Shown here in pieces: positions 1 to 58,352 of a stretch of DNA of 58,352 bases. The notes beneath the pieces are model-generated. The model saw nothing but the letters and a program-made list of their open reading frames with translations, searched no databases and was not told where the DNA came from. The translations under genes and the position numbers were made by a program. Position 1 is the first letter of the stretch; each line of letters begins with the position of its first letter. Origin of the DNA: Nitrospira sp. (GTDB taxonomy: Bacteria > Nitrospirota > Nitrospiria > Nitrospirales > Nitrospiraceae); NCBI GenBank assembly GCA_005116965.1, contig SWDG01000006.1, positions 84,082 through 142,433 of the forward strand. The letters are read 5' to 3'.

Positions 1-104
1 CAGCTGAACGACACAATGCCTATCGCACCGCGCTTTACCAACAGCTGGCCACCGTGGTGCCCTCGGCCGTTGCGAGAGGGAGCGAGCGGCCAACGTCGTC
101 ATAG
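1..104 (+). CDS. C-terminal end of an unidentified protein (gene starts upstream)
   Basis: An open frame enters from the left edge (codons start at base 3) and stops with TAG 15 bases before the next gene, leaving about 33 residues rich in Ala, Arg and Gln (ending ARGSERPTSS). The fragment is too short to assign. Dihydroorotate dehydrogenase-like genes of the type that follows often sit directly downstream of nifJ (pyruvate:ferredoxin/flavodoxin oxidoreductase), so a NifJ C-terminus is a reasonable guess from context only. Sequence to the left of the window would settle it. Confidence 0.5.
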   Translation, partial: AERHNAYRTALYQQLATVVPSAVARGSERPTSS

Positions 105-118
105 AGAGGGGAGTTAGC

Positions 119-1123
119 ATGGACCTATCCACGACGTATCTCGGCTTGTCGCTGCCGCACCCGCTCATGCCCGGTGCATCGCCTTTGGTCGATGACCTGG
201 ACATGGTCAAACGCCTGGAAGACGCCGGTGCGGCGGCGATCGTCATGCACTCGCTCTTTGAGGAACAGATCATCGGGGAGCGCGCGCAGACGCTCGGTCA
301 CATCGAAGCGCATACCGACTCCTTCGCGGAAGCCCCCTCGTACTTTCCTGATCGCTCTGAAGTCTCGGTCGGGCCAGAGTTCTATCTTGAGCAAATCCGT
401 CGAATCAAAGCTGCCGTCCATGTGCCGGTCATCGGCTCCTTGAACGGCACGACGGCAACCGGCTGGCTGGACTATGCGCGCATGATTCAGCAGGCGGGCG
501 CGGATGCGCTCGAACTCAACGTCTACATCGTCGCCACCAACCTGCAGGAAGACGGGCAGGCCGTTGAGCAGCGGGTCTTGGACATCTTGCGCAAGGTCAA
601 GACTTCCGTCACGATTCCGGTCGCCGTCAAGCTCTCTCCTTTTTTCGGCTCCTTCGCCCACTTCGCGTCGCAGCTCGACGGACTGGGCGCAGACGGACTC
701 GTGCTCTTCAATCGCTTCTATCAGCCCGATATCGATGTGGAGACGTTGGAGGTGGTGCCTCGGTTGCAACTTTCCGATTCGTCCGAACTCTTGCTCCGAC
801 TGCGTTGGCTCGCCGTGCTCTCCGGACACGTTCGTGCCTCGCTGGCAGTCACCGGCGGCGTCCATACCGCCGTGGATGCCGTCAAATCCGTCATGGCCGG
901 AGCCCATGCGGTGCAATTGGTGTCGGCTCTGCTCCAGCATGGACCGGAGCGTCTCCAAACGATTCGGGAGGAGATGGTCCGCTGGATGGAAGAGCACGAA
1001 TATCACTCGTTGGGCCAGATGCAGGGCAGCATGAATCTTATGCGATGCCCCGATCCGCAAGCCTTTGAACGAGCCAATTATGTGCGGGTGTTGCACAGCT
1101 GGCACGGTACGAGCGAGCGGTGA
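119..1123 (+). CDS. Dihydroorotate dehydrogenase-like FMN protein
   Basis: 334 residues with a TIM-barrel flavoprotein pattern: N-terminal LSTTYLGLSLPHPLMPGASP, a central VPVIGSLNG strand, ADALELNVY (the family's substrate/FMN-binding Asn strand), VAVKLSPFF with the FMN-contacting Lys, and a C-terminal phosphate-binding segment LAVTGGVHTAVDAVKSVMAGA. These are hallmarks of the dihydroorotate dehydrogenase superfamily. The usual PyrD active-site context is not obvious, so I call it DHODH-like rather than PyrD. Proteins of this subgroup are frequently encoded next to pyruvate:ferredoxin oxidoreductase and may transfer electrons rather than make pyrimidines; that role is inference. The ATG is preceded by a GGGGAG ribosome site. 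Confidence 0.8.
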   Translation: MDLSTTYLGLSLPHPLMPGASPLVDDLDMVKRLEDAGAAAIVMHSLFEEQIIGERAQTLGHIEAHTDSFAEAPSYFPDRSEVSVGPEFYLEQIRRIKAAVHVPVIGSLNGTTATGWLDYARMIQQAGADALELNVYIVATNLQEDGQAVEQRVLDILRKVKTSVTIPVAVKLSPFFGSFAHFASQLDGLGADGLVLFNRFYQPDIDVETLEVVPRLQLSDSSELLLRLRWLAVLSGHVRASLAVTGGVHTAVDAVKSVMAGAHAVQLVSALLQHGPERLQTIREEMVRWMEEHEYHSLGQMQGSMNLMRCPDPQAFERANYVRVLHSWHGTSER

Positions 1124-1394
1124 AGTATCTCTCCCTCAATCCGGGCGTCGAGGCCCAACTGATGACCATCAATCGCGATCTCACGGTCAACTTCCCAGCG
1201 CAGGTGGACGACGAAGCGATGCGGAGCTTTTGCAATTACCCAGCGGGTCCGCCGTGGTGTTTGCGGTATGTCCGCCCGGGTCGGAAGACATCTACAATGT
1301 CTGTATCTATCTCAAAAATTTCGGTGTACAGACGGATGCACGCGGGTGCCAGGGTTCGGCTAAGCAACCAGGAATGAGGCCGTATGGAATTTAA
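1120..1394 (+). pseudogene. Small unknown gene with a probable one-base frameshift
   Basis: A GTG overlapping the stop of the preceding gene opens a frame that reads MKYLSLNPGVEAQLMTINRD and on to FCNYPAG, then degrades into Arg-rich, shadow-like sequence. If the reading frame slips back one base near position 1240 it continues naturally as GSAVVFAVCPPGSEDIYNVC and IYLKNFGVQTDARGC, stopping at TAA 1392-1394, 11 bases inside cbpA. The composite would be about 91 residues. I do not recognise the family. The pattern means a recent one-base deletion, a sequencing error, or less likely programmed -1 frameshifting. Confidence 0.5.
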
Positions 1395-2316
1395 GGACTA
1401 CTATAAAACTCTCGGAGTTGAGCGCACCGCGACAGCCGACGATATTAAAAGTGCGTATCGTAAACTTGCGCGGAAATATCATCCGGACGTCAGTAAAGAG
1501 GTGAACGCAGAGGCGCGCTTTAAGGAAATCGGCGAAGCCTACGAAGTGCTCCAGGACACGGAGAAGCGCGCCGCGTATGACCAACTCGGCAATCGCTGGC
1601 GGGAGGGGCAGGACTTCACGCCGCCGCCCGACTGGGGGGCCGGGTTCGAGTTCACCCAGGGCAGAGCGTCGAGGGGGGAAGCCCCCGACTTCAGCGACTT
1701 CTTTTCCAGCCTCTTCGGCAATTTTGCCCGTCAGGCCGATGCGAGCCGGGCGCGCGGCGAGGATCATCATGCGAAGATCGTCATCCCGCTCGAAGACGCG
1801 TTTCAGGGGGCGACCCGTACCATTACGCTGCGCGCGCCGCAACTGGATGCGCAGGGCCACGTGGCGCTGCGCGAACACACGCTCAACGTCCGGATTCCCA
1901 AAGGCATTCGCGACGGCCAGCTGATCCGCCTGGCCGGCCAGGGTGCACCAGGAGCGGGTGGAGCGCCCGGGGGTGATCTGTATCTGGAAGTTCATTTCGA
2001 CCCCCATGCGTTATACCGTGTGGAGAGTCATGATCTCTCGATGACCCTGCCGCTTGCTCCGTGGGAGGCGGCGCTGGGTGCGACGGTCAAAGCGCCGACT
2101 CCGACCGGGGTGGTCGAGGTCAAGATTCCGGCAGGCTCGCAGAGTGGGAAAAAACTGCGGCTCAAAGGCCGGGGGATTCCCGGCGAACCGGCAGGCGATC
2201 TCTTTCTCGTCCTGGACGTGGTCCTTCCGAAAGCGGACACGGAGCAGGCACAACAGATCTATCACACCATGGCGCGGGAGCTGGCCTTCAATCCGCGCAA
2301 AGCACTGGGGGTCTAA
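1384..2316 (+). CDS. cbpA: DnaJ-class co-chaperone, CbpA-like
   Basis: 310 residues. Residues 1-70 form a J domain with the HPD tripeptide at 33-35 (YHPDVSKE) that stimulates the DnaK ATPase. A Gly/Phe-poor linker follows, and the rest (about 125-300) is two DnaJ C-terminal beta-sandwich domains, including VRIPKGIRDGQLIRLAGQG and LRLKGRGIPG. There is no Cys-rich zinc finger, which fits CbpA (type II J protein) rather than DnaJ. A cbpM-type gene follows after two bases, the standard cbpA-cbpM pair in which CbpM modulates CbpA. It probably helps DnaK refold proteins under stress. Confidence 0.93.
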   Translation: MEFKDYYKTLGVERTATADDIKSAYRKLARKYHPDVSKEVNAEARFKEIGEAYEVLQDTEKRAAYDQLGNRWREGQDFTPPPDWGAGFEFTQGRASRGEAPDFSDFFSSLFGNFARQADASRARGEDHHAKIVIPLEDAFQGATRTITLRAPQLDAQGHVALREHTLNVRIPKGIRDGQLIRLAGQGAPGAGGAPGGDLYLEVHFDPHALYRVESHDLSMTLPLAPWEAALGATVKAPTPTGVVEVKIPAGSQSGKKLRLKGRGIPGEPAGDLFLVLDVVLPKADTEQAQQIYHTMARELAFNPRKALGV

Positions 2317-2318
2317 CT

Positions 2319-2639
2319 ATGGATAGGGAGCAGGAGCTTCTGACAGGCAGCGTGATCGGTGATGAGGGCGTGCTGGTGCTCGAAGAGTTGGCGAGAGCCT
2401 GTGGTGCGGAGGCGAAGTGGATCATCGAATTGGTGGCTGTGGGGGTGCTGGAGCCGCAAGGTACAGATATATCGCTCTGGCGATTTCGCGCGGCGGATCT
2501 CACCTGTGCTCGCCGCGTGGCGCGACTGCAACGGGATTTTGATGCCAGTCTCGATGCGGCCGCGGTGATGCTTGATCTGCTCAATCAGATCGAACAGCTG
2601 CGCGCTCGCCTGAAACTGGCAGGACTGGACGTGGAGTAG
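2319..2639 (+). CDS. cbpM: Chaperone modulator CbpM-like protein
   Basis: 106 residues from ATG at 2319; an upstream in-frame extension overlaps cbpA and is not needed. It has the MerR-like small fold typical of CbpM: LARACGAEAKWIIELVAVGV, then LEPQG, an SLWRFRAADL segment and a C-terminal helix (LLNQIEQLRARLKLAGL) likely to be a coiled coil. CbpM binds the J domain of CbpA and inhibits it. Position two bases after cbpA supports translational coupling and the assignment. Confidence 0.85.
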   Translation: MDREQELLTGSVIGDEGVLVLEELARACGAEAKWIIELVAVGVLEPQGTDISLWRFRAADLTCARRVARLQRDFDASLDAAAVMLDLLNQIEQLRARLKLAGLDVE

Positions 2640-3143
2640 GTGGGGCACACCGTGAGGGGCGAAACGCGGCTCGTTCGACTCCTCCTCGGAGGGACTGTAC
2701 TTTGTGCTATGGTAGCCGCCGGTTGCGTCAACAGCGGGCAGGCACACAAAACGCCGCGACCAAATCCGTATCTGACCCCGGATACGAGGCACTCCATTCC
2801 CCTGTCATCATCCGCCGGGAAGGAACATCGCGCCGTGATGCTGCAGCATCTGGAAACGATTCAGGTGATCGTGAACGCATTGGTGGAAGAGGATTATGAG
2901 CTGGCGCAGGGTCTGACCGAATTGCATCTGGGCTTCTTTCAACATCGCCAGGCCATGGCCCATCAGGAGCCGGAGAAGTTTCCTTCGGCCTACCATGATC
3001 TAGCCATGGCCCATCATGAAGCGGCGGAGGAGTTGGCGCGAATTATTCCCACCAAGGACTTGAAGCAGATCCTGCCGTCGTTGAATAATGTCTTGAAGGC
3101 TTGTGTGGCCTGTCATCTGGAGTACAAAGTCAGGGACAATTGA
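2640..3143 (+). CDS. Lipoprotein with a C-terminal c-type heme site
   Basis: 167 residues from a GTG that directly abuts the cbpM stop; a second GTG 12 bases later is an alternative. The N-terminus is a lipoprotein signal with the acceptor Cys at residue 29 (MVAAGC). The rest is alpha-helical and rich in His and Glu (HLETIQVIVNALVEEDYELA), and ends with CVACH at 155-159, one covalent heme-c site near the C-terminus, as in four-helix cytochrome c'-type proteins. It should sit on the periplasmic face of a membrane. Substrate unknown; ligand sensing or electron storage are possible. Confidence 0.8.
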   Translation: MGHTVRGETRLVRLLLGGTVLCAMVAAGCVNSGQAHKTPRPNPYLTPDTRHSIPLSSSAGKEHRAVMLQHLETIQVIVNALVEEDYELAQGLTELHLGFFQHRQAMAHQEPEKFPSAYHDLAMAHHEAAEELARIIPTKDLKQILPSLNNVLKACVACHLEYKVRDN

Positions 3144-3163
3144 TAAATTTTTGGAGGATCCAA

Positions 3164-3643
3164 TTGAGTGAGCAGAAGACAATCACGACGTTTTATGAAG
3201 AGGATCACGATCGGCTGGATGAGTTGTTCGAGACTTTTCAAGCATCGAAACAGTCGGACTTTGCCAAGGCCAAGGAAGCCTTCAAGGAATTCACGGTTGG
3301 CCTCCAACGCCATATTGTGTGGGAAGAGGAGTTGCTCTTTCCAATCTGGGAAGAGAAAACCGGGATGGTTGAGGACGGGCCGACGCCTATGATGCGACAT
3401 GAGCATGGTCAGATCAAACAGCTGCTTGACGCGATTCATCGGAAGGTAGAGAGCCAGGATCTCAATAGCGATCAAGAGGAGCAGTCGCTGCTCAACCTCT
3501 TGGGCTCACACAACAGAAAGGAAGAGAAGGCGCTCTATCCCGCAATCGATAACGTGACCAGTGCGGAAGAACGCGCAACCGTCTTCAGTAACATGAAGAG
3601 TATTCCGGAAGACCAGTACAATGCCTGTTGCAGCGGGCACTGA
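3164..3643 (+). CDS. Hemerythrin-like (HHE domain) protein
   Basis: 159 residues from TTG at 3164, chosen because GGAGG lies six bases upstream; a frame extending further left has no ribosome site. It carries the di-iron ligand pattern of HHE hemerythrins: His in TFYEEDHDRL, HIVWEEELLFP (H-x3-E), MMRHEHGQI (paired His) and SHNRKEEKALYP (H-x3-E). Such cytoplasmic proteins bind O2 or NO or repair iron-sulfur clusters. It ends CCSGH, an unusual Cys-rich tail for this family. It overlaps or abuts the next cytochrome gene. Confidence 0.88.
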   Translation: MSEQKTITTFYEEDHDRLDELFETFQASKQSDFAKAKEAFKEFTVGLQRHIVWEEELLFPIWEEKTGMVEDGPTPMMRHEHGQIKQLLDAIHRKVESQDLNSDQEEQSLLNLLGSHNRKEEKALYPAIDNVTSAEERATVFSNMKSIPEDQYNACCSGH

Positions 3644-3653
3644 GGTGAGCCAA

Positions 3654-4166
3654 ATGGAACAACGCGATGTAGTGAGAGAACAGACTGAGGTCAAGGTTAA
3701 GGGAAGACATCTCGCGGCGCTTCCAAAAACTAGCCTCAGCCGTGGCCTGATTCGCCTCGTGGGTTGGCTGGGGATAGTATGTGCACCGGGCATCGACCGA
3801 AATGTCTGGGCCGAGTCGGCCATCTCACAATCGGGTGTGAAGCACAAGGCTAATGTTGAACGAGGCCGAAATATCTTCAACGGCTCCTGCTACTACTGTC
3901 ATGGAATGGACGGCTATCTCGATCGATTGCCACATATGAAAGAGGACATCGCCGCGCGCATTGCGCGACTGAATCCGCCTCCGACCGACCTGCGTGATCC
4001 CGGCGTGCTTCGCCTGAAGACGAACAAGGAACGAGCCCGCGCCATCCGGGAAGGCCATCCTAGCACCGGCAGGTTTCGAGATCTCACCATGACTGATCGG
4101 GACATGGCCGATACCTTGTTCTATCTGGCGTTTATCAGAAAAGATCCCAACCCGGAAAAGGATTGA
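3654..4166 (+). CDS. Periplasmic mono-heme cytochrome c
   Basis: 170 residues from ATG 3654, preceded by GAGGTGA; an earlier ATG at 3621 would overlap the hemerythrin gene. A hydrophobic segment near residues 31-46 acts as signal or anchor. The heme site CYYCH is at about 79-83, preceded by RGRNIFNGS as in class I cytochrome c. The distal part carries LKTNKERARAIREGH, also found nearly unchanged in the next gene. The sixth heme ligand would be Met in the LTMTDRDM region. It is a tandem paralogue of the next gene and was probably made by duplication. Confidence 0.87.
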   Translation: MEQRDVVREQTEVKVKGRHLAALPKTSLSRGLIRLVGWLGIVCAPGIDRNVWAESAISQSGVKHKANVERGRNIFNGSCYYCHGMDGYLDRLPHMKEDIAARIARLNPPPTDLRDPGVLRLKTNKERARAIREGHPSTGRFRDLTMTDRDMADTLFYLAFIRKDPNPEKD

Positions 4167-4203
4167 TCATCAGGGCAGACAGACGAAAAAGACGGACAGA
4201 CTA

Positions 4204-4656
4204 ATGAACAAGGCAGCCTGGTCAGTTGTTTTTGGAGTTCTGCTCGTGAGTGGGCTGGGGATTCCAGCGATACCCACGTCTGTCACACAAGCCTGGGCCG
4301 ATCCTACGGTCTCTCAACCAAGCGGGAAGTTAAAGGGCAATATCCTTCGAGGTCGGGAGATTTTCAATGGCAAAGGGGTCTGTTACTACTGCCATGGGAT
4401 TGATGGTGATATCGGCAGACCGCCTCGACTTGCAGCGGACACTGCAATGCTCATCGGTAAACTGAATCCCCTTCCGACAGATTTACGGAATCCCGAGATC
4501 CTGCGCCTGAAAACCAACAAGGAACGCGCCCGCGCCATCAGAGAAGGCCATCCGGGGACAGGTATGTTCCCCGATACCACCATGACCGATCAAGACCTCA
4601 CCGACACCTTGCTCTACCTCGCGCTCATCAGAAAAGATCCGCATCCGGAGCAGTAA
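4204..4656 (+). CDS. Periplasmic mono-heme cytochrome c (paralogue of the preceding gene)
   Basis: 150 residues with a clear Sec signal ending near QAWA and the heme motif CYYCH at 60-64. Shared segments with its neighbour include LKTNKERARAIREGHPGTG-type sequence and the C-terminal LALIRKDPHPEQ against LAFIRKDPNPEKD. Compared with the first copy it has a one-residue insertion next to the heme site (GKGVCYYCH against GSCYYCH). It probably shuttles electrons in the periplasm; the partner cannot be read from sequence. A weak 6-bp hairpin (4730-4748) lies in the 234-base gap that follows. Confidence 0.87.
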   Translation: MNKAAWSVVFGVLLVSGLGIPAIPTSVTQAWADPTVSQPSGKLKGNILRGREIFNGKGVCYYCHGIDGDIGRPPRLAADTAMLIGKLNPLPTDLRNPEILRLKTNKERARAIREGHPGTGMFPDTTMTDQDLTDTLLYLALIRKDPHPEQ

Positions 4657-4890
4657 GCTCTGGGTCTGAACGTTCGAGGCCATCCCCGAGAAGCTCTTTC
4701 TCAAAGCTGCGTTGATCGCATCCTCTCAGCTGTTGGGCCCCACAACAGAAGTATTGCCGCTGCGAGACTCAATCATATGATCAGGGAAAGTGGGAATGGG
4801 GAGCCTTACCGATTCAGGAGACTCCAAGATGCGCCACCATATTGTCGTATGGCCAAATATATTGCCCTATGTTAGTCTTCTTTTAGGCCG

Positions 4891-5181
4891 ATGATTGGAA
4901 CACATTTCGAGTGGGACCCGGACAAAGACTCAGTAAATCAGAAAAAGCATGGGGTGCCGTTCCATCGTGCCCAATATGCTTTTGCCGATCCTCGACGCAT
5001 CGTTGCAAAGGACCTCTCACATAGCCGGTCGGAAGCCCGCTTCTACTGTTTTGGCGAAGTCGATGGTGGTATTTTGACGGTGCGGTTCGCGTATAGGGCT
5101 TCAGTGATTCGAATCATAGGCGCCGGTTATTGGCGCAAAAGAAAGGCAATTTATGAGCGAGAAACTAAAATACGCCGATGA
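4891..5181 (+). CDS. brnT: BrnT-family toxin
   Basis: 96 residues with the BrnT pattern: FEWDPDKDSVNQKKHGVPF near the start, then FADPRRIVAKD, SRSEARFYCFGEVDGGILTV, a RASVIRIIGAGYW strand and the RKAIYE end. BrnT is a RelE-fold ribonuclease that blocks translation and is neutralised by BrnA encoded just downstream. The next gene begins 29 bases before this one ends, the usual toxin-first overlap. A second BrnT lies near 23.2 kb and is only distantly similar. Confidence 0.88.
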   Translation: MIGTHFEWDPDKDSVNQKKHGVPFHRAQYAFADPRRIVAKDLSHSRSEARFYCFGEVDGGILTVRFAYRASVIRIIGAGYWRKRKAIYERETKIRR

Positions 5182-5434
5182 ACCGCTTGGCGAGATTCGC
5201 GTTATCCAATATTTTCTTCCTTCTCCATCCGAATTGGCATTTCGCGAAGAAGGCGTGAAGGTCACGTTGGCCTTGAGCAAGAAGAGCATCGATTTCTTCA
5301 AAGCCGAGGCATCTCGGCATCATACCCAGTACCAGCGCATGATTCGTCGGCTTCTTGATGCGTACGTCGATACGCAATCTCACCCGCTAACTCAACGCGC
5401 AGCCCGGACTACTCGTAAACGGGCAGTCGGTTAG
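5153..5434 (+). CDS. BrnA-like antitoxin
   Basis: 93 residues. The second half (VTLALSKKSIDFFKAEASRH, then YQRMIRRLLDAYVD) is the ribbon-helix-helix DNA-binding domain of BrnA/CopG antitoxins; the first half is the toxin-wrapping region. It overlaps brnT by 29 bases, implying translational coupling. As in other RHH antitoxins, the complex probably represses its own promoter. The His/Thr/Arg-rich tail is not diagnostic. Confidence 0.82.
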   Translation: MSEKLKYADEPLGEIRVIQYFLPSPSELAFREEGVKVTLALSKKSIDFFKAEASRHHTQYQRMIRRLLDAYVDTQSHPLTQRAARTTRKRAVG

Positions 5435-5588
5435 CGTCGGTATGGAACGACTGAACGTCGAGCAATTGGCACGGTGGTAACACTGGATTTAGCCTGGTAG
5501 TTGAGGCAACGGGACAAGTATCGATTTAAAAGGCTCAGCTATAGTTTCTCAATGCCTGCGCTATACTTAGTCCGAAGTAGGTGTCCAT

Positions 5589-5828
5589 ATGGCCAAACAC
5601 AACCCCTCTTCGCCTCCAGGATTCGACGAACTTTCCGTTGATGAACGGATTGATTTCTTACAGTTTCTTTGGGATCGCATCGCGGCTACCCCTGAGCAAG
5701 TTCCTGTCCCTGACTGGCATCGAAGAATCATTCGGGAGCGAGTAGAGGCGTATCGAACAAATCCCACCGATGGTCGACCATGGGCGGATGTACGCACAGA
5801 AAACGAAGCCAAGTTGCGAGATCGCTGA
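5589..5828 (+). CDS. Addiction-module antitoxin component, apparently without its toxin
   Basis: 79 residues with the signature of the TIGR02574-type antitoxins that pair with RelE/ParE toxins: DELSVDERIDFLQFLWDRIA, then VPDWHRRIIRERVEAYRTNP and RPWADVR. Normally a ParE/RelE gene follows at once. Here, nine bases on, an ATG opens MARRLVVMFERSEAVFG and then stops (5837-5890): the first seven codons resemble the start of such a toxin, after which the sequence merges into the end of the minus-strand HEPN-type gene. I read this as an antitoxin orphaned by insertion; the remnant itself is only suggestive. Confidence 0.75.
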   Translation: MAKHNPSSPPGFDELSVDERIDFLQFLWDRIAATPEQVPVPDWHRRIIRERVEAYRTNPTDGRPWADVRTENEAKLRDR

Positions 5829-5855
5829 CCTGACGAATGGCACGGCGACTGGTCG

Positions 5856-7134
5856 TCATGTTCGAACGAAGCGAAGCCGTTTTTGGATGAGATGTTTCTG
5901 CTGTGTCAATATTGCCTTGTCGGTTGGAAGATCAAAGAACGAGGTAATCTCTCCAGGATTGACAAACTTGTAACCATGAAAAATATGGAATTCTAGCAAG
6001 GCTTCAACGTAACGCTTGAGCTGGTATAGGAGCTTCGTGATCTCTTCATTCCGTTGATCCATATGAACGGCAGAGTTTCTGTAATCACGTAGGTGGTGCA
6101 ACACTTCTTGATGGAAGGCGCGATCTGACCAAACTGAGATGGCCCGAGCAACGGTCACTTTATGGGAGTCTTTAGTTGTTGTTCTGGTGAGGTGCTCTAA
6201 TAAGCTCCAAAGCTTGAGGAATGCGGTTTCATGATTTCTTTCGTCCAGGGCAACGGCATACTGCCTAAAGGCTTCCTCCATAAATGTTCTCGAATGCGAT
6301 TTTGACAGTCGCTTTCTGACCTGCCTTTCGAAGCTTCTGAGCGAGTCCCAGTTTCTTCGGAGATCTATCGGTGATACCGGCTCAATGTAAGTCGGATCAT
6401 ACCAGAACGGGTCTGGAAGACGTTTCCCATTCGGATATATGGAGCGAGTGTAAGGGGCCTAACAATATCTTATTGATAGGATCTCGTTTTCCTACGTGGA
6501 GTATGACGTGGCGCTTTCTGTTAAGGGCAAAGTTCCAGATTCCTCTCAGAAGGTCAATGGTATCAAGTGCTACAATTCCAGCCTCTTCCGGGGACCGGCC
6601 CCGCGTCATTATCTGAATATATGAGTATGCCGTAGGTAATTCTCGATTAATAAACTCACGGCCCAGTTGGAGAAAAACATCTCTTTGAATCTTAGAGCTG
6701 AGGTGGCGAGAGAAAGTTATGCGGGTATCATTTAAGCCCACACTCTCGCGAGCTGTAGGTGTGTGGAGAGAGATATCACTGGCCAGTAAATACTTCTTGA
6801 TAGGTTATCGCATGTACGCTTTTTCTAGTTTCGAGATTTCTTGCAGTAGTGCTGACTTCGTAAGTGTTTTGGACTTAGCTACAAGGGAGATCCCCTTGTG
6901 AACAAACTGCCTCTTGTAGATATCGGGAAGATGAGAAACGAAGCTGAGGGATGAAAGTAGAACGGTCGCGTAGTCGTCAAACTCAAATCCAGTGAATGAC
7001 ACCTCCCCATTTGCGGACGTAGACTTAATCCTCTCTAAGCCCGTAGTGATTACATCTGGGTTATAACCACTTTCCAATCCGCACACATATAGGGCCTTAT
7101 CAGCTAAATTCGTAGGTCGCTGTGCGCATTCAGT
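5856..7134 (-). pseudogene. Decayed HEPN-domain protein gene
   Basis: Three minus-strand fragments read as one protein of about 425 residues. The first (from about 7134, with no good start codon) runs to an in-frame TAA at 6805-6807. The same frame resumes at once (PIKKYLLASDISLHTPTARE) and continues to about 6405, where a one-base shift leads into DPFWYDPTYIEPVSPIDLRR. The last frame runs to the stop. The C-terminal part contains LWSLLEHLT and RDYRNSAVH, an R-x4-H motif typical of HEPN ribonuclease-fold domains such as ApeA-like proteins. The missing start, stop and frameshift together indicate a pseudogene. It follows directly after the stop of the acyl-CoA synthetase gene. Confidence 0.7.
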
Positions 7135-9891
7135 TTACCCCCTTACCAGTATCCTCGCATCCACTATCCTGCAGCCTTGGCCTGGTGGGAGTGCGAAGAT
7201 TGGATTCAGATCGAGTTCGCTGATCTCCGGAATTTCTTCAACGAGGCGGGACACCCGCAGCAAGGTTTCTTCCAAGGCATCAAGATCGGCCGGTGGATGC
7301 CCGCGATAGCCGGTGAGCAAGCGATAGCCTTTGATTCCGCGGATCATCTCTGCCGCGTCACGGTCGGTGAGCGGCGTGATGCGGAACTGCACATCGCCAA
7401 GGATTTCGACGTGAATTCCCCCAAGGCCAAACGCTATCAGAGGGCCGAATAGGGGATCATCCGTGACGCCAATCATGACCTCCACGCCGCCGGTGAGCAT
7501 CGGCTGCACGAGCACGCCTTCCATGGCGTCGAGCTGATTGGCCTCGGCGAGTCGCGTTCTCATTGAGTGAAATGCTTCGCGAACCGCGTCTTCGTTCGTG
7601 AGATTCAGCTGCACGCCGCCGATCTCAGTTTTATGCACAATCTGATGTGAGGCCAGTTTGACGGCGACCGGATAGCCGACTTGCCTTGCCAGGGCCGCTG
7701 CTTCATCGGCGGTTCTAGCTACTCCACCGGGCTGAACAGGTAGTCGGATCGCACTCATAACACTTCGTGTCTCCTCTACCGACAACCAGCCCGCTCCGCG
7801 ACGCGAAAGAGCGTCGGCACAGATTGTCCGAACGGCTGAAAGATTCAGATCGTCGAAATCGGGAACCATGCCGGGCGGCTGTTGTCGCCACTCCGCGTAA
7901 GACGCCGCTTTGCCGAGCACGAGTGCCGGGGGCTCCGGCAAATGGTAGGCGGGGATGGTTTCTGTTTGGGAACTAAACGTACGGTCCATGTCACCCTCCG
8001 CCATCCACCCGATGAGCACGGGCTTAGCCTTCACCCCAGCCTTTCGCCCATTCTCAATTCCTGCCATGATGCCATGGGCGATCTCTGCCGTATCTGTCAC
8101 GGTCACAGCCATATAGAGGATAATCAGCGCATCGATCTCATCAGCCAGGAGGAGCGTTTCAATCCCCTTGGCGTACTGATCCGCGGTGGCAGAAGCAATC
8201 AAGTCGACGGGGTTGCTCAGCGCGGCGGCCAACGGGAGAAAGGATGAGAGGGTTGCCCTGGTCTGGGCAGACAATTCCGGAACAACCAACGCCCCCGCCT
8301 CGCAGGCGTCAGTACAAAGAACGGCCGGCCCTCCCGCGTTCGTAATGATGCCTATTCGCCGTCCCAGTGGGAGAGGTTGATTTGATAGTCCAGAAGCTAG
8401 GGCCAATAAGTCTTCGAGCGATTCTGCGCGAATGACGCCGGCTTGACGAAATAAGGCATCGACGGCCACATCGCTGGCTGCAAGCGCCGCTGTGTGAGAA
8501 CTTGCCGCACGTTGCCCCGATTGTGATCGTCCAGCTTTGACCGCGATGATCGGTTTGCGACGGCTCACGCGCCGCGCGATGCGGGCGAATTTTCGAGGAT
8601 TGCCGAAGGACTCCACGTAAAGAAGGATGACATTTGTGGAAGGATCTTCTTCCCAATATTGCAACAGATCGTTGGTGGACACATCGGCCTTATTTCCCAC
8701 ACTCACAAAGGAAGAGATGCCCAAGTGAAATCGCCGTGCGCCGGCAAGGGTCGCAATCCCGATGGCGCCGCTTTGGGACGACATGGCAGCACGGCCTCGC
8801 GGGGGACACAGCGTAGTGAAGGTGGCATTCAGCTGTATGTTGGGGTCCGTATTCAGAATCCCGAAACAATTAGGCCCGATCATTCGCATGCCGTATTGCC
8901 GGACTTTCGTGACTAACTGCTGCTGAAGAGCCGCTCCTGCTGGTCCTACTTCCGCGAATCCAGCCGTAATGATGACGCAGGCCCTGATTCCCTTTGCCGC
9001 ACACTCGTCGATGATGGACGACACGGAGTCTCGTGGGACCGCGATGATGGCGAGATCGACGGGCTCCGGGAGATCCTGCACGGATGGATAGGTTCGGATT
9101 TCCTTGATGTCGGTTGCCATTGGGTTGACCGGGTAAACGGCGCCTCGAAACCGGCCAGTTGTTATGGCATCGAGCAGCCGATAACCGATCTTGTTTGGAT
9201 TACGCGAGACGCCGATGATCGCAACCGACTTGGGCTGAAAAAACGGTCGGAGTGAGGCCGTCGTGGCGAGCCGCTCTCGGACCTCGGCGCGAGAGACGGT
9301 CGCTTCTGTTGGAATCAACGACAACTCCACTTCCATGTCTTCGCCTTCGTAGGCTTCATGGGTGGTAAATCCAGATTCTCTGAAGACTTCACGCATGGCC
9401 AGGTTATCGGCGTGAGTGACAGCCCAAAGGTGAGTAAAGCTGTGTCGGATGGCGATCAAGGCCAGGCGTTCCAGCAGCAGCGTACCCAGACCTTTTCCAT
9501 GAAACCCGTCGTCCACGGCCATGGCCACTTCCGCCGTCTGCTCATCCCTCGCCCAGTACGACCCAGCGGCGATAATGCGGGACGTGCTTTCCCATACTCG
9601 CGTCACGATCAGCGTGAACTGTGAACGAGGGTTCGAGGAATGACACAAGGCAGCGATAGCGTCAGAAGTCGGAGGGCTTTCTGAGAAATATCTGTAGCGT
9701 CTCGATTCGGAGGATAACCGATCGACGAACTGTTGCATCATCGTGGCATCCGACGGTTCAGCCGGTCGGATTGCAGCGGTCGATCCATCACGCATGATGA
9801 GCGAGCCGGACTCAGTGTGATCGGTCTTCAGGGGAGGAATATAGAGGGGACGAACGGATCTCATTGTACGTGTATTTAAAGCGTCAGCCAT
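7135..9891 (-). CDS. ADP-forming acyl-CoA synthetase with N-terminal GNAT acetyltransferase
   Basis: About 918 residues. Numbering from this start, residues 30-190 form a GNAT domain (IRPAEPSDATMM, VDDGFHGKGLGTLLLERLA, the acetyl-CoA loop). A CoA-binding Rossmann domain follows (FFQPKSVAIIGVSRNPNKIG). Next is the succinyl-CoA-synthetase-like ligase domain with the phospho-His region AASSHTAALA, and then an ATP-grasp domain (VGYPVAVKLASHQIVHKTE). ADP-forming enzymes convert acetyl-CoA, ADP and Pi to acetate and ATP. The fused GNAT resembles Pat-type lysine acetyltransferases, so a regulatory role is also possible. ATG 9891 overlaps the upstream stop by 16 bases; ATG 9864 is an alternative start. 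Last gene of the stress operon. Confidence 0.88.
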   Translation of the reverse strand: MADALNTRTMRSVRPLYIPPLKTDHTESGSLIMRDGSTAAIRPAEPSDATMMQQFVDRLSSESRRYRYFSESPPTSDAIAALCHSSNPRSQFTLIVTRVWESTSRIIAAGSYWARDEQTAEVAMAVDDGFHGKGLGTLLLERLALIAIRHSFTHLWAVTHADNLAMREVFRESGFTTHEAYEGEDMEVELSLIPTEATVSRAEVRERLATTASLRPFFQPKSVAIIGVSRNPNKIGYRLLDAITTGRFRGAVYPVNPMATDIKEIRTYPSVQDLPEPVDLAIIAVPRDSVSSIIDECAAKGIRACVIITAGFAEVGPAGAALQQQLVTKVRQYGMRMIGPNCFGILNTDPNIQLNATFTTLCPPRGRAAMSSQSGAIGIATLAGARRFHLGISSFVSVGNKADVSTNDLLQYWEEDPSTNVILLYVESFGNPRKFARIARRVSRRKPIIAVKAGRSQSGQRAASSHTAALAASDVAVDALFRQAGVIRAESLEDLLALASGLSNQPLPLGRRIGIITNAGGPAVLCTDACEAGALVVPELSAQTRATLSSFLPLAAALSNPVDLIASATADQYAKGIETLLLADEIDALIILYMAVTVTDTAEIAHGIMAGIENGRKAGVKAKPVLIGWMAEGDMDRTFSSQTETIPAYHLPEPPALVLGKAASYAEWRQQPPGMVPDFDDLNLSAVRTICADALSRRGAGWLSVEETRSVMSAIRLPVQPGGVARTADEAAALARQVGYPVAVKLASHQIVHKTEIGGVQLNLTNEDAVREAFHSMRTRLAEANQLDAMEGVLVQPMLTGGVEVMIGVTDDPLFGPLIAFGLGGIHVEILGDVQFRITPLTDRDAAEMIRGIKGYRLLTGYRGHPPADLDALEETLLRVSRLVEEIPEISELDLNPIFALPPGQGCRIVDARILVRG

Positions 9892-11039
9892 TCGGGTTTC
9901 AATATCAAAACGATGCCTAAGCTGAACATCACCGCTCCACCGGCCAGTTTCAACCAACGACCGGCACGTTCTTGCAATTTCCGTCGGCTCAGCGTGACCA
10001 CCGCGATGGTCACCATGAGGCCATCGTCAAGAATATAGGCCAGATTATATAAGCCGAGGTAACCGTAGTATTGCCAGGTGGGCAACTGCTGCATCATCAG
10101 AATCTGGGTGTAGAGCGCTGGAAACCCAGCCGTACAGAGTAACTCGATCGTATTCACCAGGCCTGCCAGAACGACGACGCCGGCCAAGGCCCCGGCAAGG
10201 TGCTCAGCTTGGAGGATGCGGCGGATGCGAGCGTAGAGCCCAGGCTTCGCGGACTCGGGGATGCTCAGTGAAAAGCCTTGCCGCCAGGCAAAGAAATCCT
10301 TCACGTTGACTGTTCCCATACACAAGGCGATGGCACCAAGTCCGATCTGTACGGTGCGTGACACACCTACCACAAGAAACATATTGAGCCATGCCGCCAT
10401 GAAGGCAAAGTAGACCAGCCCGCTCATGGTGACGAAGGTGCCCGCGATCAGCGCCATCTTCCGCCGGTCTTGCAGATTGACCAGCAACGACAGGAGAAAG
10501 AGCAGGACCCACATGGCGCAGGGATTGAAGCCATCCAGCAGGCCGATGAGAACGGTGAACAGCGGAAGGCCCAGATCGTGGACGCGAAGCCGGCCGAGCC
10601 ATCGCGTCTCGATGCTCTCAACCATTGGAGGCAATGCGACGCCGGGCGCCTTCCGATCCAGCTTGGCGCGAATCTCAGCTCCGGTTGTCTCGGATGACTG
10701 GAATCCGACGATGAGCTCTGTGCCTATGAGAAACGTGGGAACGCCGACCGTCGTGATGCCTCGTTCCTGCACCAAAGTTATGAGTCGCTGTCGCGCGGCG
10801 GGGTCCTCAGCGATGTCGTGGAGGGCAATGTGAAGTGAGGGCTGTTCCCGTCGCATTTCGTCGAGAAAGATCTTTGCGGCTTCGCAATGGGGACAGCCGG
10901 CCCGCACGAAGACGTCGATGTCTGGGGTCGTCGTGCTTGCAGCCTGAAGAGTGGTTCCGCTCAAGACCAGCAAAACAAAAAGGTAGAGAATGAGCCCCAG
11001 ACTACATCTCTCACCCGTTGTGCGCTGAAAGAACACCAC
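9876..11039 (-). CDS. Thioredoxin-fold plus DsbD-like transmembrane protein
   Basis: 387 residues. A signal or anchor segment (about 14-34) is followed by a glutaredoxin/thioredoxin domain with the redox motif CPHC at 49-52 and the cis-Pro strand TVGVPTFLIG. After about residue 155 come six or seven hydrophobic helices, beginning LFTVLIGLLDGFNPCAMWVL, the Asn-Pro-Cys turn of the CcdA/DsbD/ScsB family. It likely carries electrons across the membrane to periplasmic thiols. The adjacent cytochrome c gene suggests heme-cysteine reduction during cytochrome maturation, which is inference. The last residues resemble other Nitrospira-type membrane tails with no further motif. Confidence 0.85.
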   Translation of the reverse strand: MVFFQRTTGERCSLGLILYLFVLLVLSGTTLQAASTTTPDIDVFVRAGCPHCEAAKIFLDEMRREQPSLHIALHDIAEDPAARQRLITLVQERGITTVGVPTFLIGTELIVGFQSSETTGAEIRAKLDRKAPGVALPPMVESIETRWLGRLRVHDLGLPLFTVLIGLLDGFNPCAMWVLLFLLSLLVNLQDRRKMALIAGTFVTMSGLVYFAFMAAWLNMFLVVGVSRTVQIGLGAIALCMGTVNVKDFFAWRQGFSLSIPESAKPGLYARIRRILQAEHLAGALAGVVVLAGLVNTIELLCTAGFPALYTQILMMQQLPTWQYYGYLGLYNLAYILDDGLMVTIAVVTLSRRKLQERAGRWLKLAGGAVMFSLGIVLILKPEWLTL

Positions 11040-11045
11040 CTCGTA

Positions 11046-11405
11046 CTAGCTGACGATGTCCGGTGGTGACACGGATCTGATGTACGACAACACATCCAAC
11101 ATTTGCTCGTCCGTCAGTTTACCGCGAAACCCGTGCATCGGGCTGAACAACACGCCATTCGAGATGGCCACGAGCAGCTCCCAATCCGTCTTCGAACGAC
11201 TGATCTGAGATCGAAAATCGGCTGGTCGGACGATTAAATCTCGGCTGTCCGGTCCGTTCCCATCCAGTTTGGACCCATGACAACGGAGGCACTGTTGCTC
11301 ATACACGCCTTGTCCGGCCTTTGGGTTCCCGCGGATCACTTGTGCTGAAACCAAGGATGTTGTGGCGAAGAGGAAGATGATGGCGACGGTCAGCATCGGT
11401 TTCAT
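11046..11405 (-). CDS. Small periplasmic cytochrome c
   Basis: 119 residues from ATG 11405, preceded by an AAAGGA ribosome site; longer upstream reading overlaps the UspA gene. A Sec signal (to about residue 21, LVSAQ) precedes a class I cytochrome c core: GQGVYEQQCLRCHGSKLDG with the heme site at 39-43, a PADFR segment, and a C-terminal LTDEQMLDVLSYIRSV helix. The axial Met is likely in LFSPMHGF. It lies seven bases upstream of the thioredoxin/DsbD-like gene in one operon. Confidence 0.88.
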   Translation of the reverse strand: MKPMLTVAIIFLFATTSLVSAQVIRGNPKAGQGVYEQQCLRCHGSKLDGNGPDSRDLIVRPADFRSQISRSKTDWELLVAISNGVLFSPMHGFRGKLTDEQMLDVLSYIRSVSPPDIVS

Positions 11406-11416
11406 GTTCGATCCTT

Positions 11417-12274
11417 TCAGCGCAGGACAAGTATTGGACAGGTCACGTGATGTACGACGGCGTGGGAGACGCTCCCCAGAAGGAAACGGGAAATGCCCTT
11501 GCGTCCATGGGAGGTCACGACCACCAAATCCATATCCTTGGCCTCCTGTTCGATCACCGCTGCAGGATTGCCTTGAGAGACTTTCGTGCTGACCGTATAG
11601 CGCGGGTTCAAGAGCTTGCCGGCGGTCGATTTGACGAGCTCCTCCGCATAGCGTTCTGCGCCTTCCCACCAGGTACTGATTCCCAGGGCGTCATAGGTAT
11701 CGTTCACTCCAATCGGGATAATGGCGTGGACCACACGGAGTTCTACCGGATCGGCGAGCGGATGCTCCGTCAACCATTTCACGATTCGATCCGCATCGTT
11801 TCGCTCCTCGATAGCGACGAGAATCCGTTGCACTTTCCGCGCGGTTCCCCTGACGATCAATGTCGGGCGGGAGCCATGCAGAAGCACCCGATGGGATACA
11901 CTCCCGAGGACAGCCTCGGACAGACGGCTTCGTCCGCGCACGCCGACGACGACAAGGTCGGCGGAAAAGTTTGTAGCGCTGTCGAGGATGAGCTGAGCAG
12001 GACTGCCGATTTCGTTCACCTTCCTGATCGACGTTCCCTCTGCTGGGACCATGCCGGCGGCGCGCTCCAGCAGCTGGCGCCCCGAATCGACCATCGCTTT
12101 GCGGAAATCATCATACCCTTGCACGTTGCCGGCTTGGGCCACGACTGGATGTTCCAAAATCCCTAAGTCGACGCCGTGAACCAGCGTGACATCCGTTGGA
12201 TGACAGAGCTGGAACGTTTGGGTGACAGCGGCGAATGCCTGATCTGACCAATCAACACCGATGACGACTCTCAT
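11417..12274 (-). CDS. Universal stress protein, two tandem UspA domains
   Basis: 285 residues from ATG 12274 (AAAGG seven bases upstream). Domain 1 begins MRVVIGVDWSDQA and ends with the nucleotide-binding signature VVVGVRGRSRLSEAVLGSVS. Domain 2 starts at about residue 150 (VQRILVAIEE) and ends with VVVTSHGRKGISRFLLGSVS and CPILVLR. Both copies keep the G-x2-G-x9-G(S/T) ATP-binding pattern, so the protein likely binds ATP. Tandem Usp proteins are commonly induced by hypoxia or stasis. A second tandem Usp is encoded at 39.4 kb. Confidence 0.93.
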   Translation of the reverse strand: MRVVIGVDWSDQAFAAVTQTFQLCHPTDVTLVHGVDLGILEHPVVAQAGNVQGYDDFRKAMVDSGRQLLERAAGMVPAEGTSIRKVNEIGSPAQLILDSATNFSADLVVVGVRGRSRLSEAVLGSVSHRVLLHGSRPTLIVRGTARKVQRILVAIEERNDADRIVKWLTEHPLADPVELRVVHAIIPIGVNDTYDALGISTWWEGAERYAEELVKSTAGKLLNPRYTVSTKVSQGNPAAVIEQEAKDMDLVVVTSHGRKGISRFLLGSVSHAVVHHVTCPILVLR

Positions 12275-12349
12275 GTCACAACCTTTCCCACCCACACATC
12301 AGAAGAGTGGATGTGGCGCGGTCCCGAACGGAAGCACGCGCGGTGATTC

Positions 12350-13042
12350 TTATCGTGGCGGTGAGGCTATTGAAGAGCGAGACCGCTCCTTCCATCCCAA
12401 CAGCGACTCTTCCGCCAAGTTCAAATACTCCACCACATCGTGATCGCTGACTTGTGCGAAATCGATATAGTGGTGACCCACGGCCCAGAATGGGTCCGGT
12501 GTGGCAAGGAATATAAATTCGTCCACCTGCATGCAAGCCTTTCGAATGGTCTCCATTGGGCCAACCGGAATAGCGGCAATTAGGCGACGCGGTTTGAGGT
12601 GTCTGATGGACTGGACGGCTGCGAAGAACGTGGAGCCGGTGGCAATCCCATCGTCCACGAGAATGACGATACGGTCGGTGAGTGTGGGAAACTGCCGACC
12701 TTGGCGGTATAAGTCTTGCCGTCGAGCGATCTCTCGCCGTTGCACCTGAACCAGCTCTTCAATGTCTGTCCGAAAGCGACTGTAGGCTGCCATGGCATCA
12801 GGATTCAGATAGATCGTTCCTGTTTCACCCACTGCGCCCAGTGCATACTCGGGGTTATCCGGCACGCCAAGCTTACGGGTGATACATATGTCCAGCGGTA
12901 GGTGCAGTCCCAGGCTCAGCTGATACCCGACTGCGACCCCGCCACGTGGCAGCGCCACGATCAGAGCTGCCTGATCCTCACGATATCGGATCAGGCGCTC
13001 CACGAGTAGACGGCCAGCCTCTTCGCGATTCTTGAACGTCAC
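12350..13042 (-). CDS. Phosphoribosyltransferase-fold protein
   Basis: 230 residues. It begins FKNREEAGRLLVERLIRY, followed by ALPRGGVAVGYQLS and ITRKLGVP near the pyrophosphate loop. The PRPP-binding motif is IVILVDDGIATGSTFFAAVQ (acidic pair then a T-G-S/T loop). The C-terminus carries FWAVGHHYIDFAQVSDHDVV. These match the ComF-like/PRTase group usually found in stress operons with Usp and Hsp20. The nucleobase substrate is unknown. It lies in the minus-strand stress operon, 75 bases upstream of the Usp gene. Confidence 0.88.
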   Translation of the reverse strand: MTFKNREEAGRLLVERLIRYREDQAALIVALPRGGVAVGYQLSLGLHLPLDICITRKLGVPDNPEYALGAVGETGTIYLNPDAMAAYSRFRTDIEELVQVQRREIARRQDLYRQGRQFPTLTDRIVILVDDGIATGSTFFAAVQSIRHLKPRRLIAAIPVGPMETIRKACMQVDEFIFLATPDPFWAVGHHYIDFAQVSDHDVVEYLNLAEESLLGWKERSRSSIASPPR

Positions 13043-13074
13043 GCTCTTCCCTTCCTCTCAGTGGGCTCGCCGTT

Positions 13075-13227
13075 CTACATCAGGCCGCTTGTCACACTAA
13101 CGCCGATCAAGAACATCGCCACTAGAATCAGGATGAGTGTGAGCAGCAGGTGGTGGTGTGGCCCGGCCTCGTTTCGATCCCAAAGCATCTCCCAGGGAAT
13201 TTCGAGGTAGCGAGGATGGCGAAACAT
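13075..13227 (-). CDS. Small single-pass membrane protein (50 residues)
   Basis: A short gene reading MFRHPRYLEIPWEMLWDRNE, then AGPHHH and a single hydrophobic helix (LLLTLILILVAMFLIGVSVT) ending SGLM. A GGAGG ribosome site lies five bases before the ATG. It sits in line with the genes on either side (33 bases to the phosphoribosyltransferase, 53 from hsp20). The His-rich stretch just before the helix may bind metal or heme. No family recognised. Confidence 0.75.
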   Translation of the reverse strand: MFRHPRYLEIPWEMLWDRNEAGPHHHLLLTLILILVAMFLIGVSVTSGLM

Positions 13228-13280
13228 GGTGTCCTCCTTCTCATTGAACCGAAGCTACACGCGACCCCTAGCCTTTTTCT

Positions 13281-13754
13281 TCAGGCAATTTTCACCTCAA
13301 TCGCTTTAGGCTTGGCCTTCTCCGCCTTTGGCAGATGGACTTTTAGCATGCCGTCCTTGTACTCGGCGTTGACCTTGGAACCATCGGCATCTTCGGGAAG
13401 GGTAAAGCTCCGCATAAAGCTACCGTAGGCTCTCTCCACGCGGTGATATTTCTTGTCCTTCTCCTCCTTTTCGTACTTTCGTTCGCCTGTGATCATGAGG
13501 ACATCGTCATGCACATTTAGCTTGATGTCTTCTTTCTTCATCTCTGGAATTTCAGCCTTGATCAGGTACTCCTTGTCGTCCTCCAAGATATCCACCAACG
13601 GCGACCATTCAGCAACGGTAATCGCCTCCTTCTTATCGCCACCGGAAGGAACCGATGTACGCCCGAAGAGGGTTGAAAGTCGTTTATCCATCTCTTCGAG
13701 TTCCTTGAACGGATTCCATCGCGTTGTCGGTTCCCATCGTGCTAATGCGCTCAT
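13281..13754 (-). CDS. Small heat-shock protein Hsp20
   Basis: 157 residues from ATG 13754, eight bases after AGGAGG; an in-frame ATG at 13760 sits too close to it. The alpha-crystallin domain spans about 50-150: WSPLVDILEDDKEYLIKAEI, PEMKKEDIKLNVHDDVLMIT, then GERKYEKEEKDKKYHRVERA, SFTLPEDAD and the DGMLKVHLPK end. The N-terminal WNPFKELEEM region is typical of bacterial class A Hsp20. It binds unfolding proteins without ATP. It heads the minus-strand operon that ends with the acyl-CoA synthetase; the 306-base divergent gap to the zinc-ribbon gene probably holds its promoter. Confidence 0.94.
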   Translation of the reverse strand: MSALARWEPTTRWNPFKELEEMDKRLSTLFGRTSVPSGGDKKEAITVAEWSPLVDILEDDKEYLIKAEIPEMKKEDIKLNVHDDVLMITGERKYEKEEKDKKYHRVERAYGSFMRSFTLPEDADGSKVNAEYKDGMLKVHLPKAEKAKPKAIEVKIA

Positions 13755-14060
13755 GACCATTGCCTCCTTGTGTGATTGATGAGGGCTGAGTGCCTTGCCA
13801 CTGATGAGTCTGTGCATTGACGGTGCCAGGGATGAAAGAGACAAATGGGCGCGGCTGTCCCCTCGCAAATGCGGTGAGTTAGATCGCTGGCGAGTTTCAG
13901 CTGCGCGGGGATGGCATATAGAGCTGTGGCATTACGGGGCAGTGATACCGATGAAGCTGTCGCCACTTTCGACATCAGTCTATACAGATAGTGTTGCGCA
14001 GATCCTCCCGTTGAATCCTTTTACACATGGTCGTCTCGTATCAGGAAGGAGAAATGGATC

Positions 14061-14291
14061 ATGCCCAACACCATGGCTGAAAAGACCACTACACGTACTG
14101 ATCGCTGCCATGGTTGCGGAGGTCTCATGGTCTCTGAACAAGTCTTTGAAATCAGGTCGATCAACTTTCGTTGCGTGTGCTGCGGTGAACGCATTGATGC
14201 GGTCATTCTCGCTCACCGGCAGAGGCCTCTTGTCCGGGGTGAGCGCGAATCGCTCTCTCCTGCCAAGAGGAACGTAGCTTTCCATGATTAA
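14061..14291 (+). CDS. Small zinc-ribbon protein
   Basis: 76 residues with two paired-Cys knuckles, DRCHGCGGLMVSEQVFE and FRCVCCGERIDAVI, giving a four-Cys zinc ribbon, then an Arg-rich tail. An AGGAGA ribosome site precedes the ATG. A minus-strand gene at 52.1 kb has the same arrangement (LRCNGLTVSDDSF and WRCVNCGMIVDDVI), so this is a small paralogous family. Role unknown; such ribbons often bind nucleic acid or act as adaptors. It lies between the divergent hsp20 promoter and the hydrogenase operon. Confidence 0.75.
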   Translation: MPNTMAEKTTTRTDRCHGCGGLMVSEQVFEIRSINFRCVCCGERIDAVILAHRQRPLVRGERESLSPAKRNVAFHD

Positions 14292-14327
14292 CGGGTAGTG
14301 GGCCCTCCACCCACACGAGACGGCACA

Positions 14328-14366
14328 ACAATTGACCTGTGCCGGTTGCATAGTGTGACCAATTGT
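14328..14366. promoter_or_regulatory. Inverted repeat upstream of the hydrogenase operon
   Basis: ACAATTG at 14328-14334 is repeated inverted as CAATTGT at 14360-14366, and each arm contains a TTGAC/TTGNC core. It lies about 130 bases before hyhB in a 201-base gap. A weak sigma-70-like TTGACT with a poor -10 follows at about 14408. It could be an operator; the evidence is only the symmetry and position. Confidence 0.35.
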
Positions 14367-14492
14367 CGTCAGGGTGGAGTGCTTTCCTTTGGGGATATGA
14401 CGGCCGGATTGACTATCTTGTGTGAGGGGAACAGATTCCTTACGATGGGGATGAGAAGAACAATCCGCTGAACAATCACGTGTGACGTGGTC

Positions 14493-15653
14493 ATGACCAG
14501 TGACATGCACGGCATCCTACCGAAATCCAGCCTTCAGCGATTGCTCGATGTTTTGAGCGTCAGAGGCTATCGCATTGTCGGTCCGATGGTCCGCGACGGG
14601 TCGGTCGTGTGGGACACCGTCCGGTCTGTGTCTGATCTGCCGATCGGCTGGCGTGATCAGCAAGAACCAGGTCGCTATCGGCTGGAGCAGACCGACTCTC
14701 AGGAAGTCTTTGGGGTCGTCCATGGAGCGCAATCGCTGAAGCAGTTCGTCTTTGCGCCACGCGAGCCGCTCTTACAGATCGAGCGGAGGAAGGAAGGATT
14801 CACTGCTCGTCCGACGCTTCCGCAATCGGAAAAAGTCGCGATCATCGGGGCTCGTGCCTGCGATCTGGCCGGACTGACTATTCAAGATCGGATTTTTCTG
14901 AATGACGCCTACCGAGACCCGTACTACGCGTCCCGCCGCGAAGGGCTCTTCGTGATCGCTGTGAACTGCACCAGAGCGTTGAGCACCTGTTTTTGCGTAT
15001 CCATGGAGACCGGCCCACGTGCCCGAAGCGGCTTTGATCTCGCGCTGACGGAGGTGGACAACCAGCTGTTGATCGAAGCGGGCAGCGAGGCGGGACGCGA
15101 TCTTCTCTCCAACCTCTCCTTGTCCACGAGTTCAGAACAACTGAGTGTTGAGGCAGCGACCAGGATTGAAGCCTGCGCTCAGAGCCAAGTCAGACGGCTC
15201 GATCACTCACGCCTGCCACAAGCCCTTTATGAGGTCCATGAACATCCGCGATGGGATGAGGTGGCAGGGCGATGCCTCGCCTGCACCAATTGCACGATGG
15301 TCTGCCCGACCTGCTTTTGCCATACAGTCGAGGAGACGCCTGACCTCTCCCACCAGCAAACCACTCATGTCAGATTATGGGATTCCTGTTTCACCCAGGA
15401 ACATGGCTACATCCACGGTAAGAATATTCGCCCGACGATCAAGGATCGGTACCGCATGTGGCTGACGCATAAGCTCGCGTCGTGGATCGATCAGTTCGGC
15501 ACATCCGGCTGCGTTGGTTGTGGTCGATGTATCACTTGGTGCCCGGTCGGGATCGATCTGACCGAAGAGTTGCCCGCGTTGCTGAGTCCGGGCATTCAGT
15601 CGTCAACCGCGAAGCGACAGGCGGATGGAAATAGCCGGCGTGTAGAAGGCTGA
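14493..15653 (+). CDS. hyhB: Group 3b [NiFe] hydrogenase beta subunit (Fe-S protein)
   Basis: 386 residues from ATG 14493; a GTG six bases earlier is in frame. The C-terminal third holds two ferredoxin-type 4Fe-4S motifs: CLACTNCTMVCPTCFC at about 265-280 and CVGCGRCITWCPVGID near 345-360. Mid-protein Cys residues (LSTCFCVSMETG) may add another site. It matches the beta subunit of sulfhydrogenase-type group 3b enzymes, which passes electrons between the small and flavin subunits. First gene of the beta-gamma-delta-alpha cluster, four bases before hyhG. Confidence 0.9.
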   Translation: MTSDMHGILPKSSLQRLLDVLSVRGYRIVGPMVRDGSVVWDTVRSVSDLPIGWRDQQEPGRYRLEQTDSQEVFGVVHGAQSLKQFVFAPREPLLQIERRKEGFTARPTLPQSEKVAIIGARACDLAGLTIQDRIFLNDAYRDPYYASRREGLFVIAVNCTRALSTCFCVSMETGPRARSGFDLALTEVDNQLLIEAGSEAGRDLLSNLSLSTSSEQLSVEAATRIEACAQSQVRRLDHSRLPQALYEVHEHPRWDEVAGRCLACTNCTMVCPTCFCHTVEETPDLSHQQTTHVRLWDSCFTQEHGYIHGKNIRPTIKDRYRMWLTHKLASWIDQFGTSGCVGCGRCITWCPVGIDLTEELPALLSPGIQSSTAKRQADGNSRRVEG

Positions 15654-15657
15654 TCCA

Positions 15658-16491
15658 ATGGTCAATCCCTACACTATCCATCCGGCGACCATCGTGCAGA
15701 AGATTCAGGAAGCCGAAGACATCAATACCTATCGCTTGCAGCTCGTGGATGAGCAGGCGCGGGAACATTTTCGTTTCAAGGCCGGCCAGTTCAATATGGT
15801 CTACGTGTTTGGCGTCGGCGAAGTGGCGATTTCCATCGTGTCGGATCCGGATGAGCCGGAGTTGCTGGCCCATACAATTCGTGCCGTAGGTCGGGTTACA
15901 AAAGCGATTGCTGGTCTCCAGCAGGGTGATGTCTTGGGAATCCGTGGTCCATTCGGACAAGGCTGGCCGCTGGAAGAAGCACGAGGGCGGAACGTGGTGA
16001 TTGTCACTGGCGGTTTGGGATGTGCTCCAGTGGTGGCAGCCATCGAATATATTTTTAAGCGGCGCGAGCAGTATGGCTCAATTAAGATCCTTCACGGCGT
16101 CAAGACGCCGCATGACTTGCTCTATCGCGAACGGTTCAAATCATGGGGGCGATTTCCCGACACCGAGGTGTTGTTGACGAGCGGTCAACCGGACAAGGCC
16201 TGGCACTATCACATTGGTGTGGTGACAGAGCTGTTCGAGCGCGTGACGATCGATCCTGGGAACAGTATCGTGCTGATGTGCGGACCAGAGATCATGATGC
16301 GTCTGGGCGTGCCCATCTTGATGAGACGCGGCATTCCGGAGACGGCTATCTATCTATCGCTGGAACGGCATATGGAATGTGGGATCGGTCTCTGCGGCCA
16401 TTGCCAGATGGGGCCCTACTTTCTGTGCAAAGATGGGCCCGTCATGCGCTATGACCGAGTGGCGCAATGGCTGGGCCGAACAGGAGTGTGA
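15658..16491 (+). CDS. hyhG: Group 3b [NiFe] hydrogenase gamma subunit (FAD/NAD(P) reductase)
   Basis: 277 residues of the ferredoxin-NADP reductase type: FAD domain with FRFKAGQFNMVYVFGVGEV and ISIVSDP, NAD(P)-binding loop VVIVTGGLGCAPVVAAIEY, and the C-terminal 2Fe-2S ligands in ERHMECGIGLCGHCQMGPYF plus a later Cys (LCKDGP). This is the subunit that exchanges electrons with NAD(P)H. It lies between hyhB and hyhS with short gaps (4 and 9 bases), a single transcription unit. Confidence 0.93.
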   Translation: MVNPYTIHPATIVQKIQEAEDINTYRLQLVDEQAREHFRFKAGQFNMVYVFGVGEVAISIVSDPDEPELLAHTIRAVGRVTKAIAGLQQGDVLGIRGPFGQGWPLEEARGRNVVIVTGGLGCAPVVAAIEYIFKRREQYGSIKILHGVKTPHDLLYRERFKSWGRFPDTEVLLTSGQPDKAWHYHIGVVTELFERVTIDPGNSIVLMCGPEIMMRLGVPILMRRGIPETAIYLSLERHMECGIGLCGHCQMGPYFLCKDGPVMRYDRVAQWLGRTGV

Positions 16492-16500
16492 AGCGAAACA

Positions 16501-17325
16501 ATGTCCAAGCTGGAGGCACCGCGAAAACGCCCTAGACTGGCGGTCTTCAAGTTCGCCTCCTGCGACGGGTGCCAGCTCAGCATTTTGAATCTTGAGGACG
16601 ACCTGCTGGCATTGGGGCAGGCGCTGGATATCGTCTATTTCCCGGAAGCCTCCAGCGCCATGAATCCGGGTCCCTACGATATCGCATTGGTAGAAGGATC
16701 AATCACCACTGACGAGGATGCGCATCGCATTCTCACCGTTCGACAACAGGCGAAGGTGCTGATCACGATCGGGGCCTGCGCAACCACAGGCGGTATTCAG
16801 GCGTTGCGCAACTGGGCCGATATCGAGGCGTTTAAACAGGCGGTCTATCCCAGGCCGGACTATATCCAGAGTCTCAGCACCTCCACTCCCATCTCGGAAC
16901 ATGTCCACGTGGACTTCGAATTGTGGGGTTGTCCGATCGAGAAGGGCCAACTCCTGCGCGTCATTACGGATCTGGTGGGCGGAGTCCAGCCTCGTGTGCC
17001 CGCCGACAGTGTCTGTCTGGAGTGTAAGCGGCAAGGACATGTCTGTGTACTGGTTGCGAAGGGGCTGCCTTGTCTCGGGCCAGTCACGCGAACCGGCTGC
17101 GGGGCGATCTGTCCGGCTATGGGGCGGGACTGTTACGGCTGTTTTGGGCCAAGTGAAGGAGCAAGAAAAGGACCAGGCCTTCCACCGAACACCACTTCGC
17201 TGGCGAGGCACTTTCATGACGAATTACAGCTGATCCCGGTCGAGGTCCTGCGACGATTTCGCGGTATCAACGGCGCTGTCGAGCCCTTTCGGAATGAAAG
17301 CAGGGTCTGGGAGAACAAGCGGTAA
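16501..17325 (+). CDS. hyhS: Group 3b [NiFe] hydrogenase small (delta) subunit
   Basis: 274 residues. The proximal cluster ligand motif is [17 protein letters not shown] near residues 20-30, then [26 protein letters not shown] with the second Cys, and CPIEKGQLL with a third. Further Cys residues ([33 protein letters not shown]) supply additional clusters, as in group 3 small subunits. It lacks a twin-Arg signal, so the enzyme is cytoplasmic. It relays electrons between the nickel-iron subunit and hyhB/hyhG. Confidence 0.94.
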
Positions 17326-17339
17326 AAGGTGAGGAGAGA

Positions 17340-18656
17340 GTGACGGGCAAACAAGAGTCGAAGAGCACGAGAACTATTGCCGTCGATCTAGTCGCGCGCG
17401 TGGAAGGCGAAGGCGCCCTTCGCGTCACTGTGAAAGATGGAACGGTCCAGGATGTGGAGCTCAAGATCTTTGAGCCACCGAGGTTTTTTGAGGCATTCTT
17501 GCAAGGGCGGCATTACAGCGAAGTGCCGGATATCGTCGCGCGGATCTGCGGCATTTGCCCCGTGGCGTATCAGATGAGCGCGGTCCATGCGCTCGAACAG
17601 ATTTTTGGCCTGCAAGTCGACGGTGCACTGCGGGACCTGCGGAGGCTTATCTACTGCGGCGAATGGATCGAGAGCCATGCCCTGCATGTGTACCTGCTCC
17701 AGGCGCCTGATTTTCTCGGGTATGACAGCGGCATTGCGATGGCAAAGGATCATCCGGCTGTGGTGACCCGAGGCTTGCGGCTCAAGAAGGCCGGCAATGC
17801 GATCATGACATTGTTGGGTGGCCGTTCCGTGCATCCGGTCTCCGTGAAGGTGGGTGGTTTCTCTCGGGTGCCGCTGAAGCGTGAGTTGGAAGCGTTGAAG
17901 GCTGACCTGTTATGGGCTCGCGATGCGGCGATCGAGACGGTACGCTGGGTCGCGGATTTCGACTATCCCGATTTTATGCCTGACTACACATATGTCGCGC
18001 TTCGTCGCCCTGATGAGTATCCTTTCAATGAAGGTCAGGTTGCTGTATCCAGTGGGCTGCAGATTTCGGCAAACGAGTTCGAACAACATTTCACCGAACA
18101 TCAAGTAGCCTACTCCAACGCGCTCCACTGCACGTTACACGGCTCCTCCTATTTGGTCGGTCCGCTGGCCAGGCTGAACTTGAATTACGAGCATCTCACG
18201 CCATTGGCTAAACAAGTGCTGGCCGACAGGAGACTCTCACTGCCGCTTCGCAATCCGTTTCACGGGATCATTGCACGCTCGGTCGAAATCCTCTACGCAC
18301 TGGAAGAATCCTTACGGCTCATCGAACGATATGAGCCGCCACCCGTATCGGCGCTGCCTGTCGTTGTTCGACCAGGCATCGGTATGGCCTGCACGGAAGC
18401 GCCCCGGGGGATTCTGTACCATCTGTACCGGATTGATGGCGACGGTGTGATTCGTGAAGCTAAGATTGTCCCTCCCACCTCGCAGAACCAATCTCGGATC
18501 GAGCAAGATTTGCGCCTGTTCATGCCACGCCTATTGCATCTTCCCGATCAGGAGGTGGCGTTGGCCTGTGAGCGGGTCATCCGTTGTTACGATCCCTGTA
18601 TTTCCTGCGCGACGCATTTTCTGAATCTGGATATCACACGGGAAGGGGCAGCGTGA
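17340..18656 (+). CDS. hyhL: Group 3b [NiFe] hydrogenase large (alpha) subunit
   Basis: 438 residues from GTG 17340. It has the N-terminal nickel-ligand motif RICGICP with Cys 70 and Cys 73, and the C-terminal motif [13 protein letters not shown] with Cys 420 and Cys 423. About 15 residues follow the last ligand, fitting a C-terminal peptide removed by the maturation protease encoded next. [18 protein letters not shown] at the start is also typical. With hyhBGS this makes a bidirectional NAD(P)-linked hydrogenase, often able to reduce elemental sulfur or polysulfide in the purified enzyme; the reaction in this organism is unknown. Confidence 0.96.
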
Positions 18657-19135
18657 AGAAAGACAGTCCTCATTCATCCGCTATTCGGATCATCGGTCTT
18701 GGTAATGATATGCGAGGCGACGACGCGGTCGGACTCGTGGCGGCTCGCCGAATTCGTCAAGCAATCGGCAACCATGCTCAGGTCATCGAAGCGGAGATGG
18801 CAGGAGTTGACCTCATTGAGTTGATGAAGGGGGCGCATAGCGTGATGCTCATCGATGCCGCGCGCAGCGGACAAGCCCCTGGCACGATCCATCGGCTCGA
18901 TGCTTCAGCCAGCCCGATCGGTGCCCAGATCTTTCCTCGATCGAGCCATGCATTTGGCACCATAGATGCGCTGGAGCTGGCTCGCGCGATGGGAGTGCTA
19001 CCCGCTACCGTGATTGTGTATGGAGTTGAAGTAGACAACACGGACGCAGGCCAACCGCTCTCGCCTTTGGTGGCCACAGCATTGGACGAAGTCGTGGCGC
19101 GGATTGTCCAAGACTGTGAAGCGCACCATGCATGA
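18653..19135 (+). CDS. Hydrogenase maturation endopeptidase
   Basis: 160 residues from GTG 18653, which overlaps the hyhL stop; a longer frame would run into hyhL. The family motif [20 protein letters not shown] carries the first nickel-binding acidic residue, then [13 protein letters not shown] with the Glu/Asp site and [16 protein letters not shown] with the His. It clips the C-terminal peptide of the large subunit after nickel insertion. It overlaps hypA by eight bases. Confidence 0.92.
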
Positions 19136-19481
19136 ACTCCACCTCATGAGGCAAGTCGTGAAGACTGTGGAGGCGGAGTTAGATCGAACGAAAAGGGCAA
19201 AGCTTTCAGTCGTGCGACTGAAAGTCAGCGCGTTCTCGCATCTGCTCTCTCACGATCACGCCACACTCCAGACGACATTTGGGTTGGCCGCTCGCGGTAC
19301 GAAAGCTGAAGGCGCGGAGCTGGAGGTTATTCCTGCTCCAAGTTATGTCTGGTGTCCTGCATGCAAGAGGGGCACGGTCGTTACGGAGTTGGATGACACC
19401 TGTTCGGCTTGCGGAGGACTGGTGATCGCGGATCCATCCATGCCAGAAGTCGTGCTCCACGAACTGGTGGTTCAGGAATGA
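19128..19481 (+). CDS. hypA: Hydrogenase nickel-insertion protein HypA
   Basis: 117 residues starting [11 protein letters not shown], with the N-terminal Met-His-Glu nickel site, and two CxxC zinc knuckles (WCPACKRGT and TCSACGG). HypA delivers nickel to the large subunit, usually with the GTPase HypB. No hypB is present in this window, which is notable. It overlaps hypF by four bases (ATGA). Confidence 0.93.
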   Translation: MHELHLMRQVVKTVEAELDRTKRAKLSVVRLKVSAFSHLLSHDHATLQTTFGLAARGTKAEGAELEVIPAPSYVWCPACKRGTVVTELDDTCSACGGLVIADPSMPEVVLHELVVQE

Positions 19482-21862
19482 GAAAGGTCCTGGCTCAGCG
19501 CGTGCAGGTCAATGTGGAAGGAACGGTGCAGGGTGTGGGGTTCCGCCCGTTTGTCTATAGACTCGCGCAAGAGCTTGAGCTGACTGGATGGGTGCAGAAC
19601 ACGAGGAGCGGTGTGCTGATCGAAGTGGAAGGAGACTCGTTGGCTGTAGAAACATTTCTCCAACGGCTTCGGGCCGACGTCCCGACCACAGCTTCTGTGG
19701 ATGCGATGAGCACAACTCTCGTTCCGGCGCTCGACGAGACGGGATTTTCCATTGTCCCCTGTGCTGAATCGGGTCAGCGCACGCTTGTCATTCCCCCGGA
19801 CTTAGCCACCTGCGAAGACTGCCGGCGCGAACTCATGGATCGTCGTGATCGTCGGTTTCAGTATCCATTTCTCACCTGCACGCAGTGCGGCCCACGCTAT
19901 AGCTTGCTCACGGCGATCCCATATGAGCGATCCAACACGACCATGGCAGGCTTCGATCTCTGTCTGGCCTGCCGTATTGAATATTCCACAGAATCAGATC
20001 GGCGATTTCATGCGGAACCGATCGCCTGTCCCACTTGTGGTCCACACCTGAGTTTGTGGGATGAGGAAGGGCATGAAATTTCGGGCCCTGAGGATGCCTT
20101 GCAGAAGGCTCACGTCATGCTCGATCAAGGACTTATTGTTGCAGTGAAAGGATTGGGCGGTTTCCAACTTTGGGTCGATGCCAGATCAGAGGAGGCTGTC
20201 CGACGTTTACGTGATCGGAAACGCAGGCTGGAGAAACCCTTCGGGGTGTTGTTCTCTTCGATTGATGCGATCAGAGCCTATTGTCTGTTGTCGTCAGACG
20301 AGGAAGCGCTCCTCTGCTCGCCGCAAGCACCGATCGTCTTGGCCCGCAAGCGGCGAGATGCAGTCCTTGCCGATGCCGTGGCGCCGAGCAATCCTTATCT
20401 GGGTGTGATGTTGCCGGCAACGCCGCTGCACCATCTCTTGATGGCGTCGCTCCAGCGGCCCATGGTGGCCACGAGCGGCAATCGATCCGAAGAACCGATT
20501 GTGACCGATGAGCGAGAAGCCTTGGTTCGACTGAAAGGGATCGCCGATGCACTGCTTGTGCATGATCGGTCGATCGCGAGGCCGGTGGATGATTCGGTGG
20601 TGCTGGTGGTTCCCGGAAAAGTTCAGTCGGTGGATGGGGAACAAAAGGAAAAACCAAGAGCCGATGTAATGATCATCCGGCGGGCGCGAGGCTATGCACC
20701 TCAGGCCATTCGATGGACTGATGGCCTAGCAAATGAGGCGCAAGGTCCGATCCTCGCTGTGGGCGGACATCTCAAGAACACTGTCGCTCTGCTGACGGGC
20801 AATCGTGTTCTGCTCAGCCAACATCTCGGTGATCTTTCTACCCTGGAAGCGGACAGAGCCTTCCGACAGGCTGTCGAGGATCTCCAACAGTTGCTTCATG
20901 TCACACCGCAGGCCATCGCCTGTGATCTCCACCCTGATTATCGTTCGACGAGCTTTGCGCGAGAACTGGCTGCGACCCTCTCCGTACCGTTAATTCCCGT
21001 ACAGCACCACCATGCCCATGTGGCCTCTTGCATGGCCGAACACCAACTTGACGGCGAGGTTCTTGGTGTCGCCTGGGATGGAGCTGGCTATGGAGGAGAC
21101 GGCCAGGTGTGGGGTGGAGAATTCTTGATCGCAAGTTACCGGCAGTTCACTCGGTTTGCCTCCCTCAAACCTTTTCGGTTGTTGGGCGGAGAAGCGGCCA
21201 TGAAGGAGCCGGGCCGATCCGCCGCTGCTGTCCTGTGGGAACTCATGGGAGAAGAGATGCTGACGCTTTCTCTTTCTTCTTGGAAAGTGACAGACAATCA
21301 GCGCGCGCAGTTGGTGAGCGTACTCAGATCTGGCGTCGCGTCACCTTGGACCACAAGCATGGGGCGGCTGTTCGATGCCGTGGCATCGCTCACGGGCCTC
21401 TGTCACCAGGCATCCTTTGAAGGGCAGGCGGCCATGGGCGTTCAGTTTGCTGCGGAGCAAGAAGTGGAGGCTGGTGGAGTCACGGTCGAAGGATATCCAA
21501 TGGATCTGGTGCCCAGTGATAGTCCAGACACCAAGTGGACGGTCGATTGGCGTCCCATGGTGAGCGCCATGCTGGACGAGCTTCGCCGAGGCTGTCGTCT
21601 TGAGCGCATTGCCGCGCGCTTTCATGTCGGTCTTGCCGCGGTGACTGTGCGTGTTGCCCAGGCGGCTGGTCTCCCCCGCGTCGCCTTGACCGGCGGCTGT
21701 TTTCAAAATCGGCTGCTCCTGTCGCTGGTCAGGCGACAATTAGAGGGGGCGGGGTTCAGGGCCTATAGCCATGCGCTGGTACCACCCAATGACGGCGGAC
21801 TGTCTCTTGGGCAGGCAGTGGTTGCTGCGCACCGCCTCAATGATGTTCAGCAAGAAAGGTAG
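19478..21862 (+). CDS. hypF: Carbamoyltransferase HypF
   Basis: 794 residues from ATG 19478. Acylphosphatase domain (1-95) contains VEGTVQGVGFRPFVYRLAQE. Two zinc-finger-like clusters follow (CEDCRRELMDRRDRRF, TCTQCGPRYS, CLACRIEY, CPTCGPHLS), then a YrdC-type domain (VKGLGGFQLWVDARSEEAVR) and a Kae1-like C-terminal domain with HHHAHVASCMAEH. HypF makes thiocarboxamide on HypE from carbamoyl phosphate, the source of the cyanide ligands on the iron. In-frame upstream extension overlaps hypA and is not used. Confidence 0.95.
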   Translation: MRKVLAQRVQVNVEGTVQGVGFRPFVYRLAQELELTGWVQNTRSGVLIEVEGDSLAVETFLQRLRADVPTTASVDAMSTTLVPALDETGFSIVPCAESGQRTLVIPPDLATCEDCRRELMDRRDRRFQYPFLTCTQCGPRYSLLTAIPYERSNTTMAGFDLCLACRIEYSTESDRRFHAEPIACPTCGPHLSLWDEEGHEISGPEDALQKAHVMLDQGLIVAVKGLGGFQLWVDARSEEAVRRLRDRKRRLEKPFGVLFSSIDAIRAYCLLSSDEEALLCSPQAPIVLARKRRDAVLADAVAPSNPYLGVMLPATPLHHLLMASLQRPMVATSGNRSEEPIVTDEREALVRLKGIADALLVHDRSIARPVDDSVVLVVPGKVQSVDGEQKEKPRADVMIIRRARGYAPQAIRWTDGLANEAQGPILAVGGHLKNTVALLTGNRVLLSQHLGDLSTLEADRAFRQAVEDLQQLLHVTPQAIACDLHPDYRSTSFARELAATLSVPLIPVQHHHAHVASCMAEHQLDGEVLGVAWDGAGYGGDGQVWGGEFLIASYRQFTRFASLKPFRLLGGEAAMKEPGRSAAAVLWELMGEEMLTLSLSSWKVTDNQRAQLVSVLRSGVASPWTTSMGRLFDAVASLTGLCHQASFEGQAAMGVQFAAEQEVEAGGVTVEGYPMDLVPSDSPDTKWTVDWRPMVSAMLDELRRGCRLERIAARFHVGLAAVTVRVAQAAGLPRVALTGGCFQNRLLLSLVRRQLEGAGFRAYSHALVPPNDGGLSLGQAVVAAHRLNDVQQER

Positions 21863-21870
21863 AGCACACG

Positions 21871-22119
21871 ATGTGTCTCGCAGTCCCAGGACAAGTCCTG
21901 ACTATTGAGGATGACACGCTTCGCACGGCGACGGTGTCATTCGGCGGCGTTACCAAATCCGTTTCATTGGCTCTGGTCCCGGAAGCGGGAATCGGTGACT
22001 ACGTGATCGTCCATGTCGGCTTTGCCATCAGCAGACTGGACGAGGAAGCCGCGCGACGAACATTGGAAACCTACGCCGACCTGGTGGCCTTAGAATTGCC
22101 AGAGGGGACCGAGCATTGA
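21871..22119 (+). CDS. hypC: Hydrogenase assembly chaperone HypC
   Basis: 82 residues beginning MCLAVPGQVL, with the essential N-terminal Cys 2 that binds the Fe(CN)2CO unit, and DYVIVHVGFAISRLDEEAA in the C-terminal half. It works with HypD. Its usual partner hypD lies 7 kb downstream, separated by accessory genes. A decayed second copy sits at about 22.8 kb. Confidence 0.95.
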   Translation: MCLAVPGQVLTIEDDTLRTATVSFGGVTKSVSLALVPEAGIGDYVIVHVGFAISRLDEEAARRTLETYADLVALELPEGTEH

Positions 22120-22189
22120 GCAACGGCCACGACGTGTTATGCCGGTCCGACTATGAATCGATCTTAACTGGTTCCCAGCCGCATCTCAT

Positions 22190-22244
22190 TGGAACGCCAC
22201 AGTCATCGCGTTATGCTCGGACCATCCGATGGCGTGTGATGAGG
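22190..22244 (+). repeat. Dispersed repeat R1, copy B
   Basis: One of three imperfect copies (others near 25140 and 26998). Shared core: AACGCC, about nine bases, GCG then TTATGCTCG and a GATGGCGTGT tail. In this copy the tail reads GATGGCGTGTGATG. It lies about 85 bases before the cupin gene. Tail-only relatives occur at 22131-22145 and 25771-25789. Confidence 0.5.
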
Positions 22245-22328
22245 ATGAAACGAGGCAGGTTCGGCTCCATATGGAGGTCGGCCTAAACATTGGTGAGCTG
22301 CCATACTCCACATTTCCCCGGGACCGAA

Positions 22329-22709
22329 ATGTCGAAATCCACCACCACCTACTGGAACCCGTTGGCTCCCGACCAACGAACCCGCTGGACTCCCATCAAA
22401 GGTCTGGAGGGGATGGCCGAGGAGATCACGCTGAGTATTGATCCGGTAACAGGCGAATACACCAGACTGACCCGCTTCCTGCCGGGTGCTGATACGTCGG
22501 CGTTCGGAGGAAAGACCCATGCCTACCCGGAGGAAGTCTTCATTGTCAGCGGGCGGCTGTACGACCACGCCTTCGATCGCTGGCTTGAAGCGGGAGAGTA
22601 CGCAAGCCGCCCTCCCGGAGAACGTCATGGTCCATTTAAGACCGATGTCGGGTGTGTGGTGCTCGAAGTGTCATTCCCCAACAGGGTAGCGGGCCGAAAG
22701 AGCTGTTAG
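22329..22709 (+). CDS. Cupin-domain protein
   Basis: 126 residues from ATG 22329. The middle shows a single-domain cupin: PGADTSAFGGKTHAYPEEVF as the first motif (H and E ligands), VSGRLYDHAF, and a second motif around ASRPPGERHGPF with a conserved His. It resembles ChrR-type or simple metal-binding cupins; substrate unknown. It sits alone between hypC and the decayed hypC copy, preceded by repeat R1 and followed by repeat R2. Confidence 0.75.
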   Translation: MSKSTTTYWNPLAPDQRTRWTPIKGLEGMAEEITLSIDPVTGEYTRLTRFLPGADTSAFGGKTHAYPEEVFIVSGRLYDHAFDRWLEAGEYASRPPGERHGPFKTDVGCVVLEVSFPNRVAGRKSC

Positions 22710-22712
22710 TAG

Positions 22713-22758
22713 TGAGGAACGCTGGGGCATCCGAAACGGGCTGATCGCCATTCTGAAG
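22713..22758 (+). repeat. Dispersed repeat R2, copy 1
   Basis: About 45 bases match the segment at 25834-25880 at roughly three of four positions. The best core is CATCCGAAACGGGCTGATCG here against CGTCCGAAGCGGGTAGATCG there. It lies between the cupin gene and the hypC remnant. It does not code recognisably in either place. Confidence 0.5.
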
Positions 22759-22782
22759 TTGCACGCTGACCTTAATTGGCAA

Positions 22783-22990
22783 TTCTGAGGATGACACACT
22801 TCACCCCTCGACCCTGTCATTCGGTGGAGTGACCAAAACCGTCTCATTTGGCGTTGGTGCTTGAACCGGGTGTCGGCGACTATCTCATTGTCCATGTCGG
22901 CTTTGCCTCAGCAACCTGGATGAGGAAGCAGCACGCCGAACATTGGCGACCTACGCCAACCTGGCAGCGTCAGAGCTGACTGAGGACTGA
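22783..22990 (+). pseudogene. Decayed second hypC (3' three-quarters)
   Basis: Nucleotides run parallel to the intact hypC from its codon 13 or so onward, but interrupted by indels. Read with frame corrections it gives EDDTLHPSTLSFGGVTKTVS, LVLEPGVGDYLIVHVGFA and LDEEAARRTLATYANLAASE. Intact HypC has the equivalent residues in the same order. The N-terminus (MCLAVPG, with the essential Cys) is missing. An extra base near 22846 and missing bases near 22908 break the frame. The divergence from the intact copy shows it is not a recent duplicate. Confidence 0.85.
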
Positions 22991-23180
22991 ATGCTGTTGG
23001 CTGAACATGTGTACATTGCGGAGAAATTGATAAAACCATGCGACTTGCTTGGTCTTCATCCGAAAACACCTGTGCAATTATGCTGCACGAAGCGAGGGTG
23101 TGGGTTTTATGCAGACCATGATAGGCTAGAGGTAGGCTGCATGACTCGATAGTAAGACACCGTGGTTCAAAGGAGCCATA

Positions 23181-23465
23181 ATGAAACTTGGATTTGAATG
23201 GGATGATGAGAAAGCCAAAGCGAATTTCAAGAAACACAGAGTCGGTTTTGATGAAGCCACCACCGTTTTCACCGATCCCTTTTCAGTCACCATTCCTGAC
23301 CCCAAGCACTCAGCAGATGAACAACGGTACGTTGACATTGGAAATTCCGACAAGGGGCGTGCGTTGGTAGTGGTCTATGCTGAACGTGGCTCGAATATAC
23401 GCATTATCAGTTGTCGAAAGGCAACTCCATCGGAGCGGATGCTTTATGAAGAAGGCAATGAGTAA
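23181..23465 (+). CDS. brnT: BrnT-family toxin, second copy in window
   Basis: 94 residues: FEWDDEKAKANFKKHRVGF, then FDEATTVFTDPFSVTIPDPK, SADEQRYVDIGNSDKGRALV, VVYAERGSNIRIISCRKATP and SERMLYEE. All BrnT landmarks are present, including the terminal ERxxYE. It overlaps its antitoxin gene. It shares little sequence with the copy at 4.9 kb, so the two modules came in separately. Confidence 0.9.
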   Translation: MKLGFEWDDEKAKANFKKHRVGFDEATTVFTDPFSVTIPDPKHSADEQRYVDIGNSDKGRALVVVYAERGSNIRIISCRKATPSERMLYEEGNE

Positions 23466-23742
23466 AATGGCACAGACGGAGGACGCCGATATGCGTAGTG
23501 AATACGATTTTAGAGGTGGGGTGCGTGGCAAGCACTACAAATCCATGCGAGCTGGGTATACCATCACGATCCATAATGCGGACGGTACACGTACTGTTAA
23601 GGAGGTCCTGCCGAAAGAAGGTACCGTTGTGCTTGAGCCGGATATTCGGCCGTATTTTCCAGACTCGGATTCTGTGAATAGGACGTTACGGTGTCTTATT
23701 CCACTACTGCCCCCAAAGCGCAGAGCAAAAGTGAAAGCCTGA
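23446..23742 (+). CDS. Antitoxin of the BrnT module
   Basis: 98 residues from ATG 23446, starting inside brnT (20-base overlap); ATG 23458 is also possible. The middle reads SEYDFRGGVRGKHYKSMRAG, the YDF-x-GGVRGKY pattern of a large antitoxin family found with BrnT/RelE-type toxins. It lacks the RHH motif seen in the 5.1 kb antitoxin. It is expected to bind and neutralise the toxin; DNA binding is unproven. Confidence 0.8.
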   Translation: MKKAMSKMAQTEDADMRSEYDFRGGVRGKHYKSMRAGYTITIHNADGTRTVKEVLPKEGTVVLEPDIRPYFPDSDSVNRTLRCLIPLLPPKRRAKVKA

Positions 23743-23809
23743 CAAGCGGGTAGGGGCCACCACGAGAATTACAGGACTCCAGGCACAACCAAACTACGTA
23801 CTCTCCATT

Positions 23810-24019
23810 GTGGCGGATGATGGCCGGGTTGGCCGGTTTGATGTCAGCCCTTATCTACAGTACGAGGCGTTCGAGGCGCTTCGAGACGAGACCGAATTTA
23901 AGAAGGTTGTCAATGGCGGGTATTTTGTCGAATGGAATTGTGGGGCCGACTTGTCAGCGGACACGATCGAGGCGCGGTGGCAGGTGGTTGAAAAAGTAGC
24001 CCGGCAAACAACCGCCTAA
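23810..24019 (+). CDS. DUF2442-type small protein, start uncertain
   Basis: 69 residues from the GTG shown. The frame is open further left and reads RITGLQAQPNYVLSI just before it, matching the usual N-terminus of DUF2442 proteins, but no ATG, GTG or TTG is present there. FDVSPYLQYEAFEALRDETE and FVEWNCGADLSADTIEARW are the family core. DUF2442 proteins are often encoded beside DUF4160 partners in toxin-antitoxin-like pairs; no such partner is here. The start codon may have been lost. Confidence 0.65.
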   Translation: MADDGRVGRFDVSPYLQYEAFEALRDETEFKKVVNGGYFVEWNCGADLSADTIEARWQVVEKVARQTTA

Positions 24020-24072
24020 CAAATCGCTCCAGCGTATTCTGATCTTATTTCTCCAGACCGAGGGTTTCAACC

Positions 24073-24291
24073 ATGAAGCTCAACTATCCTCCGAACACCG
24101 ATTCGCTATTGATCGATCTTTCTGAACGACCGGGCGTGGAAATCCGTGAAGTGTCAGAAGGCGTCGTGCTCGATTACGATTCGAGTGAACGGCTGGTGGG
24201 TATTGATATCGACGATGCTACCAACAAGGTCGAACTACAAAAAATGATCCTCAGCAAGCTTCCCGGCAAGATCAAAACCGAGGCTGCTTGA
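24073..24291 (+). CDS. DUF2283-family protein
   Basis: 72 residues: LNYPPNTDSLLIDLSERPGV, then VSEGVVLDYDSSERLVGIDI and a helical tail. This is the DUF2283 pattern (short beta-rich protein, DYDSxxRxVGIDI). Family members usually accompany a small RNase-like toxin; here the nearest is the pair at 24.5-25.0 kb. It stands alone with 180 bases on its right that hold no gene. Confidence 0.78.
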   Translation: MKLNYPPNTDSLLIDLSERPGVEIREVSEGVVLDYDSSERLVGIDIDDATNKVELQKMILSKLPGKIKTEAA

Positions 24292-24479
24292 AAAGCCGCT
24301 TTGACGACTACCGTACCGATGATAGTAGAAAGGCATAGAAGAGATCAGAGGTCTTCAAAACTTGCAATAGCACCAGGCCTGGGTAATACTAAAAAGCCTT
24401 TAACCTGATCAGCTACTGACAATCATGTGGCTGAGTTTCGCGCAGATATAGAATCTTAAGTCCGGAGTGATCAGCAAGC

Positions 24480-24806
24480 GTGGAACCTCTCGCCACACTG
24501 ATTTCCAAACGTGGCGTTTCAGTACGGCTCACGCATGAACGGTGGAGTCACATTGTCGAGTCGCATGATTATCTGGCAGGACACCTCGATCTTGTCGTGG
24601 AAACGGTTGGTGATCCGGATCGTATCGTGACCGGCATCAAAGACGAACTATTGGCGGTCAAGCGTTATGACCAAACCGCGATCGGCGCGAAGCATGTCGT
24701 GGTCGCCTACAAGGAACAGGGGCAGGATGGGTTCGTGATCACAGCGTTCATGACCTCGAAGATCGATAAGCTGCTCAAAAGAGGCATCCAATGGCAGAAG
24801 TCATAG
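24480..24806 (+). CDS. Putative small nuclease-like toxin paired with DUF2283
   Basis: 108 residues from GTG 24480. VRLTHERWSHIVESHDYLAG carries the HERWxHIVxxH arrangement, followed by VVETVGDPDRIV, LLAVKRYDQ, HVVVAYKEQ and TAFMTSKIDKLLKRG. The H...H plus beta-sheet order resembles barnase/EndoU/colicin/RelE-fold (BECR) RNases of mobile elements. It overlaps the DUF2283 gene that follows by 16 bases, as toxins commonly do. Nuclease activity is an inference. Confidence 0.6.
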   Translation: MEPLATLISKRGVSVRLTHERWSHIVESHDYLAGHLDLVVETVGDPDRIVTGIKDELLAVKRYDQTAIGAKHVVVAYKEQGQDGFVITAFMTSKIDKLLKRGIQWQKS

Positions 24807-25027
24807 ACATCCTCAGCCTGGTCCCGCACTCATTGAACCTGCGCTCTAACCACCTGTGGCTCGATTACGACGATGAAGCGGATGTGTTGTATATCAGCCT
24901 GAGAAAACCACAGCGGGCGACCGACAGCGAAATGGACGGGCGCTTCGTCTATCATTACGACGGAAACGAACTGGTCGGTGTCACTGTCCTGCATGCTAAA
25001 TCCAGCGCGGGGGCAGACGCCGCCTAG
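24791..25027 (+). CDS. DUF2283-family protein, probable antitoxin
   Basis: 78 residues with LWLDYDDEADVLYISLRKPQ and FVYHYDGNELVGVTVLHA, the DUF2283 core. Overlap with the preceding putative nuclease gene makes this a toxin-antitoxin-like pair. A second DUF2283 gene, less similar, lies at 24.1 kb. A strong hairpin follows the stop by seven bases. Confidence 0.72.
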   Translation: MAEVIDILSLVPHSLNLRSNHLWLDYDDEADVLYISLRKPQRATDSEMDGRFVYHYDGNELVGVTVLHAKSSAGADAA

Positions 25028-25033
25028 GCTCTC

Positions 25034-25065
25034 GCCTGGTGAGAGCCTATAGGGTCTCACCAGGC
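25034..25065 (+). terminator. Hairpin after the DUF2283 gene
   Basis: GCCTGGTGAGA (25034-25044) pairs perfectly with TCTCACCAGGC (25055-25065) around a ten-base loop. No run of T follows, so it is a strong stem-loop, possibly a terminator or RNA-stability element rather than a classical intrinsic terminator. Confidence 0.55.
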
Positions 25066-25139
25066 ATTCTCTTCGCCGCCGGTTCTCCTCCTTCTTCCTC
25101 CTTTCGATATCATCATTGTGGGTTCGCGGTTGCCTCTTA

Positions 25140-25196
25140 TTGAAACGCCAAGGATTATGGCGTTATGCTCGCAATATTCGACGGCGTGTTATGCGG
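25140..25196 (+). repeat. Dispersed repeat R1, copy A
   Basis: Best-preserved copy. AACGCC (25144-25149) and GGCGTT (25159-25164) form a six-bp hairpin; then ATGCTCGCAATATTCG and the tail ACGGCGTGTTATGCGG. It lies about 80 bases before the HNH gene. The tail's GTTATGC resembles the right end (GTTRRRY) of integron attC sites, but with one mismatch. Confidence 0.55.
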
Positions 25197-25274
25197 ACAA
25201 CAATCGGCAGATCCGGCTCTTACGCGGATCGGTGTAAGCAGGATGGGGCTTCTTAGACCTCAGAGGCAACGCAC

Positions 25275-25772
25275 ATGCCACTCATACATATAGGCAAAGT
25301 CCTATCCTTTGCGCCAAACGTAGGCGTTCTCGTGCACGAGGAGGCTCTGGATGTCTCGGCGGAAGAACTTTTCCAGGCCATCCATACTGCATATTCCCAC
25401 ATGAACAATCAGCACCTCTTTGAGGCCTGTCATGGTGGAATGGGACCACTAGCGAAGTATCGAGATCTCCAGTATGAGGACTATCTGCGCTTACTAGAGG
25501 AGATCAAAGCTGCAGAAGCGGGTGCTAAGGCGAAGAAGAGTCATACGAGGATACGCCGAGCCGAATTCAACTCCAAACGTTCGCATCTGGTACTTGCCAT
25601 GCTCGACGCAGGCATACCGTACGTTTGCACTGCCCCCGGGTGTGAAGTCCTCGATCACTTGACTGTTGATCACATAAAGCCACTTTCTCGGGGTGGCACA
25701 GATGAGCTATCGAACCTTCGATTCTTGTGCCGGCAACATAACGGCCTCAAGCGTGACCTCCCTGAGCCCTAA
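25275..25772 (+). CDS. HNH endonuclease-domain protein
   Basis: 165 residues. The C-terminal third is an HNH nuclease: PYVCTAPGCEVLDHLTVDHI, then KPLSRGGTDELSNLRFLCRQ and HN. The Cys pair (CTAPGC) and CRQH make the zinc knuckle around it. Residues 1-95 are an unfamiliar helical region with a KAAEAGAKAKKSHTRIRRAE linker. Such genes occur in mobile elements and defence loci. It stands alone between repeats R1 (upstream) and R2 (downstream). Confidence 0.82.
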   Translation: MPLIHIGKVLSFAPNVGVLVHEEALDVSAEELFQAIHTAYSHMNNQHLFEACHGGMGPLAKYRDLQYEDYLRLLEEIKAAEAGAKAKKSHTRIRRAEFNSKRSHLVLAMLDAGIPYVCTAPGCEVLDHLTVDHIKPLSRGGTDELSNLRFLCRQHNGLKRDLPEP

Positions 25773-25833
25773 CGGCGTGTTGTTGCCGAATGTCTCCAGT
25801 CTATCAGCAGCCGAATGGACCTTCAGTTGATAA

Positions 25834-25880
25834 GGGGAAACGCGCGGGCGTCCGAAGCGGGTAGATCGCCGAACTGGAAT
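25834..25880 (+). repeat. Dispersed repeat R2, copy 2
   Basis: Matches 22713-22758 in order (GGAA, CGC, GGGC, TCCGAA, CGGG, GATCGCC, CTG). It lies between the HNH gene and the cyclase-like gene, so R1 and R2 alternate with cargo genes in this insert. Confidence 0.5.
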
Positions 25881-25925
25881 AGTACTTTAATCCCTAGCTA
25901 CACTACTTGCTGGAGCCAGGAACGG

Positions 25926-26765
25926 ATGAAGTTCCACGAAAAATTCATCGCCTTCCTTGATGTGCTCGGCTTTAAGGCCTATGTGAGGTCGGCGGAGGTT
26001 AGCGCCGGCAATTCGCTACCTGGGATTCTGGAAATACTGAAGAAGCTCGGTTCGGCGGACGAGCGCGATCACTTCGGCCAATACGGACCAACCATCTGCC
26101 CGGATGCACCCTATTTGCAGAAGGATCTAGACTTCCGGTTCACCCAAGTTTCGGACTGCGCTGTACTATCAATTGAAGTCTCTCCTGCGGGAGTGATCAA
26201 CCTAATCGACCAGTGCCGCAGGGCTGTCTTTAGACTGCTGCAATCTGGCGCGATGTGCCGCGGATATATCACTAGAGGGAGGATCTTTCACACCGAGAAT
26301 CAGTTTATTGGGAGCGGCTACGAGGAAGCGTATGAAAAGGAGGCTCAAGTCGCTGTCTTTAAACGAGAGGCGGATGAACGCGGGACGCCGTTCGTTGAGG
26401 TGGCGGGAAGCGTGCTCGAGTACGTCACTAACTGCGAAGATGCCTGTGTTAAAACGATGTTCAAACGAATGGTTCGCTGGGACGGAGACGCCGCGGCTGT
26501 CTTCCCTTTCAAGATGTTGTCCCATTCGTTCATTCTCGGCGACTTTCTAGGACATGAGTTTAATGCGAAGCGCGAACGGGAGTCGAATCGCAACATGCGC
26601 TTGATGATTGAGAAGCTCATCGCGGGGGTACGTGCATCCGCAGACCCGGCCAACCCCGGTGCGATGCGAAAGACAGAGCACTACATCAAAGCTCTTGAGG
26701 CGCAGATCGAGATCTGTGATGGCACTGACCGAGTGCTCGATGAGTTGGAGATCCCATGGCCCTGA
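25926..26765 (+). CDS. Unknown protein, nucleotidyl-cyclase-like fold suspected
   Basis: 279 residues from ATG 25926, preceded by AGGA. The N-terminus FHEKFIAFLDVLGFKAYVRS matches the F-x-D-x-L-G-F strand in which class III nucleotide cyclases place a metal-binding Asp. TQVSDCAVLSIEV follows in the place of the second metal strand, and AMCRGYITRGRIFH resembles their RGGI strand. The rest is unfamiliar. It could be a divergent cyclase or cyclase-derived sensor of the kind carried in defence islands. No catalytic prediction can be made from this alone. Confidence 0.55.
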   Translation: MKFHEKFIAFLDVLGFKAYVRSAEVSAGNSLPGILEILKKLGSADERDHFGQYGPTICPDAPYLQKDLDFRFTQVSDCAVLSIEVSPAGVINLIDQCRRAVFRLLQSGAMCRGYITRGRIFHTENQFIGSGYEEAYEKEAQVAVFKREADERGTPFVEVAGSVLEYVTNCEDACVKTMFKRMVRWDGDAAAVFPFKMLSHSFILGDFLGHEFNAKRERESNRNMRLMIEKLIAGVRASADPANPGAMRKTEHYIKALEAQIEICDGTDRVLDELEIPWP

Positions 26766-26997
26766 CGTCGGATATGCGAATGGAGCGCGACTGGCTAACA
26801 AGGGCCTGCAGATGACGCACCCCAATGTCGCTCTGTTTGTGGCAGAGAGCTGTCTGACAGCATAGCGCGGTGGAGGCTTGGGCGGGTGGCAGCGCTGGAC
26901 CACAAGGCTGTTGCGTGGGTCGGTGAACAACCCCGGATAACAAGGTAGAGTACCGATTCGCACAAAAACCGTGATAAAACTCCCAACAGTTGATCGT

Positions 26998-27048
26998 AAA
27001 CGCCGGCAATTATGGCGCTGTGCTCGGACAATTCGATGTTACGTTAGG
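26998..27048 (+). repeat. Dispersed repeat R1, copy C
   Basis: AAACGCC, then GGCAATTATGGCG, TGCTCGGACAATTCGATG and a final GTTACGTTAGGT. The last seven bases fit the integron attC right-end consensus GTTRRRY, and the next gene begins eight bases later, as in gene cassettes. A left-end-like GCTAACAAGG occurs about 250 bases upstream (near 26793), which is longer than usual attC sites. Confidence 0.5.
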
Positions 27049-27056
27049 TGTCATGC

Positions 27057-28007
27057 ATGGATATCGTGTACCTGGATCAGAACAAGTGGATTGAGCTTGC
27101 CCGAGTGCAAGCCGGCAAGGTGACCTCGGGGCCTATCGCCGACCTATACACGCAACTCCATGTTGCGGTTGAGTCCGGGCAGGTGCTGTTTCCCTTATCC
27201 GCCTCTCATATCCTCGAAACCTCTAAGCGGCACGATCCTACAAGCCGCAGCCACTTGGCGGACACACAGGCCAAGTTGAGTCGCGGATATGTCTATCGCA
27301 GTCGGACGGGTCGGCTAGAGATTGAAGTGCGCACTACTCTGCACCGTCTTTTCGGTACCGATCCTCCCAAACTATCCCAACACTGGGCAATCGCTCATGG
27401 TTTTTGGCAGGCCTTTGAGCCGATGGACGAACTGATAGCGTCGTCCGCAGAGGTGCAGAGAATAATGCGAACAAATGCTTTCATCGATCCGGCTGATCTG
27501 TACGTTGACTACATGAAGAATCAAGACGACGTACGCCGCCGAGCCGCCCACTCCAAGCTGGTTGCAGGTACTGTTGACCTTGTTGGGAGAATCGAAGCAC
27601 GGCGCGCGCGACTAACAGGAGAGTCCGTTAATCTGCGTCGCCGCGCTTATGCGGTTCAGCTCTTCATGGATCACCAGGACACCTTCATCCGAATACTCAA
27701 TAGTCTTGGCCATTCACTAGAACAGCTCAAGGCGCTTGGGGAGCGTGCAGTCCGCGCACTTGTCGAAGATGTGCCGACGCTCAATGTTGAAGCTGAGATG
27801 GCGGCGCGGCTTGAGTCGAAGACGGGCAGCATAGAGACTAACGACGTGTTCGATATGCAATCCTTCTACACAGCGATTCCATACTCTTCTCGGGTGGTAG
27901 CTGAAAAAGCGTCAATATCTCGCGCACTGCAGGCAAAGCTTGATGCGAGGTATCAAGTCGCATTATCACGGTCTCTGGATGACCTCTTAGGCGCATATTC
28001 GTGCTGA
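27057..28007 (+). CDS. Unknown protein with PIN-like N-terminus
   Basis: 316 residues from ATG 27057; an upstream GTG in frame is possible. It opens MDIVYLDQNKWIELARVQAG, the YLDQN strand found in PIN-like nucleases, then FPLSASHILETSK with an acidic residue after a strand. Near the end TGSIETNDVFDMQSFYTAIP supplies two more acidic residues in a fitting place. The middle is helical. A single-domain PIN-like RNase of a mobile or defence locus is my best guess; no antitoxin-like neighbour is seen. It follows repeat R1 copy C directly. Confidence 0.55.
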   Translation: MDIVYLDQNKWIELARVQAGKVTSGPIADLYTQLHVAVESGQVLFPLSASHILETSKRHDPTSRSHLADTQAKLSRGYVYRSRTGRLEIEVRTTLHRLFGTDPPKLSQHWAIAHGFWQAFEPMDELIASSAEVQRIMRTNAFIDPADLYVDYMKNQDDVRRRAAHSKLVAGTVDLVGRIEARRARLTGESVNLRRRAYAVQLFMDHQDTFIRILNSLGHSLEQLKALGERAVRALVEDVPTLNVEAEMAARLESKTGSIETNDVFDMQSFYTAIPYSSRVVAEKASISRALQAKLDARYQVALSRSLDDLLGAYSC

Positions 28008-28135
28008 TACTACGCATTGAGACCGCGCCCGGCTCACAAGGAGGAGCGCCGACGTTTCGCCACTTCAACAGAGTTGTCTGTGTTCACGAGTCTCGGGTCT
28101 GATGTAGAGAAAAGGGGTTTTCAGGGACCACCGTC

Positions 28136-28315
28136 ATGAAATACGTGGATGAGTTTCGGGATCGCGGCCATGCCGAGACCTTGGCCGGTGCCATCAAGCG
28201 CACCGTCACCAGGCCTTGGACGATTATGGAGGTCTGTGGCGGGTAGACCCATTCGATCGTGACGTTTGGGCTTGATAGTCTGTTGCCGCAAGGTCTCACG
28301 CTCGTTCAGGGGCGA
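28136..28315 (+). pseudogene. Truncated, decayed second hypD (5' end only)
   Basis: The first 60 codons parallel intact hypD at 29156: [11 protein letters not shown], then [17 protein letters not shown] and FGLDSLLPQ. Glutamine after CGG has become a TAG stop (hyp[10 protein letters not shown]). Homology breaks off near 28312 just where hypD continues GPGCPVC. It also extends about 15 bases left of the ATG (GGGACCACCGTC against GGGATCACGGTC). The sequence that follows the break is the vapC-phd module. With the hypC remnant this shows a second hyp cluster once lay here. Confidence 0.88.
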
Positions 28316-28334
28316 GCGCGGACTTGATTGGTAG

Positions 28335-28748
28335 TTACCAAAGTGTACGCACGTGCTTGTATTGCCGGATGAGGCTGTCCTTGGTCAGCACGGTCGCATT
28401 CTCTTCTCTCGCGGTCGCGACAATGATTTGATCAGCCGGATCTCCGTGAAACGGCTTTGGCAGCGTCGTCGAGCGGTAGCTGAGTGTGGGGGTGAGGGGC
28501 ACGAGGCGGAGCCTGGGCATCTCGAGTGCGACACGGAACCATTCTTCAGGATCGCAAGAAATCCCTATCCGTTTTTTCTCCAACAATTTACTGAACTCCC
28601 ACGCCGATATCACCGAGAGGAGCAGCTCTGTATACTGGTCCGGGTTGTTGAGAATGGTGCGGACGCGGGGAGACAGTTTCTTTGGGTTCATCTGCCACCA
28701 GACCCAGACATGCGTATCCAGGACGTACTTCACCGGCAGACGTTCCAC
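28335..28748 (-). CDS. vapC: VapC-type PIN-domain toxin
   Basis: 137 residues: VKYVLDTHVWVWWQMNPKKL at the start (Asp of the PIN site), LLLSVISAWEFSKLLEKKRI (conserved Glu/Trp-Glu), and HGDPADQIIVATAREENATV, then LTKDSLIRQY, supplying the remaining acidic residues. It overlaps the antitoxin gene by 19 bases. VapC toxins cleave tRNA or rRNA. It ends 20 bases after the hypD remnant stops, so the module probably inserted there. Confidence 0.93.
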   Translation of the reverse strand: MERLPVKYVLDTHVWVWWQMNPKKLSPRVRTILNNPDQYTELLLSVISAWEFSKLLEKKRIGISCDPEEWFRVALEMPRLRLVPLTPTLSYRSTTLPKPFHGDPADQIIVATAREENATVLTKDSLIRQYKHVRTLW

Positions 28749-28957
28749 TCGGCTTCACCGAGAGGCGACACAATATCATCTTCAAAAACAAGAGCTTCCG
28801 CCAATCTGCCCGGTGCCGTGCGTTTTCCGGAGAAAGGAACAATTTCGGCGAGCGGCTTTCCTCGTTTTGTGACCACGACCGGCTCTCGTGTTTCTGCGAC
28901 TTCTCCCAGTACTTTCAATGCGTGCGCCTTAAAGTCCGTCACGGGCATGGTTTTCAC
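28730..28957 (-). CDS. Phd/YefM-type antitoxin
   Basis: 75 residues: MPVTDFKAHALKVLGEVAET, then REPVVVTKRGKPLAEIVPFS, the Phd/YefM DNA-binding and dimer core, and a disordered C-terminus that would wrap the toxin. Its strong promoter lies 44-70 bases upstream. As with other Phd antitoxins, autoregulation is expected. Confidence 0.92.
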   Translation of the reverse strand: MKTMPVTDFKAHALKVLGEVAETREPVVVTKRGKPLAEIVPFSGKRTAPGRLAEALVFEDDIVSPLGEAEWNVCR

Positions 28958-29000
28958 GTGGCTGTACCCTCCCCCCTTGGCTCGATTCTGCTGGTAATCT

Positions 29001-29029
29001 TATATAGTCATTTGTAATGGTCATGTCAA
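29001..29029 (-). promoter_or_regulatory. Near-perfect sigma-70 promoter for the phd-vapC module
   Basis: On the minus strand TTGACA (29029-29024) and TATATA (29006-29001) are separated by exactly 17 bases, giving a match to the -35 and nearly the -10 consensus. It points at the phd start 43 bases downstream. In contrast the hypD side has no comparable promoter. Confidence 0.75.
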
Positions 29030-29155
29030 GCAATCGGCGTGAACGGTCGATGTGGCAACCTGTTCCTATTAGCCTGCTAGAGGTTTATAAGACTGTAGGC
29101 AGAGCAAGTTCTCTACTCATCGTGGGACTGTTGTGGATCAACGGGGATCACGGTC

Positions 29156-30265
29156 ATGAAGTATGTGGATGAATTTCGCGATCGTGCGGTGGCGGCGGCG
29201 CTCGCGGAGCGGATTAAGAAGACAGTGCGGCGGCCTTGGACGATCATGGAGGTCTGCGGCGGGCAGACTCACGCAATTGTCAGGTTCGGCCTCGATAGCC
29301 TGTTGCCGCAGAATCTCACGCTCGTTCATGGACCGGGCTGTCCGGTCTGTGTGACCTCGGTGTCGTTGATCGACCAGGCTGTCTGTCTCGCATCCGTGCC
29401 TCGGGTGATTTTCTGCTCGTTCGGCGACATGTTACGCGTGCCTGGTTCCCATGGTGATCTCTTCGGGGTGAAGGCTGCGGGCGGAGATGTGCGGATCATC
29501 TATTCTCCATTGGATGCGCTCGAACTGGCACGCAAGAATCCTGATCATGAGATCGCCTGTTTTGCTGTGGGATTCGAAACGACTGCACCTGCCTGGGCCA
29601 TGGCGGTCACGCAGGCGAAACAGTCGGGTCTCACGAACTTCAGTCTGCTGATTGCCCATGTGCTGGTACCTCCGGCAATGGGGACCATCCTGTCGTCACC
29701 CCAGAATCGAATTCAGGGGTTTCTCGCCGCCGGCCATGTCTGTACCGTGATGGGCTATGAGGAGTACGAGGCCATTGCCAAGCGGTATCGCGTGCCGATC
29801 GTCGTGACTGGGTTTGAGCCGCTTGATGTGCTCGAAGGTGTGGCGATGTTGGTCAGTCAGTTGGAAGAGGGACGAGTTGAGGTCGAGAATCAATATGTAC
29901 GATCCGTGAGCCGGGAAGGGAACCGAGAGGCGAGGACTATCGTTGAGGAAGTTTTTGAGCCAGTGTCACGGGCATGGCGCGGCATTGGCGAAATTCAAGC
30001 AAGCGGTCTGCGCCTCAAATCGGTCTACAGCGCCTATGACGCCGAAGTGAAGTTTCAACGAGACCTTTCGCAGCTCTCAGTAGGTATCGAAGATCCGGAA
30101 TGCCAGAGCGGGTTGGTTCTCCAGGGATTGCTCAAGCCAATGGACTGTCCAGCCTTCGGGACCCGTTGCACACCAGATCAACCGTTGGGCGCGCCGATGG
30201 TGTCGAGTGAAGGGGCTTGCGCCGCCTATTATCGGTATCGAAGCCACGTGAAGTGTGAAACGTGA
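29156..30265 (+). CDS. hypD: Hydrogenase formation protein HypD
   Basis: 369 residues. Core motifs: [20 protein letters not shown], then [20 protein letters not shown] with the redox Cys pair, and the C-terminal 4Fe-4S Cys set including [15 protein letters not shown] and [10 protein letters not shown]. HypD with HypC assembles the Fe(CN)2CO unit. It is parted from hypC by the accessory insert and followed by hypE after 118 bases. Confidence 0.95.
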
Positions 30266-30383
30266 AGCGTATCGGCCCACAGCTTCAAGTTTTATGTTTC
30301 ATGTTTGAGGTTCTTGGCTTCTGCACAACTTGAAACGTGAAACTCGAAACTAGAATCTCAGGATCGAGACACGAGATACGACC
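30266..30383. repeat. Short direct/inverted repeats between hypD and hypE
   Basis: Several copies of GTGAAACGTGAAG-like units (GTGAAGTGTGAAACGTGAAG at the left edge, CTTGAAACGTGAAACTCGAAAC on the right in two halves) and inverted forms (GTTTTATGTTTCATGTTTGAG). The arms could fold into a hairpin. A related GTGAAGCGTGAAGCG unit lies inside the P-type ATPase remnant at 57.7 kb. Confidence 0.5.
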
Positions 30384-31436
30384 ATGAACAACAAACCCTT
30401 TGAGCCAACTTGCCCCTTACCGATCTCGGCGAAGAACATCGTGCAGCTTGCGCATGGCGGGGGCGGGCGGCTCATGCAGGAATTAGTTCAAAACGTATTC
30501 GTGCGAGCTTTTCACAATCCCATGCTGGCGCCACTCCACGACGGCGCCACCTGGCCAGTGGAGAAAGGCACGCTCGCGTTCACCACTGATTCGTATGTGG
30601 TGCGTCCGCTGTTTTTCCCGGGTGGTGATATCGGGAGTTTGGCGGTGAACGGGACGATCAACGATCTGGCCATGTGCGGTGCCAAGCCTCTGTATCTGAG
30701 TGCGGGATTCATCCTTGAAGAGGGCCTCAGTATGGACGTGCTCCAGCGAGTCGTGAACTCCATGGCCGAGGCGGCGCGAGCGGCAGGTGTGCCGATTGTG
30801 ACCGGTGATACAAAAGTGGTGGATCGTGGCAAAGGGGATGGGATTTTCATCAACACGGCCGGTGTTGGTCTGGTACCGGAGGGCGTCCGCGTGTTGCCGA
30901 CGTTGATCCAACCGGGCGATGCCATTCTCGTGAGCGGCGATCTTGGGTCCCACGGTGTAGCCGTGCTCAGTGTGCGGGAAGGACTGACGTTTGATGGCCA
31001 CGTCGAAAGCGATACGGCACCGTTGCATCGCATCGTCGCTGACTTGATCGAGAGCGGCATCGAGATCCATTGCCTGCGCGATTTGACTCGTGGTGGACTG
31101 GCTAGCGTGCTGAACGAACTGGCCGTTGCAGCAAAGGTCGGGATGACGGTGGATGAACCTGTCATTCCGGTGAGCGAACCGGTGCGTGGAGCCTGCGAGC
31201 TGTTGGGACTCGATCCACTCTATGTCGCGAATGAGGGGCGCTTTGTTGCGATGGTCCCAGCGCCACAAGCCGAAGCCGCGCTCGCTGTGATGCGCCGGCA
31301 CAAGGACGCTAGTCTGGCAACTCATATCGGCTCGGTAACGGATCGTGATCCCGCGATGGTCGTCCTGCGGACTGTTGTCGGCACGCATCGTGTCCTTGAT
31401 CTGCTCTCAGGCGAGCAACTTCCGAGAATTTGTTAG
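30384..31436 (+). CDS. hypE: Hydrogenase maturation protein HypE
   Basis: 350 residues of the AIR-synthase-like fold: [54 protein letters not shown] and [11 protein letters not shown]. It ends LPRIC, the C-terminal Cys that HypF carbamoylates and dehydrates to thiocyanate. Last gene of the hyp set. Confidence 0.96.
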
Positions 31437-31479
31437 CATCGTCTGAAATCTCCCGCCTTCGTTGGATTGTTCTGAGTGA

Positions 31480-31500
31480 ACTGTCGCATTCTGCGACAGT
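31480..31500. promoter_or_regulatory. 21-bp perfect palindrome, possible activator site
   Basis: ACTGTCGCA and TGCGACAGT flank the three bases TTC: nine-bp arms without mismatch. It lies 125-145 bases upstream of a sigma-54-type promoter, the usual place for an enhancer-binding activator site. A related 23-bp sequence (CTGTCGCA, TTT, CGCTACAG) occurs at 41.8 kb upstream of an efflux operon. It could also be a hypE terminator stem, but no T-run follows. Confidence 0.6.
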
Positions 31501-31623
31501 GATTCGTGAGCCTTCCGCGGAGTTTTTCCCGGCGCTAGGGATGGGCCGCACTGGAGACGGTGCGAAGTCCTGTCCTTTCAACGGCTTCAGCTTTGGCAGG
31601 GAGGGCTGTACGGTTAGCTCTAA

Positions 31624-31639
31624 TGGCACAATGATTGCG
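31624..31639 (+). promoter_or_regulatory. Sigma-54-type promoter
   Basis: TGGCACAATGATTGCG has GG and GC separated by ten bases, matching the -24/-12 consensus TGGCAC-N5-TTGC. It lies 41 bases before the cytochrome start. Confidence 0.75.
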
Positions 31640-31679
31640 CAGGATATTTTCAACGGTAGTCCTATTGAAGGAGGGGCCT

Positions 31680-32051
31680 GTGACTTCACGATTCATCGTC
31701 TTAGGGGCATTGTTCGTTCTGTCATGCCAGCCGGTTGCCCATGCTGCTTCGGAGCAGATGAAAGGGAGTCCGCAGACGCTGCGAGAACACTACGATCTTC
31801 AGGAAGGCAAACGCCTCTACGAGCAATATTGCCGGTTCTGCCATGGTGAACAGGGGAAAGGGAAAGCCTTTGATGTGACTCCGCCACCGGCCGATCTCAC
31901 CAGTCCCGCCGTTCAGCAGAAGTCAGATTACGAGCTCACACAGATTATTCACGGGGGTGAGCAGGGCACCGCGATGGGGGCCTGGAAATGGGCGTTGTCT
32001 GACAAAGACAAGCAGAATGTCCTGCAGTACATCCGATCGTTGGCTCGCTGA
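31680..32051 (+). CDS. Periplasmic mono-heme cytochrome c
   Basis: 123 residues from GTG 31680, eight bases after AAGGAGG; this start gives a clean Sec signal (SRFIVLGALFVLSCQPVAHA). Heme site CRFCH lies in YEQYCRFCHGEQGKGKAFD; C-terminal LSDKDKQNVLQYIRSLAR is the closing helix. The axial Met is probably in GTAMGAWKW. Sigma-54-dependent control would be unusual for a housekeeping cytochrome and suggests a response to a specific signal. Confidence 0.88.
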   Translation: MTSRFIVLGALFVLSCQPVAHAASEQMKGSPQTLREHYDLQEGKRLYEQYCRFCHGEQGKGKAFDVTPPPADLTSPAVQQKSDYELTQIIHGGEQGTAMGAWKWALSDKDKQNVLQYIRSLAR

Positions 32052-32272
32052 TGACCAGCTGAGATGTGATTGCCATTACAACGTGAATGTCGTAGCGCAC
32101 GGGATGGAGAAGCGGCGCTGACAAGTTTCGTGTTGCTAATAGTAGCCTCGCACGCCCAGTTGTCGGGAGTATTCCGTGTAGTACAATCATCGCAGGTCTT
32201 CAGCTCACGGTTTCGGTATAGAAACGTCTGACACTGATGATCGACACGTCCAGCCGTAGATATGAAGAGAAA

Positions 32273-32641
32273 ATGAGTCATGGCGATCAGGCGATTGTCT
32301 TGAGCCGCAGAGGTCTGCTGCTGTGCTGCATCGTCGTATTGGCATGCTCCGGCTGCGCCTCACCTACATCGGTCGAGATGGATTCCTATGATCCGTCACA
32401 CAATCAGGCGGAAATCGCCAGCTACTATCGCAATCAAGCCGTTGCGATGCGCGAGAAGGCCGACGCGCAAGCGACGGCTGCTGTACGGTATGAAGCCCTC
32501 TTTGGACCAGAGGCCGACTTAGTCTCCGGTGCCAAGTCATTGGCGCACTATTATGAGCAGACGGCACAGGAATTAGAACGAGTGGCTCAAGCCCATGAGG
32601 CTGTTGCTCGGAACACGCGAACGCCTGCGGCTGTTCGGTAA
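32273..32641 (+). CDS. Small lipoprotein with heptad-like helix
   Basis: 122 residues from ATG 32273 (an upstream in-frame ATG at 32237 gives a longer N-terminus). The signal RRGLLLCCIVVLACSGC ends at a lipobox Cys. The mature part is Ala/Glu/Gln-rich helix (NQAEIASYYRNQAVAMREKA and YEQTAQELERVAQAHEAVAR), likely coiled coil. Function unknown; similar helical lipoproteins often attach to the outer membrane. Confidence 0.72.
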   Translation: MSHGDQAIVLSRRGLLLCCIVVLACSGCASPTSVEMDSYDPSHNQAEIASYYRNQAVAMREKADAQATAAVRYEALFGPEADLVSGAKSLAHYYEQTAQELERVAQAHEAVARNTRTPAAVR

Positions 32642-32688
32642 GTGATGAGATTGGCTGAAACGCACACGATAAGAAAGAGGAGGGGGCT

Positions 32689-33546
32689 ATGAAACAGTCT
32701 TCGATCATTCGTCTACTTCTTGTGCTGATCCCGCTACTGATGACCCTTCAGAGTTGCAGTAGTACGGTGTATCCAGGAAGTCGCGGGCTACGGTGGTCTC
32801 CCCTTAGCAGTGGATTAGCGAAAGAACCGCTCAAGGAAGGAACCTACTGGCGGGCACCGTGGAATGACGTTTTGGTCTACGACACGCGATGGAAAAGCTT
32901 CCGGGAAAAAGTCGATGCCTTGACCGCAGATGATCTGCCGGTCACGGTCTACGCGACCATCACGATGCGCCCGATGCCCGATGAAATCTACTTTCTGGCC
33001 CAGGAAGTCGGGCCTGAGTGGTACAAGCAACTCGTGCACCCTCAACTCTTGTCGGCTGTTCGCGGGGTTGTCGCCAACTACTCGATGGTGACGCTTCCGG
33101 AGCGCAGCAGCGAGATCGGCAATAAGATCGAAGCCGTCGTCGTCGAAACACTGAAAGGTCGCCATTTGGATGTCTACAACGTGGCGCTTTCCGAAATGGA
33201 ATTCTCCCAGATGGTTTTGAGGGCCATCGAACAGAAGCAGGCGAAGGAGCAAGAGAAAGAACAGAAGAACTTCGAGGTGGTCATTGCGGAGCGCAACGCC
33301 GAGATTGCCAGGATTCAGGCCAAGGGCGAGGGTGATTCGTTGAAGATTCGGGCGGAAGGCGAATCCGACAGCATGAAGATCCGCGCCGTGGGGCAGGCGC
33401 AGGCACAGGAAGTCATCACCAAAACGCTGACGCCGGATTATTTGAAGTTCAAGCTCTATGAAAACCCTAATTCCAAGACCATCATCGTACCCGAAAAGCT
33501 CAATGTTCCACTGATTCTGAGTCCTGGCGCCGATCACCCGCGATAG
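32689..33546 (+). CDS. SPFH/prohibitin-like lipoprotein
   Basis: 285 residues. A lipoprotein signal with lipobox (LMTLQSC) is followed by a band-7/SPFH domain: YWRAPWNDVLVYDTRWKSFR, LPVTVYATITMRPMPDEIYF and LLSAVRGVVANYSMVTLPER. After about residue 180 comes a long charged helix (AIEQKQAKEQEKEQKNFEVV) and repeated KIRAEGESDSMKIRAVG units. Prohibitin-like proteins form membrane ring scaffolds for proteases. Lipid anchoring instead of an N-terminal helix is unusual for HflK/HflC-type members. It lies next to a CBS-domain gene. Confidence 0.82.
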   Translation: MKQSSIIRLLLVLIPLLMTLQSCSSTVYPGSRGLRWSPLSSGLAKEPLKEGTYWRAPWNDVLVYDTRWKSFREKVDALTADDLPVTVYATITMRPMPDEIYFLAQEVGPEWYKQLVHPQLLSAVRGVVANYSMVTLPERSSEIGNKIEAVVVETLKGRHLDVYNVALSEMEFSQMVLRAIEQKQAKEQEKEQKNFEVVIAERNAEIARIQAKGEGDSLKIRAEGESDSMKIRAVGQAQAQEVITKTLTPDYLKFKLYENPNSKTIIVPEKLNVPLILSPGADHPR

Positions 33547-33554
33547 GAGTCGTC

Positions 33555-34013
33555 ATGAGACTGGCGCAGTATTTCGAGCATGCCTATGACCCGAAAACGC
33601 TCACGGTGCGACACATCATGGAGGGGGCGGTCTGTACGGTGAGTCCTGAAACCAGGGGGATCGCGATTGCAGAGATCATGGCCGAGCGGAATTTTGGGGC
33701 GGTGCCCGTCGTGGAACGCGATTCAACGCTCGTCGGTCTGGTGTCTGAATTCGACCTGCTACGGGCTATTGATGAGGGAAAAGATCTTCGCCACATCATG
33801 GCCGAAGACATGATGACGAGACATGTGGTGACGGTGACCGAAGACATGCTGGTGCAGGATTTCATCAAGCTCCTTCAACAGCAACACCTTATCCGAACTC
33901 CGGTTGTGAAGGGGAACACGTTGGTCGGGATCGCCACGAGACGGGATGCGGTGTTCGCCTATGTGAAGGCGATGGCCCCATACTGGAGACCGAGGAAGGG
34001 CGGAGATAGATAA
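33555..34013 (+). CDS. Paired CBS-domain protein
   Basis: 152 residues with two CBS motifs: VRHIMEGAVCTVSPETRGIA to VGLVSEFDLLRAIDEGKD, and AEDMMTRHVVTVTEDMLVQD to VGIATRRDAVFAYVKAM. Bateman modules bind adenine nucleotides and sense energy state. It begins eight bases after the SPFH gene; a common operon is likely, function unknown. Confidence 0.88.
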   Translation: MRLAQYFEHAYDPKTLTVRHIMEGAVCTVSPETRGIAIAEIMAERNFGAVPVVERDSTLVGLVSEFDLLRAIDEGKDLRHIMAEDMMTRHVVTVTEDMLVQDFIKLLQQQHLIRTPVVKGNTLVGIATRRDAVFAYVKAMAPYWRPRKGGDR

Positions 34014-34406
34014 CTCTGGAATGTGCCATACGTAAGCTGAGTTTTGGTTGGAATCTCGGAGCGTTGCGGTACCATCGCAAACCTAAGAGAGCCGACAAGA
34101 CGACCTCGATAGCTTTGCAGAAGACCCCTTCCTCACCTCTGACAGCCAGAAACTCTCCTTACCCTCTTTGCCGCTCGAGCACAAAGGTCACATCCATACC
34201 TACGCGATACAAGGCGAGTGTGCTGGTTTCGACCAGGACCTATTGCTCCTTGACCCAAGCTGACTGGATGCCGTGGACCGTCTTGGATGCTGTGGCTCGT
34301 TCTTTCCTCCCTGGTTTTACCTGCCCGGTGTATACGTAAACTAGCTGTGTGTCGAATTTGGCCTTGCGAGGTCCCTGTAAGTGGACTAGAATCAACTTCT
34401 CTCGCC
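34014..34406. other. Intergenic region without recognised gene
   Basis: About 390 bases between the CBS gene and the histidine kinase. A protein-like stretch (34108-34262, ending HKGHIHTYAIQGECAGFDQD and a stop) has no start codon, so it may be a gene remnant. No clear hairpin or promoter was seen. Confidence 0.5.
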
Positions 34407-36785
34407 ATGACACCCAAAGCCGCTAAAAAAGAGCGTTGGGTGAGGGCACGACCGCTTTTGCAGGCACCTCACGCCGAGGATCGGCAAGGGAAGGCGGTCG
34501 AATCGGCACAAGACAATTTCTTCGCCGAAGCCTTCCGCCTAAGCCCTCACCCGATCGGTATTACAGATCTCGAGACAGGGCTTTGTCTCGAGATCAATGA
34601 CGCCTGCCTAGCCACATTCGGCTTTCGCCGGGATGAAGTTATCGGAAAGACGACGTTGATCTTGGGCATCTGGCCTGATCCTCATGATCGGGCCAGGCTC
34701 ATCCATCGATTGAAATCTGAAGGGTCGGTCCGAAACCTTGAAGTGTCGACGCGGATGAAAGATGGGGAGCTGCGACAGTTTCTCATCTCGACAGACTTGA
34801 TCACGCTCAGAGGGAAGCCTTGCCTTCTGACGATCGGCAATGACATTACCGATCGTAAGCGAGTTGAGGAGGTGCTGCGTCGGACCCATGAAGAGTTGGA
34901 ACAACGCGTTCAGGAAAGAACGGTCGATCTCGAGCGAACCCATGCGGCGATGCGAGATAGTGAGGCGCGCTTCCGTTTGTTCATCGAACATGTGCCGGCT
35001 GCCATTGCGATGTTTGACCGCAACATGCGTTATTTGGTGGCTAGTCGCCGGTGGATGGAAGATTATCAGCTTGCAGGGGCGATCCTCGGCCGATCGCACT
35101 ATGACGCGCTTCCAGAGATTTCATCACGATGGAAAGAGATTCATCGTCGTGGCCTGGCCGGAGAAATTCTGAGCGCAGATGAAGACCGGTTCGTTCGAGA
35201 TGATGGCTCAACGCAGTGGATGACGTGGGATGTTCGCCCTTGGTATAGCGGCGATGAAGTAGGCGGAATTGTGATTGCCACGGAGGATGTGACGGCTCGT
35301 GTGGAGGCACAGAACGCCTTACATGAAAGGGAGGAACGGTCAGACCAGGTCATTCGGTTGGCCAACTTCGGGATTTTCGATCACGACCACCGCACCGGGA
35401 AAGCCTACTGGTCTCCCGCGATGAGAGAAATCTACGGAGTGAAACCCAATGATCCAGCGACTTTCGAGCGATATATCCAGCTACTTCATCCGGAAGACCG
35501 CGAAACCGTCGTCCTGGCTATCATGCAGGCTCAAGATCCTGCCGGTGACGATCTCTTCTCGGTAGAACACCGTGTGTTGCACCGCGATGGGAGTGTCAGG
35601 TGGGTGAGTTTTCGATCATGGACGTTATTCGACCATGAAGGCCAAGAGCGTCGCCCTACTCGAACCTTGGGGGCGATGATCGATATCACCAAACGCAAAC
35701 AGGCCGAGGAAGCGCTGAAAATAAGCGAGCGCCGATTCGCATCCTTTATGGATAATTTGCACGGCTTTGCCTGGATCAAAGATGCTCAGGGACGGTATCT
35801 CTACGTCAATCGACTCTTTGAAGAATCCCTCCTCAAAAGATTAGACTGGAAAGAAAAGACTGCGCGTGAGTTGTGGTCTGAGGAGATCGCCGTACAGTAT
35901 GAGTTGAACGATCGGAAGGTGCGGGAGACAAGGGTCCCTCTGCACACAGTCGAGCCGTTCGTTCAGGATGGGGAGTTCCGGCACGCGCTTGTGAGCAAGT
36001 TTCCCATCGTCGATCATAAAGGCGCGCCGGTGCTGTTGGGAGGTGTCGCCGTCGACATCACCGAACGCAAGCAGGCGGAAGAGGCGCTTCATCGCAACCA
36101 GCTGGAATTGCATCAGCAGCAAGTGCAATTGGAAGAACTGACGTCCAAGCTGCTGGCTGCGCAGGAGCATGAGCGGAAGCGAATTGCCCGTGATCTGCAT
36201 GATGATGTGAGCCAGCGATTGGCCGCCTTGGTCTTGGAAGTCGCATCCTTGGAACACCACTCTTCTACGGTACCCGGTGAACTCACTCGAGCGCTGGCTC
36301 CACTTCGTGAACAGTTGGAGCAGCTTTCTGACGATGTGCATACACTCGCGTATCGGCTTCATCCCTCGCTGTTGGAGCATGCCGGATTGCGCCCGGCGGT
36401 CGAAGAGCATGTTCATCAGGTTTCTCGGCGCACGGGCTTGCCCATTCATCTGAAGATTCTTGATGTTCCGGATGCGGTGCCGCTTGATCGGGCGACCTGT
36501 CTTTTCCGCGTTATGCAGGAAAGCGTTCAAAATGTGGTGAAACATGCGCAGGCGACGACCGTGACGGTCCAGCTCCGAGGGTCATCACAGGGGGTCGGTC
36601 TGTCCGTCATTGATAATGGGAAAGGATTTGATTCACAGGATCTGCGTATTCATCAACAAGGGCTGGGATTGAGCAGTATGGAGGAACGGCTGCGACAACT
36701 GCACGGGTTCTTCCGAATCCAATCTCGCTCATCTCATGGCACAAAGGTCTGTGCGTGGGTGCCTTGCAAGATGGAGGTCTCATGA
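34407..36785 (+). CDS. PAS-domain sensor histidine kinase (NarX/DesK type)
   Basis: 792 residues from ATG 34407. Several PAS modules follow each other (starts near FRLSPHPIGITDLETGLCLE, FRLFIEHVPAAIAMF, IRLANFGIFDHDHRTG and FASFMDNLHGFAWIKD), linked by helices. PAC endings are DITDRKRVEEVL, DVTARVEAQNAL, DITKRKQAEEAL and DITERKQAEEAL. The HisKA_3 site is HERKRIARDLHDDVSQRLAA with the phospho-His, and the ATPase core holds NVVKHAQATTVTV and GQGLGLSSMEERL-type motifs. No transmembrane segment is evident, so it is a soluble sensor. It overlaps its response regulator by four bases. Confidence 0.93.
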   Translation: MTPKAAKKERWVRARPLLQAPHAEDRQGKAVESAQDNFFAEAFRLSPHPIGITDLETGLCLEINDACLATFGFRRDEVIGKTTLILGIWPDPHDRARLIHRLKSEGSVRNLEVSTRMKDGELRQFLISTDLITLRGKPCLLTIGNDITDRKRVEEVLRRTHEELEQRVQERTVDLERTHAAMRDSEARFRLFIEHVPAAIAMFDRNMRYLVASRRWMEDYQLAGAILGRSHYDALPEISSRWKEIHRRGLAGEILSADEDRFVRDDGSTQWMTWDVRPWYSGDEVGGIVIATEDVTARVEAQNALHEREERSDQVIRLANFGIFDHDHRTGKAYWSPAMREIYGVKPNDPATFERYIQLLHPEDRETVVLAIMQAQDPAGDDLFSVEHRVLHRDGSVRWVSFRSWTLFDHEGQERRPTRTLGAMIDITKRKQAEEALKISERRFASFMDNLHGFAWIKDAQGRYLYVNRLFEESLLKRLDWKEKTARELWSEEIAVQYELNDRKVRETRVPLHTVEPFVQDGEFRHALVSKFPIVDHKGAPVLLGGVAVDITERKQAEEALHRNQLELHQQQVQLEELTSKLLAAQEHERKRIARDLHDDVSQRLAALVLEVASLEHHSSTVPGELTRALAPLREQLEQLSDDVHTLAYRLHPSLLEHAGLRPAVEEHVHQVSRRTGLPIHLKILDVPDAVPLDRATCLFRVMQESVQNVVKHAQATTVTVQLRGSSQGVGLSVIDNGKGFDSQDLRIHQQGLGLSSMEERLRQLHGFFRIQSRSSHGTKVCAWVPCKMEVS

Positions 36786-37435
36786 ATCGACCCCGCATTC
36801 TGATGGCTGATGATCACGCCATTGTCCTGGCTGGACTTCGAAAGCTGGTGGAAGCCGAGGGAGAAGTGGTCGGTATGGTGGAGGACGGGCGAGCATTAGT
36901 GGAAGCGGCGCAGCAGCTTCGTCCCGACATCGTGTTGCTTGATATCTCGATGCCGTTGCTCAACGGACTCGATGCAGCGCGCCAAATAAGTAAGCTCGTG
37001 CCGGAGAGCAAGCTAATCTTCCTGACTATGCACGCCACCCCCACCTATGCGACCGAAGCCTTTAAGGCTGGAGCCTCCGGCTATCTGATAAAGCGGTCCG
37101 CCGCCGTGGAACTCAAGCAAGCTATCCAGGCGGTGATGCGAGGACAACACTACATGACTCCGCTTATCACGAAAGATGTCTTGGCAGCGACACTCCAATC
37201 TCCGGATGGTCAGTTTAATAAGCCGTTGGTGACCTCCCTTACACAACGGCAACGGGAGGTGTTACAGCTTGTTGCCGAGGGAAAAGGTACCAAGGCCATC
37301 GCCTCGATTCTGAACATTTCCGTAAAAACCGTGGAGTTTCACAAGTTCCGCATTATGGGTGAACTCGATCTGCACTCGACGGCCGAGCTCGTCAAATACG
37401 CGATTGCCGAAGGCCTTGTGAGTGTGTCGTCGTAG
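36782..37435 (+). CDS. NarL/FixJ-family response regulator
   Basis: 217 residues from ATG 36782, overlapping the kinase stop. Receiver domain: ILMADDHAIVLAGLRKLVEA with the acidic pocket, and IVLLDISMPLLNG with the phospho-Asp at about 54. The LuxR-type HTH is LTQRQREVLQLVAEGKGTKA to NISVKTVEFHKFRIMGELDL. The kinase upstream is its cognate partner. Target genes are not known; the AT-rich gap that follows may hold a promoter. Confidence 0.95.
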   Translation: MNRPRILMADDHAIVLAGLRKLVEAEGEVVGMVEDGRALVEAAQQLRPDIVLLDISMPLLNGLDAARQISKLVPESKLIFLTMHATPTYATEAFKAGASGYLIKRSAAVELKQAIQAVMRGQHYMTPLITKDVLAATLQSPDGQFNKPLVTSLTQRQREVLQLVAEGKGTKAIASILNISVKTVEFHKFRIMGELDLHSTAELVKYAIAEGLVSVSS

Positions 37436-37723
37436 TCGCATCCGCTGGGCACGCCTACTACCCGAGGTATCATCGTGTGCTACTGCTACAACATCATGAA
37501 TTCATATACTGATGTTACCATTCAGTACTAGTAATCTCCCTGCATCTTTCTAGTGGGCTTCCTAGTTCACAAAGTCCGTCATACATCCTTACTATTAGTT
37601 AACGAAATAATTTGTCAGTTTTTGTACGTTGGTGCATGCAATACCGAATCATTTGAGTCTGTAGGATTCTTCGCTAACAGTTAAGAAGTCGTTGTAAGTT
37701 TTGATTTTTGTGTAGGAAGGTGT
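37436..37723. other. AT-rich intergenic region
   Basis: This gap is clearly richer in A and T than its surroundings, with A/T runs such as TTAGTTAACGAAATAATTTG. No gene or strong hairpin was found; it may hold the promoter of the small winged-helix-like gene downstream. Confidence 0.5.
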
Positions 37724-37984
37724 ATGCAAGTTTCAACGATCATCGACCGTGTTTATGTTGCCTTAGAGCAGTTTGGTGCGAGCTGCTCCATGGAGGAAGT
37801 GGTTGGGCTTTGTCCAGATCTGACCTGGAATCAAGTGTATCTAGCCATTGACTATTTGAGCAAAACGGGAAAGGTCTCTGTGACCTTAGACCCAGACAGG
37901 ACATACACAGTCCGGGTCTATCCATCAGTCACTGAGACATCTCAATTCTCACCCAAACAAGATCACATCCACAGTGCTGCCTAG
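37724..37984 (+). CDS. Small winged-helix-like unknown protein
   Basis: 86 residues. IIDRVYVALEQFGASCSMEE, then VVGLCPDLTWNQVYLAIDYL and SKTGKVSVTLDPDRTYTVRV give three helices and a beta wing, the shape of a winged-helix DNA-binding domain. An AGGAAGG ribosome site precedes the ATG. It directly follows the two-component pair but the gap is 288 bases, so it is probably a separate unit. Confidence 0.65.
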   Translation: MQVSTIIDRVYVALEQFGASCSMEEVVGLCPDLTWNQVYLAIDYLSKTGKVSVTLDPDRTYTVRVYPSVTETSQFSPKQDHIHSAA

Positions 37985-38151
37985 AACCTTGGCGTAGCAT
38001 ACCCTTGCTGCTGGTCGCCCTAGCTTACGGTAATGATCTCCCGTTGAGTGTGGGTTTCTGATGAGTTCGGCTTAACGTACTGACGGCTTACAGCAGTCTA
38101 GACTTTCTAAGGGCTCCCTGCCTCATCAAGTGCATGATAGGGAGATGTCAG

Positions 38152-39081
38152 CTATTCTTGGATCGCTTTGGCTCGTTTTTGCAGATAGGCGTTTCGGACC
38201 GCAGCATAGAGGTCGAGCGTCGATTCTTCCACTCCCTGAAACTTTTCCAGATTCAAGGAGCGTTCGTTAACGACTTCAGTCGCACGCGCGCCAATTGATA
38301 TGGCGTACGTGACCGCCCGCTCATCGATGGAGACCACTGTCGGAATCGAATCGATGTTATGCATGGTCGGCAGGATGAGCCAGTAAATCGGATTGAGGGC
38401 GATGTCTCCAGCATAGCCGGCAAGATCTCGAACTGTATATGGTCCCAGAATGGGTATCATGAGATAGGGACCTGGTGGAACGCCATAAAATCCGAGCGTT
38501 TGTCCAGTATCTTCCTCCGGTGTCGTCAGCTTGAAGTAATGTTGGGCCACATCGAAAAATCCGCCGATCCCGACCGTCGTATTGATGAGAAATCGCCCAA
38601 CTTCAATCCCAGCTCCTGTGAATTTTCCCTGAAACATATTGTTCAGGAATCGCGGGGTCGCACGGCTATTGTAGAAAATATTGCTGATGCCGACCTGGAC
38701 AATATTCGGCATGATGAAGTTGTAACCCTTGGCGACCGGCTTCAATATCCAGCGATCAAGCTGCCGGTTGAATTCAAATACCTTAGTATTAAGCGGCTCC
38801 CACGGATCGTACTCCTCGATCCCTTCTTCGCCCAGCTTCGAAAACGGATCGAGTGGCTCTTCAGAAGACGCGTCGTGGACCGGTGCTTCTGATGGGAGAG
38901 CTTTGGGATTGGCATCAGCCAGAAGAACTGGCCGAGCGCTCTGCTCGATGGTGGGGGCGAGTGAGTTGGTCGAGACCTTTTGAGCAGCGCAACCGGAGAG
39001 CACGATCAATAAGACGGCAAGAACGAGTCCATATTCACGTTGCCTGAAGCAGACCGGCCTACACCCAGCTTTTGTCCTCAT
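38152..39081 (-). CDS. mlaA: MlaA (VacJ) family outer-membrane lipoprotein
   Basis: 309 residues. The lipobox Cys lies in LLIVLSGCAAQ; after an Ala/Pro/Glu-rich linker the MlaA domain begins EEYDPWEPLNTKVFEFNRQL. It continues with FNTTVGIGGFFDVAQHYFKL-like sequence (here INTTVGIGGFFDVA), GPPGPYLMIPILGPYTVRDL-like sequence and the YWLILPTMHNID tail. MlaA keeps outer-membrane lipid asymmetry with porins. It is monocistronic; MlaBCDEF genes are not in the window. Confidence 0.93.
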   Translation of the reverse strand: MRTKAGCRPVCFRQREYGLVLAVLLIVLSGCAAQKVSTNSLAPTIEQSARPVLLADANPKALPSEAPVHDASSEEPLDPFSKLGEEGIEEYDPWEPLNTKVFEFNRQLDRWILKPVAKGYNFIMPNIVQVGISNIFYNSRATPRFLNNMFQGKFTGAGIEVGRFLINTTVGIGGFFDVAQHYFKLTTPEEDTGQTLGFYGVPPGPYLMIPILGPYTVRDLAGYAGDIALNPIYWLILPTMHNIDSIPTVVSIDERAVTYAISIGARATEVVNERSLNLEKFQGVEESTLDLYAAVRNAYLQKRAKAIQE

Positions 39082-39392
39082 TCTTAAGATAACCTCTTGA
39101 GATTAATGAAACGAGCATTGAGCCCAAAGTGCCGCACTCTACCAAAAAAGTTGAGTCACCCGCCAATCAAATATTTCGGAATTGTTCTTGTGGACCGAGA
39201 CCTTAGTCTACGATCGACGAGCATTCGTAGTCGTGGCATCAACGTTGCCTTCCCTCCACTCATCTATAGGTCAACACAGCCAGACGGGCCTGTATCCACT
39301 GCGTTTCAGGATTCTGCTGAGGGTGTTTTCGATGGGCAGCTTGCGCCATGCGGGGGGCTGGTGATGTCACGTTTCGAATAAGGAGGATACCG
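39082..39392. other. Divergent intergenic region
   Basis: Roughly 310 bases between the mlaA start and the Usp start, which probably holds both promoters. No gene, hairpin or clear consensus promoter was identified. Confidence 0.5.
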
Positions 39393-40238
39393 ATGAAAGC
39401 TGTCGTAGGAGTGGATGGATCGAAGTATTCAGAGTGGGCGTTGGGTTGGCTGGGGGAGATGCCTTTTCGGATGGCACCGCGAGTCACGGCGATTCATGCG
39501 ATGGACCTTCAATCTGTGCGACCGCCGTTCATCGTCCAACCAACCATCAGCGGGTATGAACCGGACGAAGGGGAAGCCATTCATCTCTTAGAGTCTCGAG
39601 CCAAGCAGGTAGAAGCAGAGACGAAGCGGCGCTTCGTGAAGCTTGGGCTCAAGGGCTCGGTGCGTGTCGTGCAGGACAAGATTGCACAAGCCCTCATCGA
39701 ACAGGCGGGCCATACGGGATTGATCGTGGTCGGGAGTCGAGGGTTAGATGCCATCGATCGTTTGGTGCTGGGGAGTGTCTCGACAACCGTCACGCTCCAT
39801 GCGTCCTGTCCGGTCTTGATTGTGAAAGAGCCTCCCCAAACCCTTCGGCGGATGCTCGTCGCGACAGACGGCTCTCCGTCATCCAAGAAAGCGCTCCAGT
39901 TCATGACCAAACAGTTCACGGCCAAGCCTGATGCCAAGCCGCTCCTGATTCTGCTGGTCCATGTTATGCCGTTTCTGCGCTACACAATGGTGAAGGAGGC
40001 GGGGGAGCAATTGCTCGCGCAGGAGGCAACCAAGCTTGAAAAAGTCGGGTATCGCGTCAGACAGTTTCCCTGTGTGGGACCGGCCGCTGAGGAGATCATG
40101 AAAGTGGTGAATCGCGAACAGCCGGATCTGATCGTTACAGGGGCTAAAGGGCGAAGTGCCGTGACGCGCTTTCTCCAGGGCAGTGTCTCAATGAAGCTCG
40201 CCCAACAGAGCGCCTGTTCCGTTCTCGTTGTCAGATAA
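39393..40238 (+). CDS. Universal stress protein, two tandem UspA domains
   Basis: 281 residues from ATG 39393, six bases after AGGAGG; longer upstream reading has no support. Domain 1: MKAVVGVDGSKYSEWALGWL to LIVVGSRGLDAIDRLVLGSV. Domain 2: LRRMLVATDGSPSSKKALQF to LIVTGAKGRSAVTRFLQGSV. Both carry the nucleotide-binding loop. It is a paralogue of the operon Usp at 12.3 kb, separately controlled. Confidence 0.93.
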   Translation: MKAVVGVDGSKYSEWALGWLGEMPFRMAPRVTAIHAMDLQSVRPPFIVQPTISGYEPDEGEAIHLLESRAKQVEAETKRRFVKLGLKGSVRVVQDKIAQALIEQAGHTGLIVVGSRGLDAIDRLVLGSVSTTVTLHASCPVLIVKEPPQTLRRMLVATDGSPSSKKALQFMTKQFTAKPDAKPLLILLVHVMPFLRYTMVKEAGEQLLAQEATKLEKVGYRVRQFPCVGPAAEEIMKVVNREQPDLIVTGAKGRSAVTRFLQGSVSMKLAQQSACSVLVVR

Positions 40239-40277
40239 GTCGCGAACCCATCAACTTACCGCACGCACAGAAACAGA

Positions 40278-40312
40278 ACCATCGCTCGCCTCTGAGAGAG
40301 GCAAGCGATGGT
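40278..40312 (+). terminator. Strong stem-loop after the Usp gene
   Basis: ACCATCGCT (40278-40286) and AGCGATGGT form the outer arms; inner GCCTCT and AGAGGC continue the stem after a one-base mismatch, with a GAG loop. About 15 pairs in all. No T-run follows, so it could end either the + strand Usp transcript or the minus-strand small gene. Confidence 0.6.
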
Positions 40313-40461
40313 ATGAATCGGAAGGGGCTCCACGAAACGAAAGAGTTCTTGCCCTGAGAAATGTCTCTTTCCTGCAGACCGGATCACCTACCGCGCAAGA
40401 GTACCTCTCGGAACGATGAGACCTTCCCTTGGAGGATTCCCAATTCTGGACCGGAGAAGAA

Positions 40462-40542
40462 CTACGCACTCTTTTTGTACACGATCAACCCGCCGATGAG
40501 GAGTGCTCCCATCACCAATGCGAACAGCGTCATCGTATCCAT
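40462..40542 (-). CDS. 26-residue membrane peptide
   Basis: MDTMTLFALVMGALLIGGLI followed by VYKKSA: one hydrophobic helix with a positive C-terminus, behind GAAAGGAG at a suitable distance. It is the right size and shape for small subunits such as CydX/CcoQ types. No neighbouring oxidase gene is present, so the role is open. It was found only by reading the short frames. Confidence 0.6.
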   Translation of the reverse strand: MDTMTLFALVMGALLIGGLIVYKKSA

Positions 40543-40778
40543 AACGGCTCCTTTCAATAAAGAAGACTGCAAACCTTTACATCTGTAAGGGAGCAACTCT
40601 TGTGCTTGCATTGATCAAAGACGGCGGCCACTAAAGCCCTGAAAAGGAGGTGTTTGCAACACCCTGCATGCCAAACGTATTCAGCAAGCTGGGGAGAATG
40701 ACCTCAGGGCTGTCTAGTCAACTGGACAGATAGAGGATGTGGAGCAATCGAGTGCCAGCCCTGTCTTGGCTGAAACGG

Positions 40779-41729
40779 CTAAAACGAGATCAGACGGTCA
40801 CGTCCATGGGGCGTCGATAAGTCTTGGTCTGGGCCAATCGGGACAATACGGGTCGGGTTGATGTCGTCGTGCGTAACGTAGTAGTGGCGTTTGATGTGGT
40901 CGACATTCACGGTCTCGGCAATGCCGTCGGTTTGGTAGAGATCTTTCAGATACCCGAACAGGTTTGGGTAGTCGGCAATTCGTCGGAGATTGCATTTAAA
41001 ATGGCCATGGTAGACCGTATCGAACCGAACCAATGTGACAAAAAGCCGCCAGTCGGTTTCCACAAACTCCGGTCCGAATAAGTACCGGTGAGTGGCCAGC
41101 CGCGCATCGAGTTGATCCAGCGCGGTAAATAATCGCCGTGCCGCTCGTTCATAGCTGTGTTGGGATGTGGCAAACCCTGCGCGATAGACGCCATCGTTCA
41201 CATTCTCGTAGATGAACGTGTTGAGCTCATCGATCTCCTGCCGCAGTCCATCCGGGTACAAATCAATCGGGCTTTCGGTGAATCGATTGAACTCACCATT
41301 AAAGATTCTCATCAGATCGTCATCGGAGTTGGTGACGATACGTTTGGTGACGGAGTCCCACAGCACGGGCACTGTAATACGTCCGATATAGTTCGAATTC
41401 GTGGCTTTATAGGCTTCTCGAAGAAACTGGAATCCGTTGATGGGGTCGAGGGAATGCCCCGCCCCTTCTCGAAATGCCCATCCTCGCTCGTCACGAATGG
41501 GATCCACGACGGTCATACCGATCACAGCCTCAAGCCTCTTGAGCTTACGCACAATGATTGTGCGGTGGGCCCAGGGGCAGGCCCATGACACGTAGAGATG
41601 GTAGCGTCCAGCAGCGGCGGGATAGCCCGAACTACCGTCGGCTGTCACCCACCTACGGAACACATCCGGCTGGCGCACGAACTCACCGGCCGGCGATTGC
41701 TCGTCTGGAAATTGGGCTTGAACTTCCAT
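40779..41729 (-). CDS. Glutathionyl-hydroquinone reductase (omega-class GST)
   Basis: 316 residues. Catalytic Cys motif YVSWACPWAHRTIIVRKLK, then VPVLWDSVTKRIVTNSDDDL and GPEFVETDWRLFVTLVRFD. The C-terminal part carries HIKRHYYVTHDDINPTRIVP, typical of this family. It reduces glutathionylated quinones. The 192-base gap on its right holds a perfect 15-base hairpin (40649-40663) and a 21-codon frame (40668-40733); neither is assigned. Confidence 0.92.
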   Translation of the reverse strand: MEVQAQFPDEQSPAGEFVRQPDVFRRWVTADGSSGYPAAAGRYHLYVSWACPWAHRTIIVRKLKRLEAVIGMTVVDPIRDERGWAFREGAGHSLDPINGFQFLREAYKATNSNYIGRITVPVLWDSVTKRIVTNSDDDLMRIFNGEFNRFTESPIDLYPDGLRQEIDELNTFIYENVNDGVYRAGFATSQHSYERAARRLFTALDQLDARLATHRYLFGPEFVETDWRLFVTLVRFDTVYHGHFKCNLRRIADYPNLFGYLKDLYQTDGIAETVNVDHIKRHYYVTHDDINPTRIVPIGPDQDLSTPHGRDRLISF

Positions 41730-41798
41730 ACAACGGCACTCCTTCTTAAAGTCAGTATCTCATATCCCCAACCAGTGGTGCAGGGAGTCTCTCCGCAG

Positions 41799-41821
41799 GG
41801 CTGTCGCATTTCGCTACAGCC
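41799..41821. promoter_or_regulatory. Imperfect palindrome related to the 31.48 kb site
   Basis: GGCTGTCGCA, TTT, CGCTACAGCC: arms match except at two positions, and the core CTGTCGCATT is the same as at 31.48 kb. It lies upstream of the RND efflux pair. Confidence 0.5.
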
Positions 41822-41889
41822 TCATGCGTTCACAGTAGCAAAAGGCAACGAATGTATGGCATCGCATGAAAAATACACCGTATTTGGGG

Positions 41890-41905
41890 AGGCATGCCCC
41901 ATGCG
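41890..41905 (+). promoter_or_regulatory. Possible sigma-54 promoter
   Basis: AGGCATGCCCCATGCG keeps GG and GC ten bases apart; the -12 side reads ATGC instead of TTGC. It is 55 bases before the chosen start of the adaptor gene. Weaker than the 31.62 kb site. Confidence 0.4.
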
Positions 41906-41960
41906 AGAAGCTCACAGTCGGAGGACAAGTGAATCTAAGGTCAAAGAGTGGATCAAGGAG

Positions 41961-43181
41961 ATGGGATTTGTGGTTCGTACTTGCCTGAATCAGCGCACGC
42001 TCAGATTGTTTGCTCAAGTCATGTATGGCCTAGCGGTTTGCGTGATCCTAGCGGCGGGCATCGCCTGCGAAAACAAACCGGCAGAGACCTCCACAGTCAA
42101 ACAGGACTTGCCTTTGGCGCAAACGGGGTTGTTGCACCTCACGCCGGAAGAGTTGTCGCGGATGCAGCTGGAACTGGTATCGGTAGCGCAGGGGCAGCTT
42201 CTTTCACATCGTGAGTTTCCCGCGACTGTCCAGGCAAACCAAAATGAATTGGCTGAGGTCACCACTCTGATCCGTGGCCGTGTTGTGAAAGTCCATGTCG
42301 ATGTCGGGCAGGACGTGAAAAAAGGCGCTCTTTTGGCGATGCTCCACAGCGTGGACCTGGGCGTGGCGGAGGGAGACTATCTCAAGGCTGGGGCAAGGCT
42401 CCATGAAGCGGAGCTAGCGCATCTCCGTGCCAAGGACCTGTACGAAAACAAGGCCATCAGTCTCGCTGAACTGCAACGACGCGAGGCTGCCATGAAGACG
42501 GCGCGCGCCGAAGTCCGTGAGGCACAAAACCGTCTCGAATTGCTTGGTGTGCCGACGGATGAGATCAACAGACTTGATCGGGAATTGACGATTAAGGCCG
42601 ACATGCCCCTACGCGCGCCGTTCGATGGGCGAGTGATCACACGCAATATCACACGGGGAGAAGTCGTCGAAACAGAACAGAAGCTTTTTACTGTGGCCAA
42701 TCTCACGGATGTGTGGGTGATCGGCAACGTGCCGGAGAAGGACGTGCGATTCATCCGCAAAGACCAGAACGTCACCGTGGTCGTAGCGGCCTATCCCCAT
42801 GCGATCTTCAGCGGGACCATCACCTATGTCGGAGACGTGCTTGATCCCGCAACCCGAACCATGAGCCTCCGGGTCACCGTGCCGAACCCCGATCGACTGT
42901 TGAAGCCGGAAATGTTCGCCATCATCAGCGTGTTGGCAACCCCAAGTCCGGACGTGCTGAGCGTTCCGCTCGCGGCTGTCCAGGATGGGCCTGCCGGTAA
43001 GATGGTATTCGTTCAACGGGAACCCGGCGTTTTCGAGCCACGGCCAATCAAGTTGGGGAATGAAGAGGGAGACGTGATCAGAGTCTTGGATGGGGTGAAG
43101 GCCGGTGAGCAGATTGTGACGAAAGGCTCCTTTGCCCTCAAGTCCGAAATGGAACGGTACAAGATCGAGCCATCGCTATGA
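41961..43181 (+). CDS. RND efflux periplasmic adaptor (membrane fusion protein)
   Basis: About 406 residues from ATG 41961. The choice gives a signal with lipobox-like Cys (LAAGIACEN) 35 residues in; ATG 41856 is in frame and would make the leader too long. Adaptor parts follow: LIRGRVVKVHVDVGQDVKKG (lipoyl domain), a helical hairpin LAELQRREAAMKTARAEVRE, RAPFDGRVITRNITRGEVVE and the beta-barrel VGDVLDPATRTMSLRVTVPN. It is of the CusB/CzcB heavy-metal type. It overlaps the pump gene by four bases; no outer-membrane channel gene is adjacent. Confidence 0.9.
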   Translation: MGFVVRTCLNQRTLRLFAQVMYGLAVCVILAAGIACENKPAETSTVKQDLPLAQTGLLHLTPEELSRMQLELVSVAQGQLLSHREFPATVQANQNELAEVTTLIRGRVVKVHVDVGQDVKKGALLAMLHSVDLGVAEGDYLKAGARLHEAELAHLRAKDLYENKAISLAELQRREAAMKTARAEVREAQNRLELLGVPTDEINRLDRELTIKADMPLRAPFDGRVITRNITRGEVVETEQKLFTVANLTDVWVIGNVPEKDVRFIRKDQNVTVVVAAYPHAIFSGTITYVGDVLDPATRTMSLRVTVPNPDRLLKPEMFAIISVLATPSPDVLSVPLAAVQDGPAGKMVFVQREPGVFEPRPIKLGNEEGDVIRVLDGVKAGEQIVTKGSFALKSEMERYKIEPSL

Positions 43182-46100
43182 TCGTCTCGCTTCTGGAATT
43201 CTCACTGCGGCAGCGAATACTGGTCCTGGGTCTAGCCTGTCTGCTGTCCGTCGTCGGTGTAATTGCCTTTGAGTCGATTCCAATTGATGCCTACCCCGAT
43301 GTGACCAACATCCAAGTACAGATACTGACCGAGGCTGCGGGGCTCTCGCCAGTCGAAGTTGAACGGTTCATCACCTATCCGCTGGAACTTCAGATGACCG
43401 GGTTGCCTGGATTAGCGGAGATCCGGTCACTTTCCAAATTTGCGCTATCCCAAATCACGGTCGTGTTCAACGACGACGTGGATATGTACTTTGCCCGCCA
43501 GTTGGTCCTCGAACGGATCATGGCGGCGAAGGATCGGTTACCGGAGGGGCTTGAACCAGTCATGGCTCCCGTCACAACGGGGCTGGGCGAGGTCTATCAC
43601 TACTATCTCGAAGGGTCTCATGCGACCGCGACTGACGCGAAGACGGTCGAGGCCGAGTTGACGGATCAGCGCACCATGCAGGAGTGGGTCCTGCGTCCCC
43701 TGCTCAAGGGCGTGCCGGGAGTGATTGATGTAAACGGCATGGGTGGATTTGTGAAGCAGTATCAGGTCTTGGTCGATCCGGCCAAGCTGCGCAAGTTCGA
43801 CCTGACGCTGCAACAAATCTACGAGGCGGTGGTGAAGAACAACGCCAATGTCGGCGGCAACGTGCTGGAGCGGCACGCTGAACGCTCGATTGTTCGAGGG
43901 CTTGGGCTGATCAGGACCGTGGGTGATATCGAATCCATCATTGTGAAAGAGGTCAGTGGCACGCCAGTGTTCGTCCGGGATGTCGCTGACGTCGGCATCG
44001 GCCACGCCGTTCGACATGGCGCGGTGGTCCTCAATGGGGAGCGGGAAGTCGTGATAGGAACAGTGCTCATGATTCGCGGAGGCAATGCCCGTCAAGTAGT
44101 CGAGGCGGTTAAGGCTAAGGTGGAGGATCTGCAGCAGAGCAATGTCCTCCCTGCAGGCACCAAACTGATCCCTTTCTACGATCGCATTGAGCTGGTGAAT
44201 GCCGCCATTCACACGGTACGGGATGCATTGATCGAAGGAATTGTGCTGGTGGTCTTCATCTTCTTTTTCTTTCTGGGCCATGTCCGTAGCGCCATCATTG
44301 TCACGGTGACGTTGATCGTCACTCCGCTCGTGACCTTTATCGTGATGGAACGGTTTGGGCTCTCGGCCAACTTGATGACACTGGGTGGGCTGGCGATCGC
44401 CATCGGTGAGATCGCCGACGGGTCCCTGGTTGTCGTGGAAAACGCCTATCGGCATCTCGCCCACCATAGCGGCGCATCGCAGGAAAGCAGGTCCAGTGTC
44501 ATTCTCCATGCCACGAAGGAAGTCGGTCGACCAATCCTGTTCGGTATTCTGATCATCAGCGTCGTCTTCCTCCCGCTCATGACGCTGCAAGGAATGGAAG
44601 GCAAGATGTTCGCGCCGCTGGCCTATACGCTGGTGATTGCACTCTTGGCCTCGGTCGTGGTGACGCTGACTCTGTCGCCAGTGCTTGTGTCTCTCCTCTT
44701 GCGGGGGGACCATCTTGAAGAGACGCGCGTGACGCTCTGGATGAAACAAGGCTATCTGCCGGTGTTGCAATGGACGCTCCGCCACCGCAGCCTCATCCTG
44801 ACAAGTTCAACAGTGATCGTGTTGTGCAGCCTTGCCCTCGTTCCATTCGTGGGACGGGAATTCATTCCACTCCTTGAGGAAGGGGCCCTGACACCTCAAG
44901 TGGTGAAGTTGCCGAGCGTGTCGCTTTCTGAGTCTATCGAGCTAGAGAAGCAGGCTCAGAAGGCCATGTTGGAATTTCCCGAAGTGAAGATGGCGGTGAG
45001 CAGGATTGGCCGAGCGGAAATTCCCTACCATCCGGAAGATCTCTACGAGAGTGATCCGATTGTCTCACTGCACGACCGGAGTACCTGGAAGACGGCGACA
45101 ACTCAGTCGGGATTGACCGACGCCATTCGGAACAAACTTGCGGAGATTCCCGGCATCTCCGTGCTCATGAGCCAACCGATCCAGGAACGAGTGGATGAGT
45201 TGATCTCCGGCATCAGGACCGAATGCGCCATCAAGCTGTTCGGAGACGATCTCGATGTGCTCCGCGACAAGGCGCAGGAGATTGCGGCCCTGGTACAACA
45301 AATCAACGGCGTCAAAGATATCAAGGTCGAACAGGTCGCTGGACAGCCCTACCTCATTATCGACATCGATCGGCAGAAGATTGCTCGTTTCGGCATCAAC
45401 GTGGCCGATGTGCAAGAGATCATCACCACCGCGATCGGAGGCAAGCCGGCGACGCAGGTCTATGAAGGCGAGCGCCGGTTTCAGCTCACCCTGAGATTTC
45501 CAGAACCATACCGGAACAGCGTTGCCGCCATCGGAGAAATCCGCGTGAAGTCTCCTTCCGGTGCGCTCATTCCCCTGAGTGACCTCGCCAAGATTGAAAT
45601 GCGTGAAGGCCCGGCTCGTATCAGTCGAGAGCATGTGAAGCGTCGCATCTACATCGGTTTCAATGTCGTGGGTCGGGACATCGGCGGTGTGGTGGATGAG
45701 GGGCGCGCGAAGATCGCAGCACAGCTCCGTTTACCGGACGGGTATACCATCGTGTGGGGCGGGGCGTTCGAAAATATGGAGCGGGCCAACGCGCGGTTGA
45801 TGATCGTGGTCCCGATTACACTGGGCCTCGTGTTCTTTCTTCTGTTCTGGGCCTTCCATTCTCTGCGATACGCGACCATGATCATTATCAACCTGCCGTT
45901 CGCGTTGATTGGCGGCGTCGTGTCGCTGTGGCTGAGCGGACAGTATCTGAGCGTGCCGGCTTCCATCGGCTTCATCGAGTTATTCGGATTGGCTGTGGGG
46001 AACGGAATCGTGCTGGTCTCCTACATCAACCAACTGCGCCATGAAGGACAACAGATCGACGAAGCGATTCTGGCCGGCTGCAGTCTCCGTCTCCGCCCTG

Positions 46101-46309
46101 TCGTGATGACCATGATGACCACGTTGCTTGGACTTCTGCCGCTGGCACTGGCGCAAGGAATTGGGGCGGAGGTTCAGCGACCGCTCGCCACTGTCGTGAT
46201 CGGCGGACTCTTCACGTCGACGGCGCTGACGCTGGTTGTACTGCCCGCGCTCTATAGTCTGTTCGCTGGGCAAGAGGTGAGGAAAGAGGAGGCGCCGGAA
46301 TGGGTGTGA
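43178..46309 (+). CDS. RND heavy-metal efflux pump (CusA/CzcA family)
   Basis: 1043 residues of the HME-RND class: N-terminal RQRILVLGLACLLSVVGVIA, IDAYPDVTNIQVQILTEAAG, then PLELQMTGLPGLAEIRS. The TM4 proton-relay region is LAIAIGEIADGSLVVVENAY, carrying the acidic residue expected for the HME class but with GS in place of the usual GA. Metal specificity cannot be read reliably. The pump pairs with the adaptor encoded upstream. Confidence 0.94.
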   Translation: MIVSLLEFSLRQRILVLGLACLLSVVGVIAFESIPIDAYPDVTNIQVQILTEAAGLSPVEVERFITYPLELQMTGLPGLAEIRSLSKFALSQITVVFNDDVDMYFARQLVLERIMAAKDRLPEGLEPVMAPVTTGLGEVYHYYLEGSHATATDAKTVEAELTDQRTMQEWVLRPLLKGVPGVIDVNGMGGFVKQYQVLVDPAKLRKFDLTLQQIYEAVVKNNANVGGNVLERHAERSIVRGLGLIRTVGDIESIIVKEVSGTPVFVRDVADVGIGHAVRHGAVVLNGEREVVIGTVLMIRGGNARQVVEAVKAKVEDLQQSNVLPAGTKLIPFYDRIELVNAAIHTVRDALIEGIVLVVFIFFFFLGHVRSAIIVTVTLIVTPLVTFIVMERFGLSANLMTLGGLAIAIGEIADGSLVVVENAYRHLAHHSGASQESRSSVILHATKEVGRPILFGILIISVVFLPLMTLQGMEGKMFAPLAYTLVIALLASVVVTLTLSPVLVSLLLRGDHLEETRVTLWMKQGYLPVLQWTLRHRSLILTSSTVIVLCSLALVPFVGREFIPLLEEGALTPQVVKLPSVSLSESIELEKQAQKAMLEFPEVKMAVSRIGRAEIPYHPEDLYESDPIVSLHDRSTWKTATTQSGLTDAIRNKLAEIPGISVLMSQPIQERVDELISGIRTECAIKLFGDDLDVLRDKAQEIAALVQQINGVKDIKVEQVAGQPYLIIDIDRQKIARFGINVADVQEIITTAIGGKPATQVYEGERRFQLTLRFPEPYRNSVAAIGEIRVKSPSGALIPLSDLAKIEMREGPARISREHVKRRIYIGFNVVGRDIGGVVDEGRAKIAAQLRLPDGYTIVWGGAFENMERANARLMIVVPITLGLVFFLLFWAFHSLRYATMIIINLPFALIGGVVSLWLSGQYLSVPASIGFIELFGLAVGNGIVLVSYINQLRHEGQQIDEAILAGCSLRLRPVVMTMMTTLLGLLPLALAQGIGAEVQRPLATVVIGGLFTSTALTLVVLPALYSLFAGQEVRKEEAPEWV

Positions 46310-46314
46310 GGGTA

Positions 46315-46413
46315 GGGAGAGCGGTATCGTCAATCCCTTCGCTCGCCGAGGGCGCACGATCGGAATGTGCTCCCTCAATGCGCGCGGTCAGGGATCGACG
46401 ATACCGCTCTCCC
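46315..46413. repeat. About 99-bp nested inverted repeat after the efflux pump
   Basis: The outer 17-base arm GGGAGAGCGGTATCGTC (46315-46331) pairs perfectly with GACGATACCGCTCTCCC (46397-46413). After a mismatch, ATCCCT pairs with AGGGAT. Inside, GAGGGCGCAC pairs with GTGCTCCCTC with one mismatch around a nine-base loop. It begins five bases after the pump stop. It may be a terminator-like structured RNA, a non-coding RNA or a small palindromic repeat element. Confidence 0.75.
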
Positions 46414-46649
46414 AATTGGAATGAAAATGTATGGGGGAAGGGCTAGATAGGGGTCATCAGAGTGCTCGCTCTATGCACGCAGTTGAGGACCAATCGCTCC
46501 GTCTCTTGGAGAAGGAATTATAGTGCAGCCACGAGTAGGCATCAATCTTGTAAGTGTTTCTCGATAAGTTTGCCAGGTTTGTGACCTTTGTGGGCAGGCG
46601 AGGCCGAATCCACAGGGCGATCAGTCAGAATGGGGAGAGGGGGATTCTT

Positions 46650-47891
46650 ATGAGATATGTGTTGGCGGGGATGACCTTGTTGTGCCTCTTCATCGCTCCG
46701 GGGGTTGTTGCACATGCAGCCGGCGGAGAGCAGGAATTTTCCAAAGGGGAGAACCTGTTGAAGAACAAACAGTATGCGGAGGCGCGGGCAGCGTTGGAGG
46801 CCGGTATCCTGAAGGATCCGTCCAATATCCAGGCCCATTTCAATCTGGCCGAGGCTTGCCGAGCCCTAGAATCCTGGGCCTGTGCGGAGCAACATTACGA
46901 GAGCGCATTAGATCTGGATGCCAAGTCCGGGACGAAATCCTATTTACCCAAGACTAAAGCGAAGGTCTGGCGCTTACGGGAGGAAACGACGGCATGGCGG
47001 CTCTTGAACGAGGGGAAGGGCCTGATCGCCAGTGGAAAAACGAAGCAGGCGGAGGAGGCTCTGCATAGCGCCGAGGAGCTTGGTCTCAACAATGAGCAAC
47101 AGACACTCTATCAGCAGCTGCAGGCGAAGCTGCCACGATCACGATCTGCCTCCTCGAAATATCTGGTCTCTGCCGGATCGGTAGGCGGTGCGGGGGTGAC
47201 CGAGACGCTCGATACGCAGATGGTCCTAGTGCCGGCGGGGAAGTTTATGCGGGGAAGTAATCTCGGAGACGATGAGAAACCTGTTCGGCAGATCTATCTC
47301 AATGCCTTCTATATGGACAAATATGAAGTGACGGTCGGGCAGTATGCCAGGTACTTGGAGGCGACTGACATGGAGGAGCCTCCGGACTGGAGCACCATGA
47401 ATCAACCGCAACATCTGCGGCGCCCAGTCGTCAATGTGAGTTGGGAGGATGCGGTCAACTATTGCAAATGGGCCGGCAAGCGCCTGCCGACCGAGGCGGA
47501 GTGGGAAAAAGCGGCGCGGGGAACAGATGGGCGGATCTATCCCTGGGGTAATGAAGCTCCAAGTCGGCTCCATGCCAATTACGGGAGAAAGGAGTGGGAC
47601 GACCACCTCGCCTTAGCCCCGGTCGGATCGTATGAAGCGGGGAAGAGTCCCTACGGGATCTATGACATGGCCGGGAATGCTTGGGAATGGGTGTTCGATT
47701 GGTATGAACTAGATTCGTACAAGAAAAGTCCTGAAAAGAACCCCATCGGGCCGGCAAAAGGCGATGGAAAAGTGTTGCGGGGCGGATCCTGGCTGTACGT
47801 GTCTGAGTTTCTGCGGTCCGCGCACCGGTTCGATGCGCAGCCGACGAATCGGCTTTTTGGATACGGGTTCCGTTGTGCGAAGACGCCATAG
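46650..47891 (+). CDS. TPR plus formylglycine-generating-enzyme-like protein
   Basis: 413 residues from ATG 46650 (GGGAGAGGGGGA just before). A Sec signal (to VVAHA) precedes TPR-like helices (FSKGENLLKNKQYAEARAAL, NIQAHFNLAEACRALESWAC). From about residue 190 a sulfatase-modifying-factor (FGE-sulfatase) domain runs to the end: MVLVPAGKFMRGSNLGDDEK, NVSWEDAVNYCKWAGKRLPT, EAEWEKAARG and NAWEWVFDWYELD. Most proteins with this fold are not sulfatase activators but lectin-like or structural, so function is open. Confidence 0.88.
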   Translation: MRYVLAGMTLLCLFIAPGVVAHAAGGEQEFSKGENLLKNKQYAEARAALEAGILKDPSNIQAHFNLAEACRALESWACAEQHYESALDLDAKSGTKSYLPKTKAKVWRLREETTAWRLLNEGKGLIASGKTKQAEEALHSAEELGLNNEQQTLYQQLQAKLPRSRSASSKYLVSAGSVGGAGVTETLDTQMVLVPAGKFMRGSNLGDDEKPVRQIYLNAFYMDKYEVTVGQYARYLEATDMEEPPDWSTMNQPQHLRRPVVNVSWEDAVNYCKWAGKRLPTEAEWEKAARGTDGRIYPWGNEAPSRLHANYGRKEWDDHLALAPVGSYEAGKSPYGIYDMAGNAWEWVFDWYELDSYKKSPEKNPIGPAKGDGKVLRGGSWLYVSEFLRSAHRFDAQPTNRLFGYGFRCAKTP

Positions 47892-47976
47892 TTCTATTGG
47901 CGGTGGCATTGGTTAAGAGGGGGGGCTTGGGTATGTCGGCGTTGCGAGAGCACGTCGTTGCTTTAAGAGAGGCGGC

Positions 47977-48438
47977 TCAAGGATATTTTGCGAAGCAGAT
48001 CAAGTCGAGATGGTCATAATGATTGGGAAGAATAGTCTCAGCTGTGTAACCGAGGTTCATGAAGAACTGAATGTTTCTGGCTGTGCGCAGCATGGTGCAG
48101 GCGTAAAATTTGTGGGCATCGGTCGTGGCTCGTTCAATTTCGTGGATGAGGGCTTTTCCCACTCCTTGACGCTGATGAGTGGGACTCACGGAAAGCAACC
48201 GGATCACGCATACGCCGGCTACCGTCCAGAAGCGCACGGAACCGGCGATCGCTCCCCCCACTTCTGCCATGAAAATATGTTTCTCTCTGGCATCCTCTTG
48301 CAGGCTCTCAAGGGTTTCTGTGGTCCACCCGCTCACCTTGTAGACGCCTGCATATTCGCCGAATGCAGCTTGTTGCACGTGGAGCAGCGAGGGAAAGTCC
48401 GCGTCGGTCGCCAGTCGAATGTGAACCATCACATGCAT
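47977..48438 (-). CDS. GNAT-family N-acetyltransferase
   Basis: 153 residues. IRLATDADFPSLLHVQQAAF opens the domain; LLSVSPTHQRQGVGKALIHE carries the Gln/Arg-x-x-Gly-x-Gly acetyl-CoA loop. FYACTMLRTARNIQFFMNLG follows. Substrate unknown. It is alone on the minus strand and convergent with the TPR/FGE gene. Confidence 0.88.
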   Translation of the reverse strand: MHVMVHIRLATDADFPSLLHVQQAAFGEYAGVYKVSGWTTETLESLQEDAREKHIFMAEVGGAIAGSVRFWTVAGVCVIRLLSVSPTHQRQGVGKALIHEIERATTDAHKFYACTMLRTARNIQFFMNLGYTAETILPNHYDHLDLICFAKYP

Positions 48439-48589
48439 CCGGGTGAAGAGGAAGCAGCTTCCGTCTTACATAGCGGAAGCAACAGCAATTGGCAAGACAT
48501 CGGTGTGGTGCGCGGAAAGTGGTGATGAGAGACATCACCCCATTGGGATATCCGTACATTTTCGATTCTCATAACATGAAGGAGGTTCA

Positions 48590-49075
48590 ATGCTGAAGGA
48601 AGTCACCGGAGACATTTTACGGACAAAAGCAGAAATGGTGGCACACGGTGTGGCTCCGAACGACAGCTATGCGAACGGCTTGGCACTGAGTCTTCGAGGG
48701 CAATGGCCCGCCATGTACAAAGATTTCAGACATTATTGCCAAACGTTTACGCCGAAGACCGGAGAGCTGTGGGCCTGGGCGGGTGCCGGGGGGGTACGAA
48801 TTGTGAGCCTCTTTACACAGGAACCTGCTCCCAGCCACGGAGCCAAGCCTGGGAAGGCGACGATTGAGAACGTCAATCACTGTCTCAAAGCCTTTGCGAA
48901 GTTGATCGAGAGCGAGAAAATCAGGAGCGTTGCGCTTCCCCGCTTGGCAACAGGCGTCGGAGGGCTTGACTGGAAGGAGGTAAAGCCGTTGATTGAAAAA
49001 CATCTAGGCCACTTGTCTATTCCGGTCTACGTGTACGCCACGTATCAGCCAGGCGTTCAGGCGAACGAGGGGTAG
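48590..49075 (+). CDS. Macro-domain protein
   Basis: 161 residues: LKEVTGDILRTKAEMVAHGV, then NDSYANGLALSLRGQWPAMY, GGVRIVSLFTQEPAPSHG and SVALPRLATGVGGLDWKEVK. The V-x-G-D-I, NGxA and P-x-x-xTGVGGL elements are those of macro domains, which bind ADP-ribose or related ligands. Its substrate, and whether it reverses ADP-ribosylation, cannot be seen. It precedes an M20 hydrolase gene. Confidence 0.85.
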   Translation: MLKEVTGDILRTKAEMVAHGVAPNDSYANGLALSLRGQWPAMYKDFRHYCQTFTPKTGELWAWAGAGGVRIVSLFTQEPAPSHGAKPGKATIENVNHCLKAFAKLIESEKIRSVALPRLATGVGGLDWKEVKPLIEKHLGHLSIPVYVYATYQPGVQANEG

Positions 49076-49135
49076 AGTTACGGCGGCCGGTTGGAGCGAC
49101 TTGGTCCAGCGAATCTTAGTGCAGAGAGGATCGAC

Positions 49136-50317
49136 ATGCCTTTGGTCCCGCAAGACCTGTATGGCCGGCTGGTTGCGCTGCGAAGAGAGCTGCATCGGTA
49201 TCCGGAGCTCAGTTGGGAAGAAACGCGTACAGCCGGTGTGATCCGTCTATTTCTTGAGAGCTTCGGCATTCAATGCCGCACCAATGTGGCAGGTACCGGC
49301 GTCGTCGCGGATATCAGCGGAAAGACCGGAGTGCCCTGTGTGGTGTTGCGGGCCGATACGGATGCGCTTCCCATTCAAGAAGAAACCGGCCTTGAGTTCG
49401 CATCGGTGCACAATGGCGTCATGCACGCCTGCGGCCACGATGGACACACGACGATGTTGCTCGGCGCGGCTGCGCTGCTTTCCCAAGAGAAAGACTTGCC
49501 AGCGCCGGTGCGGCTGATTTTTCAGCCTGCGGAAGAAAAAGGGACCGGCGCCATCGCCATGATCAAGGAAGGGGTGCTCGATGGAGCCGGTCTGATCTTC
49601 GGTGGGCATCTGGATCGCCATTATCGCCCGGGCACGATTGTGGTGAGCGAAGGGCCGGTCAATGCCTCATCCGATAACTTTATGATTGAAATCATCGGAC
49701 AGGGAGCACATGGAGCGAGACCACACGAAAGCATCGACGCCGTGGTGGTGGGCAGCCTGATGATTATGGCGTTGCAGACCATTGTCTCACGAGAGATCGA
49801 TCCGGCCCGTCCTTCGGTCGTGTCGGTTGGCCAGTTTCACGCCGGGACTGCGCCGAACGTGATTGCAGGGCAGGCTAAGCTGGAAGGGACCGTGCGTGCT
49901 CAAGATCCGGCAGTCCGCCAACAACTGCTCAACTCCGTGCGCCGCATTGCTGAATCCATCGCACAGTTGCACGGTGCGAAGATTCACGTTGCGGTCACAG
50001 AAGGAACGCCGCCACTCATCAATCAGCCGGAGTCGGCCAACATGGCGCGCCGCGCCGCGATCGAAGCGGTCGGGGAGGGGAATGTGTTGCCGCTGAAGAC
50101 GGCGAATATGGGGGCGGAAGATTTCAGCTACTACCTTGAGCAAATTCCTGGCGCCTATGTCCGATTCGGCAGCCAAGTTCCTGGCCGGGAAGGCTATCCG
50201 GCACATTCGAGCAAGTTCGACTTCGATGAAGAAGCTCTGGCCGTAGGAGCCGCGTATTATCACGCCATCGCCAAGATCGCGGGCCAGCAGCTTCGTCAGC
50301 AAGCGGCCACCTTCTGA
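49136..50317 (+). CDS. M20-family metallo-amidohydrolase
   Basis: 393 residues from ATG 49136 with AGAGAGGA upstream. YPELSWEETRTAGVIRLFLE begins the catalytic domain; CVVLRADTDALPIQEETGLE and MHACGHDGHTTMLLGAAALL carry metal ligands, QPAEEKGTGAIAMIKEGVL the catalytic Glu, and ANMGAEDFSYYLEQIPGAYV the C-terminal His/Glu region. It belongs to the IAA-amino-acid/N-acyl-amino-acid hydrolase group. The adjacent acetyltransferase fusion suggests a shared acyl-amine substrate. Confidence 0.9.
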   Translation: MPLVPQDLYGRLVALRRELHRYPELSWEETRTAGVIRLFLESFGIQCRTNVAGTGVVADISGKTGVPCVVLRADTDALPIQEETGLEFASVHNGVMHACGHDGHTTMLLGAAALLSQEKDLPAPVRLIFQPAEEKGTGAIAMIKEGVLDGAGLIFGGHLDRHYRPGTIVVSEGPVNASSDNFMIEIIGQGAHGARPHESIDAVVVGSLMIMALQTIVSREIDPARPSVVSVGQFHAGTAPNVIAGQAKLEGTVRAQDPAVRQQLLNSVRRIAESIAQLHGAKIHVAVTEGTPPLINQPESANMARRAAIEAVGEGNVLPLKTANMGAEDFSYYLEQIPGAYVRFGSQVPGREGYPAHSSKFDFDEEALAVGAAYYHAIAKIAGQQLRQQAATF

Positions 50318-50335
50318 CATCGCAACGGGACAAGC

Positions 50336-51988
50336 ATGATCAGAGTCCGAGAAGCCCGCGAAGAGGATGTGGGCCAGATCCGCGAGATCTTTCTCTCAGT
50401 CTACGGCACTGACTATCCGCATCGCGAACTCTACGATGAACTTTGGCTGAAGCGCTCCGTGTTCACCGATGATGCAGTGATTCTTGTGGCCGAGGACATG
50501 GATGCCGGACGTGTTGTCGGCACGGCTTCCGTGCTGTTCGATTTCGGCGCCCATTCCGACTTGGTGGGAGAGTTTGGTCGCCTCGCCGTGCATCCCGAGT
50601 ATCGCCGGATGCAGGTCGGGAAGCTGCTCATGGACAAGCGGCTTGAGGCCATCAAAAACCGTTTGCATGTGGGACTCGTTGTCGCGCGTACCGTGCATCC
50701 TTATGCCCAGCGCATCAGTCTGTCGCAGGGATTCATCGCCACAGGCTTTCTCCCTTTGAAGCATTTCTTTCGCCACCGTGAGAGCTTTGCGCTGCTGGCT
50801 CGGTATTTCGGCGATGCCCTGGCCTTGCGCCGTAACAATCCGCGCATCATTCCCGAGGCCTATGCCTTGGCCAATCTTGTGATGAGCCAGCCGCCGCTCA
50901 CGCCGGATTTCATCGTCGACGAAGACTCCGCTTCCTATCCCATGGGCGGCGACTATCGCCTCGAACAGTTGCAAGCTGAGGGTTATCCCGCTTTGCTGCG
51001 CATCGAACGGGGTCGGGTACGGAATCGGGAGATTTTCGGACCTGTGCGGTTGGACTATGGCTTCTTCAAGCTTCAGTCTCGTCAGACCAGTTACTTTCTC
51101 GCCCGTTCCGGAGACCACATCGTGGGAGCCGTCGGCTATACGATGGACCCCGTCGAGCACACGGTGCGGGTGTTCGAGCTTATCGCGCTGGCCGATGATG
51201 TGGTGCGATTTCTTTTGGCCGAACTGGAGCGCAAGTGTCGGGAGGAGATGGGAAGCGAGTACATCGAGATCGATGTCAGCGCCTACGCGCCTCGTATGCA
51301 GCGGACATTACTGGAACTGAATTTTCTTCCAGTTGCCTATGTGCCGGCCATGGTGTTCTATCAAGTCGAACGGCTCGACATCGTCAAAATGGTGCGCTTG
51401 AACCAGTTGCAAGAGTTGGGGCCACTCGGGTTGACCGAGCCAGTTCAGGCCGTGGCCGATGTCGTGATGCGCGGGTTTTCCACGTGTGTCATCGCGCCTC
51501 GTATGGCGCAGGCGATCAAAGAGGTGCCGTTGTTTCGTGGGATGAACACCGAACAGGCCACGCGGTTAGCGGGAGTCTGCACCGTGAGGAACATAGGGGC
51601 GGGTGCTCGGCTCTTTTCCGGGCACGATCCGGGAGACCGGCTCTATCTTATGCTTCAAGGGCACGTCACCATCAGCAGCGGCTCTTCTTCTCGCGTGATC
51701 GGTACTGTGCATACCGGCGAGACCTGTGGAGAAGTGTCGCTCCTTTCGGCCAGGCATCACTCCGCCACCGCGACAGCCGTGAACGACATCGAGGTTGCAG
51801 AGCTACTCCGGCGTGACCTGGAGGATCTCATTCGGCGTCGCCCGGATATCGGTGTGATCATCTACCGCAACTTGGCCGTTGGACTGGGAGAGAAACTCCT
51901 GCGTTCCGGCGAATGGAACCGGGATCCGGAGCGAAGCGAAGCCGACAGTCTGACCCTTACGTCGGAGAGTGCGTTGCATAGGACATGA
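50336..51988 (+). CDS. GNAT-GNAT-cyclic-nucleotide-binding fusion protein
   Basis: 550 residues. Domain 1 (1-150) is a GNAT: IRVREAREEDVGQIREIFLS to LAVHPEYRRMQVGKLLMDKR. The region about 235-355 resembles a second GNAT (LIALADDVVRFLLAELERKC to RTLLELNFLPVAYVPAMVFY). Residues about 395-525 are a CNB domain: VPLFRGMNTEQATRLAGVCT, GDRLYLMLQGHVTISSGSSS and GETCGEVSLLSARHHSATAT. Mycobacterial Pat joins the same two modules in the opposite order. Acetylation under cAMP control is inference; the phosphate-binding Arg is replaced by His-His in RHHSAT, so the ligand is uncertain. Confidence 0.85.
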   Translation: MIRVREAREEDVGQIREIFLSVYGTDYPHRELYDELWLKRSVFTDDAVILVAEDMDAGRVVGTASVLFDFGAHSDLVGEFGRLAVHPEYRRMQVGKLLMDKRLEAIKNRLHVGLVVARTVHPYAQRISLSQGFIATGFLPLKHFFRHRESFALLARYFGDALALRRNNPRIIPEAYALANLVMSQPPLTPDFIVDEDSASYPMGGDYRLEQLQAEGYPALLRIERGRVRNREIFGPVRLDYGFFKLQSRQTSYFLARSGDHIVGAVGYTMDPVEHTVRVFELIALADDVVRFLLAELERKCREEMGSEYIEIDVSAYAPRMQRTLLELNFLPVAYVPAMVFYQVERLDIVKMVRLNQLQELGPLGLTEPVQAVADVVMRGFSTCVIAPRMAQAIKEVPLFRGMNTEQATRLAGVCTVRNIGAGARLFSGHDPGDRLYLMLQGHVTISSGSSSRVIGTVHTGETCGEVSLLSARHHSATATAVNDIEVAELLRRDLEDLIRRRPDIGVIIYRNLAVGLGEKLLRSGEWNRDPERSEADSLTLTSESALHRT

Positions 51989-52068
51989 TGGTCACACACG
52001 GTACCGGTCGTTCTCTCGCAGCCTTGAGGGGCGAGCGGTTTCGGAATCGGCTTGTGGCGCGATACCCG

Positions 52069-52275
52069 TCAGGCGGCTTGGCCACCGTACCGGCGGCGCT
52101 CGGGATGTGAGGCTCTCCTTGGCTGTGACGTGACGCGCCGATTGTCACGGATCACATCGTCGACGATCATTCCGCAATTGACGCAGCGCCAACCGTGAAA
52201 GTCTGCTGGCGAGCCAGTCTGCACCGCGAAGCTATCGTCACTGACGGTGAGGCCGTTGCATCGTAGGCAATTCAT
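52069..52275 (-). CDS. Small zinc-ribbon protein
   Basis: 68 residues: MNCLRCNGLTVSDDSFAVQT, then HGWRCVNCGMIVDDVIRDNR and an Arg-rich tail. Paired Cys knuckles make a zinc ribbon. It is a paralogue of the protein at 14.1 kb (CHGCGGLMVSEQVFE and FRCVCCGERIDAVI). Overlap of four bases (ATGA) couples it to the upstream gene. Confidence 0.75.
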   Translation of the reverse strand: MNCLRCNGLTVSDDSFAVQTGSPADFHGWRCVNCGMIVDDVIRDNRRVTSQPRRASHPERRRYGGQAA

Positions 52276-52592
52276 TGATCATCTCCCAGTAGAATGTCCT
52301 TTCCTATCCGAGGACCCTGTTGCGGAGTCTCGGTGGTGGCAGCATGAATCATGCGCTGCATTCGTGCGGCTTGCAGCAAGGCTGTCCCATCTTGGAAGCC
52401 CAGCACGTACCGCCTGAGGATCTCGGGAGGGCACTGCCGATAGTTGTCGGTATGGTCACTATTCATCAGGGCATCCCGCAGTCCATCTGCTTCCGCGCCC
52501 CACTCGTCCACTTCCGGCTCTGTGCGAGCCTGTGCAGATTGCCGTCGGCACCACTCGATACGAACAGTGATGGGATTTGTTGCGTGGTTCAT
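52272..52592 (-). CDS. Unknown protein, 106 residues
   Basis: No family recognised. It is helical and His-rich, with ITVRIEWCRRQSAQARTEPE, ADGLRDALMNSDHTDNYRQC and PPEILRRYVLGFQDGTALLQ. It overlaps the zinc-ribbon gene by four bases, so the two are co-translated. The right-hand gap (52593-53082) has the likely promoter. Confidence 0.6.
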   Translation of the reverse strand: MNHATNPITVRIEWCRRQSAQARTEPEVDEWGAEADGLRDALMNSDHTDNYRQCPPEILRRYVLGFQDGTALLQAARMQRMIHAATTETPQQGPRIGKDILLGDDQ

Positions 52593-53082
52593 GGCTCACC
52601 CCTTAGGTATCCAATCATGTCCTGTTCACACGGGCAGCAAGTTGAATGCCACGGTTGATTACGGCCAAGAATCCCGTTGTGATCGTTCTCCTCACTCAGC
52701 AGCTTCCTACGTAATTAGAATGAGTTGCACGATGTGGTGAGTGTCGGTGATGACAAGGCCTATGGATACCTGAGTAGTCGAGGTTAGTGGAGGAGGTGTA
52801 GGATGGGGACTCTACTGTTTCATGACGAGACTAGGTAAAACCCTAGAAGAAATATCTGGTGCTGAAGAGGGTAGGTTAAGCGTATGGCATCCCAACTTCT
52901 GCTTTTCCCTCATTCAAAATTCCACGATCACTCCAGCATTTACCTCCCTTTGAGTTTTAAACGGACACACGAATACGACAACTTGAACTCAAGGGTGCTC
53001 TTATCAGACAACAGTATTGCCTGCTCTTTGCGTAACGGTTATAAACAGCACAGAGGATCTTCTGCTCAGGCATTGTCCTAGC
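52593..53082. other. Intergenic region, 490 bases
   Basis: It lies between divergent genes (unknown protein on the left, L7/L12-like protein on the right). One frame of 65 codons (52884-53081) lacks a ribosome site and any protein signature. Nothing else supported. Confidence 0.5.
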
Positions 53083-53358
53083 ATGGCAAACAAACCACGG
53101 CGTTCTGCTGATTTTCCCAAAGCAGCGATTGAGGCACTGTGGCAGGGCAATGTGATCAAAGCGATCAAGGTGGTTCGCCAGGAACGGAATATCGGCCTGA
53201 AAGAGGCGAAGGAAGCGGTCGAGATCTACATCGCGTCCGAGCCGGCCCTCAAGAAAAAGATGGACCAAGTCCTTGCCACGGCGAAACAGAGATTTATCCG
53301 GTGGCTCATCGGATTTCTGGTGCTTGCCGCAGGAATTGCGTATTTCGTGATGGGGTGA
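53083..53358 (+). CDS. L7/L12-C-terminal-like membrane protein
   Basis: 91 residues from ATG 53083. AAIEALWQGNVIKAIKVVRQ and ERNIGLKEAKEAVEIYI copy the ribosomal protein L7/L12 C-terminal fold (KAIKxVR...LGLKEAKE), followed by a single transmembrane helix (WLIGFLVLAAGIAYFVMG). It is the same length and layout as the gene at 56.0 kb. In L7/L12 this domain contacts translation GTPases; what a membrane-anchored copy binds is unknown. Confidence 0.78.
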   Translation: MANKPRRSADFPKAAIEALWQGNVIKAIKVVRQERNIGLKEAKEAVEIYIASEPALKKKMDQVLATAKQRFIRWLIGFLVLAAGIAYFVMG

Positions 53359-53879
53359 TTCGAGGCAATGAATGAGCTACTCGCTACCGGTCCTTGCGAC
53401 CATTCTTCCATTCGTTCTGCCGATCCCTTGATGTCCGTCGGTTCGCCCCAGCCATGGACAGAGTGGCGATTTTCACCTTCGGTGTAGATCTCCACCGCAT
53501 CGTGACGCCTCTGGCGGCTCCAATTTTCTTGATAAAGGTATGGATGTCCTCGATAGATAGGCACAAGTAATGCAGCAATTAAGTATGTCCATTGCTCTCG
53601 CATTCTTTCAGCCGAGCTGGACATATAGAGCAATAGAATGGCGAAGGACGTTCGTTTATTCTGCGTAGCGGCTGATAGTTGCTCGGTCACAGGTAACGTC
53701 TTCCATGTCGCGAGAGATAGGATGAGATAAATCCACAGGAGGGGTGCAGTGCACTTACTGACTTACAATGGCTGAGAGGGAATGGCCGTGGTATGAAGCC
53801 CGGCTTTGGTAAACATCACAAGCGCAGTACCTTCGCGCTTCTTCAGGCGAGAGGGTGGCGCGTAATTGGAGACATCTAG
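53359..53879. other. Intergenic region, about 520 bases
   Basis: No supported gene. A minus-strand frame overlaps the L7/L12-like gene and has a hydrophobic stretch but no family signature or ribosome site. No clear hairpin. Confidence 0.5.
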
Positions 53880-54335
53880 ATGAATGATCAAGACACACAA
53901 CGTGCCGTCGGGATTCTCAACCGTATTATGGAGCACGAACTAGCGGGAGTCGTGCGCTATATGCATTACTCACTCATGATATACGGCTATAATCGTATTC
54001 CTATTGTGTCGTGGTTGAAGAGTAATGCTGACGAAAGCCTTGCCCATGCGCACAAAGCCGGAGAACTGGTTACCTTACTCGGTGGCCACCCGTCGCTGAA
54101 AATTGGGACGCTCTTGGAAACCGAGAAGCATGACGTGGGGGATATTCTGCGGGAAAGCTTGGAACACGAGAAGGGCGCCATCGACGCCTATTACGAACTG
54201 CTGAAGATCGCTGAAGGAAAGTCCGTCCTGTTGGAAGAATTTGCCCGAGAGATGATTGTGGGTGAAGAACTGCACCTTGATGAGGTGAACAAGATGCTGC
54301 GTAAGTCAGGTGATGTTCAGCCATTTCGCTCCTAA
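53880..54335 (+). CDS. Bacterioferritin/ferritin-like protein
   Basis: 151 residues of a four-helix di-iron protein: LNRIMEHELAGVVRYMHYSL with the first Glu and Arg-Tyr, then NADESLAHAHKAGELVTLLG, LLETEKHDVGDILRESLEHE, and LEEFAREMIVGEELHLDEVN with the last Glu and His ligands. Iron storage or peroxide protection is likely. It belongs to the short bacterioferritin-like class. No bacterioferritin-associated ferredoxin gene is nearby. Confidence 0.88.
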   Translation: MNDQDTQRAVGILNRIMEHELAGVVRYMHYSLMIYGYNRIPIVSWLKSNADESLAHAHKAGELVTLLGGHPSLKIGTLLETEKHDVGDILRESLEHEKGAIDAYYELLKIAEGKSVLLEEFAREMIVGEELHLDEVNKMLRKSGDVQPFRS

Positions 54336-54421
54336 GCCTTCAAACAATCGGGGAAGACACTCATGCAGACAACATTGTCCGATCGCATGGCGGGCGATGC
54401 GCTTCGTTGATGGAGGTGTCG

Positions 54422-55003
54422 ATGCGGCAATATGGCAAGCTGAAGGCGCGTATTGGTCTTGGTCTGGTCTTGTGCTCGGTGTTGGGGGCGGAGGTGGCGT
54501 CCGCCAAGGTGCAAGTCTTGCCGGAGGCGGTGTTACAGGTGGAGGGAAAGAAAGTCACCGAACAAAGCGGTCTGCTGCGCCATCCTGTCGTGAAAGGGCT
54601 GCTTGCGGCGTTCGAGCGGGCTGAAGCGGCGTTACAAAAAGAAGATGTAGATGCTCTCATGCGGTTTTATGCGCCCGACTATGACTACCATGGGTTGAAG
54701 GATAATGACGTGCGGCGGGTGTGGGGCGAGGTATTTGAGCATTACAAGGCCGTAGAATCACTCCATCTGTTCTCCGATGTCAAAGTCCTGCGGGTGAATG
54801 ACGAACTCCGTGTAGAGGTCACCTGCACGGGTGGTTTGTATGGCATCGACGAACACACAGGAAAGCGGCTCACACTCGACAGTTGGTTTCGTGAAGTCCA
54901 CTATCTGGTGAAAGAGGGTGATGCCTGGCGGTTTCTTGGCAATGCCGGCGAGGTGCCGGCTGCCGCCCCTTTCTCGTCGGCCCCGCACCATCCGCTGTTT
55001 TGA
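54422..55003 (+). CDS. Secreted NTF2/SnoaL-like protein
   Basis: 193 residues from ATG 54422, placed by GGAGG just upstream (ATG 54407 and 54410 are in frame). A Sec signal (RIGLGLVLCSVLGAEVASAK) is followed by AAFERAEAALQKEDVDALMR, FYAPDYDYHGLKDNDVRR, and YLVKEGDAWRFLGNAGEV, the NTF2-like cone. Function unknown; periplasmic ligand binding is plausible. Confidence 0.78.
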   Translation: MRQYGKLKARIGLGLVLCSVLGAEVASAKVQVLPEAVLQVEGKKVTEQSGLLRHPVVKGLLAAFERAEAALQKEDVDALMRFYAPDYDYHGLKDNDVRRVWGEVFEHYKAVESLHLFSDVKVLRVNDELRVEVTCTGGLYGIDEHTGKRLTLDSWFREVHYLVKEGDAWRFLGNAGEVPAAAPFSSAPHHPLF

Positions 55004-55120
55004 TTATTCGTGAAACCTATGGCAGTGGGCATTAGTCGTGCCTGACATGGCGCTGAATAGGGATGCTGCAAAAAGCGCAACGTACACGTTAAGCTGTTAA
55101 AGAAGGGTAACAACCGGACG

Positions 55121-55711
55121 ATGGATGTGGCACAGTTCTATGAAACGCAGGCACTGACGTATCTTGAGGATCGAGATCGGTCCCGTGTAGGAGCTGAGGT
55201 TGTTCAGAGCTGGGCGAGATCCCTCCCGTTTGGGACTCCCGTCGTCGAAATCGCCTGCGGCGGAGGGTATCCCATTACGAAGGTCCTTGTGGACTCCGGG
55301 CTCGCGGTATGGGCGATCGATACATCTCCTACATTGCTGAGGCAATTTCGATTACGTTTCCCCACGATTCCCACGCAATGCGCGTCGGCCCTTGACAGTG
55401 ACCACTTTGGGCGGACATTTGAGGCAGTCATCTCGATCGGCCTCGTGTCTTTTCTGCGCGAGGACGAGCAGCTAGCCTTCATCCATCGTGTATCGGAGAT
55501 CCTTGAGCCGAGAGGGCATTTTCTCTTCACGGCGCCTGTCGAAACAGGAATCTGGCAGGATGTCACCACCGGTCTCGACTGTTGGTCACTCGGTCGAATC
55601 GCGTACACGCGCGCTCTCGAACGCAATGGACTTCGCCTGATCCGCACGCATGTCGATGAAGGGGAAAACAATTACTATGAAGCCGAAAAGATTGGTGGAA
55701 TGTCGCTGTGA
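55121..55711 (+). CDS. SAM-dependent methyltransferase
   Basis: 196 residues. The SAM-binding loop is TPVVEIACGGGYPITKVLVD (motif I), AVWAIDTSPTLLRQFRLRFP follows, then FEAVISIGLVSFLREDEQLA. It is a small class I enzyme with C-terminal LDCWSLGRIAYTRALERNGL. Substrate unknown. A hairpin follows 60 bases after the stop. Confidence 0.87.
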   Translation: MDVAQFYETQALTYLEDRDRSRVGAEVVQSWARSLPFGTPVVEIACGGGYPITKVLVDSGLAVWAIDTSPTLLRQFRLRFPTIPTQCASALDSDHFGRTFEAVISIGLVSFLREDEQLAFIHRVSEILEPRGHFLFTAPVETGIWQDVTTGLDCWSLGRIAYTRALERNGLRLIRTHVDEGENNYYEAEKIGGMSL

Positions 55712-55770
55712 GCGTGCAATCATAGAGGTTCTAAGATGATCGAGGCGGCGAGTGAACCGGTTCGGTATCA

Positions 55771-55801
55771 GACTCAACTGGCGAGCGGACCCAGTTGAGT
55801 C
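55771..55801 (+). terminator. Stem-loop after the methyltransferase gene
   Basis: GACTCAACTGG (55771-55781) and CCAGTTGAGTC (55791-55801) form an 11-bp perfect stem with a nine-base loop. No T-run, so it is a strong hairpin of uncertain terminator strength. No other gene lies in the 290-base gap. Confidence 0.6.
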
Positions 55802-56000
55802 GTAGGATCCATCCCTGGTCCGACCTTGAGTGTGAGGTGTGTGGGGTTTGGGCAGCACACACTCATTTATAGAGGAACTGGCCAGGGGAGAATCTAGGCC
55901 TTGGTACTCCTGCGTCTCACTTAGGTCACTGCGGAAATCAGGAAGACGTGAGCCGATCGTTTCTGTTAGACTCTTCCCCACGACGACGAAGGAGGCAAAA

Positions 56001-56276
56001 GTGGCATACGATCTTCCCAGGAAGGCATTGGAGGCGCTGTCGCAAGGCGATCGCAACAAAGCGGTTGACCAGGTCCAGCTTGAGGGAAACATGAGTCGGG
56101 AGGACGCCAGGGAAGTGGTCGCGACCTATATCTTCTCAGACCCCTCTTTACAAGCGATGATGAGAATGAAGGAAGCCACAGCGGAGACCAAATGGGGCCT
56201 CATGCGTTGGTTGATCCTGTTGCAAGCCATTGTCGTCGCGATCGGATACTTCCTCTTTTTCCACAATCAATGGTGA
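56001..56276 (+). CDS. L7/L12-C-terminal-like membrane protein, second copy
   Basis: 91 residues from GTG 56001 after AGGAGG. LPRKALEALSQGDRNKAVDQ and VQLEGNMSREDAREVVATYI parallel the copy at 53.1 kb, followed by a helix (LMRWLILLQAIVVAIGYFLF). Both copies share length and topology but only modest sequence identity. Confidence 0.72.
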   Translation: MAYDLPRKALEALSQGDRNKAVDQVQLEGNMSREDAREVVATYIFSDPSLQAMMRMKEATAETKWGLMRWLILLQAIVVAIGYFLFFHNQW

Positions 56277-56385
56277 GTGAGCCTCAGGCAGGAAGGTGAC
56301 CTGACTGTCGCTGCCCCGCTGGGTTGGCGTATCCCCCGCTTGTGGTTTGTTTTCTTTTGCTCTGACTCCATCCGGAGACACGAGC

Positions 56386-56621
56386 ATGGTTCTCCCGTGG
56401 TTTTTCTTCGTCGTCTCCGCCGGCGCGATTGTCTTCGCGGGGACGAAACTCTTACGCTATGGGAACAGATTGCCGAACTCACCGGCTTGGGGCGGCTGTG
56501 GATCGGTGTGTGTTGATGGGGATCATTGACCGGGCGGAACGACGGTTCAGGCTGATTGAGCCGGATAGCCTGTTGGATCGTCGTCTACGTCCTGGGGCTC
56601 TGGCTTCTCTTGAACGGGTAA
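56386..56621 (+). pseudogene. Remnant of a CaxA/YrbG-type cation exchanger
   Basis: The first frame reads MVLPWFFFVVSAGAIVFAGT then KLLRYGNRL, the N-terminal helix of Na/Ca-exchanger-family proteins; a frame shift gives QIAELTGLGRLWIGV, the family's next segment. Then about 300 residues are missing and a third frame ends IACWIVVYVLGLWLLLNG before TAA, a plausible C-terminal helix. It is thus an internally deleted gene. Confidence 0.6.
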
Positions 56622-56794
56622 CCAGCAACCAATCACTCCTCCAAGTACTCCCACCTTCTTTGTGTTGCATTTGACCACCATGGCCCTTTGCTGACGTGGC
56701 ATAACGCCACAGTGAACAGCGTAAGGATGTCAGATAGTCGAATGCTACGCATGGCATACACCCTGCTGTGAATGGTCCTAGTGAAAGGGACAGT

Positions 56795-58352
56795 ATGCGG
56801 ATTGAGAAGAGACTGCCGGTACCCAGTGAGACGAAGAAAGCAATGGCATGGTATGCCAAACCGACGGAGGCTCTGGCTGGTGAACTCCAGACAGACCTCA
56901 ACGTTGGTCTGAATGTCGATGAAACGGCACGCCGGCAAGCGCAAGAAGGTCCCAACGAACTGCCTGAGGCTCCTCCTCCCTCACTGCTGAAACTCTTTCT
57001 CTCGCAGTTCTCAAGTCTCATCGTGTGGGTGCTGATCGGGGCGGCCATTGTGTCCGGGTTGTTGGAAGACTGGATCGATGCGGCGGCGATTCTGGCCATC
57101 GTGTTTCTCAATGGTGTGCTGGGGTTTGTGCAGGAGTTCCGAGCCGAGCGATCGTTGGCGGCCCTGCGCAAGATGTCGGTCGCGACGGCCCGCGTCATTC
57201 GCGGCGGTGCGTTGCAGTCCATTCCAGCGCGGGAACTGGTCACGGGAGATGTCATCGTCCTCGATGCGGGTGACCGCATTCCGGCGGATGCGCGTCTGTT
57301 CTACACGACGAATTTCCAAGCTCAAGAAGCTTCACTCACCGGCGAATCGACACCTGTGCAAAAACAGGCGGAACGGCTCGAAACCACCGAGGTCCCACTC
57401 GCCGATCAACACAACATGGTCTTTATGGGTACCGTGGCCGTCTCTGGTAAGGCCCGGGGATTGGTGGTGGCGACAGGTCTTGGCACGGAACTGGGCCGGA
57501 TCGCCTCCATGATTCAAAAGGCTGCCGAGGCAGAGCGACCAGGATGGCTAAGCGACATGCGTTGATTCGAAAACTCCCTGCAGTCGAAACACTGGGTTCA
57601 GCCACCGTGATCTGCACCGACAAGACCGGCACCTTGACGAAGAATGAGATGACGGTGACGCGCGTGATGATGGATAACTCCCACTTCGAGGTGACCGGTG
57701 AGGGATATGAGCCGGCAGGGGAAATCCGTGAAGTATTAGGCGTGAAGCGTGAAGCGCATTTGGACCTCTCATCTCTCACGCCGGGATTGCGTCAGCTTTT
57801 GACGGCGGCCGTGCTGTGCAACGGCGCCACATTGCAGCAAGAGAACGGGACCTGGCAAATCATCGGCGATCCGACGGAAGGCGCGCTGCTCGTGGCGGCG
57901 GCGAAGGCCGGCCTCACGAAGGCCGAGTTGGAGCGCCGGGCACCGCTGGACCGAGAAGTGCCGTTCGATGCCGAACGGAAGATGATGACGATCGTCCGCC
58001 GAACGGAGCAAGGCCGCATGGCGTACTGCAAAGGAGCGCCCGATGTCTTGCTGAAACGTTGCGCGGCACGCCTTACACTGGATGGTCTGATCGAGGATTT
58101 GGACGAAGTGCATCGGCAGCTGATCAGTGAAGCCAACGCCTCGTTGGCACAACAAGCCCTCCGTGTACTGGGCGTCGCCTACCGGCCCCTTGACCAGCCG
58201 GTGAGTTCGGACGAAGAGGTCGAGCGCGAGCTGATCTTTCTCGGCCTCATCGCGATGAAGGATCCCTTGCGGGCCGAAGCGGCAGAGGCGGTGCGCCTCT
58301 GCCGGGATGCGGGCATTCGCATTTCCATGATCACTGGTGATCACAAGGAGAC
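56795..58352 (+). pseudogene. Cation-transporting P-type ATPase with internal deletion (runs off the window)
   Basis: The first frame (to 57565) has the N-terminal domain (LNVDETARRQAQEGPNELPE), M1-M2 (LIVWVLIGAAIVSGLLEDWI), and the actuator domain with TGES (ASLTGESTPVQKQ). It ends [13 protein letters not shown]. At once a different frame begins [20 protein letters not shown] and continues [16 protein letters not shown] (phosphorylated Asp), KGAPD, and TGDH at the right edge. Between them intact members have M3 and M4 with the PEGLP ion-binding site, about 80 residues; here they are absent. As written it cannot pump ions. An assembly error must be ruled out. Confidence 0.85.

Follow-up and report, generated by a model that had tools for sequence, protein, structure and literature searches.

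Several kinds of short palindromic DNA lie between bacterial genes. REP sequences and BIMEs (REPINs) are short interspersed palindromes, often paired, mostly intergenic and present in many copies per genome. ERIC and other bacterial MITEs are imperfect palindromes of ~100-130 bp, intergenic and non-autonomous. The attC sites of integrons are located just behind stop codons, in the orientation of the gene; it is their bottom strand that folds, and their sequence is variable while their structure is kept. For most interspersed palindromes it is unclear which strand acts. The hairpin analyzed here is a member of a large and previously undescribed palindromic repeat family, widespread in Nitrospira (a genus of nitrite-oxidising and comammox bacteria) and its relatives, in which hundreds of natural covarying copies, through their strand asymmetry and their exact place behind stop codons, give a reading of the acting strand. 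(In the open-access literature nothing specific to Nitrospira palindromic repeats was found; the sole mention of N. moscoviensis is one row of a RepRanger table.)

The window, a 58,352-nt stretch of Nitrospira sp. DNA (contig SWDG01000006.1, positions 84,082 to 142,433), holds one such hairpin 5 nt 3' of the TGA that ends a gene for an RND efflux pump (Table 1). An earlier note had placed a nested inverted repeat directly after this stop, and its coordinates, 46315-46413, are right. The 17-nt outer arms, GGGAGAGCGGTATCGTC at 46315-46331 and its perfect reverse complement at 46397-46413, extend past one mismatch to 24 nt (46315-46338 and 46390-46413, 96% matched). Counted with their internal-loop bases, the arms flank a 46-nt core, the boundaries of which were set by eye. 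The core consists of two quasi-palindromes, whose conserved mismatches read T.C on the plus strand (A.G on the opposite strand), and the inner stem claimed for it is present, with internal loops and a bulge. The RNA folding proposed as a check yields an MFE of -72.2 kcal/mol, compared with -44.8 ± 4.4 for 200 dinucleotide shuffles (z -6.29), none of which is as low. The next gene downstream is on the same strand and starts ~140-240 nt away, depending on choice of start codon. A decayed copy of the element lies between the main hairpin and that gene; its core hairpin is GTGCTCGCTCTATGCACGCAG, at 46462-46482, and the copy is common to close relatives. The sequence TAGGCATCAATCTTGTAAG at 46536-46554, upstream of the next gene and fairly well kept in relatives, resembles a promoter of the sigma-54 -24/-12 type (GG-N10-GT) and may be one. 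With the 200 C-terminal residues of the pump as query, the relatives retrieved belong to Nitrospira, and many are MAGs; over this segment, the isolate RSF5 shows 100% identity.

Table 1. The hairpin and its surroundings behind the pump gene (positions in the window)
Feature	Position	Strand	Remark
TGA stop of RND efflux pump gene 43178-46309 (1043 aa)	46307-46309	+	
Left arm, fast evolving, complementary to right arm	46315-46339	+	
Conserved core CGCTCGCCGAGGGCGCACGATCGGAATGTGCTCCCTCAATGCGCGC, common to the family	46340-46385	+	
Right arm	46386-46413	+	
Hairpin strand probably under constraint	46315-46413	-	family-wide wobble enrichment and lower folding energy on this strand
Second, shorter, decayed copy: single core hairpin and remnant arms	46442-46510	+	read by eye

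The hairpin as a whole is unique in its own genome, and its inner 46 nt recur there. BLAST matches of the element among 59 relatives are restricted to the genus. Those that were folded share one plan: the conserved core within arms of at least 20 bp, the sequence of the arms being specific to the locus. A covariance model built from the family and scanned over genomes extends its reach (all copy counts from it are lower bounds): the own genome holds at least 14 copies, 55 of the 59 genomes sampled within the genus have copies, and so do all sampled genera of the GTDB family, including g12-g14. Copy numbers in g14 genomes are high, again as lower bounds; one of these (G087) holds at least 16 copies in 400 kb, which extrapolates to ~100 per genome. 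The same scan finds no copies in families f3 and f4, and only a few weak ones in f2. Four of the 59 genomes of the genus (G008, G009, G072 and G073) are without detectable copies. No Rfam covariance model matches the family above its gathering score. (One Rfam match, 5_ureB_sRNA (RF02514), 88.6 bits against a gathering score of 40, is located on the minus strand at 6100-6392 of locus L248 of a same-family genome; this is possibly only an overlap with a conserved coding region.) Viral carriers are not indicated: nine pattern matches in viral contigs cover only 19-23 nt of the inner stem and are most likely due to chance.

In an alignment of 21 elements with 30 pairs, compensatory changes on both sides are seen in 22 of the 30. 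Of the alignment cells 90.3% are paired, against 71.5% after shuffling, and the covariation score is 0.556, against 0.203 for shuffles (0 of 500 reach it) and 0.11-0.17 for slid controls; since the sequences are related, the shuffles give no exact probability, and it is the slid controls that preserve relatedness. Compensatory base changes thus exceed those of the controls, as is expected of a structured nucleic acid under selection. A single genome carries many related copies, scattered between its genes. The earlier note would have given up its reading on finding a single copy with no compensatory changes; the outcome is the opposite on both points.

The copies have also moved or been amplified, in the sense that applies to interspersed repeats generally. 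Non-orthologous copies in one genome are up to ~96% identical over 95-99 nt, and several copies sit in the loop of another copy in the same orientation (the nested junctions, like the core, being set by eye). Nests resembling a Russian doll are found in the same-family genomes G088 and G098 (L248:4289, L245:10427, L238:5509 and L251:3079), with folding energies of -119 to -150 kcal/mol. At the pump locus itself, species with ~93% DNA identity over 5.6 kb may show visibly different arms; the intergenic region is a mosaic between species, and the comparison gave neither a clean empty site nor a target duplication. Other species have no hairpin at the pump stop, or a different and longer hairpin family directly after it (L296, which is N. 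moscoviensis, and L265, L253, L280, L288, L295 and L273). The arms of this longer family are ~30-35 bp or more, its MFE reaches -139 kcal/mol, and its inner sequence, GCGTGCTCC...GGCGCAATGTCGTCGCACGC, has words in common with the present core. An autonomous form of the element, with a gene between its two halves, is not present in the loci scanned.

The mismatches that remain in the arms are not symmetric with respect to strand. Read on the gene strand, 115 copies (2382 columns) have 154 A.C/C.A mismatches, 48 G.T/T.G and 84 of other kinds (p 4e-14), and individual elements lean to the A.C type rather than the G.T type by 66 to 8. The asymmetry holds both near stop codons and elsewhere (70 versus 25 and 82 versus 20, respectively), as well as in both genera, and all four arm mismatches of the close ortholog pair L073/L256 are, by eye, of the A.C type. 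An A.C mismatch on one strand corresponds to a G.U wobble on its complement, which would make the fold of the strand opposite the gene the constrained one; the conserved T.C mismatches of the core, being A.G on the opposite strand, agree with this assignment. (Ascertainment should work against the observed asymmetry, since the priors of the covariance model favor G.U on the strand from which the model was built.) The opposite strand also folds better in 77 of 108 copies as RNA and in 97 of 108 as DNA, and RNAalifold assigns it -37.9 versus -34.9 for the gene strand; folding energies derive in part from the mismatches, and these strand tests are therefore not independent. Arms that evolve fast and always match suggest that it is the opposite strand that has to fold. 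The miniature inverted-repeat element proposed for this hairpin was the closest of the three original candidates, in view of the dispersed core and the nested and ~96% identical copies. For the structured RNA, the structure has been strongly borne out by covariation, but the constrained fold seems to belong to the other strand.

Position is equally particular. Of 119 copies, 58 have their left arm at -10 to +15 nt relative to a same-strand stop codon, and the mirror arrangement, with the right arm at a convergent stop, is found in none of the 119 (a single copy adjoins the start of an opposite gene). Neighboring reading frames were called by a simple codon score for these counts, which is crude, so that some distant or overlapping neighbors are probably miscalls. 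The downstream gene is usually on the same strand, hence convergent termination is not the rule; all three kinds of stop, TAA, TAG and TGA, are used, and so no fixed target word accounts for the position. Replication-strand targeting is rejected as the cause of orientation, the leading-strand bias of the elements differing little from the bias of the genes. Both flanks of 108 copies are purine-rich on the gene strand, with C down to ~5% at several positions within 10-15 nt of the arms. None of the explanations offered below accounts for these flanks.

The best explanation, and on the strength of sequence comparison a probable one, is a new non-autonomous family of interspersed palindromic repeats, of the REP/BIME/MITE kind, in which the fold of the opposite strand is constrained. 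Its unit is ~100-135 nt long, a core of two quasi-palindromes within arms of ~22 bp that drift fast yet keep pairing. Units have been amplified as copies, some of them placed inside the loop of an existing unit, and are retained immediately after stop codons in a single polarity; the strand opposite the upstream gene is the one whose fold is constrained. The existence of the family, its covariation, polarity, position and nesting, and the strand asymmetry are demonstrated by sequence. The opposite-strand hairpin might then be the single-stranded DNA site of a putative trans-acting enzyme, somewhat as in REP, IS200/IS605 and integron attC; this single-stranded-DNA step is tentative, and somewhat more apt to be wrong than right. 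The place behind the stop codon may reflect either targeting or tolerance. Random single-strand insertion does not explain it. Three further points count against the best explanation: a strictly conserved RNA would be expected to show a wobble excess above the 3.2-fold seen, the mosaic pump locus gave no clean empty site, and no enzyme has been found, Y1_Tnp being absent from two genomes that carry many copies (G087 and G086). A bolder version, that these elements are mobile hairpins of single-stranded DNA and form a class of their own, served by a putative enzyme that is neither a RAYT nor an integron integrase, folding on the template strand of transcription, placed with fixed polarity directly behind stops and requiring of their arms nothing beyond complementarity, is doubtful. 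Because the alternatives share the family-level facts, the confidence accorded to each overlaps with that accorded to the main reading.

The alternative that survives best, still an unlikely one, makes the element an antisense boundary: the opposite strand would be transcribed from downstream, and an RNA hairpin would stop or stabilize that transcript exactly where the coding sequence ends, and so protect the gene from antisense transcription. The favored opposite-strand fold and the strict position at the gene edge agree with this, as do flanks that are pyrimidine-rich and G-poor on the opposite strand, and positions 46545-46517 of the minus strand match a sigma-70-like promoter (TTGATG-17-TATAAT; one found, 0.3 expected). 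But the match is weak and its -10 box is, by eye, not kept in L256/L257; the opposite strand offers no U-tract for intrinsic termination, a shield would not require so tight a spacing as 0-10 nt after the stop, and nesting and amplification are left unexplained. (The match, 46517-46545 in plus-strand order, faces the pump gene through the hairpins.) A single-stranded DNA site with a putative enzyme would account for the amplified and nested copies and for the strand specificity, and antisense RNA for the strand and the placement; each leaves part of the evidence unexplained.

The hairpin can also be thought of as a 3' UTR element of the gene strand, which would end or protect the mRNA after the stop codon as a terminator or a REP/BIME-like stabilizer. 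Its very stable fold, 0-10 nt past stops and in gene orientation, is what such an element would present, and REP sequences are generally transcribed together with the flanking genes (PMC12306157). On the gene strand, however, A.C mismatches are three times more common than G.U, the hairpin is followed by purines instead of T, and a search of 46200-46700 turned up no terminator-like site, which leaves this reading rather unlikely. The strong terminator suggested at the outset is not supported: the flank composition of 108 copies discloses no U-run after the hairpin on either strand, and the mismatch asymmetry speaks against a gene-strand RNA fold under constraint.

That the elements are relics of a RAYT/REP system, REPs mobilized by a Y1 transposase since lost in some lineages, is improbable. 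The core does resemble two REP-like quasi-palindromes, and Y1_Tnp genes of ~290-310 aa are present in the own genome; but the two RAYT-like genes examined there have no such hairpins beside them, the copy-rich genomes G087 and G086 contain no Y1_Tnp (RAYT-type) genes, and no GTAG/GTGG foot was noticed by eye at the hairpin base among the elements read. Present membership in a RAYT-REP system is rejected on the first two of these grounds. Least probable of all is a purely mutational origin, in which template switching (quasi-palindrome correction) keeps palindromes perfect without selection and recombination between species spreads them: symmetric arm changes in a short evolutionary time and the mosaic intergenic region at ~93% DNA identity are in its favor, but the conserved 46-nt core with its conserved mismatches, the polarity fixed at stop codons and the amplification to ~96% identity are not, and the C to T bias linked to replication and transcription predicts more G.T on the gene strand, the reverse of the asymmetry observed.

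The preferred reading, an interspersed palindromic repeat family with a constrained opposite-strand fold, places these elements beside several known systems without merging them with any. Intrinsic (Rho-independent) terminators are likewise GC-rich hairpins after genes; the Nitrospira family differs from them in its much longer stem, in lacking a U-tract and in its conserved, dispersed core. With REP/BIME it shares the general properties listed at the outset and, in addition, hairpin cores that contain mismatches; it departs from them in arms that are locus-specific and covarying, in fixed polarity at stops, in opposite-strand wobble and in the absence of RAYT from the copy-rich genome G087; nor was a GTAG/GTGG foot noticed. 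ERIC and other MITEs are comparable in size (~100-130 bp), in being imperfect, non-autonomous palindromes and in lying between genes, but the Nitrospira family has no constant terminal inverted repeat, and no partner IS is found in the loci read; its ends, the arms, are variable and its apex is conserved. The likeness to attC lies in the stop-proximal place in gene orientation, in the bottom-strand fold and in structure kept despite varying sequence. Identity with attC is rejected on two counts: an integron integrase (TIGR02249) scores above cut-off in only one of eight genomes (G075), with none above cut-off in G087, and R''/R' boxes (RYYYAAC / GTTRRRY) are not seen by eye in the window element, which begins GGGAGAGC and finishes GCTCTCCC, or in the other copies read. 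Moreover, the Nitrospira elements are dispersed, unlike the cassette arrays of integrons, and are conserved at the apex instead of the base. This apex-conserved, base-variable architecture is the reverse of that of known attC sites and MITEs.
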